From Telopea speciosissima (Eukaryota > Streptophyta > Magnoliopsida > Proteales > Proteaceae): a stretch of 64,000 nucleotides of DNA. Under the pieces are notes generated by a model. The model saw only the letters and a list, made by a program, of their open reading frames with translations, was not told where the DNA came from and ran no database searches. The stretch is taken from contig NC_057925.1 of NCBI RefSeq assembly GCF_018873765.1, positions 57,176,970 through 57,240,969 on the forward strand, written 5' to 3'. The position numbers were made by a program, and so were the translations under genes. This document shows, one piece after another, positions 1 through 64,000 of the stretch. The first letter of the stretch is position 1, and every line of letters starts with the position of its first letter.

Positions 1-366
1 CCTGGTTTTCAAACGAAACTCAGATCACCCCCTGATTTTTGTAAAAACTCAAATCACCCTCTGATTTAGACCCAAATATAACAAATTAGTCCTTACTGTT
101 AGTTTTATGTTGTTAAGTGATGATGTCAGCCAGTTAAATAAATTGAAATCCCTAAACTACCCTTGACCAATGTTGAAGATGAAAGAAGGGTAGTATTGTA
201 AATTTAATTCTAATGTTTTAGTACAATGGTAAAATAGTCATTTCACACAAATAACTAACAGCAAACTAACACCGTTACTGTAGAAGAGGTTGATTTTTGT
301 TTTTTCAAAAACCAGGAGGTGACCTGAGGTTCATTTAAAAATCAGGGGGTGATGTGTAATTTATCC
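1..366. mobile_element. Mutator-like MITE, copy 1 (left end cut by window)
   Basis: This sequence matches the element at 1499-1880 over its whole length. The right end reads ...TAATTTATCC and the left end begins about 17 bases inside the element because the window starts there. Terminal inverted repeats built on 'GATCACCCCCTGGTTTTCAA' and its complement are visible at both ends. It has no coding capacity. It ends about 20 bases upstream of the TATA box of the first bHLH gene. Confidence 0.8.
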
Positions 367-387
367 ATTTTTTTTTGTTCTCTATAT

Positions 388-396
388 TATATAAAT
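388..396 (+). promoter_or_regulatory. TATA box of bHLH copy 1
   Basis: TATATAAAT lies 133 bases upstream of the ATG at 529. The same motif sits at 13,368-13,376 in front of the second copy, in matching surrounding sequence. This supports a shared core promoter. Confidence 0.6.
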
Positions 397-528
397 GAAT
401 GGGATTGGTCCAATTGGACAAAGAGAGAAAGAAGGGAAAATAAATAGAGGAACCTCAATCTCTGTTTCTCCGCTCTGTAGAGGCAAACTGAACTCTCTGA
501 CTCTGTGAGCAAAGGACAATCCGAAACC

Positions 529-1130
529 ATGGCAATCGAGTGGAACGAATGGGACGTAGAAGAATCATTCAAATACAGCAAGTCCGGCGACACAACCACC
601 GCTCTCGGCGCCATCGACGCACGAGAGCGCCACAAGTTGGCCGAGCGCGAGCGGCGCAAATCAATGCAAGACCTTTTCCTCTCCCTCCACGCTCTCCTCC
701 CACACGCCAAATCAGTCCGAAAGGAACAATCAGCAATCCTTGAAGAGATCATCAAGTACATACCTTTGGCTGTCGCTCGTCTACGATCGCTCCAAAATAA
801 GAAAGACTCGCCTTCCTCTACTTTCCCTAAGGTATCGAAGTCGCCGGCGCCGCCTGTCCAGGCATTGGACCGTCGCTCTGCTTCCTCTGACTCGTCGGAA
901 TTCGACATCCAAGTAGCGGCTGAGGCGTCGTCGTGTGTGTCGATTCGGATTAGAGGAGACGGAGTTAATGTGTCATTGACTCATACGAATCCCAAGGGAA
1001 CTTCACAGGTTCTCCCACTCTCCGTCATAATAGATGAGCTTGAAGCTCATCACCTTGAGATTGTTCGTTCTACACATTGCCGTGATGGGAGCAAGACACT
1101 CCATGACACCGATTGCAAGGTCTGCATTGA

Positions 1131-1161
<31 letters not shown>

Positions 1162-2061
1162 TTTTATCTATGATTTAAATTAGGGGTGTAAATGAATAGC
1201 CGAAATCCGTTTCTGTATCATTGTCGGTATCCGTTTAGCACTATCAGAATCCGTCCGAAAGCTAAACGGATGCGGATATGGATAGGCTATAGCTATCCGA
1301 AAAGTTATATTTACATGTAAACGGATAGAATATCCGATCCGTATCCGTGTCTGTATCCGTTTAGCACTATCCGAATCTGTCCGATAGCTAATCGGATGCA
1401 GATGTGAATATAGCACTATCCGAACCGAATCCGATCCGTTTACAACCCTAATTTAAATCTCTTTCGACCAATATATTTGGTACCCATTATTTAATTTTGG
1501 ATAAATTATAGATCACCCCCTGGTTTTCAATTGAAATTCAGATCACCCCCTGATCTTTGAAAAAATTCAAACCAGTCCTTAGTTTAGACTCCAAAATGAC
1601 AAATTAGTCCCCAACGTTAGTTTAATGCTGTTAAGTGATGATATCAGCCAGTTAAATAAATTTAAATTCCTAAACTACCCTTGACAAATGTTGAAGATGA
1701 AGGAATGGCAGTATTGTAAATTTAATTCTAATGTTTTAGTATAAGGGTAAAATAGTCCTTTCACACCAATAACTAACAGCAGACTAACACCGTTACTGTA
1801 GGGGACATTTGAGTTTTTTCAAAAACCAGGGGATGATCTGAGTTTCGATTAAAAACCAGGGGATGATCTATAATTTACCCTTTAATCTTTGGTTTGCTGA
1901 ACTGGGTTAGTTTCATTTTATTGTTTTGGTTGCAGATTTGTGATGGGTTGGATAGATCTCCTTCTCTGTTAAAAGCTAGATTAGAGCAATTAGCCGGCAA
2001 ACTTCTTTGGTTGAGGAAATCATCTTCTTCGCTGAAGAGAAATTTTGACCAGCTGGACTGA
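529..2061 (+). CDS. bHLH transcription-factor-like protein, copy 1 (2 exons)
   Basis: Exons are 529-1119 and 1936-2061, giving about 238 aa. The ATG at 529 is in good context (aaccATGGc); the frame is open upstream to a GTG at 505, but no earlier ATG lies in frame. The basic region at residues 33-45 has the H35-E39-R42-R43 arrangement typical of E-box/G-box binding plant bHLH proteins. Helix 1 (ELF/LSLHALLP type) spans about 46-58 and helix 2 about 67-90. A C-terminal region (about 125-190) with the pattern VSIRIRGD...SLT...LEIVRSTH resembles the ACT-like domain of plant bHLHs. The splice donor AAG|GTCTGC and acceptor TTGCAG are also present in the paralogue. The 816-base intron holds two MITEs. 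A nuclear DNA-binding regulator is expected from the family. The exact subfamily (bHLH95/35-like) is uncertain. Confidence 0.8.
1181..1450. mobile_element. hAT-type MITE in bHLH intron
   Basis: Termini are TAGGGGTGTAAA and TTTACAACCCTA. They are flanked by perfect 8-bp duplications ATTTAAAT (1173-1180 and 1451-1458). The paralogous intron in unit C has a single ATTTAAAT at 14,129-14,136, which is the empty site. Inside are two approximate repeats of about 50 bases, rich in 'ATCCG' (near 1232-1283 and 1358-1405). An 8-bp duplication and TAGGG ends are typical of hAT elements. Confidence 0.92.
1499..1880. mobile_element. Mutator-like MITE, copy 2, in bHLH intron
   Basis: This 382-bp element has long terminal inverted repeats starting GGATAAATTATAGATCA and its counterpart. 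It is flanked by a 9-bp duplication, TTTAATTTT at 1490-1498 and TTTAATCTT at 1881-1889 (one mismatch). The paralogous intron at about 14,168 has the uninterrupted site. A 9-bp duplication with long inverted repeats is diagnostic of Mutator-like elements. It is homologous to the element at 1-366. Confidence 0.92.
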
Positions 2062-2528
2062 TTGACTGACCGATCAACTGCCTCACCAATCAACACTTAA
2101 TCTGCGTCTCGTCTCAGTTATCACTTATTACCCCTTCCCTTCTTCTTTTGTTTTTGCAGTTAATGGTGCCTTTGATTGGGTGTTGGCTCGTTTAACTCCA
2201 TTTGTTTCAGATTTCTTTTTCTCTTTTTTTTTTGTTTAGTTTTCCTATTTTCCTCCCTGCTAACCCCAATCTTAGACAGAATTGGAAGAAATTTTGTATA
2301 TGAAATCATGAAAACTACAGCTTTCAATCTTGAAAAGAAGAGCGAGAGAGTTTTGGAATTAAAAGGAATAGCTTTGGCATGCTTGTCCTTCTCTGCTTTT
2401 CTTCATATTCCGCTCAAATGAGGAAGGTGATGATGCTCCATTGGCTTATGATTCCTGTAAAAGCTGCAAAAAGTGATGGGATCATTGATGATTAACCGAG
2501 AGGAAAAATAATTAAAACTAAAATAATA

Positions 2529-2600
2529 GAGATTGCGGGGTATCGATCCCCGTACCTCTCGCATGCTAAAAAAGGACTATACAATCTGAGCTACATACCC
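2529..2600 (-). pseudogene. Degenerate tRNA-Ala(AGC), unit A
   Basis: The minus strand reads GGGTATGTAGCTCAGATTG... with the loop TTAGCAT (anticodon AGC) and the T-arm CGGGGATCGATACCCCG. The 5' side of the anticodon stem has become a T run that no longer pairs with GCGAGAGG. The D-arm has lost its GG, and an extra T shifts the 3' acceptor strand. It is therefore probably not a working tRNA. Confidence 0.85.
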
Positions 2601-3156
2601 TAATGTTTTATTAACATTTTTATATTATAATTATTTCTAATTATCATATATGATACAATTCCTTCATTCATCTAAGAGTGTCTACATGACACTTCCATAG
2701 GTCTATTCAGAACTTAATACCTTCTTTTATTTGTCCCTTATTTTATTTTCAAAAGTTTTTCAAGATAATTTTTCAGTTGTCTAACTAACAAAATTTTGGC
2801 TATTTTTTTTAAAAACCTATTGAAATCGAGAAGAGGAACAAAAAAAAAGAGAGGAGCTTCCCGTTCAATAGAGTTGGAAACTAATTGGCCCTTGTGAGCT
2901 ATTCTTCCAAGTGGTAGTAACTTTGATCATTTTAACTTTTGAAATAACTTGAAAATTGTTTAGACAAATCACATTTGAATATTATTAGCCCTTTTAATCC
3001 CAAATTCCCAATTGGATTGAATTGAAGTTAAGAAAAAAAAATATGGGAGGATATTGGAGGGGTTGTGAGTGTATTGGGCTTGTGAGAGTTATAGACTCTA
3101 GCTCCTCTCTCATTTATCTCATTAGTGTTCTAATACTATATTTATTTGGATTGACC

Positions 3157-3297
3157 AGCTCTCCAGGGAGCCAGCACGCCAGGGGGCATCCAACCGTTGG
3201 ACTGTACCGCATATATCCCTAGGCATATGCCAAGATGTGTGTAGCATAGCCCAACCCTTGGATGCCTCCTAGGCACTGAGCTCCCTTGAGAGGAGTT
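3157..3297. repeat. Foldback repeat, unit A
   Basis: Two arms of about 60-65 bases are inverted around a short loop (AGCTCTCCAGGGAGCC...GCATATATCCCTAGG / ...GGATGCCTCCTAGGCACTGAGCTCCCTTGAGAGG). Related copies lie at 7450-7597 and 15,401-15,550. More distant relatives lie at about 4606-4770 and 10,632-10,800. Confidence 0.75.
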
Positions 3298-4605
3298 GCA
3301 TCCTATATTATTGAGCAATTCAATGGGCAATTGCACATCGGTTGTAGGCTGATTTATGTTACTAGCTATTGGGAGTTGAGGACCTACTTGCCATGAAGTA
3401 GGCGGCCGGAGAGGAATCTCTCCTACAGACTAAGTATCAACAGTACCAATGGAAATGCATAGGAGAGCAAGTCTTATAATATGTTCAATTATGGGATGTT
3501 GGATGGTTAGATCTAATATTTGTGAGAGTAAAGTTTCTCACATCGCAATCACAGTATGAGAAATGGTTTTGTTTAGTAAGAAGTCTATATGGTGTCTAAG
3601 GAGAGAGTGTGTCAGTACAAATTCACAGCTCATTATGAGAGTGTATGAGAGAGAATCCTCAAGTTGACTATAGGGAATTCTTTGCTTCTTTTTTTTTGAT
3701 AACTTGACTGTGCAAGCTAATAGCAAAACTTCGAATATTTGCCATGGTGTTTTAACCAAGACTATATATGCCATGTGTGAATTGGCCATGGACCTCCAAC
3801 AATTCAAACATGCTTGATCAAGACCAAATCGTTTCCATCTAATAGTCATAATGGCCAAATCCAATATCACATGGTGGACAATAAACTTATTTAATCGAGA
3901 CAACCATTTATATACTTTTGCCTCATACAATAATTAAAAGAATTTAAATATTTCAAAGGATTTAGGGTTTCTTCATCTTATGGAAACAAAAAATTAGTGA
4001 AGTAGGAATCTAGAGGTGTGGTGTCACCTTGTAAGTACCTTGAAGTTGATGCTCATGATGATATTGGATGAAAAAAGTCATCTATTTATTAATTTGATAT
4101 ATAATTTTAGGGAAAATGTTGTATGCCCGGAGGCGCAGGCTGCACCCATATGATCTACCTTGTATTAACGAGGATTATTGCCACATGTAAGAGAGTATCT
4201 TTGGGTTGAGAAACTTTTTTGATTTTATCTGGGCCTTATTTGATTATATAATATTAACATTTGATTAATTAACATAGCTTTAATTAGTACTTTTAGCTTA
4301 GAAAAAGAGTCATTGGATTTGATTCGGTGAGAATAGTTATTAGTTATATATAGAAACCCAACTCCCAAGGTTATGGGGATGGATTATTAGGACACTTGGA
4401 TGGGCTGTACCAAAAGTTTAAAAGCTTTTTGAATAGAAAATTCTCTCTTTTTTTGGTATATGATTTGAATAGAAAATTCTGATCATGTGGAGATGAGTTA
4501 CATGGTCCCCACAATCTAATATTAAATAATTAATAGATAACCTCCACGTGGTTGTGGTGTCTTCTACGATTTCCTCAGAGTGAGAGAAAGAGAATTTAGT
4601 TCGTC

Positions 4606-4770
4606 TTCAGAGAGGTGTGGGCCCAAGGTACTATCAGAGGACATCCAATGATTGAGCTATACCGCACATATCTTGATGCATGCCTAAAAATGTGTGCAGC
4701 ATAGTCCCACAACTGACAGCGCCTTAGGCGTTCCCTGCTCTCTGGAGACGATCCTGATCCTTGAGAATCC
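4606..4770. repeat. Second, diverged foldback repeat in unit A
   Basis: The arms contain CCAATGATTGAGCTATACCG and the matching inverted ...CAGCATAGTCCCACAACTG. The counterpart in unit B is at about 10,632-10,800. The sequence is similar in theme to the foldbacks at 3157, 7450 and 15,401. No gene is seen here. Confidence 0.55.
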
Positions 4771-5046
4771 AAGCCCATATTCCCGTGTCGCTGTGACTCT
4801 TGTGAGTGATTTTCAGATTTTTTTATTTCCACGTTTTTTTTTCCTTCTTCGGTTTGAGTGCACACGTAACGGAATTTAGTTATTATGTACATTATAATAA
4901 GGTTGTGGTCCTCGTGGAAGAACCTGCAATAAAATATGGGTCCATAGTTAGGCCCTCTACACGGCTACATCCAGCTAAGGGACCTGCAATAAAAAAAGAT
5001 TGTCTTATGATTTGTATATAGGGTGACCAACTTGGTCAGTGAGGAG

Positions 5047-5277
5047 CATGGTTTGAAGAATCAATATCGAATTGGATTATTCATATCGTTATGCATGAAG
5101 ATTGATATCGATTCCTCAAATCGGTACAAAAAAGTATTAAAATGTACCAATAAAAAAAAAATCGATTTTTTTGAAGAATATAGGGGTAAATCTATTCAAT
5201 CCAAACCAATATGGACTGATCCAGATTAGTATCGATATCAACCAACACCAATATCAATACCAATTACTAAAACCGTG
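5047..5277. mobile_element. TIR element (CATGGTTT ends), unit A
   Basis: The left end is CATGGTTTGAAGAATCAATATCG. The right end is the inverted CCAATTACTAAAACCGTG. The AT-rich interior repeats 'TATCGAT'. The orthologous copy in unit B is at 11,086-11,325. Shorter relatives in both units are at 6602-6714 and 12,843-12,955. It is probably a MITE of unknown superfamily. Confidence 0.55.
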
Positions 5278-6601
5278 ACGAGGAGAGGGAATGTGTGTTA
5301 GAAAAACAACACCCAAAAATGGGGATTTTAGAAGAGAAAATAAACACAAACACACAACACCAACGATTTACATGGTTCACCCCCAAGAAGGTAAGTTACA
5401 TCCACGACCAGCGATAGAAATTAGTTTCACTATTTCTCTGAAGAACAATTACAAATCCTCAAGTCTCACCTTATCATAACAACGAGATAATAACACTTTA
5501 TAAAGAAGCTATAACCCAGAAAAGTACAAAAATGCCTTCACGAGCCCAAAAAACCCACCCAGTCTGGTTCGGACTAGAACTAAACATATATCGAAAAACA
5601 TATCGATTCAAAGGTCTCGACGATCTCTATAGGCGTCGACTCTAATGTATGCATTTTTAGACGTTGCGAGCACATTTCGAAGCCGAAACGATCATTCGAA
5701 GTACCCCACTGTACTTTCTGAACTGAGATCAAACTTCACCAATAACAATGTGAAAGAATATCTACTATTGGCATTGGATAAATCATTTTCCCTTAAATGT
5801 ATGATGTTGAAAATTTTTAAAAAAAATGCCAATAGTACTATTCTTACAACATATTTTTATAATTATATATATGATAATAAAAAAATTAAAATGTTTCTAA
5901 TTATTAACAATTCAAATTGTTAACATTAACTTTACAAAAATTAATTATTAATTTTTCCAACCAAAATATTTAGATTTGAATATAAAAAATAGGAAAAAAG
6001 AATCGCATGACACCATTATATGGATTCCTTCGCATGCCCCTCACAAAATTGTTGATCCCACACTCTCTCTCCTCCATTAAAATACCCCTCTACTTTTTTC
6101 AATAGAACATTGAAAAAAAGAAAAAGTATCTCTATTTGATGGTTCGAAACTTGGAATGCCCATTGGTGCAAAAATAAACACGGTCTTTGAGGAAACCCTC
6201 TCCTATAAAAATATAGGTTAAGAAATCACTTGCTTGATCGTGTATATTTGAAAACAGTTCCATTACCACATTTAATAAGATTCTAAGTCAATTATACTTT
6301 TTCAATCACAATTTGGTGCTTAGGTAATCTGCCCCATCCCTTATCCCTTTATAAAAATTCAATTCAAATCAAACCTTAACTATTGAAATTATAAGAAATT
6401 AGATCAATTACAGAAATTGTAAAAAAAAATTCAATACAATATGAACCATATGGTTGAATTGAATCTTCAAACTTGATGTACCCTTAAAATTTTATTTATT
6501 TTTTGGTTGAGGATAACCTTAAAATGACATTTTTCCATCCAATGGTTTTTATTTTCCACATAGATTAAACCAAGTAGGACATTACTCCAAACTCTATAGA
6601 G
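5278..6601. repeat. Non-coding repeat stretch in unit A
   Basis: No supportable gene was found. Bases 5340-5470 contain a 'GATTTACATGGTTCACCC...TTACATCCACG' block of the kind found in copia LTRs; similar wording recurs at 42,940-43,000. The rest is AT-rich and matches 11,326-12,842 in unit B. Unit B has about 165 extra bases near 12,318-12,483. Confidence 0.6.
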
Positions 6602-6712
6602 CATGGTTTGAGGAATTAGTATCGAATCGGCCGATTGAATGTTTAAAAAAAAAAAAAAATGAACCGATACACATCGATCCGTGGTCGATACCGATATGGA
6701 TTACTAAAGCCT

Positions 6713-6852
6713 GCTATAGAGTGCTGGCTCATGGCTGAGCCACACATAGCTTCCTTGTGTGGTGTATACAGTGAAGAATTTCATCCTCCGCCTGTGGATG
6801 TTCAGCCTATAGTGGAGGACATTCTGGGGCTCACATCCTATCTCGTCCATTG
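6713..6852 (+). pseudogene. RNase H fragment, unit A (truncated)
   Basis: The frame reads ...CWLMAEPHIASLCGVY...DVQPIVEDI and then is cut at the junction with the tRNA fragment. It matches the longer copy in unit B (12,954-13,198). That copy continues into a typical retroelement-type RNase H C-terminus. Confidence 0.6.
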
Positions 6853-6907
6853 ATCCCCGTACCTCTCGCATGCTAAGCGAGCGCTCTACCATCTAAGCTA
6901 CATCCCC
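6853..6907 (-). pseudogene. 3'-truncated tRNA-Ala(AGC), unit B
   Basis: The minus strand GGGGATGTAGCTTAGATGGT... keeps the 5' acceptor strand, D-arm, a perfectly paired anticodon arm with AGC, and the 5' half of the T-arm. It stops at GGGGATC in the T-loop, where the RNase H fragment of unit A begins. The 3' T-stem and acceptor strand are missing. It cannot form a tRNA. Confidence 0.9.
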
Positions 6908-7449
6908 TTATCTTTTCTTGGCATTTTTATAGTATAATTATTTTTAATTATCATATATGATACAACTCTTTCATTCGTATAAGAGTGTCTAAATGGCACT
7001 TTCATAGGTGTATTCAGAACTTGATACTTTTTTTTAATTGTCCCTTGTATTATTTTAAAAAAAATTTCAAAATAATTTTTTAGTTTGTCTAACTAGCAAA
7101 ATTTTTGTTAATTTTTTTAAAAAACTATTGAAATCAAGAAGAGGAAAAAAAAAAAAAAAAAAGAGGTTCCCGTTCTATAGAGTTGGAAAGTAATTGGCCC
7201 TTCTGAGCTATAATTCTATGTGGTAGTAACTTTCATCATTTTAACTTTTGAAATTTGTTTAGACAAATCACATTTTAATATTATTAGCCCTTTTAATAAT
7301 ATTCCCAATTGGATAGAATTGAAGTTAAGAAAAAAAAATATGAGAGGATATTGGAGGGGTTGTGAGTGTATTGGGCTTGCAAGAGTTATAGACTCTAGCT
7401 CCTCTCTCATATATCTCATTAGTGTTCTAATACAATATTTATTGGGATT

Positions 7450-7597
7450 GAGCTCCTCTCCAGGGAGCCCAGTACGCCCAGGAGGAATCCAGCCGTTGGG
7501 CTGTGCCGCACACATCCCTAGGCATGCGTCGAGATGTGTGTAGCACAACCCAACCCTTGGATGCCCCCTGGGCATTGAGCTCCCTAGAGAGGAGTTG
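7450..7597. repeat. Foldback repeat, unit B
   Basis: The arms GAGCTCCTCTCCAGGGAGCC and GAGCTCCCTAGAGAGGAGTT are inverted, with matching inner segments around GCACACATC/GATGTGTGT. The total palindrome is about 65 bases per arm. Confidence 0.8.
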
Positions 7598-8600
7598 GAT
7601 CCTATATTATTGTGCAATTCAATGGGCAATTGCACATCGGTTGCAGGCTGATTTATGTTACTAGCTGTTGGGAGTTGAGGACCTACTTGCCATGAAGTAG
7701 GCGGCCGGAGAGGGATCTCTCCTATGGACTAAGTATCACTAGTACTAATGGATATGAATAGGGGAGCAAGTCTCATAATATGTTCAATTATGGGATGTCG
7801 GATGGTTAGATCTAATATTTGTTAAGGTAAAGTTTCTCAAATCGTGGATGTGAGAAATTTCATGTCACACCAATCACGGTATGAAAAATGGTTTTCTTTA
7901 GTAAGGAATTTACATAGTGTCTGAGGAGAGAGTGTGTCAATACAAATCCACAGCTCATTATGAGAGAGTATGAGAAAGAATCCTCAAGTTGACTGTAGGG
8001 AATTCTTTGTTTTTTTTTTTTTTTTTCTTTTTTGGTAAGCTAACAGCAAAACTTCAATTATTTGCCATAGTTTTTTAACCAAGACTATATATGGCATGTG
8101 TGAATTGGCCATGGATCCCCAACGATTCAAACATACTTTGATCCAGACCAAATCTTTTCCATCTAATAGTCATAATGGCCAAATCCGGTATCACATGGTG
8201 GAAAATAAACTTATCTAATCGAGACAACCATTAGTATACTTTTGCCTCATACAATAATTAAAAGAATTTAAATATTTCAAAGGATTTAGGGTTTCTTCTT
8301 CACCAGGAAAAAAATAAGTGAAGTGGGAATCTAGAGGTGTGGTGTCACCTTGTTAGTACCTTGAAATTGATGCTCATGATGATATTGGATGAAAACAATC
8401 ATCTATTTATTAATTTGATATATAATCTTAGGGAAAATGTTGTATGCACGGGGCGTTGGCTGTGCCCATATGATCCACCTTGTATTAACAAGGATTATTG
8501 CCACATGTAAAAGAGTGGTTTTGGGTTGAAAACTTTTTTGAATTTATCTATGCCTTATTTGATTATATAATATTAACATTTGATTAATTATGCCAAGCTT

Positions 8601-10317
8601 TGTCACACCCCAAATCATCCCCTGGGAGGATTAGTTAAGTGATCCGAATTACACATTTGCAATTTGTCAAATCTCACGGATCTAGAAGCAGTTACTTCAT
8701 TTACAGACACACATATCCACCATAGTACATAATGTAAAACTCAGAGTGCTGTGGAAAAACTATATTTACATTGAGACATTTAGAAAGAGTAGTACAGAAA
8801 AGGAAAATATATACAGTATTGTGCTTATTCATTCCCTCTCTTACTCCCATAGAAATAGTTGTACCTACATCTACCATATACAGCTCTTACACAAAGGAAT
8901 ATATACCAGACATGGTAACCCGAGCCCCAAAAAGAAAATTTTAGAATAAAACGAAAAAAAACTCCGACAAAAACAAAAGGAGTCCCCAAAGACAAAAAGA
9001 GTCAGTAGCAACACCCTTCATGGGTCATCCTCAGCCGTCACAGAAAACACTCGCACCAATGGTATGACCTCCGTCCGGGTGCATACCAATACAATCATAA
9101 TCACCATAGCTCCCCTCCGGGTGATAAGTCTCTCCGCTACAGTAACATCCACTTGTAGAATCATCTAACAGAAAAACATATATAACAAAGTATGAGCTCC
9201 ACCGAGCCCGTGAATGAAATACATCATCATGCATGCACATGCAATCATAACCATATGAATCCTACATGAGGTGCAGTTCATTTTATTTATTAGCCACCTA
9301 ACATTACAACTAAGGCGAGTTAGTGCTATTACAATCCCCAATACATGTATCCCTGGTGCGGGCTTTTTACCCCTTCCCGCGATACATCCATTGAGTTGTC
9401 GGAGAAGATCGATCAGCTCTGCATCAGTCACCAAGGTCAGCTCGACCAGCCCTCTGGGATTAACCTGTGAGACATCCATCTATTTTCTCATATCATATTT
9501 CTTTTCTGGCTTATAGCCCATAATCACCTTTTCGGTGCAATATCATTTCTTTTTTTTTTTTTTCTTTTTCTCTTTCATATGGTCACTCTCACAGGCATCC
9601 AACACCTTAATCCCTGTTGGCAAGGGTGCATAACACGGGTGATGAAACTCCAGTCCAATGCATCTATATGACATCATATGAGTCGGGTGGTGTCAACCGC
9701 ATCCCATTCTACGGGCTACCACAGGCCTCATTTCCAAGCCGACTACGGTATCTAATCTAACAATTCACATACAACATTCAATGTCCATTCACAGATTTCA
9801 GCAGTCAACATATCTTTGTTTCGGAATTCACAATTGATGAGTTAAGTAAACAACATAATATTATTATATAATAATTCATTTCAGCGTATTAGTTATGTTA
9901 CACTTACATGCACTGTGTAATTTCACTCACCTTGTTCTGGTCCTACTGGTTCAGTTGTTGGTTCAGTTCCGGCCGATGTCTGGCTATGCACCTCGAGCAC
10001 GGGATCAATTCCTAATTTATTAGATCAAAAAGGTGTGTCAATTTATGTTCAAAGCTGTTTTGATAACCTAGTGTTGGTCTAGGCTTACTGGTCTAACTCT
10101 GTGTTTATTCCGATGTTACTTGGAATTCTTCGGGCTTTGTACTGAGCTTTCAGGTCTATGCCCTGGTGCATCATCCTGAGATGTGGAATTAAATTCTGAT
10201 TTGATACATAGCAATATGGTCAGTTGTACATGGTCTAGATAGTCCTATAAAACAGTACTCAGACCAGCAATTCAACTGAACCATTCCTGGCATGGTTACC
10301 TGGCCCTGTGGGACCCA
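8601..10317 (-). mobile_element. Solo LTR of a Ty3/gypsy-type retrotransposon
   Basis: On the plus strand it begins TGTCACACCCC and ends ...GGGACCCA. On the minus strand it is therefore TGGGTCCC...GGGGTGTGACA, with TG...CA ends. The GGGGTGTGACA terminus is common in Del/Tekay-type gypsy LTRs. It interrupts sequence that is continuous in unit A (near 4280-4290). Nine bases of the unit A sequence are missing at the insertion point and no 5-bp duplication is visible. No internal gag-pol sequence is present. The short reading frames inside look spurious. Confidence 0.75.
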
Positions 10318-12953
10318 CTTTTAGCTTAGAAAAAGAGTCATATTATGAGGATTTGATTCGGAGAGCATATTTATTAGTTATATATAGAAAACCAACTTCC
10401 AAGGTAATGGGGATGGATTATTAGGAAACTTGGATGAGCTGTACCAAAAGTTTAAAAGCTTTTTGAATAGAAAATTCTATTTTTTTTGGGTATGATTTGA
10501 ATAGAAAATTCTGATCATGTGGAAATGAGTTACATGATCCCCACAATTTAATATTAAATAATTAATAAAAAACCTCCACGTGGTTGTGGTGTCTTCTACG
10601 TTTCAGTGGAGAGAGAGAGAGAGAGAGAAAGAATTTAGCTCTTCTCTAGGGAGGCATGCACCCAAGGTGCTGCCAGGGACATCCAACGGTTGAGCTGTAC
10701 CGCACACATTTTGATGTACATATAAAGATGCGTGCAGCACAGCCCAATGGCTGACAGAGCCCTAAGCATTCCCTGCTCCCAGGAGACGACCCTGATTGTT
10801 GGGAACCCAAGCCCATATTCCCGTGTCGCTGTAACTCTTGTGAGCGATTGTCAAACTATTTCATTTCCATGTGTTTTTTGTCCTCCTTTGGGCTGAGTGC
10901 ACACGTGACGGAATTCAGTTATTATGTACATTATAATAAGGTTGTGGTCCTCGTGGAAGAACCTGCAATAAAATATTGGTCCATAGTTAAGCCCTCTACA
11001 CGGCTACATCCAGCTAAGGAACCTGCAATAAAAAAAGGGTGTCTTATGATTTGTATACAGGGTGACCAACTTGGCCAGTGAGGACCATGGTTTGAGGAAT
11101 CAGTATCGAATAGGATTATTCATGTCGTTATGCAGTTATGCATGAGGATTGATACTGATTCTTCAAATTGGTACGAAAAAGTATTAAAATGTAAAAAGAA
11201 AAAATTGATTTTTTGAATAATACAGGGGTAAATCTATTAAATCCAAATCAATATGGACCGATCCAGATCAGTATCAATATCAACCAACATCAATACCAAT
11301 ACCAATACCAATTACTAAAACCGTGATGAGGAGAGGGAATGTGTGTTAGAAAAACAACGCCCAGAAATGGGGATTTTGCAGGAAAAAAAAACGAAAAAGA
11401 ATAGAAAATAAGCACACTAACACACAACACCAAGGATTTACATGGTTCACCCCCAAGAAGGTAAGTTACATCCACGACCGGCGATAGAAACTAGTTTCAC
11501 TATTTCTCCGAAGAACAATTACAAATCCTCAAGTCTCACCTTACCCTCACAACGAGATAATAACACTTTATAAAGAAACCCTAACCTAGAAAAGTACAGA
11601 AATGCCCTTAGGAGCCCAAAAAACCCACCCAGTCTGGTTCGGACTAGAACTAAACATATGTCCAAGAACATATCGATTCGAAGGCCTCAACGATCTCTAT
11701 AGGGGTCGACTCTAATGTATGCACTTTTAGACGTTTCGAGCACATTTCGAGGCCAAAACGGTCCTCCGAAGAACCCCACTGTACTTTCTGGACTGAGATC
11801 AAGCTTCACCAATAACAATGTGAAAGAATATCTACTATTGGCATTGGATAAATCATTTTCCCTTAAATGTATAATGTTGAAAATTTTTTTAAAAAAAATG
11901 CCAATAGTACTATTCTTACAACATATTTTTATAATTATATATATGATAATAAAAAAATTAAAATATTTCTAATTATTAACAATTCAAATTGTTAACATTA
12001 ACTTTACAAAAATTAATTATTAATTTTTCCAACCAAAATATTTAGATTTGAATATAAAAAATAGGAAAAAGGAATCGCATGACACCATTATATGGATTCC
12101 TTCTGCATGCCTCTCACAAAATTGTTGACCCCACACTCTCTCTCCTCCATTAAAAAGCCCCTCTACTTTTTTCAATAGAACATTTAAAAAAAGAAAAAGT
12201 ATCTCTATTGATGGTTCGAAACTTGGAATGCCCATTGATGCAAAAATAAACACGGCCTTTGAGGAGACCCTGTCCTATAAAAATATAGGGTAAGAGATCG
12301 TTTGCTTGGTCGTGTAGCCCCCCTACCAATGCAAGGGACAATGTATGCATGCACAAGTGTATTAACATTGATAGGATTTCTTTTTATTCCAGTAAGAGTT
12401 GACAATAATTTCACATGCTCTTATGTTTAAACAAAGGAACCAAGCAACATTATTTTTTTGAAAAATATAATAGCATTAAGGAATATATTTGAAAACAGTT
12501 CCATTACCACATTTAATAAGATTCTAAGTCAATTATACTTTTTCAATCACAATTTGGTGCTTAGGTAATCTGCACCATCCCTTATCCCTTTATAAAAATT
12601 CAATTCAAATCAAACCTTAACTATTGAAATTATAAGAAATTAGATCAATTACAGAAAATGTAAAAAAAATTTCAATACAATATGAACCATATGGTTGAAT
12701 TGAATCTTCAAACTTGATGTACCCTTAAAATTTTATTTATTTTTTGGTTGAGGATAACCTTAAAATGACTTTTTTCCATCCAATGGTTTTTATTTTCCAC
12801 ATAGATTAAACCAAGTAGGACATTACTCCAAACTCTATAGAGCATGGTTTGAGGAATTAGTATCGAATCGGCCGATTGAATGTTTAAAAAAAATAAAAAA
12901 TGAACCGATACACATCGATCCGTGGTCGATACCGATATGGATTACTAAAACCT

Positions 12954-13199
12954 GCTATAGAGTGCTGGCTCATGGCTGAGCCACACATAGCTTCCTTGTG
13001 TGGTGTATACAATGAAGAATTTCATCCTCCGCCTATGGATGTTCAGCCTATAGTGGAGGACATTCGGGAGCTCACATCCCAACTCAGATCATGTAATTTC
13101 CACTTCATTTCTAGGGAGGCAAATTGTGTTGCCGATACCCTAGCTAAGAAGGCCTTGTCAATATCGTGTAAGACAACATGGCCTATTTCCACTCCGTGA
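12954..13199 (+). pseudogene. RNase H C-terminal fragment, unit B
   Basis: The translation contains DVQPIVEDIRELTS and FHFISREANCVADTLAKKAL. The (R)EAN.VAD.LA motif marks the end of the RNase H domain of plant LINE-type retroelements. Only the C-terminal third is present and the frame ends at 13,197-13,199. The ATG-bearing upstream part (12,900-12,953) comes from the adjacent TIR element. Confidence 0.75.
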
Positions 13200-13499
13200 C
13201 TTAGGAAAGATGTTCATGTCCCAGCCACGAGTCCTTCACGATCTGATGAATAAGCATATCTTCACCCAAAATATCAAAAAAAATACAGTGAAGAACAATT
13301 TTTCCACACTGGGTCTATCGCTCGAACTGTACATCAAAGACACAGTTTTTATTTTTTCTTTGTGTACTATATAAATGTATGGGATTGGTCCGATTGGACA
13401 AAGAGAGAAACAAGAGCAAATAAATAGAGGAACCGAACCTCAATCTCTGTCTCTTCGCTCTGTCCGCTCTGTAGAGGCAAACTGAACTCTGTGACTCTG

Positions 13500-14348
13500 T
13501 GAACAAAGGACAATCCGAAACGAATGGGACGCAGAAGGATCGTTCAAATACATCAACGACACAACCACCGCTCTCGGCGCCATCGACGCACGAGAGCGCC
13601 ACAAGTTGGCCGAACGCGAGCGGCGCAAATCAATGCGAGAGCTCTTCCTCTCCCTCCACGCTCTCCTCCCACACGCCAAATCAGTCCGAAAGGAACAATC
13701 AGCAATCCTTGAAGAGATCATCAAGTACATACCTTTGGCTGTCGCTCGTCTCCGATCGCTCCAAAATAAGAAAGATTCGCCTTCCTCTACTTCCTCTAAG
13801 GTATCGAAGTCGCCGGCGCCGCCTGTCGAGGCATCGAACCGTCACTCTGCTTCCTCTGACTCGTCGGAATTCGACATCCGAGTCGCGGCTGAGGCTTCGT
13901 CGTTTGTGTCGATTCGGATTAGAGGAGACCGAGTTAATGTGTCATTGACTTATACGAATCCCAAGGGGACTTCACAGGTTCTCCCACTCTCCGTCATAAT
14001 AGATGAGCTTGAAGCTCATCACCTTGAGATTGTTCGTTCTACACATTGCCGTGATGGGAGCAAGACACTCCATCACACCGATTGCAAGGTCTGCATTGGT
14101 TTTTTGTTTTTTGAACTCTTTATCTGTGATTTAAATCTCTTTCGACCAATGTATTTGATACCCATTATTTAATTTTTGGTTTGCTGAACTGGGTTAGTTT
14201 CATTTTATTGTTTTGGTTGCAGATTTGTGATGGGTTGGATAGATCTCCTTCTCTGTTTAAAGCTAGATTACAGCAATTAGCCGGCAAACTTCTTTGGTTG
14301 AAGAAATCATCTTCTTCGCTGAAGAGAAATTTTGATCAGTTGGACTGA
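13500..14348 (+). pseudogene. bHLH-like copy 2, start codon deleted
   Basis: Exons correspond to about 13,500-14,088 and 14,223-14,348, with a 134-base intron that lacks both MITEs. Compared with copy 1, a 19-base deletion just after CCGAAAC removes the ATG; it is flanked by a short GAAC/AAC direct repeat. A 6-base gap follows before the DTTT region. In the bHLH frame a TGA lies just upstream and the first ATG is at 13,633. That ATG is after the basic region, at the start of helix 1. Translation from there would give about 193 aa: helix 1, loop, helix 2 and the C-terminal domain without the DNA-contacting H-E-R-R. An out-of-frame ATG at 13,524 precedes it. It is either a dead gene or an HLH-only protein; the sequence does not decide. 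Confidence 0.8.
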
Positions 14349-14806
14349 TTGACTAACCGATCAACTGCCTCACCAATCAACACTTAATCTCCGTCTCGTC
14401 TTAGTTCTCACTTATTACCCCTTCCCTTCTTCTTTTTGGGCAGTTCATGCCATTGATTGGGTGTTGGCTCGTTTAACTCCATTTGTTTCAGATTTCTTTT
14501 TCTCGTTTTTTTGGTGTAGTTTTCCTATTTTCTTCCCTGCTGACTCCTTTCTTAGACAGAACTACGATAAATTTTGTAAATGAAATCATGAAAACTACAA
14601 CTTTCAATCTTGAATGGAAGAGTGAGAGAGTTTTGGAATTAAAAGGAATAGGTTTGGCATGCTTTTCCTTCTCTGCTTTTCTTCATATTCCGCTCAAATG
14701 AGGAAGGTGATGATGCTCCATTGGCTTATGATTCCTTAAAAACTGCAAAAAGTGAAGGGATCATTGATGATTGACCAAGAGGAAAAAGAATTATAAAATA
14801 AATAAA

Positions 14807-14864
14807 TGGAGATGCGGGGCATCGATCCCCGTACCTCTCGCTCTACCATCTGAGCTACATCCCC
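14807..14864 (-). pseudogene. tRNA-Ala with anticodon deleted, unit C
   Basis: The minus strand starts GGGGATGTAGCTCAGATGGT and ends with a paired T-arm and GCATCTCCA, so both acceptor strands are intact. Exactly 15 bases, including the anticodon, are missing between short CGC/CTCGC repeats. The result is 58 instead of 73 nt. A-box and B-box promoter sequences remain. Confidence 0.9.
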
Positions 14865-15400
14865 TTATTTCTTGTTGTCATTTTTATATTATAATTATTT
14901 CTAATCAACATATGTACAACTCCTTCATTCATCTAAGAGTGTCTAAATGACACTTCCACAGGTGCATTCAGAACTTGATATCGTTTTTTTAATTGTCTTT
15001 TGTTTCATTTTCAAAAGTGTTTCAAGATAATTTTTTAATTTTGTCTAACTAACAAAATTTTTGTTAATGTTTTTAAAAAACTATTGAAATCAAGAAGAGG
15101 AAAAAAAAAAAGAGCTTCCCGTTCGATAGAATTGGAAAGTAATTGGCCTTTGTGAGCTATTCTTCCATGTGATAGTAACTTTCATCATTTTAACTTTTGA
15201 AAATTGTTTAGACAAATCACATTTTAATATTATTAGCCCTTTTAATCTCAAATTCCCAATTGGATAGAATTGAAGTTAAGGGAAAAAAAATACGAGAAGA
15301 TATTGGAGGGGTTGTGAGTGTATTGGGCTTGCAAGAGTTATAGACTCTAGCTTCTCTCTCATTTATCTCATCAGTGTTTTAATACAATATTTATTGGGAT

Positions 15401-15550
15401 TGAGCTCCTCTCCAGGGTGCCCAGCACGCCCAGGGGGCATCCAACCGTTGGGCTGTGCTGCACACATCCCTAGGCATGCGCTGAGATGTGTGCAGCATAG
15501 CCTAACCCTTGGATGCCCCCTGGGTACTGAGCTCCCTGGAGAGGAGTTGG
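15401..15550. repeat. Foldback repeat, unit C
   Basis: This is the same inverted-arm structure as at 7450-7597 (TGAGCTCCTCTCCAGGGTGC and GAGCTCCCTGGAGAGGAGTT). Confidence 0.8.
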
Positions 15551-16097
15551 ATCCTATATTATTGTGCAATTCAATGGGAAATTGCACATCGGTTGCAGGA
15601 TGATTTATGTTACTAGCTGTTGGGAGTTGAGGACCTACTTGCCATGAAGTAGGCGGCCGGAGAGGGATCTCCTATGGACTAAGTATCAATAGTACTAATG
15701 GAAATGAATAGGGGAGCAAGTCTCATAATATGTTCGATCATGGGATGTTAGGTGGTTAGATCTAATATTTGTGGGGGTAAAGTTTCTCACATCGTCGATG
15801 TGAGGAATTTCATGTCACACCAATCATAGTATGAAAAATGGTTTTGTTTAGTAAGGAATTTATATAGTGTTTGAGGAAAGAGTGTGTCAGTACAAATCCA
15901 CAGCTCATTATGAGAGAGTATGAGAAAGAATCCTCACGTTGACAGTAAGGAATTCTATGTTTTAAAAAAAAAATACATGACTATGCAAGCTAGTAGCAAA
16001 ACTTGAATATTTGTCATAGTTTTTTAACTAAGACTATATATGCCATGTGTAAATTGGCCATGGACCCCCAACAATTCAAACATGCTTGATCGAGACC

Positions 16098-17584
16098 ATA
16101 GTTAGTAAATCTGTATAATACGCGGATCCGAACGTCTTAATGAAAAACATCCAGTATGCCGTATAAGTCATCAGATACGGGGAAAAATGCGGATTTTAAG
16201 GTCTGACATATTATACACGAATAAAATACATATTATACACATATAATACGTTTAATTATATATACCCAAAAAAAAAGATAAAATCAATCTTAAACATTAA
16301 ACCGATCTAATACTAACCGTTGGATTTTATCTTTAATGTTACCAAACCAGCAAACCTTCGTCTCTTCTCTTCTCTAGCAGAAAACCAAAGACCAAACTCA
16401 GCGACTGATTCTCCTTCTCCATTCTTCTCTGTCTCTTCTTCCAGCAAGGCAGCGACTGTGCTTCTTGTGTTCTTCAGGCCGGCGATTGCAGCGGCAGTTT
16501 CCTTAAGTTATTTTTCTGAAACCCTTTTTCTCCATTCTTCTCCATCTCTTTGCTCTCGGCTTAAATTTTTAAAGGTTTTCGAATTCTAACGATTGGTTGC
16601 TGCTTGCATTTTCTTCAACGATTGAACTAAAGCCCCACCGTCGGGACTCAAATCTGTTGGTTACTGCCTGCGTTTTCTTCAACCAACCTGAAATCTAGAA
16701 GGCTGAAACTACTTCGTTAAATTTCCCGATTGGTCACTTGAGGATCCCTCCCTCGCCAACTTTCTCTTGTGGCCATTACATTCCTGTAAGAATCTCTTTC
16801 ATTTCATTCAATTGTGCATGTAATTTATCTCTAGTTCTCTAAGATGGGGAATGTGGTCAGTGAATCACAATTTCTTTTTATTTGTTTTTCCTCCCTCTTC
16901 TTGACTGCCATAAATATAAAAATCTCTTTCTTTTTTATTTTTTTTTTAGTGTAGATTTGCTGCTACTACTCTAACAGGCTTGGTTCTCTCGGTTGCTAAT
17001 ACAAGAAGATCGAAGATATCGCCGAAACCCCCTTGTATATCTTCTCTTGTCAGTTCTTATGTTGCTTGTGACAATTTAATAGATTAGAAAATTGTTTATT
17101 ATGATATTTTGTACAATTTTTATCTATGGCTTTTGAATTGAAATCTTGTCTTGTGTTTTTTATTTAACATTTTTCTCTTGTATACAAAAGCTTATGTATA
17201 CAATCTTAAGCAATATTCATTAAGATTGTAATGTGGTAGTCTATCTAATTCCTTTCAATCATTCTTTTTGATTGGTCATTTTAGGTTCTACAATAAAGCT
17301 TGTAATGAATCTAGGCTTGTTAACCAATCAAACTATATATTTAGGCACATCAGTAAATGCTATTATTGTGTTTATTAGGTGTACAAGTCTGCTGCATCGT
17401 GAATATATGCCCGTAATTTTGCTCTTGGATTTTTACAAAATAATCGTATTAAACATGTATTGTATTATTATCGTAGCGTTTTATTAAGACGGATTTTAAA
17501 AAAAATTATTATTACCGTACAGTCCATTTGACTATCGTCCGTATCTGTTCCCATATTATTGTCGTTCCCAAACTTACTAACTAT
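16098..17584. mobile_element. 1.49-kb non-autonomous element with 10-bp target duplication
   Basis: Termini are ATAGTTAGTAA and TTACTAACTAT, flanked by perfect GATCGAGACC (16,088-16,097 and 17,585-17,594). Units A (about 3811) and B (about 8140) have the uninterrupted site. Beyond the first dozen bases the ends share only patchy inverted similarity (AATACG, GATACGG, TCTTAAT blocks). The interior (about 16,320-17,050) is CT-rich and looks transcribed-gene-like, but I recognise no protein. The 10-bp duplication suggests a Mutator-like element. Confidence 0.8.
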
Positions 17585-19302
17585 GATCGAGACCAAATCT
17601 TTTCCATCAAATAGTCATAATGGCCAAATCAGGTATCACGTGGTGGAAAATAAACTTATCTAATCGAGACAACCATTTATATACTTTTGCCTCATATAAT
17701 AATTAAAAAAATTAAATAATTCAAAGGATATAGGGTTTCTTCCTCTTATGGAACAAAATAAGTGAAGCGGGAATCTAGAGGTGTAGTGTCAATTGCTTTT
17801 TAAGTCCTTGTTAGTACCTTGAAGTTGATGCTCATGATGATGTTGGATGAAAACAGTCATCTATATCTCTAAAACATATAAGATATTTCTTTTGGTAAAG
17901 TTTTTTTTTTTGGGTGAAGTTTTTGGTAAAGTGAAACATATAAAATATGAAGAAGATTGCTTTGATATCTGGACCAGCATGTAGTTGGAATCAACCCCAA
18001 ATGGGCAAGGGGATATTTCCTCCTGAAGATGCCAATGTATAATCCATAAAACAAGCACGTGAAAAGTACTATTCTCTCTCAATTATTATTAAAAGGGAGA
18101 AGGTTCTCTGACCAAGCAGGATATTCTCCAATCTCTCACATAAATATTATTTATTCATTTATTGAAGGAAAAAGAATAACAATAAAAAAAAAAGATATGA
18201 GGAGTCCTAGTGTATGACTTAGGCTCAGAGCGCCTTTTCCCTTAAAAAAAAAGGTTTTCTTTTCGTCTCCAACACACATACACTAAGGGAGATATACCCA
18301 CAATATTTATATTTTTAAAATAAAATTAAAAAAAATTAGGACAAGATTTCTCTATGGGGGAACGTGGCCCCTATACACGCTGGGACCAATGAAAACGTGA
18401 GCAGAAGCATCATGGGGAAAGAATTTCCACCTTTCATTGGGGGCAGGGAAATCATTTCACCCACCCCACCCCACCCCACCCACTATGTTTGGGCATGGGC
18501 AGTAGCAGTACATTCCCCCAGAGGAAACTTTTCTCCAAAAAATTATTAGGCAAAGTTTGAAATCCACGCTATTGCTTGCCCCTACACTAGTGGGGGGGCA
18601 ATGAGAACGTGTGCAAGGGCATCAACATGGATAGGATTTTTTATGTCACTGAGGGGAGCCGTAATTTTGTTTGCTCTTGTGTCTATCTGAATGCAGGCTC
18701 CACGCAACCTCGCAGGGATTGAGTTCGCTATCTGACTATGTAGCATACGCTAGCACCTCTCACAATAGGAGGCAAATATGTCATTCCATAAGAGGGAGGA
18801 GAGACCTTTTGGGATTGGTGTGTGGTTGTGTGATTACACTTTCATCAAAAAAATAAGAGGGAGGAGAGAGATAGAAAAAGGAAGGCACTAGAGTATGTTA
18901 TGTAGCCTGGCAACATTCTTTTCCTATCTACTTATTCTACAATATATAAGAATAGCTAGGGACGGACATGCTGAGGATTAATATCTTATGTTTTGGGGTT
19001 TGGATTGTGAGTTATTTCTGAAGAACTGTTACATTGGTAGAAATAGGGATTATTAGGGTTTATAGGGAATTCTTTGAGGTGTGAGGAAGAGAACTTGTAA
19101 CCCATTTCTCAATTGGTAATAAAGACGCTCTCATTTCAACATGGACATAGGCATCATGTCAAATCATGTATATATTTGTGTTGATTGTGTGGTTAATCTT
19201 TCTTTTGTTTTGATTTGTTTTCTACGACGTGCATAAGTTTCAATTTCTACAAAACATCCCCACGTTTTGCGTAGTCTCCAGTTTCCTATACCTAGAAGAA
19301 AT

Positions 19303-19661
19303 TAGGGGAAAGTTTTCATACACGCTTGTGTAAGCCGTGTATGTGAGAGGGTGGAAGTTTCAAGGCATTAATTAATGGGGGAGGATTTAGAATTTTTCTC
19401 CTCTTAGGTTCCCTGCCCGGTCAAGTTCGTAGGTTCCTCTCATAGGGAGGGCGAAAATGACGACCTCACCCCACCCAGGCAGTGTGTTCGAGCAGGGGGT
19501 GAGGTCGTCATTTTCGGCCCCCTATGTAGGAACCCACGAACCTGATCAGACAGAGAACCTGAGAAGAGTTAGATCCGGGGATTTATGACTATTCCGACCC
19601 TTTGTGAGAGGAGACACGACCGTACATGCTTACACGGCCATGTATGAAAACTTCCCCCTAA
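19303..19661. mobile_element. Nested hairpin (foldback) elements
   Basis: Outer arms: AGGGGAAAGTTTTCATACAC at 19,304 and the inverted TGTATGAAAACTTCCCCCT ending at 19,660. Inside lies a second palindrome, 19,398-19,568, with arms of about 60 bases (AGGTTCC...GACGACCTCACCC / GGGTGAGGTCGTC...GAACCT). The inner element belongs to the same family as 47,945-48,085 and 50,380-50,540. Confidence 0.8.
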
Positions 19662-20306
19662 AATTAATTGGCAAACTTTATGCATTTATCGTCTTTGTAT
19701 TAATAAGAAGATATGCCCTGATGAGGTAAAGAGTATGTGTTTTTTTGCTTTTTTGGTGAAAAAAGAGTGTGTGTTCTATGAATAAATGAAAAGTCATTTT
19801 TATGGTCGGTTGTACTTATATTCATAATTTAATGGTTATTATATTATATGTGGACCGAGTGATTTTATTTTTTATTTTTTTTTGGTAGGAGGACCGTGTG
19901 ATTACTCACACCAAAATGGTGATGATCATTGTTCAAGAAGCATCTCAAGAGATAACCTAGCTGACAAGGAAGTGGGACAATACAAGGCCGTGGGAGATTT
20001 TCCTGATCATATTCAATATTTATGGCAACACTGATCTATGTGCATTTCTAAAGCAAGATAGACATTTAGTAGGAGTAGCAAGATAGACACCGCTGATAAT
20101 GTTAATAACCTCTTCCTTTTGGGATCTCTAATGCCATTTCCAAAGTTCAACTTAGACACATGGAGAAGGGTTGTTTTCATCTTCAAAATTTAAAAAAGTT
20201 AGCTTCCCACCTCAGACATAGCCAAAGAATATTTGAGGCGGTGACAAGAAAGAAAGAAAGGCTACCCCACCTCTTCACACTTGAATGGCAGAAAAAAAAT
20301 ATAATA

Positions 20307-20428
20307 CAGAAACCCACCCAAGTCCCAAGGAAAAAATTTGTAAAACGGCAGTGACATCCCAGGTGTTGCCACTTCGAATAAGCTCAGAAACCCACCCAAG
20401 TCCCGAGGAAAAAATTTTGTACAACAAA
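20307..20428. repeat. Short direct repeat pair
   Basis: CAGAAACCCACCCAAGTCCC begins two nearly identical 40-base copies at 20,307-20,347 and 20,388-20,428, offset by 81 bases. They are non-coding. Confidence 0.8.
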
Positions 20429-23400
20429 CAAAAAACTCCTGAGGCAACTAACCACTATAATTAAACTCTGTCAAGAGACTCAAGAATCAAGACTACCAAC
20501 CCTCACTTTCTGTTTATTTATTTATTTTCCTGTATCTGAAAAGATGACTGAGACTCTCTAGGTTTAACTTCACACCATTCCAATATCGTGTGCAAAGGCA
20601 GATGAGAGTGGGTAGGATTGGCTGTGTAATGCCTAATGAATAATAATGATTCAGGGGCAGCCAGATTGGAGCTAATTTCAGATTTTCAGGAATCCATTTT
20701 TTGAAGTTTGAGATTGTTGGGAAAGGGGTTTGCAGTGAGACTCGTGAGAGTAAGGTTGTAGTCATTTCTCTAAAAATATCCTGATCAGGTTGGTTAGGCC
20801 TCAGACATCTTTGTTTCAAGTATAGCTATTGACTTTACCATCCATCTTTTTTACATTAATATGAAGATCATATCATGGTCAGCTGTCCTTGTTTTCACAA
20901 TTTCATGATTTTATAGTTAGTGCATCATGAATCCCAATTCAGTTGAGTTTGAGGCAACAAAGCAGGAAACGCATTACTTGTGACAGAGTGATGATGTTAT
21001 TCTAGTGAGGTTTGGCTTCATGCCTGTAAATTAATGGTCCATGCTCCTCTGTTGAGCAAGATTATAGGTATCAGTGTTCATGAGCTCTATCCATTGGATA
21101 TTCTGTTAGGGTTTCACATGAGAGCAATAACCCGACGTAAAGCTTATAAGGACTTGAAAACTCTTTCTTTAACGGCTAACTTTTAAGGATGAATTCTAAC
21201 CAAGTCCCCAACAAGTGGTATCGGTTTCTACATACCCTTCCGCATGAAGGAGGGGAGGGGTGATTGTTGGGTGGGAGATCAATAATACCCAATGTGGGGC
21301 AGGATGAGTGGTATCCTCACTTAAATGCGTCCACTATCTCTGAAAAAATTCATCTCAGCCTTTTCCCAACTACTGGAACTTCTTCCACCTTTCTGCTCTC
21401 TATCTAGGGCCATATTTTGGAAAGTTTGGCAAAAGCTGGAACCAATAAATTTTGAGGATTCATATTTCAAAGCATTTGACACCAGGATCTGGACCCCTAG
21501 TGCACTGCAAGAAACTAATTATGCCAAACAAAAGGTTTTTCTTTTAAGGGTGACCACACCAACCTTATTCACATTCAGCATTTTTTTAACCAGACACAAA
21601 GTAATGTGATGTATTGATGGTTAGGGCATCAAATTTTATTGGTCTCAAGGGCATTATTGACTGGTAGGGCCCATCCACATGCTCATACTCAAAATGTACA
21701 AAAGACATGGTTCATGGTCGTAAGGATTTATCAGAGAACCATTAGAGAGTTTACTGAAAGATGATGCATGATAAAAAAAATTTTCATCCATAATCCATTG
21801 TTAAGTTGCTTACAAAATTCTATTTTATAATTCATCTTCAGGCTTCAGCTATAGAGAGAAATTTTATGTTAAATTAAAGTATCAATTTCAGATGCTATAT
21901 CATGATCTAGACAACATTAAAGCGTAATCAATCTTTCCTGCAAATGAACACAGAGCTAAGAGTAATGATATTTCTAAAATCTATCACAAAAATTGGAAGA
22001 AATTTCCTCAGAACTGCATCTAATTTTAGAGTATGCAGGACATCAAAATTTATACAGATGATGAGCATTACCAATAAAGGTGTGCGAGATTGTGCAGTGA
22101 AGCCTTTTCTTACATTTTAATGGGCATTGTTCTAAAGACAAAATATATATTAGGTTTTCTTTTCTTTTCTTTTCTTTTTTTGGCTGGGGGGAGGGGGGAG
22201 GGGGGAGGGAGGACAAAATACATATCCACTTCAGAGTAATCATAACTGGCGTTGCATTTATGTATATCAGTGCGAATAAACGTGACTAATTCAACTTCAC
22301 AAAATTCAAAGAAAATTTTTTAAGTGATAGTAGGACTTAAGGTAACTCTATCATCGTCATTGTAACAATTCTTTATGAACTGATTCCAGTTTCCATGCAT
22401 TTTGATCCTCCGTACACATGCTGGCATCCAAGGTTGATTTTATACTGAACACTAATCCTTTGTGCATCTAGTATATTTCTTAGACACACTTATTAGCATC
22501 AAGTAGTATATTATCAGTTAGTTTCCACTCAACACAAATCCTCTGAGTGGTGGTTGTATAGATATGGCCTCGAATCCCAGCAGCCACACTATGGTTATAC
22601 ATTCTCCCATTCATGTTGGAGGGGGGGGGGGGGACACATTGGATTTTCAATTTCATGAATGATATGAAAAGCTTATAGGCTTTCTTAGGATATCATCCCC
22701 CTATGAAAAGTCAATAGCTCCACAGCTAGGAAATCACTCCAACCACTCAAGCATGATAGATTTCCATACAGAAATTGGTTTCTCAACAATTCCTTCATTG
22801 AATGTCAACAATCTCAATTATGTCACAAACCATCAGATTGTTCAATCAAGGAATACTAGTGCACAGAATCAATTCCTCACCCCCCCCCCCAAAAAAAAAC
22901 AAAGTAAATAGTCATTCAACATCTTGATAACTAATGCTCTAACCAGGGACATGCCTCGAAATTTCAAAAACATTATATCATATTCTAATGTCAAGAGTTA
23001 CTAATAGGCATTGTGATATTACATATCCTAATCGGCAAGCAATCTGCTGTCACAATACCAAAAGGGTATAGTGGTTCAATTTTTGCTACAACAAAAACCC
23101 ACAGATTAAATTTTCAGTGCATGTCTGAAATGGTGGTCGCCGTGCTCATCTAATGCTGGATTTGAAAGTTCTTAGATGGTGTGCTCAAAATTCACTAATT
23201 TGAATCTAATTAATATACAGGGTTCTTACAGATGGGAAGAACCCAGATCAAGAATGTAATCTCTTCCTCCCCTCTCCTCCCCCCCCCCCCCCAAAAAAAA
23301 AAAAAACCCAAAAACAAAAAGAGAAAAAAGGAAATGAACATGGAACCCTTGAATCAAGGGTTCAGCAAACAGAATCACCTGACACATAGTCTAGATTAGA

Positions 23401-23473
23401 TATTACATACTATAAAATACAAGTATGAAGATTATTTATTTGACATATTTTCAAAAAGTTCTCTAACAAAGAA

Positions 23474-26400
23474 CTAGTCATCAAAAAACCTTAGTTTGAA
23501 ATTGTGGAGATTATGAAGAATGTACAAGGAGGCAGATGACAAAAAAATACACACAGAGTAACTAAGCAGATCCATTCCAGTAGCTATTGTCACCATCTTG
23601 CTCCTCTCTAACATCTTTACGAGAAGAATCATGACAATAACATGTCCCACTTTTGTCTTCAGTTCATCAAGTGAGCTGATCTTCATCCATTTAGGTCTCT
23701 CCTACAGACGAATAGCAAGAATCATAGTCAAGTTTTAATGTTCTTCACACTAAGCTTGGTTTGAACCCACAAACTCATGGTTGCAGTGAACACCATTAAG
23801 CTGAGTGAGAGGTACACGCAAGACCATAATTGAACTTGTGTTAGTGGGCTTTACTAATGTTGTAGTTGTTATCGAAATAGTTTAGCTACAGGTATATCAA
23901 AAGCCTGCCGACGAATGTTCAGTACTTTAGTAATATAGACTAATTGAAAGATTTTGAGTCATCCTCACAGCATCCCAATTAAATTATAGATGCACATCTA
24001 ATTCTAAAACTAGTATATTTTCAGTCTTGGGAATAAAAGGACCTAGGTTCATTATCCTAAATCAGATTCCTCCATGCTGCACATGTTAACTACCAACACA
24101 ATGATCTGGACAATGAAATAGAGGGGGCATCCCTTTGATACGATGTCCCAATTTTTCATTCAACAGATAAAACAAGTCTGACGGCAAAAGAATCAGATCA
24201 AAATTTGGCAAGAGAAAAAAAAAGTAATGTTTCAGAAAATATGTTGACAAAATCAGAATTCCCATATGTACACTCAGTCTGACTTCTAAATTACATCCTA
24301 TTGAAGTGACCAGAAAAATACAACAACAACAAACTCAGCCTTATCCCAACTTAATGGGGTCAGATCCAAACAAAACAAAGTAGGGAAAACTGATGCCTAA
24401 ACAAAAAAGGAGAATGAATAGATAGGAAAAAAGAGAGATGGGAAATGAGATGAGAAATGAAAATTGGAAAATGACAAATGAAAGATGTAAAATAAAAAGA
24501 AAAATTAAAAAGGAAAGAGGCACATCCTAGCAAATCAGGAGAATCTCAGCTAAATGGGGTCTGCTACATGGATCCTTGCCCTCCAATAGGCTCTATCCGG
24601 GGTCATACTTGGTACAAGGCCTAGACTATGCATGTCCTTCCTTACAATTTCTCCTATGGTCATTTTAGGCCTGCCCCTAGCTCTTTTAGCTCCTTCAATC
24701 GGGATCATATCACTCCTCCTTACTGGGGCATCCCTAAATCTCCGTTAAACATGATCATACCACCTCAAACGATTCTCTCAGAGCTTGTCATTGATCGGGA
24801 CAACTCCTAAGTCAGCTCTAATATAATCACTCCTCACTTTATCCTTCCTAGTTTATTTGCACATCCATCTTAACATCCTCATCGCTACTACACAGCTTCT
24901 CAATATGACATATTTTACTGCCCAACATTCTGCCCCATATATCACATCCGGTCGTACAACAGTCCTATAGAACTTTCTTTTAAGCTTTAAAGGAATACGC
25001 CAGTCACACAGCACTCCAGACACACCTCTCCACTTCATCCATCCCACTTTAATCCTCTGTGAAACATCATTCTCTATGTGACCATTTTTATTCATGATTG
25101 ACCCCAAATATCTAAAATAGTCACTTTACGGTAACTCTCTTTCCTCAATTCACACCATGTCAATAACCACCATAGTATGACTAAAATTACACATCATATA
25201 CTCTGTCTTCGTTCTACTAATCTTAAAGCCTCTTATTTCCAAGGTTGATCTTCGTAGCTCTAGTTTAACGTTAATCCTTGATTTTGTCTCACCCACCAAA
25301 ATGATATCGTCGACAAAGAGCATACACCACGGGACCTTGTCTTGAATGCTCTTGGTTAGGTCATCCATGATAAGCGCAAATACGTAAGGGCTTAAAACTA
25401 ATCCCTGATGTAACTCAATCGTAATTAGGAATTCCTTACCTTGACCTCTCATAGATCTCACACTAGTCACCACACTCTCATACATATCTTTAATTACATT
25501 CGCATATTTACTCGACAACCCTCTCTTCATTAGAACACGCCGGATTAAATCTTTAAAGGCTTGGTCATAGGCTTTTTCCAGGTCAATAAGGATCATATGG
25601 AGATCCTTCTTACCATCTCTATATCTTTCTGTGAGCCTCCTCAATAAGTAGATAGCTTTTGTCGTGGATCTACTTGACATAAAGCTAAATTGGTTCACCG
25701 AGATATGAGTGTCTCTTCTCAAACAGGCTTCAATAACCTTCTCCTAAAGTTTCATAGTGTGACATTAACTTTATGCATCTATAGTTATTGCAGCTTTGGA
25801 TATCACCTTTACTTTTGTAGATCGGGACTACGATGCTTCTTCTCCATTCATCTGGCATCTTCCTTGTGTTCATAATCTTGTATAAGGGGCATTTGTGAAC
25901 GTTTTGTATGGATTTGGGATCTATAACATCTTTCTATGCATATAAATTAGCTGGCTTAAGTATTAAATGAATCCAGTGGTTGACAACCACTGATTGTGGA
26001 ATTCCTGGAAATTATGGAGATGTAATGCTACGTGACATCTTTAGTGATTAAAAGAGACTTATTATTCATTAATTTTGATGTAATGGGAACTTCAACCTGA
26101 GAAGCACATATAAGAGAAAGTTAAACATCAAGTACCAACAACAAAAGGAGAGGTGATGTTGGTTCATCTAGCACTATACATATTTGGAGTTCAGTTCAGC
26201 ACTTCAGATGAATTTTACCTACCTTCAAAGTAAACATCCCGAACAAGGAAGATCCCTTGAGAGCACGGTCATTTGTGGGGGGTACATCAGGAGGTACATT
26301 ACTGATAAATAGTCCATACAAGCCCATACCAAATATTAACATGACAGTACCAGCAAGATAAACATCTGCATTAAGATAAAATGTTAAACCTCTTTTACTC

Positions 26401-28473
26401 TAATAGAAATCAGATATCATATGTAACAGAACATGGAGTTCATAAAGCTTTTGTCCCCTTAGTGTTGAAATGAGTTAGAAGGTTTTTCTTGAACCAAAAG
26501 ACAAATTCTGCATGCCACAGGAAGCAGGATGTCTTAAATATACAAAACATACTGCAGAAATATTAAAAAAAAAAAATCAGTAGATGTACGTATTAGGTTT
26601 GTTAAGATACGTACTACGATACATTAGTGGTAAGTGGTTGTCAAGATAAGGGGGATTGTCCCTGTCGTATTATGAGTTAGTTTAGTTAGTAGTTGAGTCT
26701 TAGATTAAGTCTAGTGTGAGTCTAATTTTATTTCCTATTGTAACTGTGCTTTGACTCTTAGGAGAATCCTACTAAGAGTCTGTTTACTCTTCTATAAATA
26801 GAACAGAGCATCACCATGGTAGACTAAGCTGAGTCAATCGTGGTTCAGCACATCCTCTTTCCTATCGGTTCTCTTCTTCTTCACAGGTCCTGATTGTCAA
26901 GGTTTGGTTTCTCTACAAGAGTAATTGTAGACTATGAACATACTACTTAGAATATTTTCATCCAAAGTACCAAGATGCCATTGGGATTCTCTCTAATTTT
27001 CTTTTATTTTTTGAAAAGCCTCTATACTTTTCTTATTGGCAACTAGAGAAACATGCAAGGTATCAGTCCTAACAAAAGGCAAAACAAGCAAAAACCATAC
27101 AAATCTATAGGTTTCCAAAAGAATTTATCTTCAATTGTCTTAAGATGCTCAAACAATTTGGGCATGTTTAGAATAACTTCTCCAAAGTGGTTCTGAGGGG
27201 TTTTTGATTCTCTTGGGCATTTATGGTCTTATAGGGAAACCCAAAACCCAAAACCCTAACCCCCACGCAATTACAATTCTACCCCCGTACATGTAATTGA
27301 CCCAAAACCCGTCCCAATTACAAATATGTGGACCCACAAAATACAAGACACACCCAACCCCAACAATTTTACCCCTAGCTTTGTCAGTTCACATAAGAAT
27401 ATGATCTTGAGCTTGTTAGATAGGTTATTCAATAACCTTTCTATCCCTACCAAGATCAATGTGCTTTGACATTTCAAAGTGAGACCACAAGTAGAACGAT
27501 AGACTTGAAACTTGAATCCACTGGATCAATTTGCAGCACATCAATGAAGAAAATATTCAGTAACCATCTAGTGTTTTATCTACTAGTTGAATTCGGATGT
27601 CAACAGCTAAGAGAAAAGGAACTCATCATGAAGGGAACTTTAAGAGTCTAACCAATAGCTTCAACTAATTGTAGAACCATCTGTCCTGTATGAATCCCTT
27701 TGAGACATCCTGTCCAGTATACCCTGTAGGCCTCAAAAATGTAAACACAACCCTGCACAGAACAGATACCAGCTCAAATCAGGAGAAACAATTATGTAGA
27801 AAATCAGCATGCCTAGATGATCAAACAATTACCAATATGGTTTCACCAATTACATGCAAGGTGGATGATACTAAGATATTTTAATCTTTGATGTCAGAAA
27901 ATGTAGTGGTACAAGGAAAATTACATTCAAAAAGCACAACAAGGAACCCGCCAATGAACCTCCAACAGCCAGAAGCGCCAAGAAACGGAAGTCAAAAATT
28001 ACCTGCTCAATAAAAGCACAAACATGAAAAAACTTTTACAAGAATTGAATACTGCTATAAGAAAAGCACAAATCCCTGGAAAAGGGAAAGAAAATACATT
28101 TCCAAATTACCTTCTCAATGGAAGATTCCGCGGAGGGAACGAGGCGAATAACTGGGTTGCTGTTGGGATTGGAAATCGTATTATTGAAGCTTGGATCCGG
28201 CGGCCGAGAGGGTCCGAGCAAGGGCTTCTTGGTTACAGGGGTTGAAGACGAAGTAACGCTTTTGGCAGGGGAGCAGTCAGGGAACGATGAGGAGGAGGAG
28301 GAGGAGCTAAGGGCATCAACCTGAAGCGAGAAGCGCCTATGAATTCGCGGAGTGTGATGGAGTGACGCGACGGAGACTGATGGGAGAGCAGCTGATACCG
28401 AAGTGAACAGAGCCATCATCATCGAGAGTGTGAGAAGTAGAAGAAGAAGATTTTTGGCAAGTAAGAGATCCAT
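23474..28473 (-). CDS. UPF0114 family plastid membrane protein (5 exons)
   Basis: Exons on the minus strand are 28,473-28,111; 28,002-27,925; 27,752-27,653; 26,365-26,223; and 23,701-23,474. All have GT-AG borders and consistent phase, giving 303 aa. Four hydrophobic segments fit the UPF0114 (YqhA-like) domain: [44 protein letters not shown] and [15 protein letters not shown]. Conserved plant-family stretches include [20 protein letters not shown] and [15 protein letters not shown]. The N-terminus is Ser-rich and transit-peptide-like. A start at the Met triplet (28,422, residues 18-20) gives a more typical chloroplast presequence than the upstream Met at 28,473, which is followed by a Leu run. 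Function is unknown in the family; a chloroplast inner membrane location is an inference. Introns 3 and 4 contain retroelement remnants. Confidence 0.9.
24310..25890 (-). pseudogene. RTE-type LINE remnant in UPF0114 intron 4
   Basis: The minus strand encodes reverse-transcriptase blocks: [14 protein letters not shown] near 25,830, then [50 protein letters not shown] and the active-site block [11 protein letters not shown] (about 25,720-25,150). A further downstream block follows at 25,107-24,853 (AECWAVK). Its 3' end near 24,330 is TAAGTTGGGATAAGG followed by TTGTTGTTGTTG, a hallmark of plant RTE elements. Frames are broken and the 5' half is missing, so it is inactive. It lies in the same orientation as the host gene. 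Confidence 0.88.
26585..26930 (+). repeat. LTR-like fragment in UPF0114 intron 3
   Basis: The sequence has a promoter-like organisation: TTAGGAGAATCC, then TCTATAAATAGAACAGAGCATC (a TATA-type box), then a CT-rich leader. This resembles copia LTRs. I could not fix its ends or a target duplication. Confidence 0.35.
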
Positions 28474-28622
28474 TGAGGGCTGAAGAGACTAGAGAGAAAG
28501 GCTACTAGGTGGCGCTGTGTGTGTGACTGTGAGGTGGTGCGGACCCTACCTTTCTCCATCATTTTTGTGGCAGGTAGCGGGAAAAAGTCCCTCCAATACC
28601 TTTCCTTTCCCAGGCCACTTGG

Positions 28623-28758
28623 GTTTTAAAAATCGGAATCGGATTCGGATCGGATCAGAATTGATCTGAAATTATCCAGAATACAAACATAGAAAGTCGA
28701 CTTGAACCTACAATCAGGAGGAATCATTTTGATCCACCGATCCAATCCGATTTAAAAT
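28623..28758. mobile_element. Small TIR element (AATCGG-rich)
   Basis: The left end TTTTAAAAATCGGAATCGG faces the inverted CCAATCCGATTTAAAATGG at the right. It is short and non-coding, located between the UPF0114 promoter and the Pack-MULE. It resembles the 'TATCG/ATCGG' elements in units A and B. Confidence 0.4.
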
Positions 28759-29494
28759 GGGTGGGTTTCACACACCAACATATAAGCCAGTAAGCCACTA
28801 TTCTTTTTCTTCCATATCCAATTTGAGGATTTAAAAAAAAAAAAAAGGTTTAAATACACGTACCCCTGTAATGCACCCAATAATCCTCGTATCCCTAAGC
28901 TTCTGATAAATCCATGTACCACCCCTCAATATTCCATGTATCACCCTTGTTTTATCCCCCTAATGCCATTTAAGTCCACACCAGGCATTAAATGCTAAAA
29001 AGTTACCAAACTACTTTTCTTTTATCTTTTCTAAATTTTGAAAAAACTTAATTTCCCTTATCTATTTACTAAATTTTGAAAAGACCAAAATACCCTCATC
29101 TTCCTCAAATCATCACCTTCTTTTACGATGTAAATACCCACCATCACCACCGCCGCCAACCACCATTAACACCATCACCATCGTGAAACCCCACCTCCAA
29201 CTCCTCCATCTTTACCAATTCCACCGCCGAATTCCCCTCGCTTGCCTATTCCTCCACCAACACCGCCACCCTTACCAAATGTAAAAGCATTCCCTAATAA
29301 TCACTTTTGTTCACTGTATTACTTGAGCAAATGATGATAAGAAGAACCTGCCTGATTATCGTTGTCAAGAGAAGAAGGGGCCTCATATAACCCTTTTCCA
29401 ACTCTCCCTCTGCATCCCACATTTCATTGGCCAGTCCTCGCATCTTCTTGCTCAGGAGCTGTAAATGAATCAGTTGTAAAACATCTCCAAATTA

Positions 29495-29700
29495 GGCCCC
29501 CTCTTTCATCAGGAAGAGGTTCACCTCTGTCACAGTGTACTTGATCTTACATTCACGGCCATATTCATCATCAACAGGATTATCATCTTGTTCTACCCGT
29601 AATATCTCAATGGCATCTCCACCTTCCAGACGAAACTCAAACCAATCAAGCCCTTCGAATTCGTGAACATAGTCTATATCTTGATTTAGCAATTTGATGG
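29495..29700 (-). pseudogene. Captured coding fragment, unidentified
   Basis: An acidic, protein-like frame reads LLNQDIDYVHEFEGLDWFEF, GDAIEILRVEQDDNPVDDEY and CKIKYTVTEVNLFLMKE, then stops. Its composition is unlike the simple-sequence repeats around it and looks like a real exon. I do not recognise the family. The longer open frame that extends to 29,905 runs antisense to the leader of the UBX fragment, so that extension is probably chance. Confidence 0.5.
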
Positions 29701-29866
29701 TGGCGACCGCTACGGAGGTGTCGGATAGAGGTGTCGAAAGGGATCGAGATTTCAGATTGGGATTGGTGAAGAACAAGTTAAGAAGGGGGAGGAGTGGAGC
29801 CAATGGAGGACATAAATCTGTGACTTCCTGTAGTTCAGTTGTAGTAGAACAGGTAGAATTGAAAAT

Positions 29867-30286
29867 ATGGAAGAGAGCGGAGTTACAGAGAATAACAACA
29901 AACACTTGGTGGATAGGTTTTGTGAGTTCACATCGTCTTCAAGAGAAGAGGCTTCTTTCTTCTTGGAGAGCCACAACTGGAATACCTAGGTTGAAAATAA
30001 CAACCTCAGTTTCAACGACGAAGACGACAACAACAACAACAACGACGATTTAGATTCTCATCCTTCTCGTCCGCTTCCAACTCCGTCTCCGTTGATCCCA
30101 CCTCCCCATTTTCAATCGATCACGGCGGCCATGTTTTCTGGAGACAAGAATCCCTCGAAGCCCTCAAAGCCCTCTGCCAGTCACACCGGAGGCATCCGTA
30201 CGCTCTCTGATCTGAACCGTGCTGGTCCCGGCTCTGACGATGACTCCGATGGTCCTCAGGAGTATTACACTGGTGGCGAAAAGAGG
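29867..30286 (+). pseudogene. Captured first exon of a UBA/UBX protein (PUX5/p47-like)
   Basis: The ATG at 29,867 opens MEESGVTENNNKHLVDRFCE and then SSSREEASFFLESHNWN, a UBA-like N-terminus. A TAG at 29,987-29,989 interrupts the frame. The same frame then resumes through an Asn/Asp tract and a Pro-rich linker into [21 protein letters not shown], the signature of plant CDC48 adaptor PUX5 (p47 family). The sequence ends exactly at a plausible splice donor (AAAAGAG|GTACC). The following SEP and UBX exons are absent. It was captured with its 5' leader and is now non-functional. Confidence 0.82.
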
Positions 30287-30872
30287 TACCACCGACCTTA
30301 ATCCTTTACCCCTATTTGAGGCAAAAAATCTGTGTTTCTTTTTGTTTTTTGAGAAAGTGTTTGTCAAAAAATTCAGGTTTACTGGCTGCCTGAATTTCAT
30401 TGGTAAGGGTGGTGGTGTTGATGGAGGAATAGCAAGGGAGGGGGACTCGGTGGTGGAATCGGTAAAGGTGGAGGAGTTGGAGGTGGTGCTGGAGGTGGGG
30501 CTTCACGGTGGTGATGGTGTTAGTGGTGGGTGGTGGTGGAGGATGGTGTTAATGGTGGGTGGCGGCGGTGGTGGTGGTGGGTATTTACACTGTAAAAAAA
30601 AGATGATTTGGGGAAGACGAGGGCATTTTGGTTTTTTCAAAATTTAGCAAATATGTCAGGACAATTAGGTTTTTTCAAAATTTAGAAAAGATAGAAGAAA
30701 AGGTAGTTTCGTAATTTTTTAACATTTAATACCTAGTGTGGACTTAAATGGCATTAGAGGGGTAAAACAGGGGTGATATGTGGAATATTGAAGGGTGATA
30801 CGTGGACTTATCAGAAGCTTAGGGGGTACGAGGAATATTGGTTGCATTACAGGGGGTACACATATTTAACCC

Positions 30873-31640
30873 ATAAAAAAAGAGGAAAATGTTCACGTAC
30901 CTCTCCTTCCTGTATCACGTAATTATAAAAACATCCCTTAGTTTTAGAAAACTTTGCATGCCCCCTAGGTTCTTAAAAGTTAACACATGCTTTCATTCCA
31001 TTAGTTAGGAGTTAGGATTAACAGTGTTAAAATCAAAGGGTAAAGTGACAAAAATGTCCTGGCAAGAAAAAAAAACTATAACTCATCTTCCCCAAATTAT
31101 TTAAGGTTTTAAAAAATCTAATTCATCTTCCATTTTTTTAAACCCTAAACAATTAAAGATAGATGAGTTGTAGGTTTTTTTTTTTTCTTAGAAGGGCATT
31201 TTTTGACACTTTACCCCTTGATTTTAACACTGTTAGAAGGAGATCCTTGACAATTGTCATCAACATTCAACACTCACTGAATTTTTTTGTTTTTTTACCA
31301 ATCTAACGGTGCCCCTAATGGGACTTTAACAATTATTAGAAAGATTGAAGGAAAAGGGAAGGGGGGGTGAGGGGGTGAAAGAGGTGGAACTAAGGCACAA
31401 GGTCAAGATAAGAGAATCAAACATGTAACCTTCTCGCACTCTACTCTATGGTTTAAAAGGTGTTAGGTCGTCGGTTTTGTCCTCACTTCTATTATAAGAT
31501 TCAAATTTTTGATATATTTATCATTATTATGAATCATTACATCAATACGGTATCGACCTTGGCCAAATAATTCCATATTTTAAAACCATACTCTAATAGG
31601 CACGGTTGTAGGAATCGATATCAGATTATGCACATTTTTT
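30873..31640. other. Intergenic stretch with a palindromic MITE
   Basis: Bases 31,018-31,232 form an imperfect palindrome: AACAGTGTTAAAATCAAAGG at the left faces CCTTGATTTTAACACTGTTA at the right, with 'ACTCATCT' near the centre. No gene was seen. Confidence 0.6.
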
Positions 31641-33640
31641 TTTCCAAGAAAATACAATTAGTTGTTTTTTTTTTTTGGGGGGGGGGGGGGGGGTGGGACG
31701 GGGGCTAAGAGATTTTATTAAGGATAACATGAGAAACTCATAGCTGAGATGAACAAAGATCTCGGAACCATGGATCGGAAATAGGTCACACCATCCTATA
31801 CGTCACCGATAAGACCCTCCTTGCCAAGGAGTTAGCCAAGTTGTTAATCTCCCTTCGAACATAGGTGATAATACCACTAGTAAAATAGTTTGACCGATGC
31901 TTGATATCCTCCAAAATAGATCTCAGATATGGAGGGGAAGTAGCTACTCCGTTCTGCAGGTAAGAAACTACATTCGTGCAATCTGACTCAAGTGACAACT
32001 TCTCAAAATCTTCAGATAGTGCATGTCAGAGAGCACTACGAATGGTCATGGCCTTACCTGCTGCCACAATAGAGAATTTCTCTGGAATTGACACAACAAG
32101 GGGAAGAGTACCTTTAGAATCCCGACAGATCAATCCCAAACCGCCGGTTGATGTATTTGGAATTAGACTTGCATCACACTTGATCTTAATTGTACCTGGT
32201 TTTGGAGCAATCATCCAGTAATGCTTGGTGTATGGGAGGGCTGAGAAGAATACTGTAAAGCCGGTGGAGATAAGGAAACCATGAACTCCAAGAATTCTTT
32301 GTTTGAGGCAGCAATAACATCTTCAGGTAACCAGTTTTTGCAACAAAACACTTGATCATTTCTAGCCTTCCACAATGTCCAACAGATGAAAGAAGCATGA
32401 CAAGAGAAATCTCGTCGAATCCTCTTATCATGAGAAACAAAACTCCAACTATTAATCCACCGTCATAGAGTAGGTTTATCATTTGTTGGTAGAGAATAGA
32501 GATACCCCCAAGGAGCACACAAACCATGTTGCACGAGTGAAGTCACAACCCAACAGTATATGAGAGATTGTTTCATGCTTCCCACAACGTACACAACCCC
32601 AGTCTACATTAACAATCTGTTTACAATGGGCATTAGCAGTCGCCACTCTATTAGCACATGATCTCCACAAAAACCGTTGGATTTTTGGCAAAGTGTTTAT
32701 GTTCCAAATTTGTTTCCAAACATCCACTGGAATATCCGACCAAGTGTGACTTCTTGATGTTAATGCTGTAAGAGAGCTTTCATCAATATAACTGGATGCA
32801 ACAAGGTGGTAGGCACTTTTCACCAAATATTGGCCATTTTTTTATGCCATCTATTCTAGTTTATCACCATTGGGAAATAATGAAAGATGAATCTTCAAAG
32901 TATTATCCACATCTGATGGTATAAATAATGAGTGAAGAAGATTAGTATTCCATGTCCTGTTGTCATGATCAAACAAATCTTTCACTTTGGAAATATTAGG
33001 AGAAGAAGGGCATGGTGTACTCACCCTAAAACTCTTATTTGTAGGAATCCACCCATCATTCTAAATGTCAACAGAAGCATCATCTCCAATACGCCAACAT
33101 AGACCCCTTTTAAGAACATCTAAACCCTCCATAATACTCCTCTAGCCCCAACTCGGTTGGTTCCTAGCTTTTGCATGTAGGAAATGTGTATGTGGCTAAT
33201 AAATGGACTTCAAGAAACGAACCAATAAACTAGTCTCATCAGACCAAAGGCGCTAAACAATTTTAGGCAACAATGCTTTGTTGTGAAAAGAAGGATCACA
33301 AAAATCAAGTCCACCCCTCTCTTTCGACTGGCATAGACGGTCCCAAGAGATCCAATGCATTTTTTATTTACCATCCTTCTTCCCCTAAAAGAAATTTGAT
33401 GAAACTTGACGAAGATGTTTATGATAGGAAGCCAGCAATTTAAAATGCAAACAAACAAAATTTGACATTGATAAAACAACCGACTTACAATTAGTAGTTT
33501 TCAATCCACACTTTTTCGAACTTGATATTGTTGAAGATTCAAACATCAAAAATGTATCCCAACCAAATAAAACGGAGTTAGGTGGCCAGCCAATCTTGAC
33601 TTAATTGATTCCCTTAAAGCGGCGGCTAAGGTCGGTGGGG
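31640..33640 (-). pseudogene. L1-type LINE 3' remnant (zf-RVT and RNase H)
   Basis: On the minus strand, from high to low coordinates: HWISWDRLC-type sequence (about 33,350), then a zf-RVT domain (SAYHLVAS, WKQIWNINTLPKIQRFLWR, CVRCGKHETISHILLGC; 32,826-32,530). An RNase H domain follows (IKIKCDAS, GGLGLICRDSKG, LESDC; 32,214-31,786). The frames are broken several times. In RNase H the usual Glu of 'AEA' reads AGKA and the final Asp of 'VAD.LA' reads 'LANSLA', so two catalytic acids are lost. The 3' end is a C run then an A run on the minus strand. Confidence 0.85.
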
Positions 33641-34387
33641 TCTTTGATGGAACGAACCAAAGGAAAAAAAGAAGAATGCACCAAAATGCTAATGGTTGTT
33701 TCTTGTTGTAAGTGAATGCAACGAAAAGATCCGAACATTATTTGTATTCACCTACTAAATACTCTCTTTTTTTGGGGGTGGGGGGACATTGTCTGCATGG
33801 GAGCACAAGGGCCACACGTGTATGACAACCAATGAAAACATGCAATGTGACATATTGAGGGCAGAAGTTCTGCTATTCATGGGGACGGGGCGATCATTTT
33901 GACCCCCACTGTATCTGGGCGTGGCCCCTGCGTCCCATTTTTTATGATCACCAAGTAAGTACTTGACTTAGTTGACTTGAACAACTCTTCATCACCACAA
34001 TACAAAACTCTTGACTGGGGGTTGGACTCGTATCCAACGAACAAATATTCTATTTAGCTCTTTTCCCTTTGTTCCTTGTTTGGTAACCAGTAAAAAAAAT
34101 TGTTTTTTCTGTTGAGATTTGAGAATTGAGTTACGCGATTACCGCAAATAACAAAATTAAGATATGCCTATAAATCTGCACTACTTGATTTGGTAGGATA
34201 AATCGACGAATACCTTGATTTACGTCTCGTCGAATTACTGTGGTGTGAGGTAGACTCTGGTTCGCCTCCGGTACAAACTACAAATCCGCTTCTACTTATA
34301 CACAATTCGGTAATCCCTACCTTATCTGACTATTTGCTTCTTTAAAATCAGTAGGTATAGACAAAGAAACCAAAGGAATCAGAGAAA
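33641..34387. other. Upstream region of reductase gene 1
   Basis: There is no gene. A T/G homopolymer tract lies at 33,767-33,785. Bases 34,080-34,387 probably hold the promoter and 5' UTR of the reductase gene. A confident TATA box was not fixed. Confidence 0.5.
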
Positions 34388-37300
34388 ATGAGCGGTGCTG
34401 GGAAGATAGTGTGTGTCACAGGGGCTTCTGGGTACATCGCTTCATGGCTGGTGAAGCTTCTCCTCGAAAAAGGTTACACTGTTAAAGCTTCTGTTCGCGA
34501 TCCAAGTTAGTATATCTTCTCTATTCTATTTCTTTATACACTTTTAAGCTTCATTTTCCCTGTTTCTTTGATTCTCTTTTGTCTCTGTTCCTTTTGAAAG
34601 TAAGGTGTGATTTTGGATTGTTTATTAGAGTCTTCGTTTAGTTCTATTTCGAGCCTTTTGTCTTGAATTATAGTGTGCATAAATCTGGGGTTTTTGCCTT
34701 ATAATCTCAAATCCACAATTCAACCCTTTTGTTTGTGTATTGAGGTTCTTAAGTTACATCCACTCATTAAAAAACTCGTTGAGATCTCGACCTGGTCGCG
34801 ACGAAATCTCGTACGAGTTCTCAAACTTACATAGTTTTGATCGAGTTTACCGAAATTTCGGCGAGATCTTGAAAATCTCGGATGTCTTGACCTGCTCGAG
34901 AAGAAATTACTTTCATTCTTCTCGAACACTATGACATGACATTCATATGTCATGTAGACGGAGGAGAATGCATGTTGGCCCCATTAAACCATGAGTGGAC
35001 TCGATCCAGCACGTCATAGTTCATATGAGTAGACGGTCACATACTCACAATATTGTATTGTTGGGACATGGAAGACTAGGGTGTCTATGACATATGTATT
35101 GTTCACTGTACTTCGGTGTCTATGTAATATGCATTGTTCATTGTATTTTGTAGTTTCTACTTTAAGTCTTCAAGTATTTCTTAAATAATTATTCAATATT
35201 ATGTGTCTTCATCCATTATTGCATAATTTACATAGTTTACTTGCCAATTTTGTTTCATAGCACCCAAACAATGTGTGGAATAGGCAATATTACATAAGGG
35301 TTTGCGTTTATTGCCAACCAAGGGTGCAAATCCAAAACACCAAAATTGCCGTTGTTGTTTTTTTTTTTTTTTTTTTTTAAATCAATTTGAAGATTTAAAT
35401 ATGTTTATTAAGCCTAAAACAAACTTCCCTTAAAGTTTCGGAGTCAACTATGGCCATTTGCCCACCGGCCCACTGGAAAAAAAAAAACAGTGTCTCGCTG
35501 AGTTCTTGAGATGTCGGTTATCTCGACCTGGTCAAGATGAATTTTTGAACCTTAAAGGACCGCTGACTCAGTGCTGGTACTTTCATGGATGGGACTCCAC
35601 TCTACACTTAATTCTTATCCTTGTATAGGCATAAATCACCTCCAAAACTTTGATGGTTTTAATCTGAGCCCTCACCACCTCTCTTGCGGTCAGAGAAGAA
35701 TGAAATTTTTTAGCTTCTAAGGTCCATGGTCCCCAACATTAAGAATCATTTCCTTCTACACTATTGTCTCTCATCCATTTTAGTCCATTGATATGATGGA
35801 TTGGGTTTCTCTCAACCAATTGTTTTTGTGAAGTACTGTAATTGCAAATGGGTATCTCAACAAATTAGCTTAAAGGACAGCAAAGACATTGATTTAATGC
35901 TGGGTAACTTAAAGGACGGCTGCCCTTTACACTCAGTTCCCATTCTTGTATTGTCATTAAACATCCTGGAGATTGGAGACTTCGAAAATTGTAATCAGAG
36001 CCATTGTGATGCCTCATACGATCAAGAAAGCATTTAGTTATACAACACCCCCCCCCCCACCCCAAAAAAAAAAAAAAGAGGAAGCTTTGTTGCTAAGGTG
36101 CACGTTTGACTGGATGAATAAGTGAATCTAATCCTTTTGATATGATGGATAGTATCAGAGCCATGGCTTTTCCCGATGGGCCAAGTAGTAGCCAAGCATA
36201 GGCAGGAAAGCAACTTGAGGCTGAGTTGAAATAAAGAAAGACAAGCTGGAAGGGCGTGGCATTGGACATCAGGCAATTGCCATCAGACTGGAATGCCTTG
36301 CTAAATCGGAGTTGAAGATTGTCAGTTTTTTATGACTGATAAGGCAAAATTTGATGACTTTTAACCCTTTAGTTTTTAGATGAATGCAAGGCCCTTCATT
36401 GTTCCACAACATATTGATTTCTTTTCCTTCACTTTCCTTTTTATTTTACTTTCTTTGTTCAGGCCTACTAATCTTATGGATCCTGTTAATATATTTTGTT
36501 TTAGTGTACCAAAATTATGTTGACATCACATGGATTTTCACTGTTGTATTTGTTTGTTCTCTTCTGTGTACTTGATGGGCATTTTGTTTCTCATTAATAT
36601 TATTCAAGGTGATTGTTGACCTCTTTTTTTAATTTCTATATTATCATTTTCAAAGTTATTGTCATGTTCTAAGTTCCAGGGCATGTTTAAGGATGAAGAA
36701 AAATAAGTGTCATTCGAACATCATTATGCTTTGTCATCATGACAGTTGGGTTTTACACTTTTGATGCAATTAACAAATTACATGTCTTATTCTTTGACAG
36801 GTTAAGAATACTTACTTTCTTGTTGTTCTATACTTCTATACATTATAATCAGTTCATATGCTGTCACAGATGATCCAAAGAAGACTGAACATTTACTTGC
36901 TCTTGATGGGGCCAAGGAAAGACTTCAGTTAGTCAAAGCAAACTTATTGGAAGAAGGGTCATTTGATTCTATAGTTGATGGATGTGAATGCGTTTTTCAT
37001 ACAGCATCTCCCTTTTATAATGCAGTCAAGGATCCACAGGTTCATTTTGCATCTGTTGACTTAGTTTTAATTACTATTTTTTTACTCAGCTGTAAGGTTG
37101 TCAAGGTTTTACTTTTATGATGTTCTAATAGCTTGGTTTATTGTTATTATCAATGTTGCGGCATCTTACAGAACTTTCAAAATGCCAGAACCCAACAGAC
37201 CCATAATTGGCAGACATACTTTTTATTTTTGGGTACTATATTGGTACACATACCTGGAATTGGCATAAAATGAGCAGTTAAGGCCTTCATTGGGCGCCGT

Positions 37301-40300
37301 GACAACTAGGGCTTTCATGCTCTACATATACTAGTGCTTACAAATTTGCTTTCTTTCTTACATAAAAACAAGACTTTAATCATTAGGGCTATAGGGTTGA
37401 GCTTGCATCATGGAAGGGGGATAACGTGGGGAACAGGTTGACAGTTTTTGGGCTGCAAACTCATCTGCCACATGCCAGATTTGGTTTTAAACAGGCTTAC
37501 TGTTTTGATGAATTAGCTGACTTGTAGAGGCTGAGTTTGTAGCCCAAAAAGTCTCCTCCTGTTCCTCAAGTTATTCCCTTTCCATGCTGAAGGTTTGAGC
37601 CTTTATCCCTGTGCCAAATAGCAAGAATATAGCCGCCTTTTCAATCCTATATATATTGAATGTATGCATGTATTGGTGAGTACAGAATCACATGCACAGA
37701 AGCTCACCCACATGCATAGGTATATATATATAAAAACATCTAAGTACATGTAGTATTTGTAGTGGAATGCATGAATCTTTTTCTTTTCTTGTTCACCCTG
37801 CTCTTTCTGTCTCTCTTTTTGTGGTTTGGGGGGGGGGGGGGTTGGAGCCAGACTCTTTGAGACTTTAGATTCTGATTCTTCCATACATGTCCTTTCAAAC
37901 CCCTGCTGTCCAAGTCCATGAAGCAGTGATAAACATGGACTGGGGCTTAGTAGCTAGGCTAAGAAAGGAGTTTTATGTTGTAAGAGGATGATGTCTATAC
38001 TTTGGACTTTGTTGTTGGTTTCAAAGAATGCATAATGAAGGGAAAAGTCAGATAGGTGAATAGAATTATGTATCTTGGGATCATTAATTTTGGATTCTGT
38101 ACCTGCCTAAATCATCCAAGTGACAGATCACTGCTAGCTACCATTCTTCAAAATAAACGCTCTTTTTGTTACCCAATTTACAACTATTTCAATCAACTGA
38201 CTTCATCATAAGTATAATGGTGTTGGTGCTGGAAAGCGACTATTATAAAATCCTGGCTACACCTGGACTGTCTAAACCGCAGATTATGAACTAGTCTAGA
38301 CTTCTTGGGCTTCTACTATGTGTTCCAACTACTTCCAATTGCCATTTAGAGCACAAATAACAACCTGTAGTTAGGTAAAACTTTCCTAAAAACTTGATTC
38401 AATTTAGAATCTAAATAGAACTGAGCTGAATTGCACCTTATGCCCATAACTTAAATTAAACAACCATGAGATGTTTAAAAATTGGCCCAATTTGGGCTGA
38501 ACAACTGAGACCAAAATTTCAGGTGAACTTGTGAGTCCTAAAACCCATATTGTGAGTGACCAAAAGAGATTGGACTGTCTGTGAACTGTCGCATGGGCCA
38601 TCTTTGGGTAAATTCTGGTTTACATCTCTGTGTCTTCCTCAGTTTTATGATATGTTTTTTTACTTTGTCGGAAATTTAAGTTTAACTAGCTTCTGAGTAC
38701 TACCTGTTGGAACCTTGTAAATGATTCTCTGTGGCATCTCAATGACTCAACTTACCTTGTATTTCCGTAGTGCTCTCATTCTTGTGCATTTACACTCATA
38801 GATGATATATTGATGTTTTAATTCAATATTAAACATTTTTACTGATTTGGTTAGTGCCCATTCTCTTTTTAAATCTGCATTACAGGCAGAATTAATTGAC
38901 CCTGCATTAAAGGGAACTCTTAATGTGCTTGGATCCTGTGCAAAATTTCCATCTGTTAAAAGAGTGGTTGTGACATCCTCTGTAGCTGCAGTTGCATTCA
39001 ATGGGAAACCTCGAACTCCAGAAGTGGTAGTTGATGAGACTTGGTTTTCAAATCCAGAGTTTTGCAAGGAATCTAAGGTGTTTATAATTGTGCAATCTTT
39101 GTCTACCTCAGATTATATAGGTCTTAAATGTTTTGAGTTGGCTCTGTGTATTTCTTAATTTTTCTCTTGAATCTTCTGGTCCATTTTATTTTGTTTGGTG
39201 AGATCCTTTAGCACTTTGTCAAGGCACAATGTATTTTGGGCTGATAATTTCAAATTGTAAAGTTATTGTACTGGATAATTACTAATTTATCGGTTTGATA
39301 TGCCTAATGAGTTTCTTGTCCTCTCGTAGCTTTGGTATGTACTTTCCAAGACCTTGGCTGAGGAAGCTGCCTGGAAATTTGCAAAAGAGAAAGGGATGGA
39401 CATAGTTACAATAAACCCTGCAATGGTGATCGGTCCTCTTTTACAGCCAACACTTAATACCAGTGCTGAAGCAATTCTGAAATTAGTAAATGGTATGGTA
39501 ACTTATTATTGAAGTTTTCTTTTTCCTCCCTCCCTCTTTCCCGTGTCTCACGTTCTGTCCCTTCATGGTGCATAGACTCCCTTCAGTACCTCCCAAATAA
39601 CAGGTATAAAAGGGGAAGGAGAGTTTCATATGTCTATATTTCCGCTTTTGAATGTCGATATGAATGAGAATGGTATTCTCCCAGTTGGTCAACTCTTTAG
39701 TAAAGACCTAAAGGGCGTATCCAGTGCACGAGGCTCCTGCCACTGCGGGGTCTGGGGGAGGGTCATAATGTACGCAGCCTTACCCCTGCTTTCGCAGAGA
39801 GGCTGTTTCCAGACTCAAACCCATGACCACCTGGTCACAGTGGAGCAACCTTTACCGTTGCACCAAGGCCCGCCCTCTTTTACTAATCCATCATATTTAT
39901 TTTTCCTTTTAAGACCTTTGGAAACCATTTTGTTTTTCTTTTCTTAGAACTAAAAGAAATTTATCTGTCACTTTTTGAATTTTTTTTTCGAGATCTTTTA
40001 AAATGGATTTTAAAAAAGATGGTCATTTTTTAGGATAACCAAAAGGAAGTTTCTTCTCTTTGTGGATTGACACCCTTAAATATCCTTGGAGACTAGCTAA
40101 CTTAATTGAGCAAACTATGGATCTGTCAAAAGTGGAAGGTTCCCATATGGGCCATCTCGGTATAGATGGTAATGAGGTTGCTGTGTCGTCATATGAGTTT
40201 GTACAAAGGTACTTCCTCTATATAGCGGAATGACTGCTTGTAGCATTTGGGAAAATCAATACATTTAGTTTTTGGAACACTAATATTTCAAAATAAACTC

Positions 40301-43300
40301 ATATAAGAAACATTTCACCTTTAGGCCATATTATATGTGCTAGTACATAACTTTTTTCTTTTGTACAAATTTTAGATACATATAATTTCATTTACTGTTG
40401 AATTTTTTTCATCAGATCTCCTTTCTCTTCTTGGCCGGACATTTGCTTCCTTTCTATAGACAACTCTTTAATTTTGATTATAGTTATTATCTATGGTTGT
40501 GTTAGTATATTTTCTTTGGAACGCGTAATTCCTAAGCAGCATGAATTCTATTATTTGAAGTTAAGAATCCTGTTGAAGGTTCAACTGATTCCATAAACAT
40601 TCAGCAGAATGTTTTATGTAATCAGGTTTGGTAGCCTTTTCTGGAGAACTGGCTTCCTTTGTTTGTTTAGAAAGTAAAAGGAATATTAACTCTACAACCT
40701 TGTGTTTCTTTTTTATATACCTTTCCTGTGATATAATAAGTGCCAAATTTTTATCTGCTGCAGGAGCAGAAACATTTCCCAATTCAACAATGGGATGGGT
40801 TAACGTCAAAGATGTTGCTATTGCACATATTCTGGCATTTGAGAATCCTTCAGCCAATGGAAGATACGTTTTAGTTGAGAAAGTTGCTCATTGTTCAGAG
40901 GTTCTGAAGAGTCTCCATGAACTTTTTCCAACTTTGCACCTTCCGGAAAAGTAAGTTTGCAAGACGATATGTATAAATAATTGATTTAATTATCTGAAAT
41001 AAATATGATGTTATTCAAGATACTTGTGATAATTTATTGGATCGCTTTTTTCTTCTTCTTTTTATTTATCAAGTAACTGTTTTTATTTGTATGTGTACAT
41101 TGTGAATCTTATGTATGAACTGACTGACATTGGATATTCTACTTCTTTTTATCACAAATTATTTTCATAGTACGGAATGTTTTGTAGGCAGTTCCCTCTT
41201 TTATATTCCTCAGATGTCCACTGTCTTGTGTTGGAGACATGTTGAGTGGACAGCCTTTTGGAAACAGCAGTGCATTTATTGCAAAGAGATGCTCTAAATG
41301 TGTCCCTTTCCTTAGACTATGATTTAGTGTGGTTCGAGTTTGATGTTCCCTTTCTGTCTTTTGAATCTGGTAGATGTTTTCCTTTTAGTTAGTTACGAAG
41401 ATATACTATTATATACCTAGATATATTCGTATTGCCCTTAGTGTTTATTTGCCATTGACTTGCTCTTAACCTTTACAATGTAATACATCTAAGATAAATA
41501 GGCAAGAGCACCAAAAATTACAATTACATAAACATTATCCAGGTCACAGACAGTGCGAAAGTTAGGGATCATTTCTTCTTTGAGCATGAACTAGGAAGTA
41601 CTATCTATGATCGAATTATTACTTTTTTGTTTTTACCTTTTGAGTTACTAACTGGTTGGGCTATTATGCATGGTGTGATACTATTATATGTAACTGTGGT
41701 GGTAGGGAATTTTGTACTGTGGTGGTAGAGAAAATGTCCAGGTTTAAATCATAGCTGCAAGAGAATTGAAGAGTGTCTTTTGTGGCTTTCAAGATGCAAT
41801 GAATGATAATACAGCTGCTGGTTATGGCAATATGGCCAAGTAATTCCTCCAGGATGAAACATCTTCAACATTAAATAAAAAATGGCAGCAAACGTTTCTT
41901 TCACAAATCATCTTCCTCTTACCAACTTTCTTCCAAGCTGTTCACAACTCCCATCCTTCGAATCTGAGGGTCCAAATGAAAGCTGAGCAGAAGAAAGGGG
42001 AAACATGCATAAGATTTCATCACCTGAAATGCAGTTCTGGTGAGGGACATTGGGAAGGCTTTACCTGATAAGTCTAAACATCCACTTCTACCAGTGGATG
42101 AGACCAAAAGACTCATCAGGGTGGAATTTGAAGTCTATTCTACATTTTGGGTGATATTATATATATTATGCAATTGGCATTAGCCAGATCATTGAGTAAT
42201 CTAGAGGGTGAGAAAGTTATTGTGATAGTGCCAATATCAATAATGACATGACAGTTGCATAGAACCTGTAGGTCAGGTCTATGTCACCATAATTTGCCGT
42301 GTTTGTCATGTTCAGACAATGAGGACCATCATTAGATGGCCCAACCTGAAAGAATGCATGGTCAAAAAATCAGCAAGTCCAGAATTCATTTTTGGAGCTT
42401 CCATTGAACCCTTTTTCACCCCTGGTTTGCCTAGTTTGATTTCCTTTAGAATGCACAGCTGTGAGCTCTGAAAGACTTGCGACACTAAGAAGAAGAAGAA
42501 ATATAAGTAAGACCCTATTTCTCCATTCCCTTGTGCTTTTGAGTTTTGAGGCCCAAATAGTCGAAGCATAAACCATCCATTTCTAATATACAACTACAGA
42601 TTTACATATGGAGTAGCTTAAGGTCTAAAGCTAGTTTGATTCAATGGTCAGGTTAAAGAATTGTTTTTTTTTTTGGGTTATAATCTTGAGTCTAGTGTCC
42701 TCTCTAAGGATGGTTGCGAATTGAATGGCTAAGATTCTTGTGGACCATCCACATTCAGCAGGAAGTGCAGTTGACTGCTTTATAGTATATTTCTGTTCCA
42801 TCTTTAACCCCTTTGTTGTCTTCTGCTACTTTTATTTATTATTATGTTTTTGTTGTTTGGGGGGGGGGGGGGGGTTTGGTTAGAAAACGAATACCTAAAA
42901 CGATGCAGGAAACGAATGAAATCACAAACAAACAATCACACAATGCAAGGATTTACGCGGTTTGGCAAGATTGCCTACGTCCACAATGAGATGAGATCTG
43001 CTTCACTATCAATGGAGAATAGGGTTTCAGCCGCTCGTTCTCACTCCTCTCTCAGATTACAGAGAATTAACTCACTACAATTCATAGCAACATTATATAT
43101 GTATACTTTACAGAAACACCCATTAACCTTAAAAAAAATTCCCCGGGGGCTGCTGCCCCTGAACCCTCACATGGAACCCCAGTTCGTCGAGGTCTAGTAA
43201 CAAAAATAACATCAAAGGTGGGCCAATTCCTCAGGGCCTCGAGGCCTCAGGCTCTTCGGAATCAGCCCACAAACCCAAGACGGATTACAAGACATCGTAT

Positions 43301-43869
43301 CCCCAACAGGGGGTTCGTGGTGGTGATTGTTACTAACACGGTAGTCTGTAATGGCCTTACACCCTTCAGAATCAGCCCGCAAACCCAAGTGACGGAATGC
43401 AAGACATCATATCCCTAACAGGGGGTTGGTGGTGGGGATTGTTACTAACACGGAAGTCTGTAATAACTACTGCTGAGATAATAGTACCTTTTCTCTCTTC
43501 TGAAGTATGTTCCTGATATTAGTCCTTACTCCTCAGTGGCTAGAGAATTGATCTTTGCTCTTTTGTTTTTCACCTAGCAAAACAAACAAAAGGCTCATTC
43601 TGATATTAGTCCTCACTCCGAAGTTGAATGTTTTTTGTTGCTTAAGCAAACCATTTTTGGGAATCAACGGTTCCTTGGAAGTACCAATCTCCCTATTACT
43701 AATGACAATACTGCTTTTAATTTTTGACAGGTGTGCAGATGACAAGCCTTACATGCCAACTTATCAAGTATCCCAGGAGAGAGCAAAGAGCTTGGGCATA
43801 AATTTTATTCCTTTTGAGGTCAGTCTGAAGGAAACTGTTGAGAGCTTGAAGGAGAAAGGCTTTTTCTAG
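34388..43869 (+). CDS. NAD(P)-dependent reductase 1, phenylacetaldehyde/cinnamoyl-CoA reductase-like (6 exons)
   Basis: Exons are 34,388-34,505; 36,870-37,039; 38,886-39,077; 39,330-39,492; 40,764-40,950; and 43,731-43,869, giving 322 aa. All junctions are GT-AG with consistent phase. It belongs to the extended SDR (DFR/CCR-like) family. The Rossmann motif [10 protein letters not shown] is at residues 10-19. The catalytic Ser lies in VTSSVAA (about 127/128), and Tyr163-x3-Lys167 is in [27 protein letters not shown] and the C-terminal [14 protein letters not shown] are typical of plant phenylacetaldehyde-reductase-like proteins. It lacks the NWYCYGK signature of true lignin CCR, so an aldehyde or related carbonyl substrate is more likely. 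A cytosolic location is expected. Introns are large, with a SINE and LTR-like debris. Confidence 0.92.
34750..35560. repeat. Intron 1 repeat with CTCGACCTGGTC motif
   Basis: ATCTCGACCTGGTC occurs near 34,782 and again near 35,518, with GAGATCT/CGAGA-rich surroundings, flanking about 700 bases of AT-rich DNA. It is probably an inserted repeat that lengthens intron 1 relative to gene 2. Its class and borders are unclear. Confidence 0.35.
39703..39880 (-). mobile_element. Au-like SINE, copy 1 (intron 4)
   Basis: On the minus strand it runs from GGGCCTTGGTGCAACGGTAA (A-box-like) through GGTTTGAGTCTGGAAACAG (B-box-like) to GGGGTAAGGCTGCGTACATT, CCCCAGACCCCGCAGTGGC and a T-containing tail. This is the organisation of the tRNA-derived Au SINE family of plants. 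Its B box reads GGTTTGAGTCT, one change from GGTTCGAGTCT. Confidence 0.88.
42850..43490. repeat. LTR-like debris and 100-base tandem duplication in intron 5
   Basis: After a G run at about 42,860, the sequence 'CAAGGATTTACGCGGTTTGG...TGCCTACGTCCAC' is of the type seen in copia LTRs. Two direct copies of about 95 bases follow (43,256-43,352 and 43,371-43,463). Both contain AATCAGCCC.CAAACCCAAG, ACAAGACATC.TATCCC and GTTACTAACACGG.AGTCTG. Confidence 0.55.
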
Positions 43870-45801
43870 TCCTTGAGGCTTGGTCAATATAAGTGATGCA
43901 AATAATAAAGAAAACTAGAGGGGACTTGTCAAACACTGGGTTGCTCTGCACTTAATTTGTCGGTTCTTTCAGGATCTTATTTATAAATCTCGTTTTTAAG
44001 ATTTTACTTGTTAACAGTGACAGGATAATCTTTGGTTGGTATTGGCACATAAATATAGAGCTTTTGATCATGTGAATGTGTTTACCTTTTGCATCACAAG
44101 ATTCTTTTCCCCCTCCCCTCCCCACTTCCCCCCTTCCCCCCTTTTTTTGTGGGGTACTTAAAATATCATGTGCTAGTTGCTGCATGGGGATCAGGAAACT
44201 GGATGGAAATGGAATTGCTGATCTACATGATTGGTAGCTAAACTGGATTCAAGTAGAGCTGGAGAACATTCTTGGAAGGGATGGGGGTTTATCCGGTGGA
44301 GAGAGATTCTTGCCACCATAGGAAAATTCCTTTGCAGTAGCTATAGATGAAATCTATGGAAATGAAAAGGGTCGTTACAGGGTGGTCCTTGTGTATTCCT
44401 ACCTTTCCAAGAATCACTCTAGTTCGTGCATCCACATTGAATAGTATAACCGGATACGCATAGAAGCAGTTTCGTGGGGATTTCATGTAGTAATTCAATT
44501 CAGAAGAGGCATTCTACAAGCCAAAACACATTGCCTTAAGTCACATTTTCATGTGTTAAGCCTTACCTAGTGCACAAGGCTCCCGTGTTTAGTAGGGTCT
44601 GGGGAGGGTCAAATGTATGCAGCCTTACCCCTGTGTTTCCAGAGAGGTTATTTCCAGTACTTGAACCCATGACCAAGCGTTCAGTAAGTGAGCACTTGAC
44701 CAGCGCGCCAAGCACAACCTTCCACTATGGGGTAAATCAGCTGGTTAATAATATTGAAAACTGAAACAGAGAAGGCTGAGTGCAAACCAATGCAGTGTGT
44801 GACCAAAGCTCCTTGTGCAAATCATTTATATGAGCTTGCACCACTGTGCTTGCATATTACCTGCTTCTGTACAAATTCCTAAATCCTAATTGTTTTGGTT
44901 TTTGAAGGGTTCAGACTCTTTTCCAAACCAAGACTCTTTTGAAAATCGCAACCTGTGGATGGGGAGATTTAAACCTCATTTCAAGGTTTCTCCTTACATA
45001 CCATAATCAATCTGGAATTCCAAGTTCTAATTGGAGTTCCGATACCAGGGTTGTTGAGCCGACACCGGATAATCCGGTTCCTATTCCGATTGTGGAAATA
45101 TTCAGTAACAATGTTCGATTGTAGCCCAATGGGCGCCCAATTGAGACCGACTGGCACCACCCGTTTATGGCCCGATTGCAGCCTACCCTGAACTCAATAC
45201 AAATTGTAGGCTGCTAGCAATTTCTCAAAACACTGAATCGGGGTTCAAATCGGTAAGAATCGGTCCTCAGATCTAAAAACTCAGTGATTCTTAGGTTTTT
45301 TTATAGGAATAGGCCAATATTGGGATCAGAATCAGGATCTCGGTGATTCACCGATCCAACGGCATTTCCATTTCTGGACTCAGGATTGGGGAGTGGGGAG
45401 TGGGGAGTTGGGAGTTAAAACTTAAAACCAATTTTGGTCGGAAGCTGTGAAGGTGAAGTTGAAGGTGTCGCTGTGATGGGAGTTCTGTTCTTCATTTCCT
45501 TCTCTTCCCAAACACAGATGTTATGTATAACACTTGACAGGTAGACCCCAACGCTGTTCCTCTAATCCATGCATGATTTCGACCATATTGCTATTGTCTT
45601 GTTTCTAATTTTGGGTTGATGATACATGTCGACATTACCGTATAACTGTAGCTACGCGTTCCCTCCCTACAGACAAATTTCAACATCAGAGCAAGATTCT
45701 AGTACACTTGTGCCATTTATCATTTCTCCCTACTCTCACCATTTCCCTGCCCAGAATCAACTACCCAAGGAGACCAAAGGAACCAAGCAATCAGAGGAAG
45801 A
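43870..45801. other. Spacer between the two reductase genes
   Basis: It contains an Au-like SINE (44,560-44,720), a C/T-rich tract near 44,110-44,150, an 'AATCGG'-rich repeat near 45,040-45,370, and the probable promoter of gene 2 (about 45,500-45,801). No other gene was recognised. Confidence 0.6.
44560..44720 (-). mobile_element. Au-like SINE, copy 2 (diverged)
   Basis: TAGTGCACAAGGCTCCCGTG, GGGTCTGGGGAGGGTCA, TGCAGCCTTACCCCTG and TTGAACCCATGACC match the copy at 39,703 in order. The 5' tRNA-like part (right side) is more diverged. Confidence 0.75.
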
Positions 45802-48800
45802 ATGAGTACTCCGGGGAAGACCGTGTGCGTCACAGGTGCTTCTGGGTTCATTGCTTCGTGGCTGGTGAAGCTTCTGCTCGCCAAAGGATACACTGTTAAT
45901 GCTTCTGTTCGCGACCCAAGTCAGTATTGTATCTTCTTAACTCTCTCTTTCTCTCTCTTAATTCCTGTCCCCTGTATGCTCTGTTGTATCTACTCCACTT
46001 TGAGGTTCGATTCTGGGTTACTTGTTTCAGTCTTCAGTTAGTATTATTTGGTACCATTATTTTGATTTAGAGGTTACCCATTTGAGGTTTTGACCGTATC
46101 AACTCAAATCCTCCCTTAAATTTGAGTTCTAACTTCCAAGGTTCTTTAGTTCCAGGAGATCAGATAATAACTTGTCGTGGTAATGCTTACTCTGAAACAT
46201 GCAGTGAAGTCTTACACATTTACTCTTGCAAATGGGTTGATTGGAAATGTCATCTGTGACAAGAGTATGCTGGTGTGGTCCTCATTGACATCAGTGTTGT
46301 TGCATACACGGTTTTAAAATGCGTCATGTCATGTGAAGGTTGGCCATCACTTATATCCATAGTTCATAGCCTAAGCACTGCCGATGTAGGATTAAATTCC
46401 ATGGCACAATAGATTTTACTGTTTCTTTTTTTTCTTATGCACATAGAACATACCATTCTCATCTGAGTACTTCAAGGCATTATTAGGCTTAGCACTTACA
46501 ACATAATGAAAATTTTGTTTGTCTTACTCATTACAGGCTAAGGATGTCTATCTACTCATTGTTTTATTAAATTAATTTCTGTTCACATACTGTCACAGAT
46601 GATCCAAAGAAAACAGAACATTTACTTGCCCTTGATGGGGCGAAGGAAAGACTTCACTTATTTAAAGCAGACTTACTGGAAGAAGGATCATTTGATTGTG
46701 TAGTTGATGGGTGCGAAGGAGTTTTTCACACAGCATCTCCCTTTAATCAAACAGTCAAGGATCCACAGGTTCATCCCTGTTACATCCATCGAGATAGTTT
46801 TAACTGCTATTTTTCGTTTTATAATTTTGTTTAGCCTTGAAGCTTTCACAGCTTTACTTTCCAATAAAGCTTTACTTTACTACTATGATAAACGCTCATT
46901 CTCTGTTCTATTTTGTATTTCAGGCTGAATTAATTGATCCTGCAGTAAAGGGAACTCTAAATATTCTTGGATCCTGTGCAAAAACTCCATCTGTTAAAAG
47001 AGTTGTTATCACATCCTCTATAGCTGCAGCTTTATTCACTGGAAAACCTCTAACGCCAGATGTGGTAGTTGACGAGACTTGGTTTTCAGATCCAAATATT
47101 TGCAAGGAGTTGAAGGTGTGTATATTTTTGCAGTCTTGTTAGTTTTTGGTGTTTAAGCCCTTTACATTATAGAGTTGGCTCTGTGAAATGTCTTACTTAG
47201 GCTTTTGAATCTTCTGTTGTGCTCATATTTTTTGGGAAAGGGATTGATGCGCTGCCCGCTTATATTGGCTTCTTGCATGTCAAGCCAATAGCAGGTAGCG
47301 AAATGATATATTTAATGATGTGAGAGAAGGGAGGCCCACATATTTAATGAGGAGATAGAGGGGTGAGAGGAGAGAGACTGTGAGAGGGATGTACACACTG
47401 ACGGTGCGTACTTCCTTTTCCCATATTTTTTTTTTGCACTAATTTTTTTATCTTTTCATCATAAGAAAACTTATTTTTGAGCTAATAGCCCAGAATGAAA
47501 TTGTTACCATGGGGCAGATTACTAATTTATTGATCCAATATATCTAACAAGCTTTTGTCCCTCTTATAGATGTGGTATGTACTTTCGAAGACCTTGGCTG
47601 AGGAAGCTGCATGGAAATTTGCAAAGGAGAAAGGGATGGACATGGTTACGATAAATCCTGGAATGGTGATTGGTCCTCTTTAACAGCCAACCCTTAATAC
47701 GAGTTCTGAAGCAATTCTGAACTTAATAAATGGTATACTCACCTACTGTTAAAATTCTTTTCTCTCCCTTCACCCCCACATCCTTTTGTTTCCTCTCGTG
47801 CACCCCTCTCCCCCATCCTGGTGAGTAAACATTATACCCCAGTACATCCCAAATAATAGGTAATTTTCCTAGAATGCCTTCCATGAACATGGACATGAAT
47901 GAGAATGGTATTCTTCAGGGTATTGAAAAGCGGAAAATTATCTCCTCCAGTTCCCTGCCTGACCCAGTTCCCCAGTCCCTCTAAAGGGGGGGTGGATCCC
48001 ACCTGGGCAGGGGTAGGGTGGTCATTGTGCCCCCCTCCCCCCTCTTGTTAAGGGGACTGGGGAACTGGGCCGGGCAGGGAACTGGAGGGGATAAAGATCC
48101 TTGAAAAGCTGCTTCAAAATATAACATTGATAGCCGGCCAATTGTCTTTCTCTGGGTGAGCCCTTTAAAAAACAAATATTCTTTGGTTTCTGTTGTATGT
48201 TTTTGTTGACACTCATAATCCCCAAGTGGCTGCGAGCATAAAGTCTATTACTTGAATACAGTAAAAGTTTCACACTGATTCCATAACATTTTGTTCAATA
48301 TTGTAAACAATTTAGTGACTCTTTTAAGAGAATACATTTTATATGATTATTAGAAAGTAAAATGAAAATGTATTGTACAAGTATGTATTTATTATGATAA
48401 ATGTCATTTTTGTCATATTAATGCCAAGGTTTTTTCTGCAGGAGCACAGACATTCCCCAATGCAACATTGGGATGGGTTAATGTTAAAGATGTTGCAGAT
48501 GCACATATACTTGCATTTGAGATTCCTTCAGCCAATGGAAGATATCTTTTAGTCGAGAGAGTTGTTCATTATTCACAGATGGTGAAAACTTTGCATGAAC
48601 TTTATCCAACTTTAAACCTTCCAAAAAAGTAAGTTTTGAAAACCAAAATGTCTAGTGTTTATATATCAACTGAAATAAATAGGAGACATTTGATTAAAAG
48701 TTCTATTAATTTATTGGATCCATTTTTTATTGGTGGTTCAATGATTCATTCTATCAAGTAAATTATGTTTTCTTTGTAATTTTACATTTTTTTTTCTAAT

Positions 48801-50013
48801 TTTAATATATGAACTGAGATTTGATATTCAACTTCCTGTAATCACAAATCACATTTCACTTTGGTTTGTTGGACACAATCTCCCTGTAGATTTCTCACTT
48901 GTCCTACCATGCTGTGTCAAACATGTATGTTCTCTCTGAAGACATGTTTCCAGTTTGATGTTTCCTTTGTGTCCTTAATTTCTTTTTTATTTTTTAATGC
49001 AGATAAATATTTGTAACATTTACCCTTTGTTAAGTTATGTGTTTGTAATATACTGCAGGGGTATTATTGTCAGTCCCTGCAGTAGTCATTAGTTTATATC
49101 TATTGTGTTTCTAGTTGTTATAATCAGTATGTTAGTGAGTCCCCTATTAGTTCTCTACTTCAGCAAGGACTGTAGAGTCCTTGCTGTATTGTAATTAATT
49201 AATGACATATATACAATGGGGATTGATCCTGCCAGAATTTCACAAATGCAAGCTCTGAACTCATGTATATAGTCAAACCACTCCCAAAAATCATCCCTCA
49301 TTTCATTAGCATCTTGAAATCAATGAGCCTATCACTTCTGCAAGACTAGGTAACTACTTTCATGGAGGGATTTTTTCCTGTTCAGGGAAGATGGGAAGAA
49401 AGATCTCATATCTTCATTCCCTCTTTTTGAGGTTGAAATATTTAAATTATGAACACATCATTTATTACCTAAATTTTACAGGTTTGGACATTTTAAAGAT
49501 GGGAGTAGCATAAGGTTTGGTCAGTACTCAATGATCAGGGTCACTAGAAGTTCTAGAACACGTAACCATTTCCAAGATACACGACGTTTCCTCTCCTCAG
49601 AAAAATGTCCATGATAATGGTCCTCAATAGATAGAGTTTAAAAGATTTTCTTGTGTCAGTTGCTTTTCACCTTAAAGAACATGCTAAAAAGTTCCCTTGG
49701 ACATACTGCTATGTAAGAAATTATGTTCTCATTATTCAGGAGAACTTTTGAATGCTTTTTTGTTGTTTCAGAAACCCAAATTTGGGATTTAACTTAATCT
49801 CTATAACTGATCCCTTTACTCTAAAAGATAAAATATTGACTTTTCATTCTTGACAGGTGCGCAAGTGACAAGCCTTATGTGCCAACCTACCAAGTTTCCC
49901 AGGAGAAAGCAAAAAGGTTGGGCATCAATTTCATTCCCCTGGAGGTGAGCCTGAAGGAAGCTGTCGAAAGCTTGAAGGATAAAGGCTTTTTTAGTTCCCA
50001 AAGCTTGTTGTAA
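45802..50013 (+). pseudogene. Reductase 2, tandem paralogue with one in-frame stop (6 exons)
   Basis: Exons are 45,802-45,919; 46,599-46,768; 46,924-47,115; 47,570-47,732; 48,442-48,628; and 49,857-50,013. Exons 1-5 are identical in length and phase to reductase 1. [17 protein letters not shown] and WYVLSK are intact. In exon 4, codon 198 is TAA (47,681-47,683), where gene 1 has TTA (Leu) in [11 protein letters not shown]; this is a single T-to-A change. The frame downstream is otherwise open to a TAA at 50,011 (328 codons if the stop is ignored), ending [10 protein letters not shown]. Translation would stop after 197 aa. The cofactor and catalytic part would remain, but the substrate-pocket half would be lost. 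All splice sites are preserved. It is a recent pseudogene, a null allele or a base-call error. Confidence 0.88.
47945..48085. mobile_element. Hairpin MITE in reductase 2 intron 4
   Basis: CTCCAGTTCCCTGCCTGACC...CCAGTCCCTCT at the left faces ...GGGGACTGGGGAACTGGGCC and GGGCAGGGAACTGGAGGG at the right. This gives arms of about 45 bases around a C/G-rich loop. It is related to 19,398-19,568 and 50,380-50,540. Confidence 0.75.
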
Positions 50014-50379
50014 CTTGTAAGTCAAAAATAAGAAAATAAAATAAAATAGTAGTGGAGACTTGTAAACCTCTGGTTGCTTTAAACTTCATCTTTCTTAGTG
50101 TTACAGGATCTGAGTTTCTGTTTTGTCTGGAAGATTGTGCAATAAAATGTCAAAAGAATATTCTGTGTTCAGTTTTGACCCTTAAATATAAGGTTCCAGA
50201 GTAAAGGATTTGTTGCAATAACATCCTGCAGCTAGCCCCGCTGATCCACCTGAATGCTAGCAAAGGGCTGTAAAGTCCTACAGCAGTCCCCACAATTTTA
50301 TTGCCAGAGACTTGTTTTTTTACTACAATTTTTGTTTTACTTCTGGGCAATTTACATCGAAACAGAAACGAATTTTTAT

Positions 50380-50540
50380 CACCTGCGGTTCCCCTGCCCA
50401 GTACGGTTCTCTAGTGCCTCTAATAAAAGGGGGTGGATCCCACCCGGGCAGTGTGTTCGGTCAGGGGGTGGAATGGTCATTTCAGCCCCCCCTATGAGAG
50501 GAACCGCACAACCGTACCGATCAGCGAACCTCAGGGGATA
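50380..50540. mobile_element. Hairpin MITE
   Basis: The arms run from 'CACCTGCGGTTCCCCTGCCC...TCTAGTGCCTCTAAT' to 'ATGAGAGGAACCGCAC...GAACCTCAGGGG'. The central GTGTTCGGTCAGGGGGTGG is also present in the element at 19,398-19,568. Both share CCC.CCCGGGCAGTGTGTTCG-type cores. Confidence 0.7.
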
Positions 50541-50815
50541 AAGGTCCAACAGAAACAGGCAAGCAGCCTAAACTAAATTGTAGAAGATTGGAAATTGATA
50601 TTCTTGAAGGGATGTGGTTTATCTGGTGGGCAGATTCTCACTTTCGCCTATAGGGACATTCTTGTGCAGTAGCTATAGATGGCACCTATGAAAATGAAAA
50701 AAAGGTCATAATAAAGTGTTACTTGTGGAAGATTCCTGCTCATATCTTTTAAGAATGACCATTCACAGCATTGGAAAACGACATAGTCCAGATTAGCAGG
50801 CACATCAAATTTTAG

Positions 50816-50972
50816 AGGGTGGACCTTGGTGCAATGGTAAGGTTACTCCATTGGGTTCGAGTCTTTGGAAACAGTCTCTTCGTGACAAGGGGGGTAAAGC
50901 TGCGTACATTATGATCCTCCCCAGACCCAGCAGTAGCGGGAGCCCCGTGCACTGGATATGCTCTTAATCAAA
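50816..50972 (+). mobile_element. Au-like SINE, copy 3
   Basis: GGTGGACCTTGGTGCAATGG, then GGGTTCGAGTCTTTGGAAAC (B box), GGTAAAGCTGCGTACATTAT and CCAGACCCAGCAGTAGCGGG, ending GATATGCTCTTAAT. About 16 bases between the A and B boxes are missing relative to copy 1, which probably disables its internal promoter. Confidence 0.85.
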
Positions 50973-53581
50973 TTTTAGAGCCTAATCCAATCAAATATCA
51001 ATATGTGTATCGGCATACATATCTGTGTATGTCTATGTACATGTATTGACACTCCGATCACTATTGGATTTCTCTTGATTTCCAATCTTTTGTTAAGTTA
51101 CTAAAAGCAAATCCCATGTCTACAAGCCTACCCCTGCAAACTTATCAGACCTTCCAATAGGCACGAGGTAAGCAGCAAGGTTAAGGCATAAGCATCTGCA
51201 GGACCCATTCATAAACAACTCATATTACTATGTGTGATTATGTTGAGGTTAATTACCTGATAATGACATAGTAGTGCATGTAGGGTATCAGGCTCCTGAT
51301 TCATGAAATGTTGATAGGATGGGAATTAAAGGATTTGCTATATTGCCACATGAGATAAAGGCTGGTTAGGTATGCATTCTAGGTTGATAAAGCATTCTGA
51401 GATGAAATGCATTCTAGGTCGATAATACAATCCATAAATCAAGCGACGGAATACAAGACATCGTACCCCCAGCTTCTCTCTCCTCCCCATATGAGAAGAC
51501 ACTTACGTCCCCTTATTTTGAGGAGGAGAGAGACAAATTCAAGTGCTGGCGTAAGCCACACTCCCAGACAGAAAACTACTTCCCTTTAAATATAAAGGAA
51601 AAAATCATTTGAACAATCTAGCCTTCATAAGCTTATCAAGATGGCCCATGTCATTGTGCCATGTGAAATGACAATGTGACAATAATTATAACCAATGGAT
51701 AGCAAGTACATGTCTTGTATTAGCTACGTATCAAAATTCAAAGTCTAATTCAATCAAATACTCTCCCATGTATGGCATCCATTTCCATGTATATCCATGA
51801 ACACTTTGGTACTCTTGACTATTACTTTGCACTGTTATTGTCATGATTTTCAAACCTTTATTTTTCCACTTGACAAACTCTATTGGGATTGAAATTTTAC
51901 ACGTGAACACAGGACTTTGGGATCTACCTCTCCACAAAAGTTGGGCATCATGGTATCAGCCATGTAGCAAACCACTAGATGAGCTTTATGCCTTTTTTGA
52001 TAAGTTGGTTCGTTCACAAGTAATAAAACAAGTTACTATGCTCAACTTCTCTGATGCAAACAGGATAACACGCCTGGCTACGGTCATCAGATACAAAACA
52101 ATAAGCAAGACTATAAACAATGTGATCTTCAGTTTGCTGGGTTCACAACACCAAAACCCCCCCCCCCCAAAAAAAAAAAAAAGATTCTTCTGTTTATTCC
52201 TTACATAGGCAGTTTGAACTGTACCATTAATGGTGGAAGCTTAAATTACAGAAGCGAGCACCTATTTCTATCTCTGAAGAGTAAAAGAAATCACATCATA
52301 AAATCATACATAAAACAAAAGACAATGAACCTATGGAGAATGGTTTCGTGGAGGAAATTTTCATCAATGTTTATTTCCACCTGTGGATGAACTCCATTCT
52401 CTTAATTTAATGCAGTAGATCTGACCAAGGATTGGATCATTTTATGAGGTCAAAGGAAAACCTTTAATCTCTTCCAAGTAAAAACAAGTCCCAGGATTTT
52501 AGTCTGAACATGATAGGAAGCAATAAGGCAAATTTCAATTAGTAGATTTCTAGATGAATTCAATTTCTTTTTGAATTTATGTGTAGTTTTCTTAGTCAGC
52601 AACCCACGGAAAAAAAATGACAGATAGACACTGAAATTATGGACAAGTAAAACATCGAGGCCTCCTGTTCATATGTCAAGTTTCAGCCCAATCAAAGTTG
52701 ACCACATGAAGCATGGAAAAATACAGGACTTTCATGAGGGTGCATGAACATACATAGAAGACTAAACAATTGAGTTTGAGACTGGAATTTGACCTTGTTC
52801 GGTTAAAACCTGTTGTCTGAACAAAGTTTTGCATACAATGTGGTCCTGAATTCATAGCCAGCTGTTCATAATCAGTAAGCCATTCATATTTGAGACATGA
52901 ACAAGGACCAATCAAATGAACAATAATGAACCGAACCTTACTGTATGGACATTCCTCACAATCCATAAGAATTTACCCTCAGTTTCACTCCTCTAAGGAA
53001 GTACAAATATGAACTTTCTGATAGGGTTTGGTTTCTGCAGTTCAGCACTAATGGGATAGTATTATCAGTGCAATGCAGTTTCTGTCTTGGAAACCAAGAT
53101 GGTGGCTAACATCATAAAAGATCACTGAGGATAGCTACGTACATGACAATACTCCACCGTGATCAGAGAAAATGAACCAGGTTTGGGTCAAGAAAACTAT
53201 ATCAGTGGTACATAAACAGAACCTCTGCATATGCAGATGGAAGACGCGTCATTTACTACAGAACAAAGGTAAAAATGTCAAGAGATGCATCGAGTTTACA
53301 GCTTCAATCATGACGGTCAAGTGCTGCCATAAGAGATTTTCTATTAAGAACTCAATAAGTCAACCCTAGTGGGACATGTAGCCAAAACAACTTCTTACTG
53401 CTCTTAAATGGCAGAAACATCAAGGACCTTTTTCTTCTTTGTTTAAACCAAGCATATGTTTCAGCTTTCAAGTATTCACGTTATGAGCAAAATGTATTTG
53501 TGGCTATAGTAAGCAATCCATGCAGCAAAGCAGATGGAGGCTTTAGACTACACTAGTAAACATTCCATGCAGCTGGAGGCC

Positions 53582-56500
53582 TCAGACTTTTCTCATCAGG
53601 AGAAACAACCTTTGGTCCAACTCAAAATTGGCAGCATTGGAAGGATCCCCCTTCAGCATCATCAGAAGGCCACCATACGAAACATACATCTCCCTGAACC
53701 CAAAGAAATAGAATCAGTGACAGCAAAATCCTTTTTAAGATTGTCTCATCATAGAATGATCTAGAACCCATAGGGTGTTAAAAGAATATGAATCAAAACA
53801 CAGCAACAAATAAATAGGTAAGGAAACATGTTACATACACTTTAACATTGGCTCCAGAGCCTTCCTCTGAGATCTTGTACAGCTTCCCATGCATGACATA
53901 TTCGAATTTATCGGCTAGTGACTTCCTATTTCCCTGAAGAAGTGCCACACTTCAGAATACAGTGAGCACCTTTTAAAATCCTTCAGCTTGTTGATTGAAA
54001 TGAACAAAAAGAGCACAAATACTTCTCATGGTTTAAAGGATCAAACAATCCTAAGTGAATATACACCAAATCAACTGATAGGGTTTGGCGATCGACAGCA
54101 ACCAGATAGGGTAAGGCTGGAAAATGGAAATCACCCAATTTCGATTCCAATATTTGAAACCTTGATACTAGATATACCCACCCCAGTGAGGAAGAAATCT
54201 ACTAGTTATGGCAAATTGATGGTTTACCCAGATCGACCCCTGCCAAACACCTACCCCCAAGAAAAGGAAGAAAAGGAAAAAGAATGGACTCGGTTTCTTG
54301 GATTCTAGGTGGAGCCTGAGTTGAGGTCTTCATAACCTGACGTTTAACATGCACTAATGCATATGGACAACTAAACAAAGACAAACTGATATGCTTACTA
54401 GCTTTTTAAGTCATTATAATACACTGCATAAAATCTAGATGCTGAGGTCTACAACTTTTGTCTTACGGGCATACGTGGATCTATATAAAAGTAGGGTATG
54501 TATTTGTTTTAGGAGTTGTTGTTTATAAGTGGGTTACATGGGAGTAATAGGGTATGTGGATGTTGTGATAACGTGTGCAGTTATTTGTGATGGGGAGTTG
54601 TTAAGCTGAAGGGATTTATATGAAGTTATTGTAACCAATTGTAAACCTATTAAATAGGGATAATCGAGAATGAATTGGTAAGCAATGGAAATCCTAAAAT
54701 ATCTCTGATGCAGGTTCATCATAGAAATTGGCTTATAATAGGCCTAGGGTTGGGTTATATACATGTTGGGCCTTTGTTCCCAAGGGTTTTCTATGTATTA
54801 GGCCACTTTAATGAGTCTAAATTATGGGTACATAGGTTGCATACGGGATTAGCCCAATACTTAGTTTATTTTTATGTTTTTTTAATTGAACCGATTCAAA
54901 TTGGTTGCATCCAATTGGTTCAATTTAAGTGATCATGTGACTTGGTTAAGTGGTCATGTGACAACTTAAGTGGTAATGTGATGTAAGTTGGGCTGGATAG
55001 CCTGGATTAGGACTCTATAAGTCCAGCCATGTTTTGAGTCTATTTCCTTTAGTATTTTAGTTTCCTAGTCAGTTTAAGTTACCTAATAGGTTAGGGATAC
55101 GGTTAGGCCTTTCCTTTTTAGAGTAGAAGTCTATTTTTTAGTCTTTTATATAAGGTTGTAAGGGGGCAAAGCCTTGAACACGAATTTTGATTAATGAAAA
55201 GCTTTTGTTTGCTGCCATTGCTGCTGCCCTGCTCTGTTGAGTGTTGCTCCTTGTGAGTGTGCATCCTTGTGGTTCTATCAAGGTGGAAAGGGACTGGTGG
55301 AATCCGGTTGACTCCTTACACCGTGACGGCTGGGAGGATCTTCTTCAATTCGAAGGTGGTTCTATCCTTCACATCTGTTCAAGCTGCTGCCAGTGGAATC
55401 TCCAGTAAGTTTGACACCCAATTTCTTCTTCTAACCCTCTAATCCTTTCCCCCAATTGATCCCCTTTATTTTTGGTTTGAATCCCATAAACCCTAACTCC
55501 ATTAAACCCTAGATCTTGCTGCCCAGCCATATTTAACCATTAGAATTACTTCAAATTCAAACCACAGCCTCTCCTTAACACCCCCTACACTCGACCCAAG
55601 CTGCTGCCCATATTTGTCTTTCAAAACCCTAAATTTGACCTAATTTCTAAAACCCAAAATCTGAAACCCTATCCCTAATTTCTGGAATTTTCAATTCTCA
55701 TCTAAACCTAACCAAATCTAGCTTTCTAAACTCCCCAAAACCTGCCTAGTTTAATCGTATAAACTATATTTCTATTATCCTACCCTAACCCTAGGAATTG
55801 ACCTAAATCCTAGTGCTGTCCATTCGAACCAGCAGCCCCTTTTGTTATTTGATCCTGTTGTTTGGCTCCTAGTAGGTCTCCTACCTATCTAGGACTACAT
55901 TAATCTCTCTTGAAATTATCTAGAGAAGAGGTCGGCTATGGCTTTGTCCGTAAGACCAACTCTTAATGCATTATTATCTCTTCCATCTTCAATCCTAATT
56001 TCTCTCATTCCCTATTATCTCTCCTCTCTCCTACCCATGCACACATCATGTTGATAGTGGACATCAGGGAATGAATCCCACCTCAAGTTGGAAGAAGGGA
56101 AGGAGGAGATGGGATTTGGAGGTTAGGTGTTGAGGAATTATGGTTGTACCAAAAAAGACACTAAATTCTAGATTTTAAGCATATATATAATCTTGGGTTG
56201 GATAACTATGACCCTAGCCTAGCCAACTTACACAATGCCCACCCCAGCCTAGGTAAGAATAAACCAATTGAATGACATTACAAGCATTTAATCCATCATC
56301 TTCGCAAACCTTTAGCCATATGTAAAGAAGAATGTCATTAACAAACGTATACTACCATCCTTTCAGAATATTTGACATTTTGAAGCAAATATAATATTTT
56401 TGGGGGACTAATGACCTGAACTGAAGTTTTATATGGGAACTTTTTAGGTGAACCCTGCTAGATATTCAAGTGAAATTCATTCTCCAACCAAAATTGCAGT

Positions 56501-59500
56501 CATTTTGCCAACTTTGTATTCACAAGTCACGACTTCACTACAACCATCAATCTTAAGGATGATACTATTTTGTTATGTGCTGGCTCATTAGCTAGGTAGT
56601 CAAGAGACGAATAAGGACTCTGCCTGATCAAATCCATCCATGACCTGAGCCCAAGTAGATCTTAGAGAATTCCAATCTAAAAATAAGCTAGGATCCAGGA
56701 AACTTAAGCCCAGACAATTTTTTAGTGCGTCTTCAGCATGGATGAGTGGACCCAGACAGACGACAGTTTAATTATTTCAGATAGAATAGAAGAGAGCTGT
56801 TCACCAAACATAATCAGCATATTTCCTTTTAACAAGACACATATTGATGCACTCTTCTGTAGTATTTCTGAACTTACTGAATAAACAGGTAGTTGACCAG
56901 CTTAACTCTTCCTCCAACACCCACCCCACCCCCCCACCCAAAAAAAAAAAAAAAAATAAAATAAAATAAAAAAACAGCCACAAACATTGTGTTAACATAT
57001 ACATCTTAAATAGGGGACATTACATACAACAATAAGCACATTACCTGAGTAAAATAACCAGTATTAGGAGTTCCATCCAAACTTAATGTATTAGCAAGTA
57101 CCATTGTGAATTTCTCTCCAACATGAAGAGGATATATTTCTGTATTCACATCTAGCTGCATGTACATATCGAACTGCTCGCTCCGTGCTTCAATGCGAGA
57201 AACTACATAAACATATAGTATTAAGAATGATAATATACCTGGGTAGTTCTAAATCAGACCACAATAGATATTGAGTGATTCATTGCATAGGAAACGCAAT
57301 CTGTAATATTCAGTGGGAATTTTTGCAGACAAATTTAGCACGCAAGCAAACAACCACAGACAATATGGTACCACTATAGAGAATCTACAAGCACCAGTAA
57401 AATAGTCAGTGACAATCATTGCCTGCTTGTGCACTTAAAAGTCACTTTTGACTATAAACTTTTGAATACAGGGAGGGGGTCCTCTAAAAGCCATTATATG
57501 CCCCCCCTTATAAGAGATTTAGGAGGCTTATATTCACCATGGGAGCCCACAAAGCCCAAGTCAAGTCATTAATTTTATCCCATTTATTTGGGTTCAGCTA
57601 CATGAGGCCCTTTCCATTATTTCTGTTCCATGCATATTTGCAGCTAATTCAAGGCACCAAAGGATTAATACAGCAGACGAGAAACAAGACTGCCAAGAAA
57701 TGAAATTGTTTAGTTCATGGGAGCTTCTTGCTTTGTGATTTCTGTTGTCCATAATCATTATTATGATTCAGTGAGTTATTTAGGGGTTGAACAGTAATTT
57801 TCCTCCATCTAATTGTCTGGTGTCTATAAGTAGTTTATGTTGACTGTTGAGTCACAAACGGTTGCACCAAAAAAAAAGAGGGTTTTTTACAATTACCACC
57901 CCAAAATCTTTCATATTTACTATTACCCCCCCCCCAAAACTTTGAAACAACTGTTACCCTCCCCTGTTGCATACTAATAACTAACTGGCCCCCACCGTTA
58001 CAGACCCGTAACGGAGGGGGTTAGTCGTGAAAGTGTGCTGTTGTCATGAATTTTCTAGGACCAAAATGCCCTTTTGGGGTGGTAATTGTAAAAAACTCCC
58101 ATCCCATCACCGTCCCTTCTCCTCCTCCTCCTCCTTCTCCTTCTTCTTCTCCTTCTTCTTCTTCATCCTCTGCAATTCATCTTTGATCTTAGATTCAAAA
58201 AAGCAAAAAATAGAAGGAAAAAAAAAAAAAAAAGAAGAAAAAGAGAACCCAATTAGACAGAATTGCACAGTGAGCACCAATAGAAGCAAATTACAGCTTC
58301 TCTAGTTTCTAAAGATCAAGCAGATCGACACTGTCAGATTCTTCAAGATCAATTAGAGAACAGAGTATCCCATACTTCCTTAAATACCTCAATAATAACT
58401 TTATGATAATGAGAGGAATTCAAACTCAGAAAACACTGTAAAAGCTTCTCCAGATCCTCTTCTGCAAATAACTCCTTCTCTACAATCATTTCCACCATTG
58501 ATGTCCTGAAATCATTATACGGATCACTAGACCGCTTCACCACAGCGATCCTTTCTTGTAATTTGCCCCCTGAATCAAATGGGTCATGACTCATTTCAGA
58601 ATTCCTTCTCCGGCGAACTTCAGCGGCTTTCCGGCGGTAAATCTCAGAAGAATCAGAAGATAAACTCTTTGAAGATAAAAACGTTTCTGTCTCGTCTCCA
58701 GATTCTTCAGTACTGAACCACCCACTATCACTTTCTCCTCATGAAGAATCAAAATGAAATCTTGATTTGTTGTTCATAGATCGCTGATTCTTCTTCTGCT
58801 TCGTTTCCTTTGACTTAATTTTTCACCTTTTTTATTCAAATTCCTCAAGCTTGTAATATGAATTTAATGGCGAAATGGGTGATGCAGGGGGACAAGTTCT
58901 TCCTTTAGCATCATCAAAGCCGAAGCATGGGCTTTGTTCCATCAATTCTGGACTCTGTAACTTCTCCATTGTTGCGAAACCATCCTCTGCAGATGATTCA
59001 TGGCGGATTTGAGAGATGAAAATGGCTACGCTTCGTGATCGACACGACCCAAATGAAGCACGGAACATGCGAGAGAGTCGTAGTTTGAATCCACCCATCA
59101 TTAGAGTGATTGCAGAGAGACACACAGAGCTTTGAACGGAGATTGCGCGCTTTGTTTATATAGAGTATAGACTATCCAACAAACCGAATATTTTTGTCTC
59201 TTTCTTCCTTGAAATTTAAATAGAAGAAAGAATTTTTTTTTTTTTTAAATCTACTTTCGTCATCTTTGATCATTTTGGCAATCGGCAATTCTAAATTCAT
59301 CTCTGGAATCAGGTGGTTGGGGTTGCAGAGGATGAAGAAGAAGAAGGAGAAGGAGAAGGGAAGGTGATGGGGTGGGAGTTTTTTACAATTACCACCCCAA
59401 AAGGGCATTTTGGTCCTAAAAAATCCGTGACAACGGCACACTTTCACGACTAACCCCCTCCGTTACGGGTCTGTAACGGTGGGGGCCAGTTAGTTATTAG

Positions 59501-60604
59501 TATGCAACAGGGGAGGGTAACAGTTGTTTCAAAGTTTTTTTTTGGGGGGGGTAATAGTAAATATGAAAGATTTTGGGGTCGTAATTGTAAAAAACCCCAA
59601 AAAAAAAGGTTACAAATGGTCTCTTGGATCAAACCCTAGTGGTTTTAGGAATGTAAATTACTCCTACGTTTTCATTAGTTTTACATTTTAAATTAGGATG
59701 ACTTAAGAGATTTACTCTGTTTCAGTCCTAAACTCCTATTACAGTTAAGAATTCAAAACATTTAATAATCTTCAATAATAAGTTAATGACTTGAATTCAT
59801 GTCTTAGTAGGATATAAGGTTATATAAAAAGGGATATCAGGGTCAGTTATAAAGATGGATTTGGTTTGATGAATATCCGGATGTGGATTCGTGAAGGAAC
59901 ATCTATTCTTCTTAGCCACAGCTAATTACATTTAACTATTAGCTACGACTAGGTTGTCTACTTTCTATTTATTGCTATTATCTTTGATCCCAGTCTTGAA
60001 ATTTTAAAATTCCGGTCAGTTTCTTCTACCATTTATACAATCCTACACTGGATCTTTAATTCTTTATAAATTAACCTGAGGCAAGTATTCTTTTTCAATC
60101 TCTATCAAGTCCCATCAACTGATCGACTTTATGCTTTCCTGGCAGGCAAACTGGATCCAAAATCAAATCTTAATCTTTTTTACCTAGGAAATATCTCCCT
60201 TGCACTATTGGGACAAATTTGATTTCCCCCAACCTCCTCCTTTACTCATCCCATACATATCCATTTATCTTTGATATGTCCCGCATGCCCATAAATCCCA
60301 ATTCCTTAACTTTCTCCCTTGCACTTCTATCTTCTCTTTCAATCTTTTTTCCCATTACATTATTGATGCACTCTATTAAGCCCTAATTGTTACCCTACAA
60401 ATTTAAATGAATTATTGGTTGATAACCTCATACCCTAGGGATTTTATCTGGGAACCATTACCCACATGGATTGGTGAGATTAAATTACATTGACAACAAA
60501 AATGCAATGGAGGAAGACTGGAAGGTAGTACCTTTATCGAACTTTTTACCATCTGGATCCAACCGAGTCACAGTAAAAATATCCTCAAAAAGAAGCTCAA
60601 CCAT
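53582..60604 (-). CDS. NRPB8: RNA polymerase I/II/III shared subunit RPB8 (4 exons)
   Basis: Minus-strand exons are 60,604-60,532; 57,202-57,045; 53,933-53,839; and 53,693-53,582, giving 145 aa, the usual plant length. The protein starts [20 protein letters not shown]. Exon 2 begins [20 protein letters not shown] and ends [11 protein letters not shown]. Exon 3 carries [20 protein letters not shown] and exon 4 [20 protein letters not shown], ending LLMRKV. All phases join cleanly (G|TT, phase 0, GT|G). RPB8 (RPABC3) is an OB-fold subunit common to the three nuclear polymerases and is essential in eukaryotes. A possible extra 5' UTR intron ends at TTAAG just upstream. Intron 1 (3.3 kb) hosts a Pack-MULE and intron 2 (3.1 kb) an LTR-like segment. 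Confidence 0.95.
54700..55900 (+). repeat. LTR-like segment in RPB8 intron 2
   Basis: Starting near TGATGCAGGTTCATCATAG, it contains repeated 'AAGTGG.CATGTGA' blocks. A promoter-type section follows (TTTTATATAAGGTTGTAAGG with TTAATGAAAAGC downstream), then CTGCTGCC-rich leader sequence and GGTGGAATCCGGTTGACTCC. This organisation resembles a plant LTR. The right border and a target duplication were not found. It is antisense to the host gene. Confidence 0.5.
58349..59125 (-). pseudogene. Captured OVATE family protein (OFP) gene with three stops
   Basis: One frame runs 259 codons. The likely start is the Met pair at 59,101/59,098, in [20 protein letters not shown], the classic OFP N-terminus. 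The middle part is [20 protein letters not shown] and [20 protein letters not shown]. The C-terminal OVATE domain is intact: [39 protein letters not shown] and [16 protein letters not shown]. The frame is never shifted but is broken by TAA (58,832-58,834), TGA (58,823-58,825) and TGA (58,739-58,741). OFPs are intronless plant repressors that bind TALE homeodomain proteins. The copy has the same orientation as RPB8. Downstream Met codons could in principle start an OVATE-domain-only product (for example at 58,594, 81 codons). Confidence 0.9.
59154..59163 (-). promoter_or_regulatory. TATA box captured with the OFP gene
   Basis: The minus-strand CTATATAAAC lies about 55 bases upstream of the Met pair and inside the inverted repeats. 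The element therefore carries the OFP core promoter and 5' leader as well as the coding region. Confidence 0.65.
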
Positions 60605-61793
60605 CCTTCAAGAAATTGTACCTTAACAACCAAAATTCACCTACAAAAAGAAACAAAGCCACAACATTTAACCAAATGCAATCATCTATAAGAGAAGCCT
60701 TACATGTTAGACACATAAAAGCTGCGAAAAACATGCAACAAAGCTCAAGAGATCCTTCTCATGACAATCATGTTTAGTTGCTTCTTTGAAATATCACAGA
60801 GAGTAAAGACTTCCTATTTATAGCTAAACATAACAAAAAGCTTTTAATGCAAAGCAAAGGGATACATATTCTCTTGTGAGAAGCACCAAGAGAGAACTGC
60901 TCAGTTCTGATCTCCTCCTTTCACCACAACCCAACACTAGTTTGGATAGGCAGACCAAAATTAACTTTCTTCCCCCACCACTGCCACTCCCCAAAAATAA
61001 GTAACCAAACTGACCTGATTTGAACGTTGAGAAGTGCTCTAACACCGGTTGAAGGTTCCATACAAAAAGGGGAAGTCAAAAGCTGATGTGGATTTCTCCA
61101 GTGAAAGTATATGATTATGCACTTTTAACCAAGGACATATAACCCTAAACAGAATGGGATTGTAAGCCAAGATCGGTGTCGCTGAACCAAATTGCAGTGG
61201 TAGTAGATGTGATGATGATCCATTTCACAGACCAAGGAACAGAAAATAGATTAACTTTGACCCGACTAAAATAAGGGAAGGCATTTTGTCTTATATGAAA
61301 CAAGGTGACAAATTCTCTATACATAGAAGGAATAAGAGGTTACTAGACACCCACAACTTTCAGAGGTGTTTAACTGACAACACAGTAATATTAGAGAAAG
61401 GGCAATAACATCAGGAACATCAACGTCATATTAAAGAATGCACACTAGACAGTATACACCACTTAAATGTAAATGTTTTGGTTTCAAAGCCTAAGTATTC
61501 CAGGTTGTCAAATTAGCACTTCGCGTTTAACTGCAGTATAAAAAACTTAATATGACCAGTCAGGTTTTATTTGACTTCCACAATCAAAAGAAGACCAGAA
61601 GGGTGAATGTAGTAACTTCAGTTCTTACAACAACTGTTCCAAGTTCACTTTTGATTTTGAGTTTATCAGAATAAGGACAATAAATACTAGATTACCTTTG
61701 GGATGCCCGAGTGAGTATCGATAGCTTATTGTACAAGACCAACAGCAATTCCAACTCCTATGAATAGAAAGAAAATTCTTTTCCAAATACCAC
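60605..61793. other. Spacer between RPB8 and the PPR gene
   Basis: It contains the RPB8 5' leader and promoter and the PPR 3' region, which lie on the same strand. The frame at 60,824-61,045 (minus) has no recognisable domain and is probably leader sequence. No repeats stand out. Confidence 0.55.
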
Positions 61794-63854
61794 TCAAACT
61801 AATGATCCAGCCACATCATGATGATCATCAGAGTCTGTTCCGTCCACGAACAATATATCCTCCAAATAATCTTTCAATGATGGATAACATGCGTCACCTA
61901 CTTCACCAGCACGGGCAAGACCATCTAGTAAAATATCAAGTGTGGCCTTATTTGGCATAAACCCCAAATCCTGCATCTTGGCTAACAGCTGGAGAACTGA
62001 ATAAAAACGGTTGGACTTCACCAGGAAACGGATGATCATATTCAATGCAACACAGTCAAGATCAATCCCAACTTCAGCCATGTCTCTTAGTAACCATTTA
62101 ATTGAATTCAAATCCCTCAATTTACAAAGGCCACAGAGCATTACATTGCGAGTATATGTATTAGGAACTACACCGACCTCTTTCATCTGTCTATACAATG
62201 TCAAAGCCTCTCCAGTTCTACCTCCCTGGAGAAATCCATGGATTGCGACAGTATATGACACAACATCAAGGGGGTACTTTTCAGCAATTGCCTTCCTGAA
62301 CAACCAGATTGCTATATTTATCTCACCTACTTTAATGAGCTCACCAATGATCACGGTATGGATGTGAGCATCAATACCAGAACTATTCCTGACTATCCTA
62401 TGGTAGACATTAACTGATTCTTCAATTCTTCCTGCTCTGCATAATCCACTTAACAGTGCAGCATAACTATACCCATCTGGGGTAAAATCTCTGTCTACCA
62501 TGTCATAATAGAAATCTACAGCTTGTGAAGGGAATCCAACTTTGCATAAAAAACATAGAAGGGAGTTGCAGACAACAAGGTCAGCTGATGCAACAAGTCC
62601 CCTAATCACCAGCTGGGGAAAAAGTGCATATCTTTGTGACAAACATAGAGTAGACAGTACAGAAGAAAAGGTATATGAATCAGGTTTTAGGTTCATTTTA
62701 TGCAACCCAAAGAAGATGCCAAGTGCATCATCATACCTCCCAATCTTAGACAAAGAGTCTATTAAGACATTATAAAGAACCAAGTCAGGCAAACACCCTC
62801 CGGATACCATGGTATTTAAAATTCCGTACACCCTATCCAACATATAGGATCCCAGAAACCCCTTAATCAAGGAAGTATAGGTTACAACAGTAGGAGAAAG
62901 ACCAATCTCAATCATCTTCTTCAATAAATGACTTGCTTCATCAAGTCTACCAGCCCTGCTTAATCCATCAATCAATATGCTCCAAGCAGTCACTGAAATG
63001 GGAATACCCGAAGTTATCATAAATGCCAACACTTGAAAAGACTCCGCAATCTTACCACTTTTGCAGAAACAATTCAAAACCATTACAAAGGTCTCTATGT
63101 TTGGATAAAAACCCTGTCTCAACATCGTTTGTAAAACATCCCAAAGGGCAGACAAATCATTCACCTTGCAAAGATTACAGATTGCAATGTTAAAAGTAAG
63201 AAAATTCGGGAGTCTTGTATCTCTAAGTACCCTAAGGGCAGCATCAACATGCCCAATCTTGAAGAAGACATCCATAACCATGTTCCTTGCAAAGGTGTTT
63301 GGAGTGTAACCAGAACCAACCATCTCCTCAAAAGCCTCCAAAAACAATCTATACATTCCTCCACGCCAATAGATTCTTAACAAAATCAAAAAAGTTAGTG
63401 GCTTCGTATAACACCCAAAATGCTCTAACTCTTTAACAAGCGTTTTCACGGATTTAAGCCGACCAGCGAGCCGAGAGACAACAACAACCATTTGATCGAA
63501 AGATTTGGGATTATGGAAATAATTTGGTTGACGAGCGCACCATAAGAAAAAACTCAGTGCGGTCATATCAGAAGGACAATTCAATAAGGTCGATTCCACA
63601 ATCTGTGGAGTGAGACTGATTTGACACCTCACTGGAAGTTCTGAGTGGGAAAACCTCTTAGAAATTTGTATATTATTATTACTGGGTGAGCTACTCGCTA
63701 AACATCGTAAGTGATGGATGGATTTCACAGATTGGTTTTTGAGGATTCGATTCGAAGTTTTCTGGAACGACCTCCAGCTCAGTATCATAATGATATACAA
63801 AGCATTAACCTTGAAGACGTAAAAGAAGTCAAGGGGGAGAGAAATTCTTATCAA
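61794..63854 (-). CDS. P-class pentatricopeptide repeat protein (intronless)
   Basis: A 686-aa single exon. From about residue 130 to 650 it is made of tandem 35-residue helical pairs. Typical units are SVTAWSILIDGLSRAGRLDE, VTYTSLIKGF, LVLYNVLIDSLSKIGRYDDA, YSYAALLSGLCRAGRIEESV and NTYTRNVMLCGLCKL. Alternating A/B helices are visible, and no E, E+ or DYW extension follows, so it is P-class. Met23 (63,788) begins MILSWRSFQKTSNRI, a Ser/Arg-rich mitochondrial-type presequence, and is a better start than Met1. The overall organisation resembles Arabidopsis At1g16830 by memory. PPR proteins bind organellar RNA; the target is unknown. It ends in an acidic tail (DGTDSDDHHD). Confidence 0.93.
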   Translation of the reverse strand: MIRISLPLDFFYVFKVNALYIIMILSWRSFQKTSNRILKNQSVKSIHHLRCLASSSPSNNNIQISKRFSHSELPVRCQISLTPQIVESTLLNCPSDMTALSFFLWCARQPNYFHNPKSFDQMVVVVSRLAGRLKSVKTLVKELEHFGCYTKPLTFLILLRIYWRGGMYRLFLEAFEEMVGSGYTPNTFARNMVMDVFFKIGHVDAALRVLRDTRLPNFLTFNIAICNLCKVNDLSALWDVLQTMLRQGFYPNIETFVMVLNCFCKSGKIAESFQVLAFMITSGIPISVTAWSILIDGLSRAGRLDEASHLLKKMIEIGLSPTVVTYTSLIKGFLGSYMLDRVYGILNTMVSGGCLPDLVLYNVLIDSLSKIGRYDDALGIFFGLHKMNLKPDSYTFSSVLSTLCLSQRYALFPQLVIRGLVASADLVVCNSLLCFLCKVGFPSQAVDFYYDMVDRDFTPDGYSYAALLSGLCRAGRIEESVNVYHRIVRNSSGIDAHIHTVIIGELIKVGEINIAIWLFRKAIAEKYPLDVVSYTVAIHGFLQGGRTGEALTLYRQMKEVGVVPNTYTRNVMLCGLCKLRDLNSIKWLLRDMAEVGIDLDCVALNMIIRFLVKSNRFYSVLQLLAKMQDLGFMPNKATLDILLDGLARAGEVGDACYPSLKDYLEDILFVDGTDSDDHHDVAGSLV

Positions 63855-64000
63855 TAATGACAGGCAACAAAGAAGGAACGCACATAGAATATATTGAACA
63901 GATAAGTACAGATAACACAGAGAGCATCAAAGAGAACTGTTGCAGGAGAGGATAGGGGCGAGAGTACACACCAGGGAGGTTAACTGTTTTTCGAACTCTC
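63855..64000 (-). promoter_or_regulatory. Upstream region of the PPR gene
   Basis: AT-rich leader directly before the PPR start. No second gene or clear TATA box is visible before the window ends. Confidence 0.35.

Follow-up and report, generated by a model that had tools for sequence, protein, structure and literature searches.

A probable Pack-MULE in the first RPB8 intron of Telopea speciosissima, loaded with a decayed copy of a whole OVATE gene

Introduction

Can a gene for an OVATE family protein (OFP) that lies inside a transposable element, itself inside an intron of an RNA polymerase subunit gene, still be a working regulator, and how did it get there? The question arises in a window of 64,000 nucleotides from Telopea speciosissima (contig NC_057925.1, positions 57,176,970 to 57,240,969), where the initial annotation had described a Mutator-like element (MULE) with an almost whole OVATE gene in the first intron of RPB8. 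MULEs make target-site duplications of 9-11 bp. Their terminal inverted repeats (TIRs) typically measure 100-500 bp (PMC3310237); the same paper, in the part that concerns us here, describes the cargo of Pack-MULEs as genes or gene fragments and works through an example that carries a fragment, and a passage of PMC8277862 calls protein-coding Pack-MULEs rare. In the literature that we searched, there was no record of a Pack-MULE with OVATE or of an OVATE family protein duplicated by a Mutator element.

We consider it very probable that the element is a non-autonomous, Mutator-like Pack-MULE with a DNA copy of a whole OFP gene, present in at least four places in the genome and lying here in RPB8 intron 1 as a decaying passenger.

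Results

The element belongs to a family of long-armed MULEs

The element runs from 57878 to 59598 (1.72 kb), with ends that can be read as 57878 or 57880 and as 59597 or 59598 (Table 1). Its arms, previously put at about 290 bp, are 296 and 275 bp long, as is typical for a MULE, and are identical at 263 of 272 aligned bases; the alignment also has gaps of 3 and 24 bases, both in low-complexity (CT-rich or homopolymer) sequence. The 21-base TIR end occurs 4 times in the window with up to 3 mismatches, compared with 0 occurrences in 100 dinucleotide shuffles. About 190 bp inside each arm there is an inverted 25-28-bp copy of the arm's own terminal sequence.

Table 1. Positions in the window of the element, its cargo and the surrounding RPB8 gene
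Feature	Position	Strand	Remarks
RPB8 C-terminal part	53588-53692	-	PF03870 positions 107-141
RPB8 exon 2	57045-57202	-	protein match
RPB8 intron 1	57203-60531	-	3,329 bp, GT...AG; contains the element
Left target-site repeat, C-A9-G	57868-57878	.	A9 core 57869-57877; boundary convention taken from sister copies
Left TIR	57880-58175	+	296 bp; self-comparison and family members
Inverted 25-bp copy of the left TIR's end	58072-58096		within left arm
Captured segment, colinear with the intact OFP gene at C8:23.114 Mb	58174-59266	-	5' flank with TATA-like box, CDS and 3' flank; alignment
OFP coding copy	58349-59101	-	251 codons including final stop; OVATE domain C-terminal
TATA-like box TATATAAA	59155-59162	-	54-61 bp upstream of the ATG; from sequence only
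45-bp stretch without a significant match	59267-59311	.	in all four loaded element copies
Right TIR	59312-59597	-	59323-59597 (275 bp) pairs with left arm; several family matches extend to 59312
Right target-site repeat, C-A9-G	59598-59608	.	A9 core 59599-59607
RPB8 exon 1, coding part	60532-60604	-	24 residues; protein match

When the whole element was used as a query against the host assembly (823 Mb, 1,287 contigs), it gave at least 102 matches, the majority of them to the arms. The TIRs are thus a genuine repeat family with 9-bp target duplications and not a low-complexity artefact, a possibility that the initial annotation had raised. Scoring covered 40 of 874 first-look candidates, so our sample understates the size of the family. 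Other members of the family enclose different internal sequence between the same arms.

In 13 paired elements, defined as those with both arms seen whole at their ends (the three sisters of the window copy included, the window copy itself excluded), the flanking 9-bp repeat is perfect in 7, matches at 8/9 in 2 and is not clear in 4. Left out of this sample were L026, with one arm truncated, L027-L030, with one arm seen, and L010, whose second arm is cut by the stretch. A perfect 9-mer would match by chance with a probability of about 6e-6 at assumed base frequencies, a figure that AT-rich simple flanks would raise. The sisters have the target duplications CTTATAAAA (9/9), TATTAGAAT (9/9) and AAAGAAGAA/TAAGAAGAA (8/9). 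With its ends set as in these sisters (GGG...CCC), the window element is surrounded by an exact direct repeat of 11 bp, which is of low complexity; one extra A is left before the left end, and at strictly 9 bp the two flanks do not match. Of the perfect A9 target duplication reported earlier, the A9 runs on both sides therefore stand and the strict 9-bp match does not. Taken alone, this low-complexity repeat is weak evidence, and that it is also slightly out of register counts against a Pack-MULE; the proof rests with the sister copies.

A Pfam scan of the three minus-strand frames over the region returned Ovate and Rpb8 only. The host gene sequence between the TIRs includes a complete PF04844 domain. 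The 4.7 kb scanned beside one solo arm (L030) contain a gypsy-type domain but no MULE transposase that would mark an autonomous partner; the absence of such a partner there counts against the Pack-MULE explanation. Rfam at gathering score gave no match in the window and ARAGORN no tRNA. Relatives of the TIR end or OVATE were not found among IMG/VR contigs, nor relatives of OVATE among prokaryote contigs, nor any relative in plasmid searches with a protein and with the element, as expected of a plant element.

The cargo is a broken copy of a whole OFP gene

An intact OFP gene, sought as the parent of the cargo, is located at C8:23.114 Mb, with an uninterrupted 250-aa frame and no intron in it. 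It matches the window element in the cargo only (93.9% identity, 1,110 aligned columns), and the 9.9 kb examined around it contain no pair of inverted arms that bracket the gene. We take this gene as the survivor of the source lineage. It has TATATAAA at the place that corresponds to the putative TATA-like box of the window copy, and because the captured DNA spans this box to beyond the stop codon, the whole gene was packed. The 45 bp that separate the captured segment from the right TIR have no significant match in the same 9.9 kb (best E 0.19) or in the other loci compared.

The coding copy starts with KLRLSRMFR and retains the complete OVATE domain (PF04844 1-58 of 58, E 7e-26, with stops entered as X), both as first described. 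The 259-codon frame of that description is in fact one of 251 codons including the stop, and it is interrupted by premature in-frame stops at codons 90, 93 and 121. It has no indel relative to the C8 gene, and its ATG-started open pieces are 89 and 81 aa long. The uninterrupted frame of a functional OVATE family protein is thus missing from the window copy. The cargo is best read as a probable whole-gene capture at the level of DNA, now broken.

Loaded sister copies are at different stages of decay

Full-length loaded copies are present on at least four different contigs, with distinct flanks: the window copy, C11:45.67 Mb (93%), C3:66.70 Mb (94%) and C2:39.27 Mb (91%). The loaded element has therefore been mobile. 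The C11 copy has one stop (codon 97), the C3 copy one (codon 90, common to the window copy) and the C2 copy none; the C2 copy has an open 250-codon frame with PF04844 1-57 of 58.

All four copies keep the 753-bp CDS without an indel relative to the C8 gene, and zero indels in 4 x 753 coding bases is mildly unexpected under pure decay. Changes from the majority reference number 8 synonymous, 22 nonsynonymous and 5 nonsense (the shared stop being counted twice), compared with 27%, 69% and 3.7%, respectively, expected of random change. The synonymous share is as under no constraint (P 0.65), and purifying selection as for a functional OVATE family protein was not detected, with few changes and weak constraint still compatible. 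Nonsense changes exceed expectation, both in the window copy (3 of its 6 changes, P 0.001; 2 of 5 without the shared stop, P 0.013) and as separate events across the copies (4/34, P 0.04). This excess counts against passive decay of a Pack-MULE cargo. The earlier description holds for a Mutator-like element with an almost whole OVATE gene in an RPB8 intron and, given the three stops and the unconstrained-looking changes, fails where it spoke of a nearly full-length regulator in a coding sense.

Arms and cargo also differ in their private changes (gapped columns left out): 88 in 4 x 541 bases of TIR, of which 55 are C-to-T or G-to-A, versus 31 in 4 x 753 bases of CDS, of which 7 are of this type. 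Such a pattern would be expected if the arms were methylated and the cargo less so.

The open frame of the C2 copy gave no support for selection: with 8 nonsynonymous and 3 synonymous changes it looks unconstrained, and a frame still open after 11 changes is expected by chance (P 0.66).

These copies lead to the first alternative, in which at least one MULE-borne OFP copy, that at C2:39.27 Mb, would be a transposed gene that is still expressed and functional, with the window copy as its dead sister. The fully open frame with its near-complete domain, the captured TATA-like box and 5' leader, and the lack of coding indels in all four copies would all suit such a gene, as would a synonymous excess on the path from the C8 gene to the copies (13/23, P 0.004). 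This excess, however, can be explained by constraint that may have acted on the C8 gene's own branch; the replacement pattern and open frame of the C2 copy are those of chance, and no other of the four copies has TIRs so diverged. We regard a functional C2 copy as quite improbable and continue with the Pack-MULE whose cargo is a decaying passenger.

The RPB8 host gene has a paralog without the element

RPB8 exons 1 and 2 match the RPB8 chains of solved RNA polymerases (best E 1e-32), and the placement of the element in the first intron, with OFP and RPB8 both on the minus strand, is as the initial annotation had it. A second RPB8 gene, with an identical exon-2 protein, is located at C10:7.63 Mb (L054). 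Window positions 57643-57843 align to L054 1445-1646 (78%) and positions 59612-60926 to L054 1650-3071 (69%). Because only three bases separate these two intron blocks, which flank the insertion place, the paralog is without the element. Beyond the element, about 35 bases directly flanking it, most of the A9 run among them, are missing from the paralog's intron, and some 700 bases closer to exon 2 occur in that intron alone; for these reasons L054 represents a diverged empty site and not an exact pre-insertion site. Its diverged state may be counted against the Pack-MULE explanation.

In the RPB8 transcript, the two arms could pair over 263 base pairs (-498 kcal/mol), and the resulting duplex would be a plausible source of siRNA. 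The insertion would be removed along with the intron and may be close to neutral for RPB8.

The gene was probably captured as DNA

The inverted end copies within the arms lend themselves to another reading, in which a pair of short MITEs landed independently, one to each side of an OFP gene or copy, and their outer ends mimic a single element. Each arm could then be read as a MITE of about 220 bp, and neighbouring transposon pairs are a proposed route of Pack-TYPE capture (PMC8903248, in its section 9). The inverted similarity, however, continues for about 75 bp past the putative MITE ends, with the same sequence in both arms, and other elements of the family have the same arms around different interiors. 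Moreover, the unit as a whole occurs four times, and two of the sisters have a 9-bp target duplication of their own and the third one of 8/9, which largely refutes a chance pairing and makes it highly improbable that two MITEs account for the window insertion; as the ancestral route of capture, a MITE pair could have served. That the unit is instead a processed retrocopy of OFP mRNA which acquired its inverted repeats later has virtually no chance of being right, since the intronless state of the copy is shared by the C8 gene's own frame, the captured DNA takes in the TATA-like region upstream and stays colinear with the C8 gene beyond the CDS, the captured segment has no run of A after the stop codon when read in the sense direction, and a sibling element keeps the introns of its rbcS cargo.

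For the Pack-MULE reading, we propose that the OFP gene would have been captured as DNA during MULE transposition, by gap repair or gap filling or by template switching; gap-filling and template-switching models are among those discussed in PMC8277862. Transposase supplied in trans would have moved the loaded element, and the OFP copy would be a decaying passenger, not a working regulator.

The same OFP lineage was probably captured again

Inverted repeats unrelated to the window TIRs enclose 737 bp of the same OFP lineage at two further loci, C2:59.04 Mb and C8:60.36 Mb, and the window element matches both loci in the cargo only. The repeats at C2:59.04 Mb are about 430 bp long and 83% identical, and the flanks there show the repeat AAAAATATA, as read from the bases, with one base of slack at the right end. 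The arrangement at C8:60.36 Mb is more complex, and the element ends are not delimited.

A tree took the form (L032,(B,(C8 gene, A))), in which A comprises the four window-type copies (100/99), B the copies at C2:59.04 Mb and C8:60.36 Mb (86/83), and the C8 gene joins A (80/87). The outgroup L032, the closest paralog, is a distant relative (59% aa). Of the branches, that of A alone attains the strict mark of the tool. At 7 coding sites A and B share a base that differs from the C8 gene. The outgroup is informative at 5 of these and carries the base of A and B at 5/5, so that no shared derived change links the two captures. Since L032 is distant, and among the sites that it can judge 2/8 A-only and 3/6 B-only sites look ancestral or recurrent, we treat this result as support, not proof. 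Captured ends and TIRs also differ between A and B, and the best reading is that the lineage was probably captured twice by separate TIR families.

A third TIR family, at C10:8.81 Mb, carries a fragment of a different OFP (closest L046, 92% over 202 bases), with the target duplication AAAAAACTA (9/9). In total, 7 of the 22 OVATE-domain matches in the genome lie between inverted repeats (36/36 candidates scored), a share for which we claim no excess over other genes. The test looked at some 1.5 kb to either side and would have overlooked larger elements. The VQ family has 34 matches in the genome.

Arms of the window element's own family also bracket an apparently complete three-exon rbcS at C8:33.20 Mb (L020), with stop-free exon stretches, exon borders set from sequence alone, and the domains PF12338 (1-45) and PF00101 (1-34 and 35-97). 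The flanks show no clear 9-bp repeat (6/9), and transposition of this unit is therefore less certain. The statement that a nearly whole gene is an uncommon cargo needs care in view of this second case.

Discussion

Like the Pack-MULEs of rice and other plants, the window element is non-autonomous, with long TIRs, a host gene cargo, an unlinked intact gene, several transposed copies and a 9-bp target duplication in its family; unlike usual Pack-MULEs, it carries a whole gene, from the TATA-like box to the 3' flank. The sequence of the TIR end repeated inside the arm recalls the tandem-TIR MULEs of tomato and Arabidopsis (Ferguson and Jiang 2012, PMC3310237), as far as that account goes, but only the 25-28-bp end recurs here, inverted, and there is no second complete TIR in tandem. 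As in Pack-TYPE elements derived from neighbouring transposon pairs, host DNA lying between two compatible elements could conceivably have been captured in this case; section 9 of PMC8903248 covers PIF, hAT, Mariner and CACTA elements, whereas this family is of Mutator type with long arms. KI-MULE of Arabidopsis is likewise a MULE with a coding gene, but it is a non-TIR MULE (as stated in PMC2528002) and carries a protease gene (as mentioned in PMC8277862).

The Pack-MULE class is already known; this new member carries a dead whole-gene OFP copy and gains interest from its living source gene, graded siblings and repeated capture. The locus offers a well-anchored case of whole-gene capture, in which the source lineage still has a living gene, four loaded copies have decayed to different degrees and a paralogous site is free of the insertion, and in which another TIR family captured the same regulator lineage again. 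With this system one can ask whether MULEs sample genes at random or with a bias to certain short intronless genes, and how long captured frames remain open. There is also a warning for annotation: 6 of the 22 OVATE-domain matches are copies of one lineage between inverted repeats, and one of them, with an open full-length frame, would pass as a family member.

A broader proposal, drawn from the two captures of the OFP lineage, the other OFP in a third TIR family and the rbcS in the window element's own family, is that MULEs here repeatedly copy complete, promoter-bearing genes and not fragments, and that at least one copy, the OFP at C2:39.27 Mb or the rbcS at C8:33.20 Mb, would be an expressed mobile paralog. 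We think this unlikely; if it were true, MULEs would be a route of whole-gene duplication for developmental regulators.

Coding changes in the captured OFP copy

The four genomic copies of the Pack-MULE, one of which is the window copy in RPB8 intron 1, were used to build a majority reference, against which the OFP copy in the window (58349-59101) carries six coding changes. Three are nonsense and none is missense (P ~0.001 for the nonsense share). One nonsense change is common to the copy on contig C3; leaving it out gives P = 0.013. In all four copies, a 45-bp stretch has the right TIR on one side and the captured OFP upstream region on the other.

Other cargo of the TIR family and other TIR families carrying OFP

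Two pairs of elements that belong to the same TIR family each have internal sequence in common: L017 with L019, and L018 with L031. In the latter pair, one frame starts ELQRHQASVN..WAPHSS and shows a resemblance to a WD40 (TTG1-like) protein; a Pfam scan of the L031 frame piece returned no match. At a further locus, an rbcS gene lies between TIRs of this family. Judged from its sequence, the gene is seemingly complete with three exons, and its exon stretches contain no stops. When both flanks were compared, no clear 9-bp target repeat was seen at this locus.

We also observed 737 bp from the OFP lineage of the window cargo inside a second TIR family, unrelated to that of the window element, at two loci. 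In the first copy, an open frame of 299 codons starts in the arm, enters OFP, and ends at the OFP stop. Separately, a third TIR family carries a fragment of a different OFP, to which the OFP locus L046 is closest.

Features in the window (bare coordinates) and in the host genome assembly (G000)
Feature	Location	Strand	Details
45-bp stretch	59267-59311
Open frame adjoining RPB8	61794-63788	-	664 aa
rbcS between TIRs	L020 (G000:C8:33203716-33206582) 501-2366
Second TIR family, first copy	L012 (G000:C2:59033000-59042900) 4003-5606
Second TIR family, second copy	L013 (G000:C8:60352800-60362700)
Third TIR family, OFP fragment	L051 (G000:C10:8.809 Mb) 1208-2516		TIRs 270 bp, 93%; TSD AAAAAACTA
Second RPB8 gene	L054 (G000:C10:7631600-7635200)		same contig as the window RPB8

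The insertion site and RPB8

The right flank of the insertion (59608-59625, GTTACAAATGGTC) resembles the left flank (57850-57868, GTCACAAACGGTT). Taken with the bases missing from the RPB8 paralog, this likeness could be the trace of a small rearrangement that affected the insertion site earlier. The open frame that adjoins RPB8 resembles a pentatricopeptide-repeat protein. The exon-2 protein of the paralog is identical to that of the window RPB8, and the presence of this second gene means that RPB8 exists in more than one copy in the host genome.
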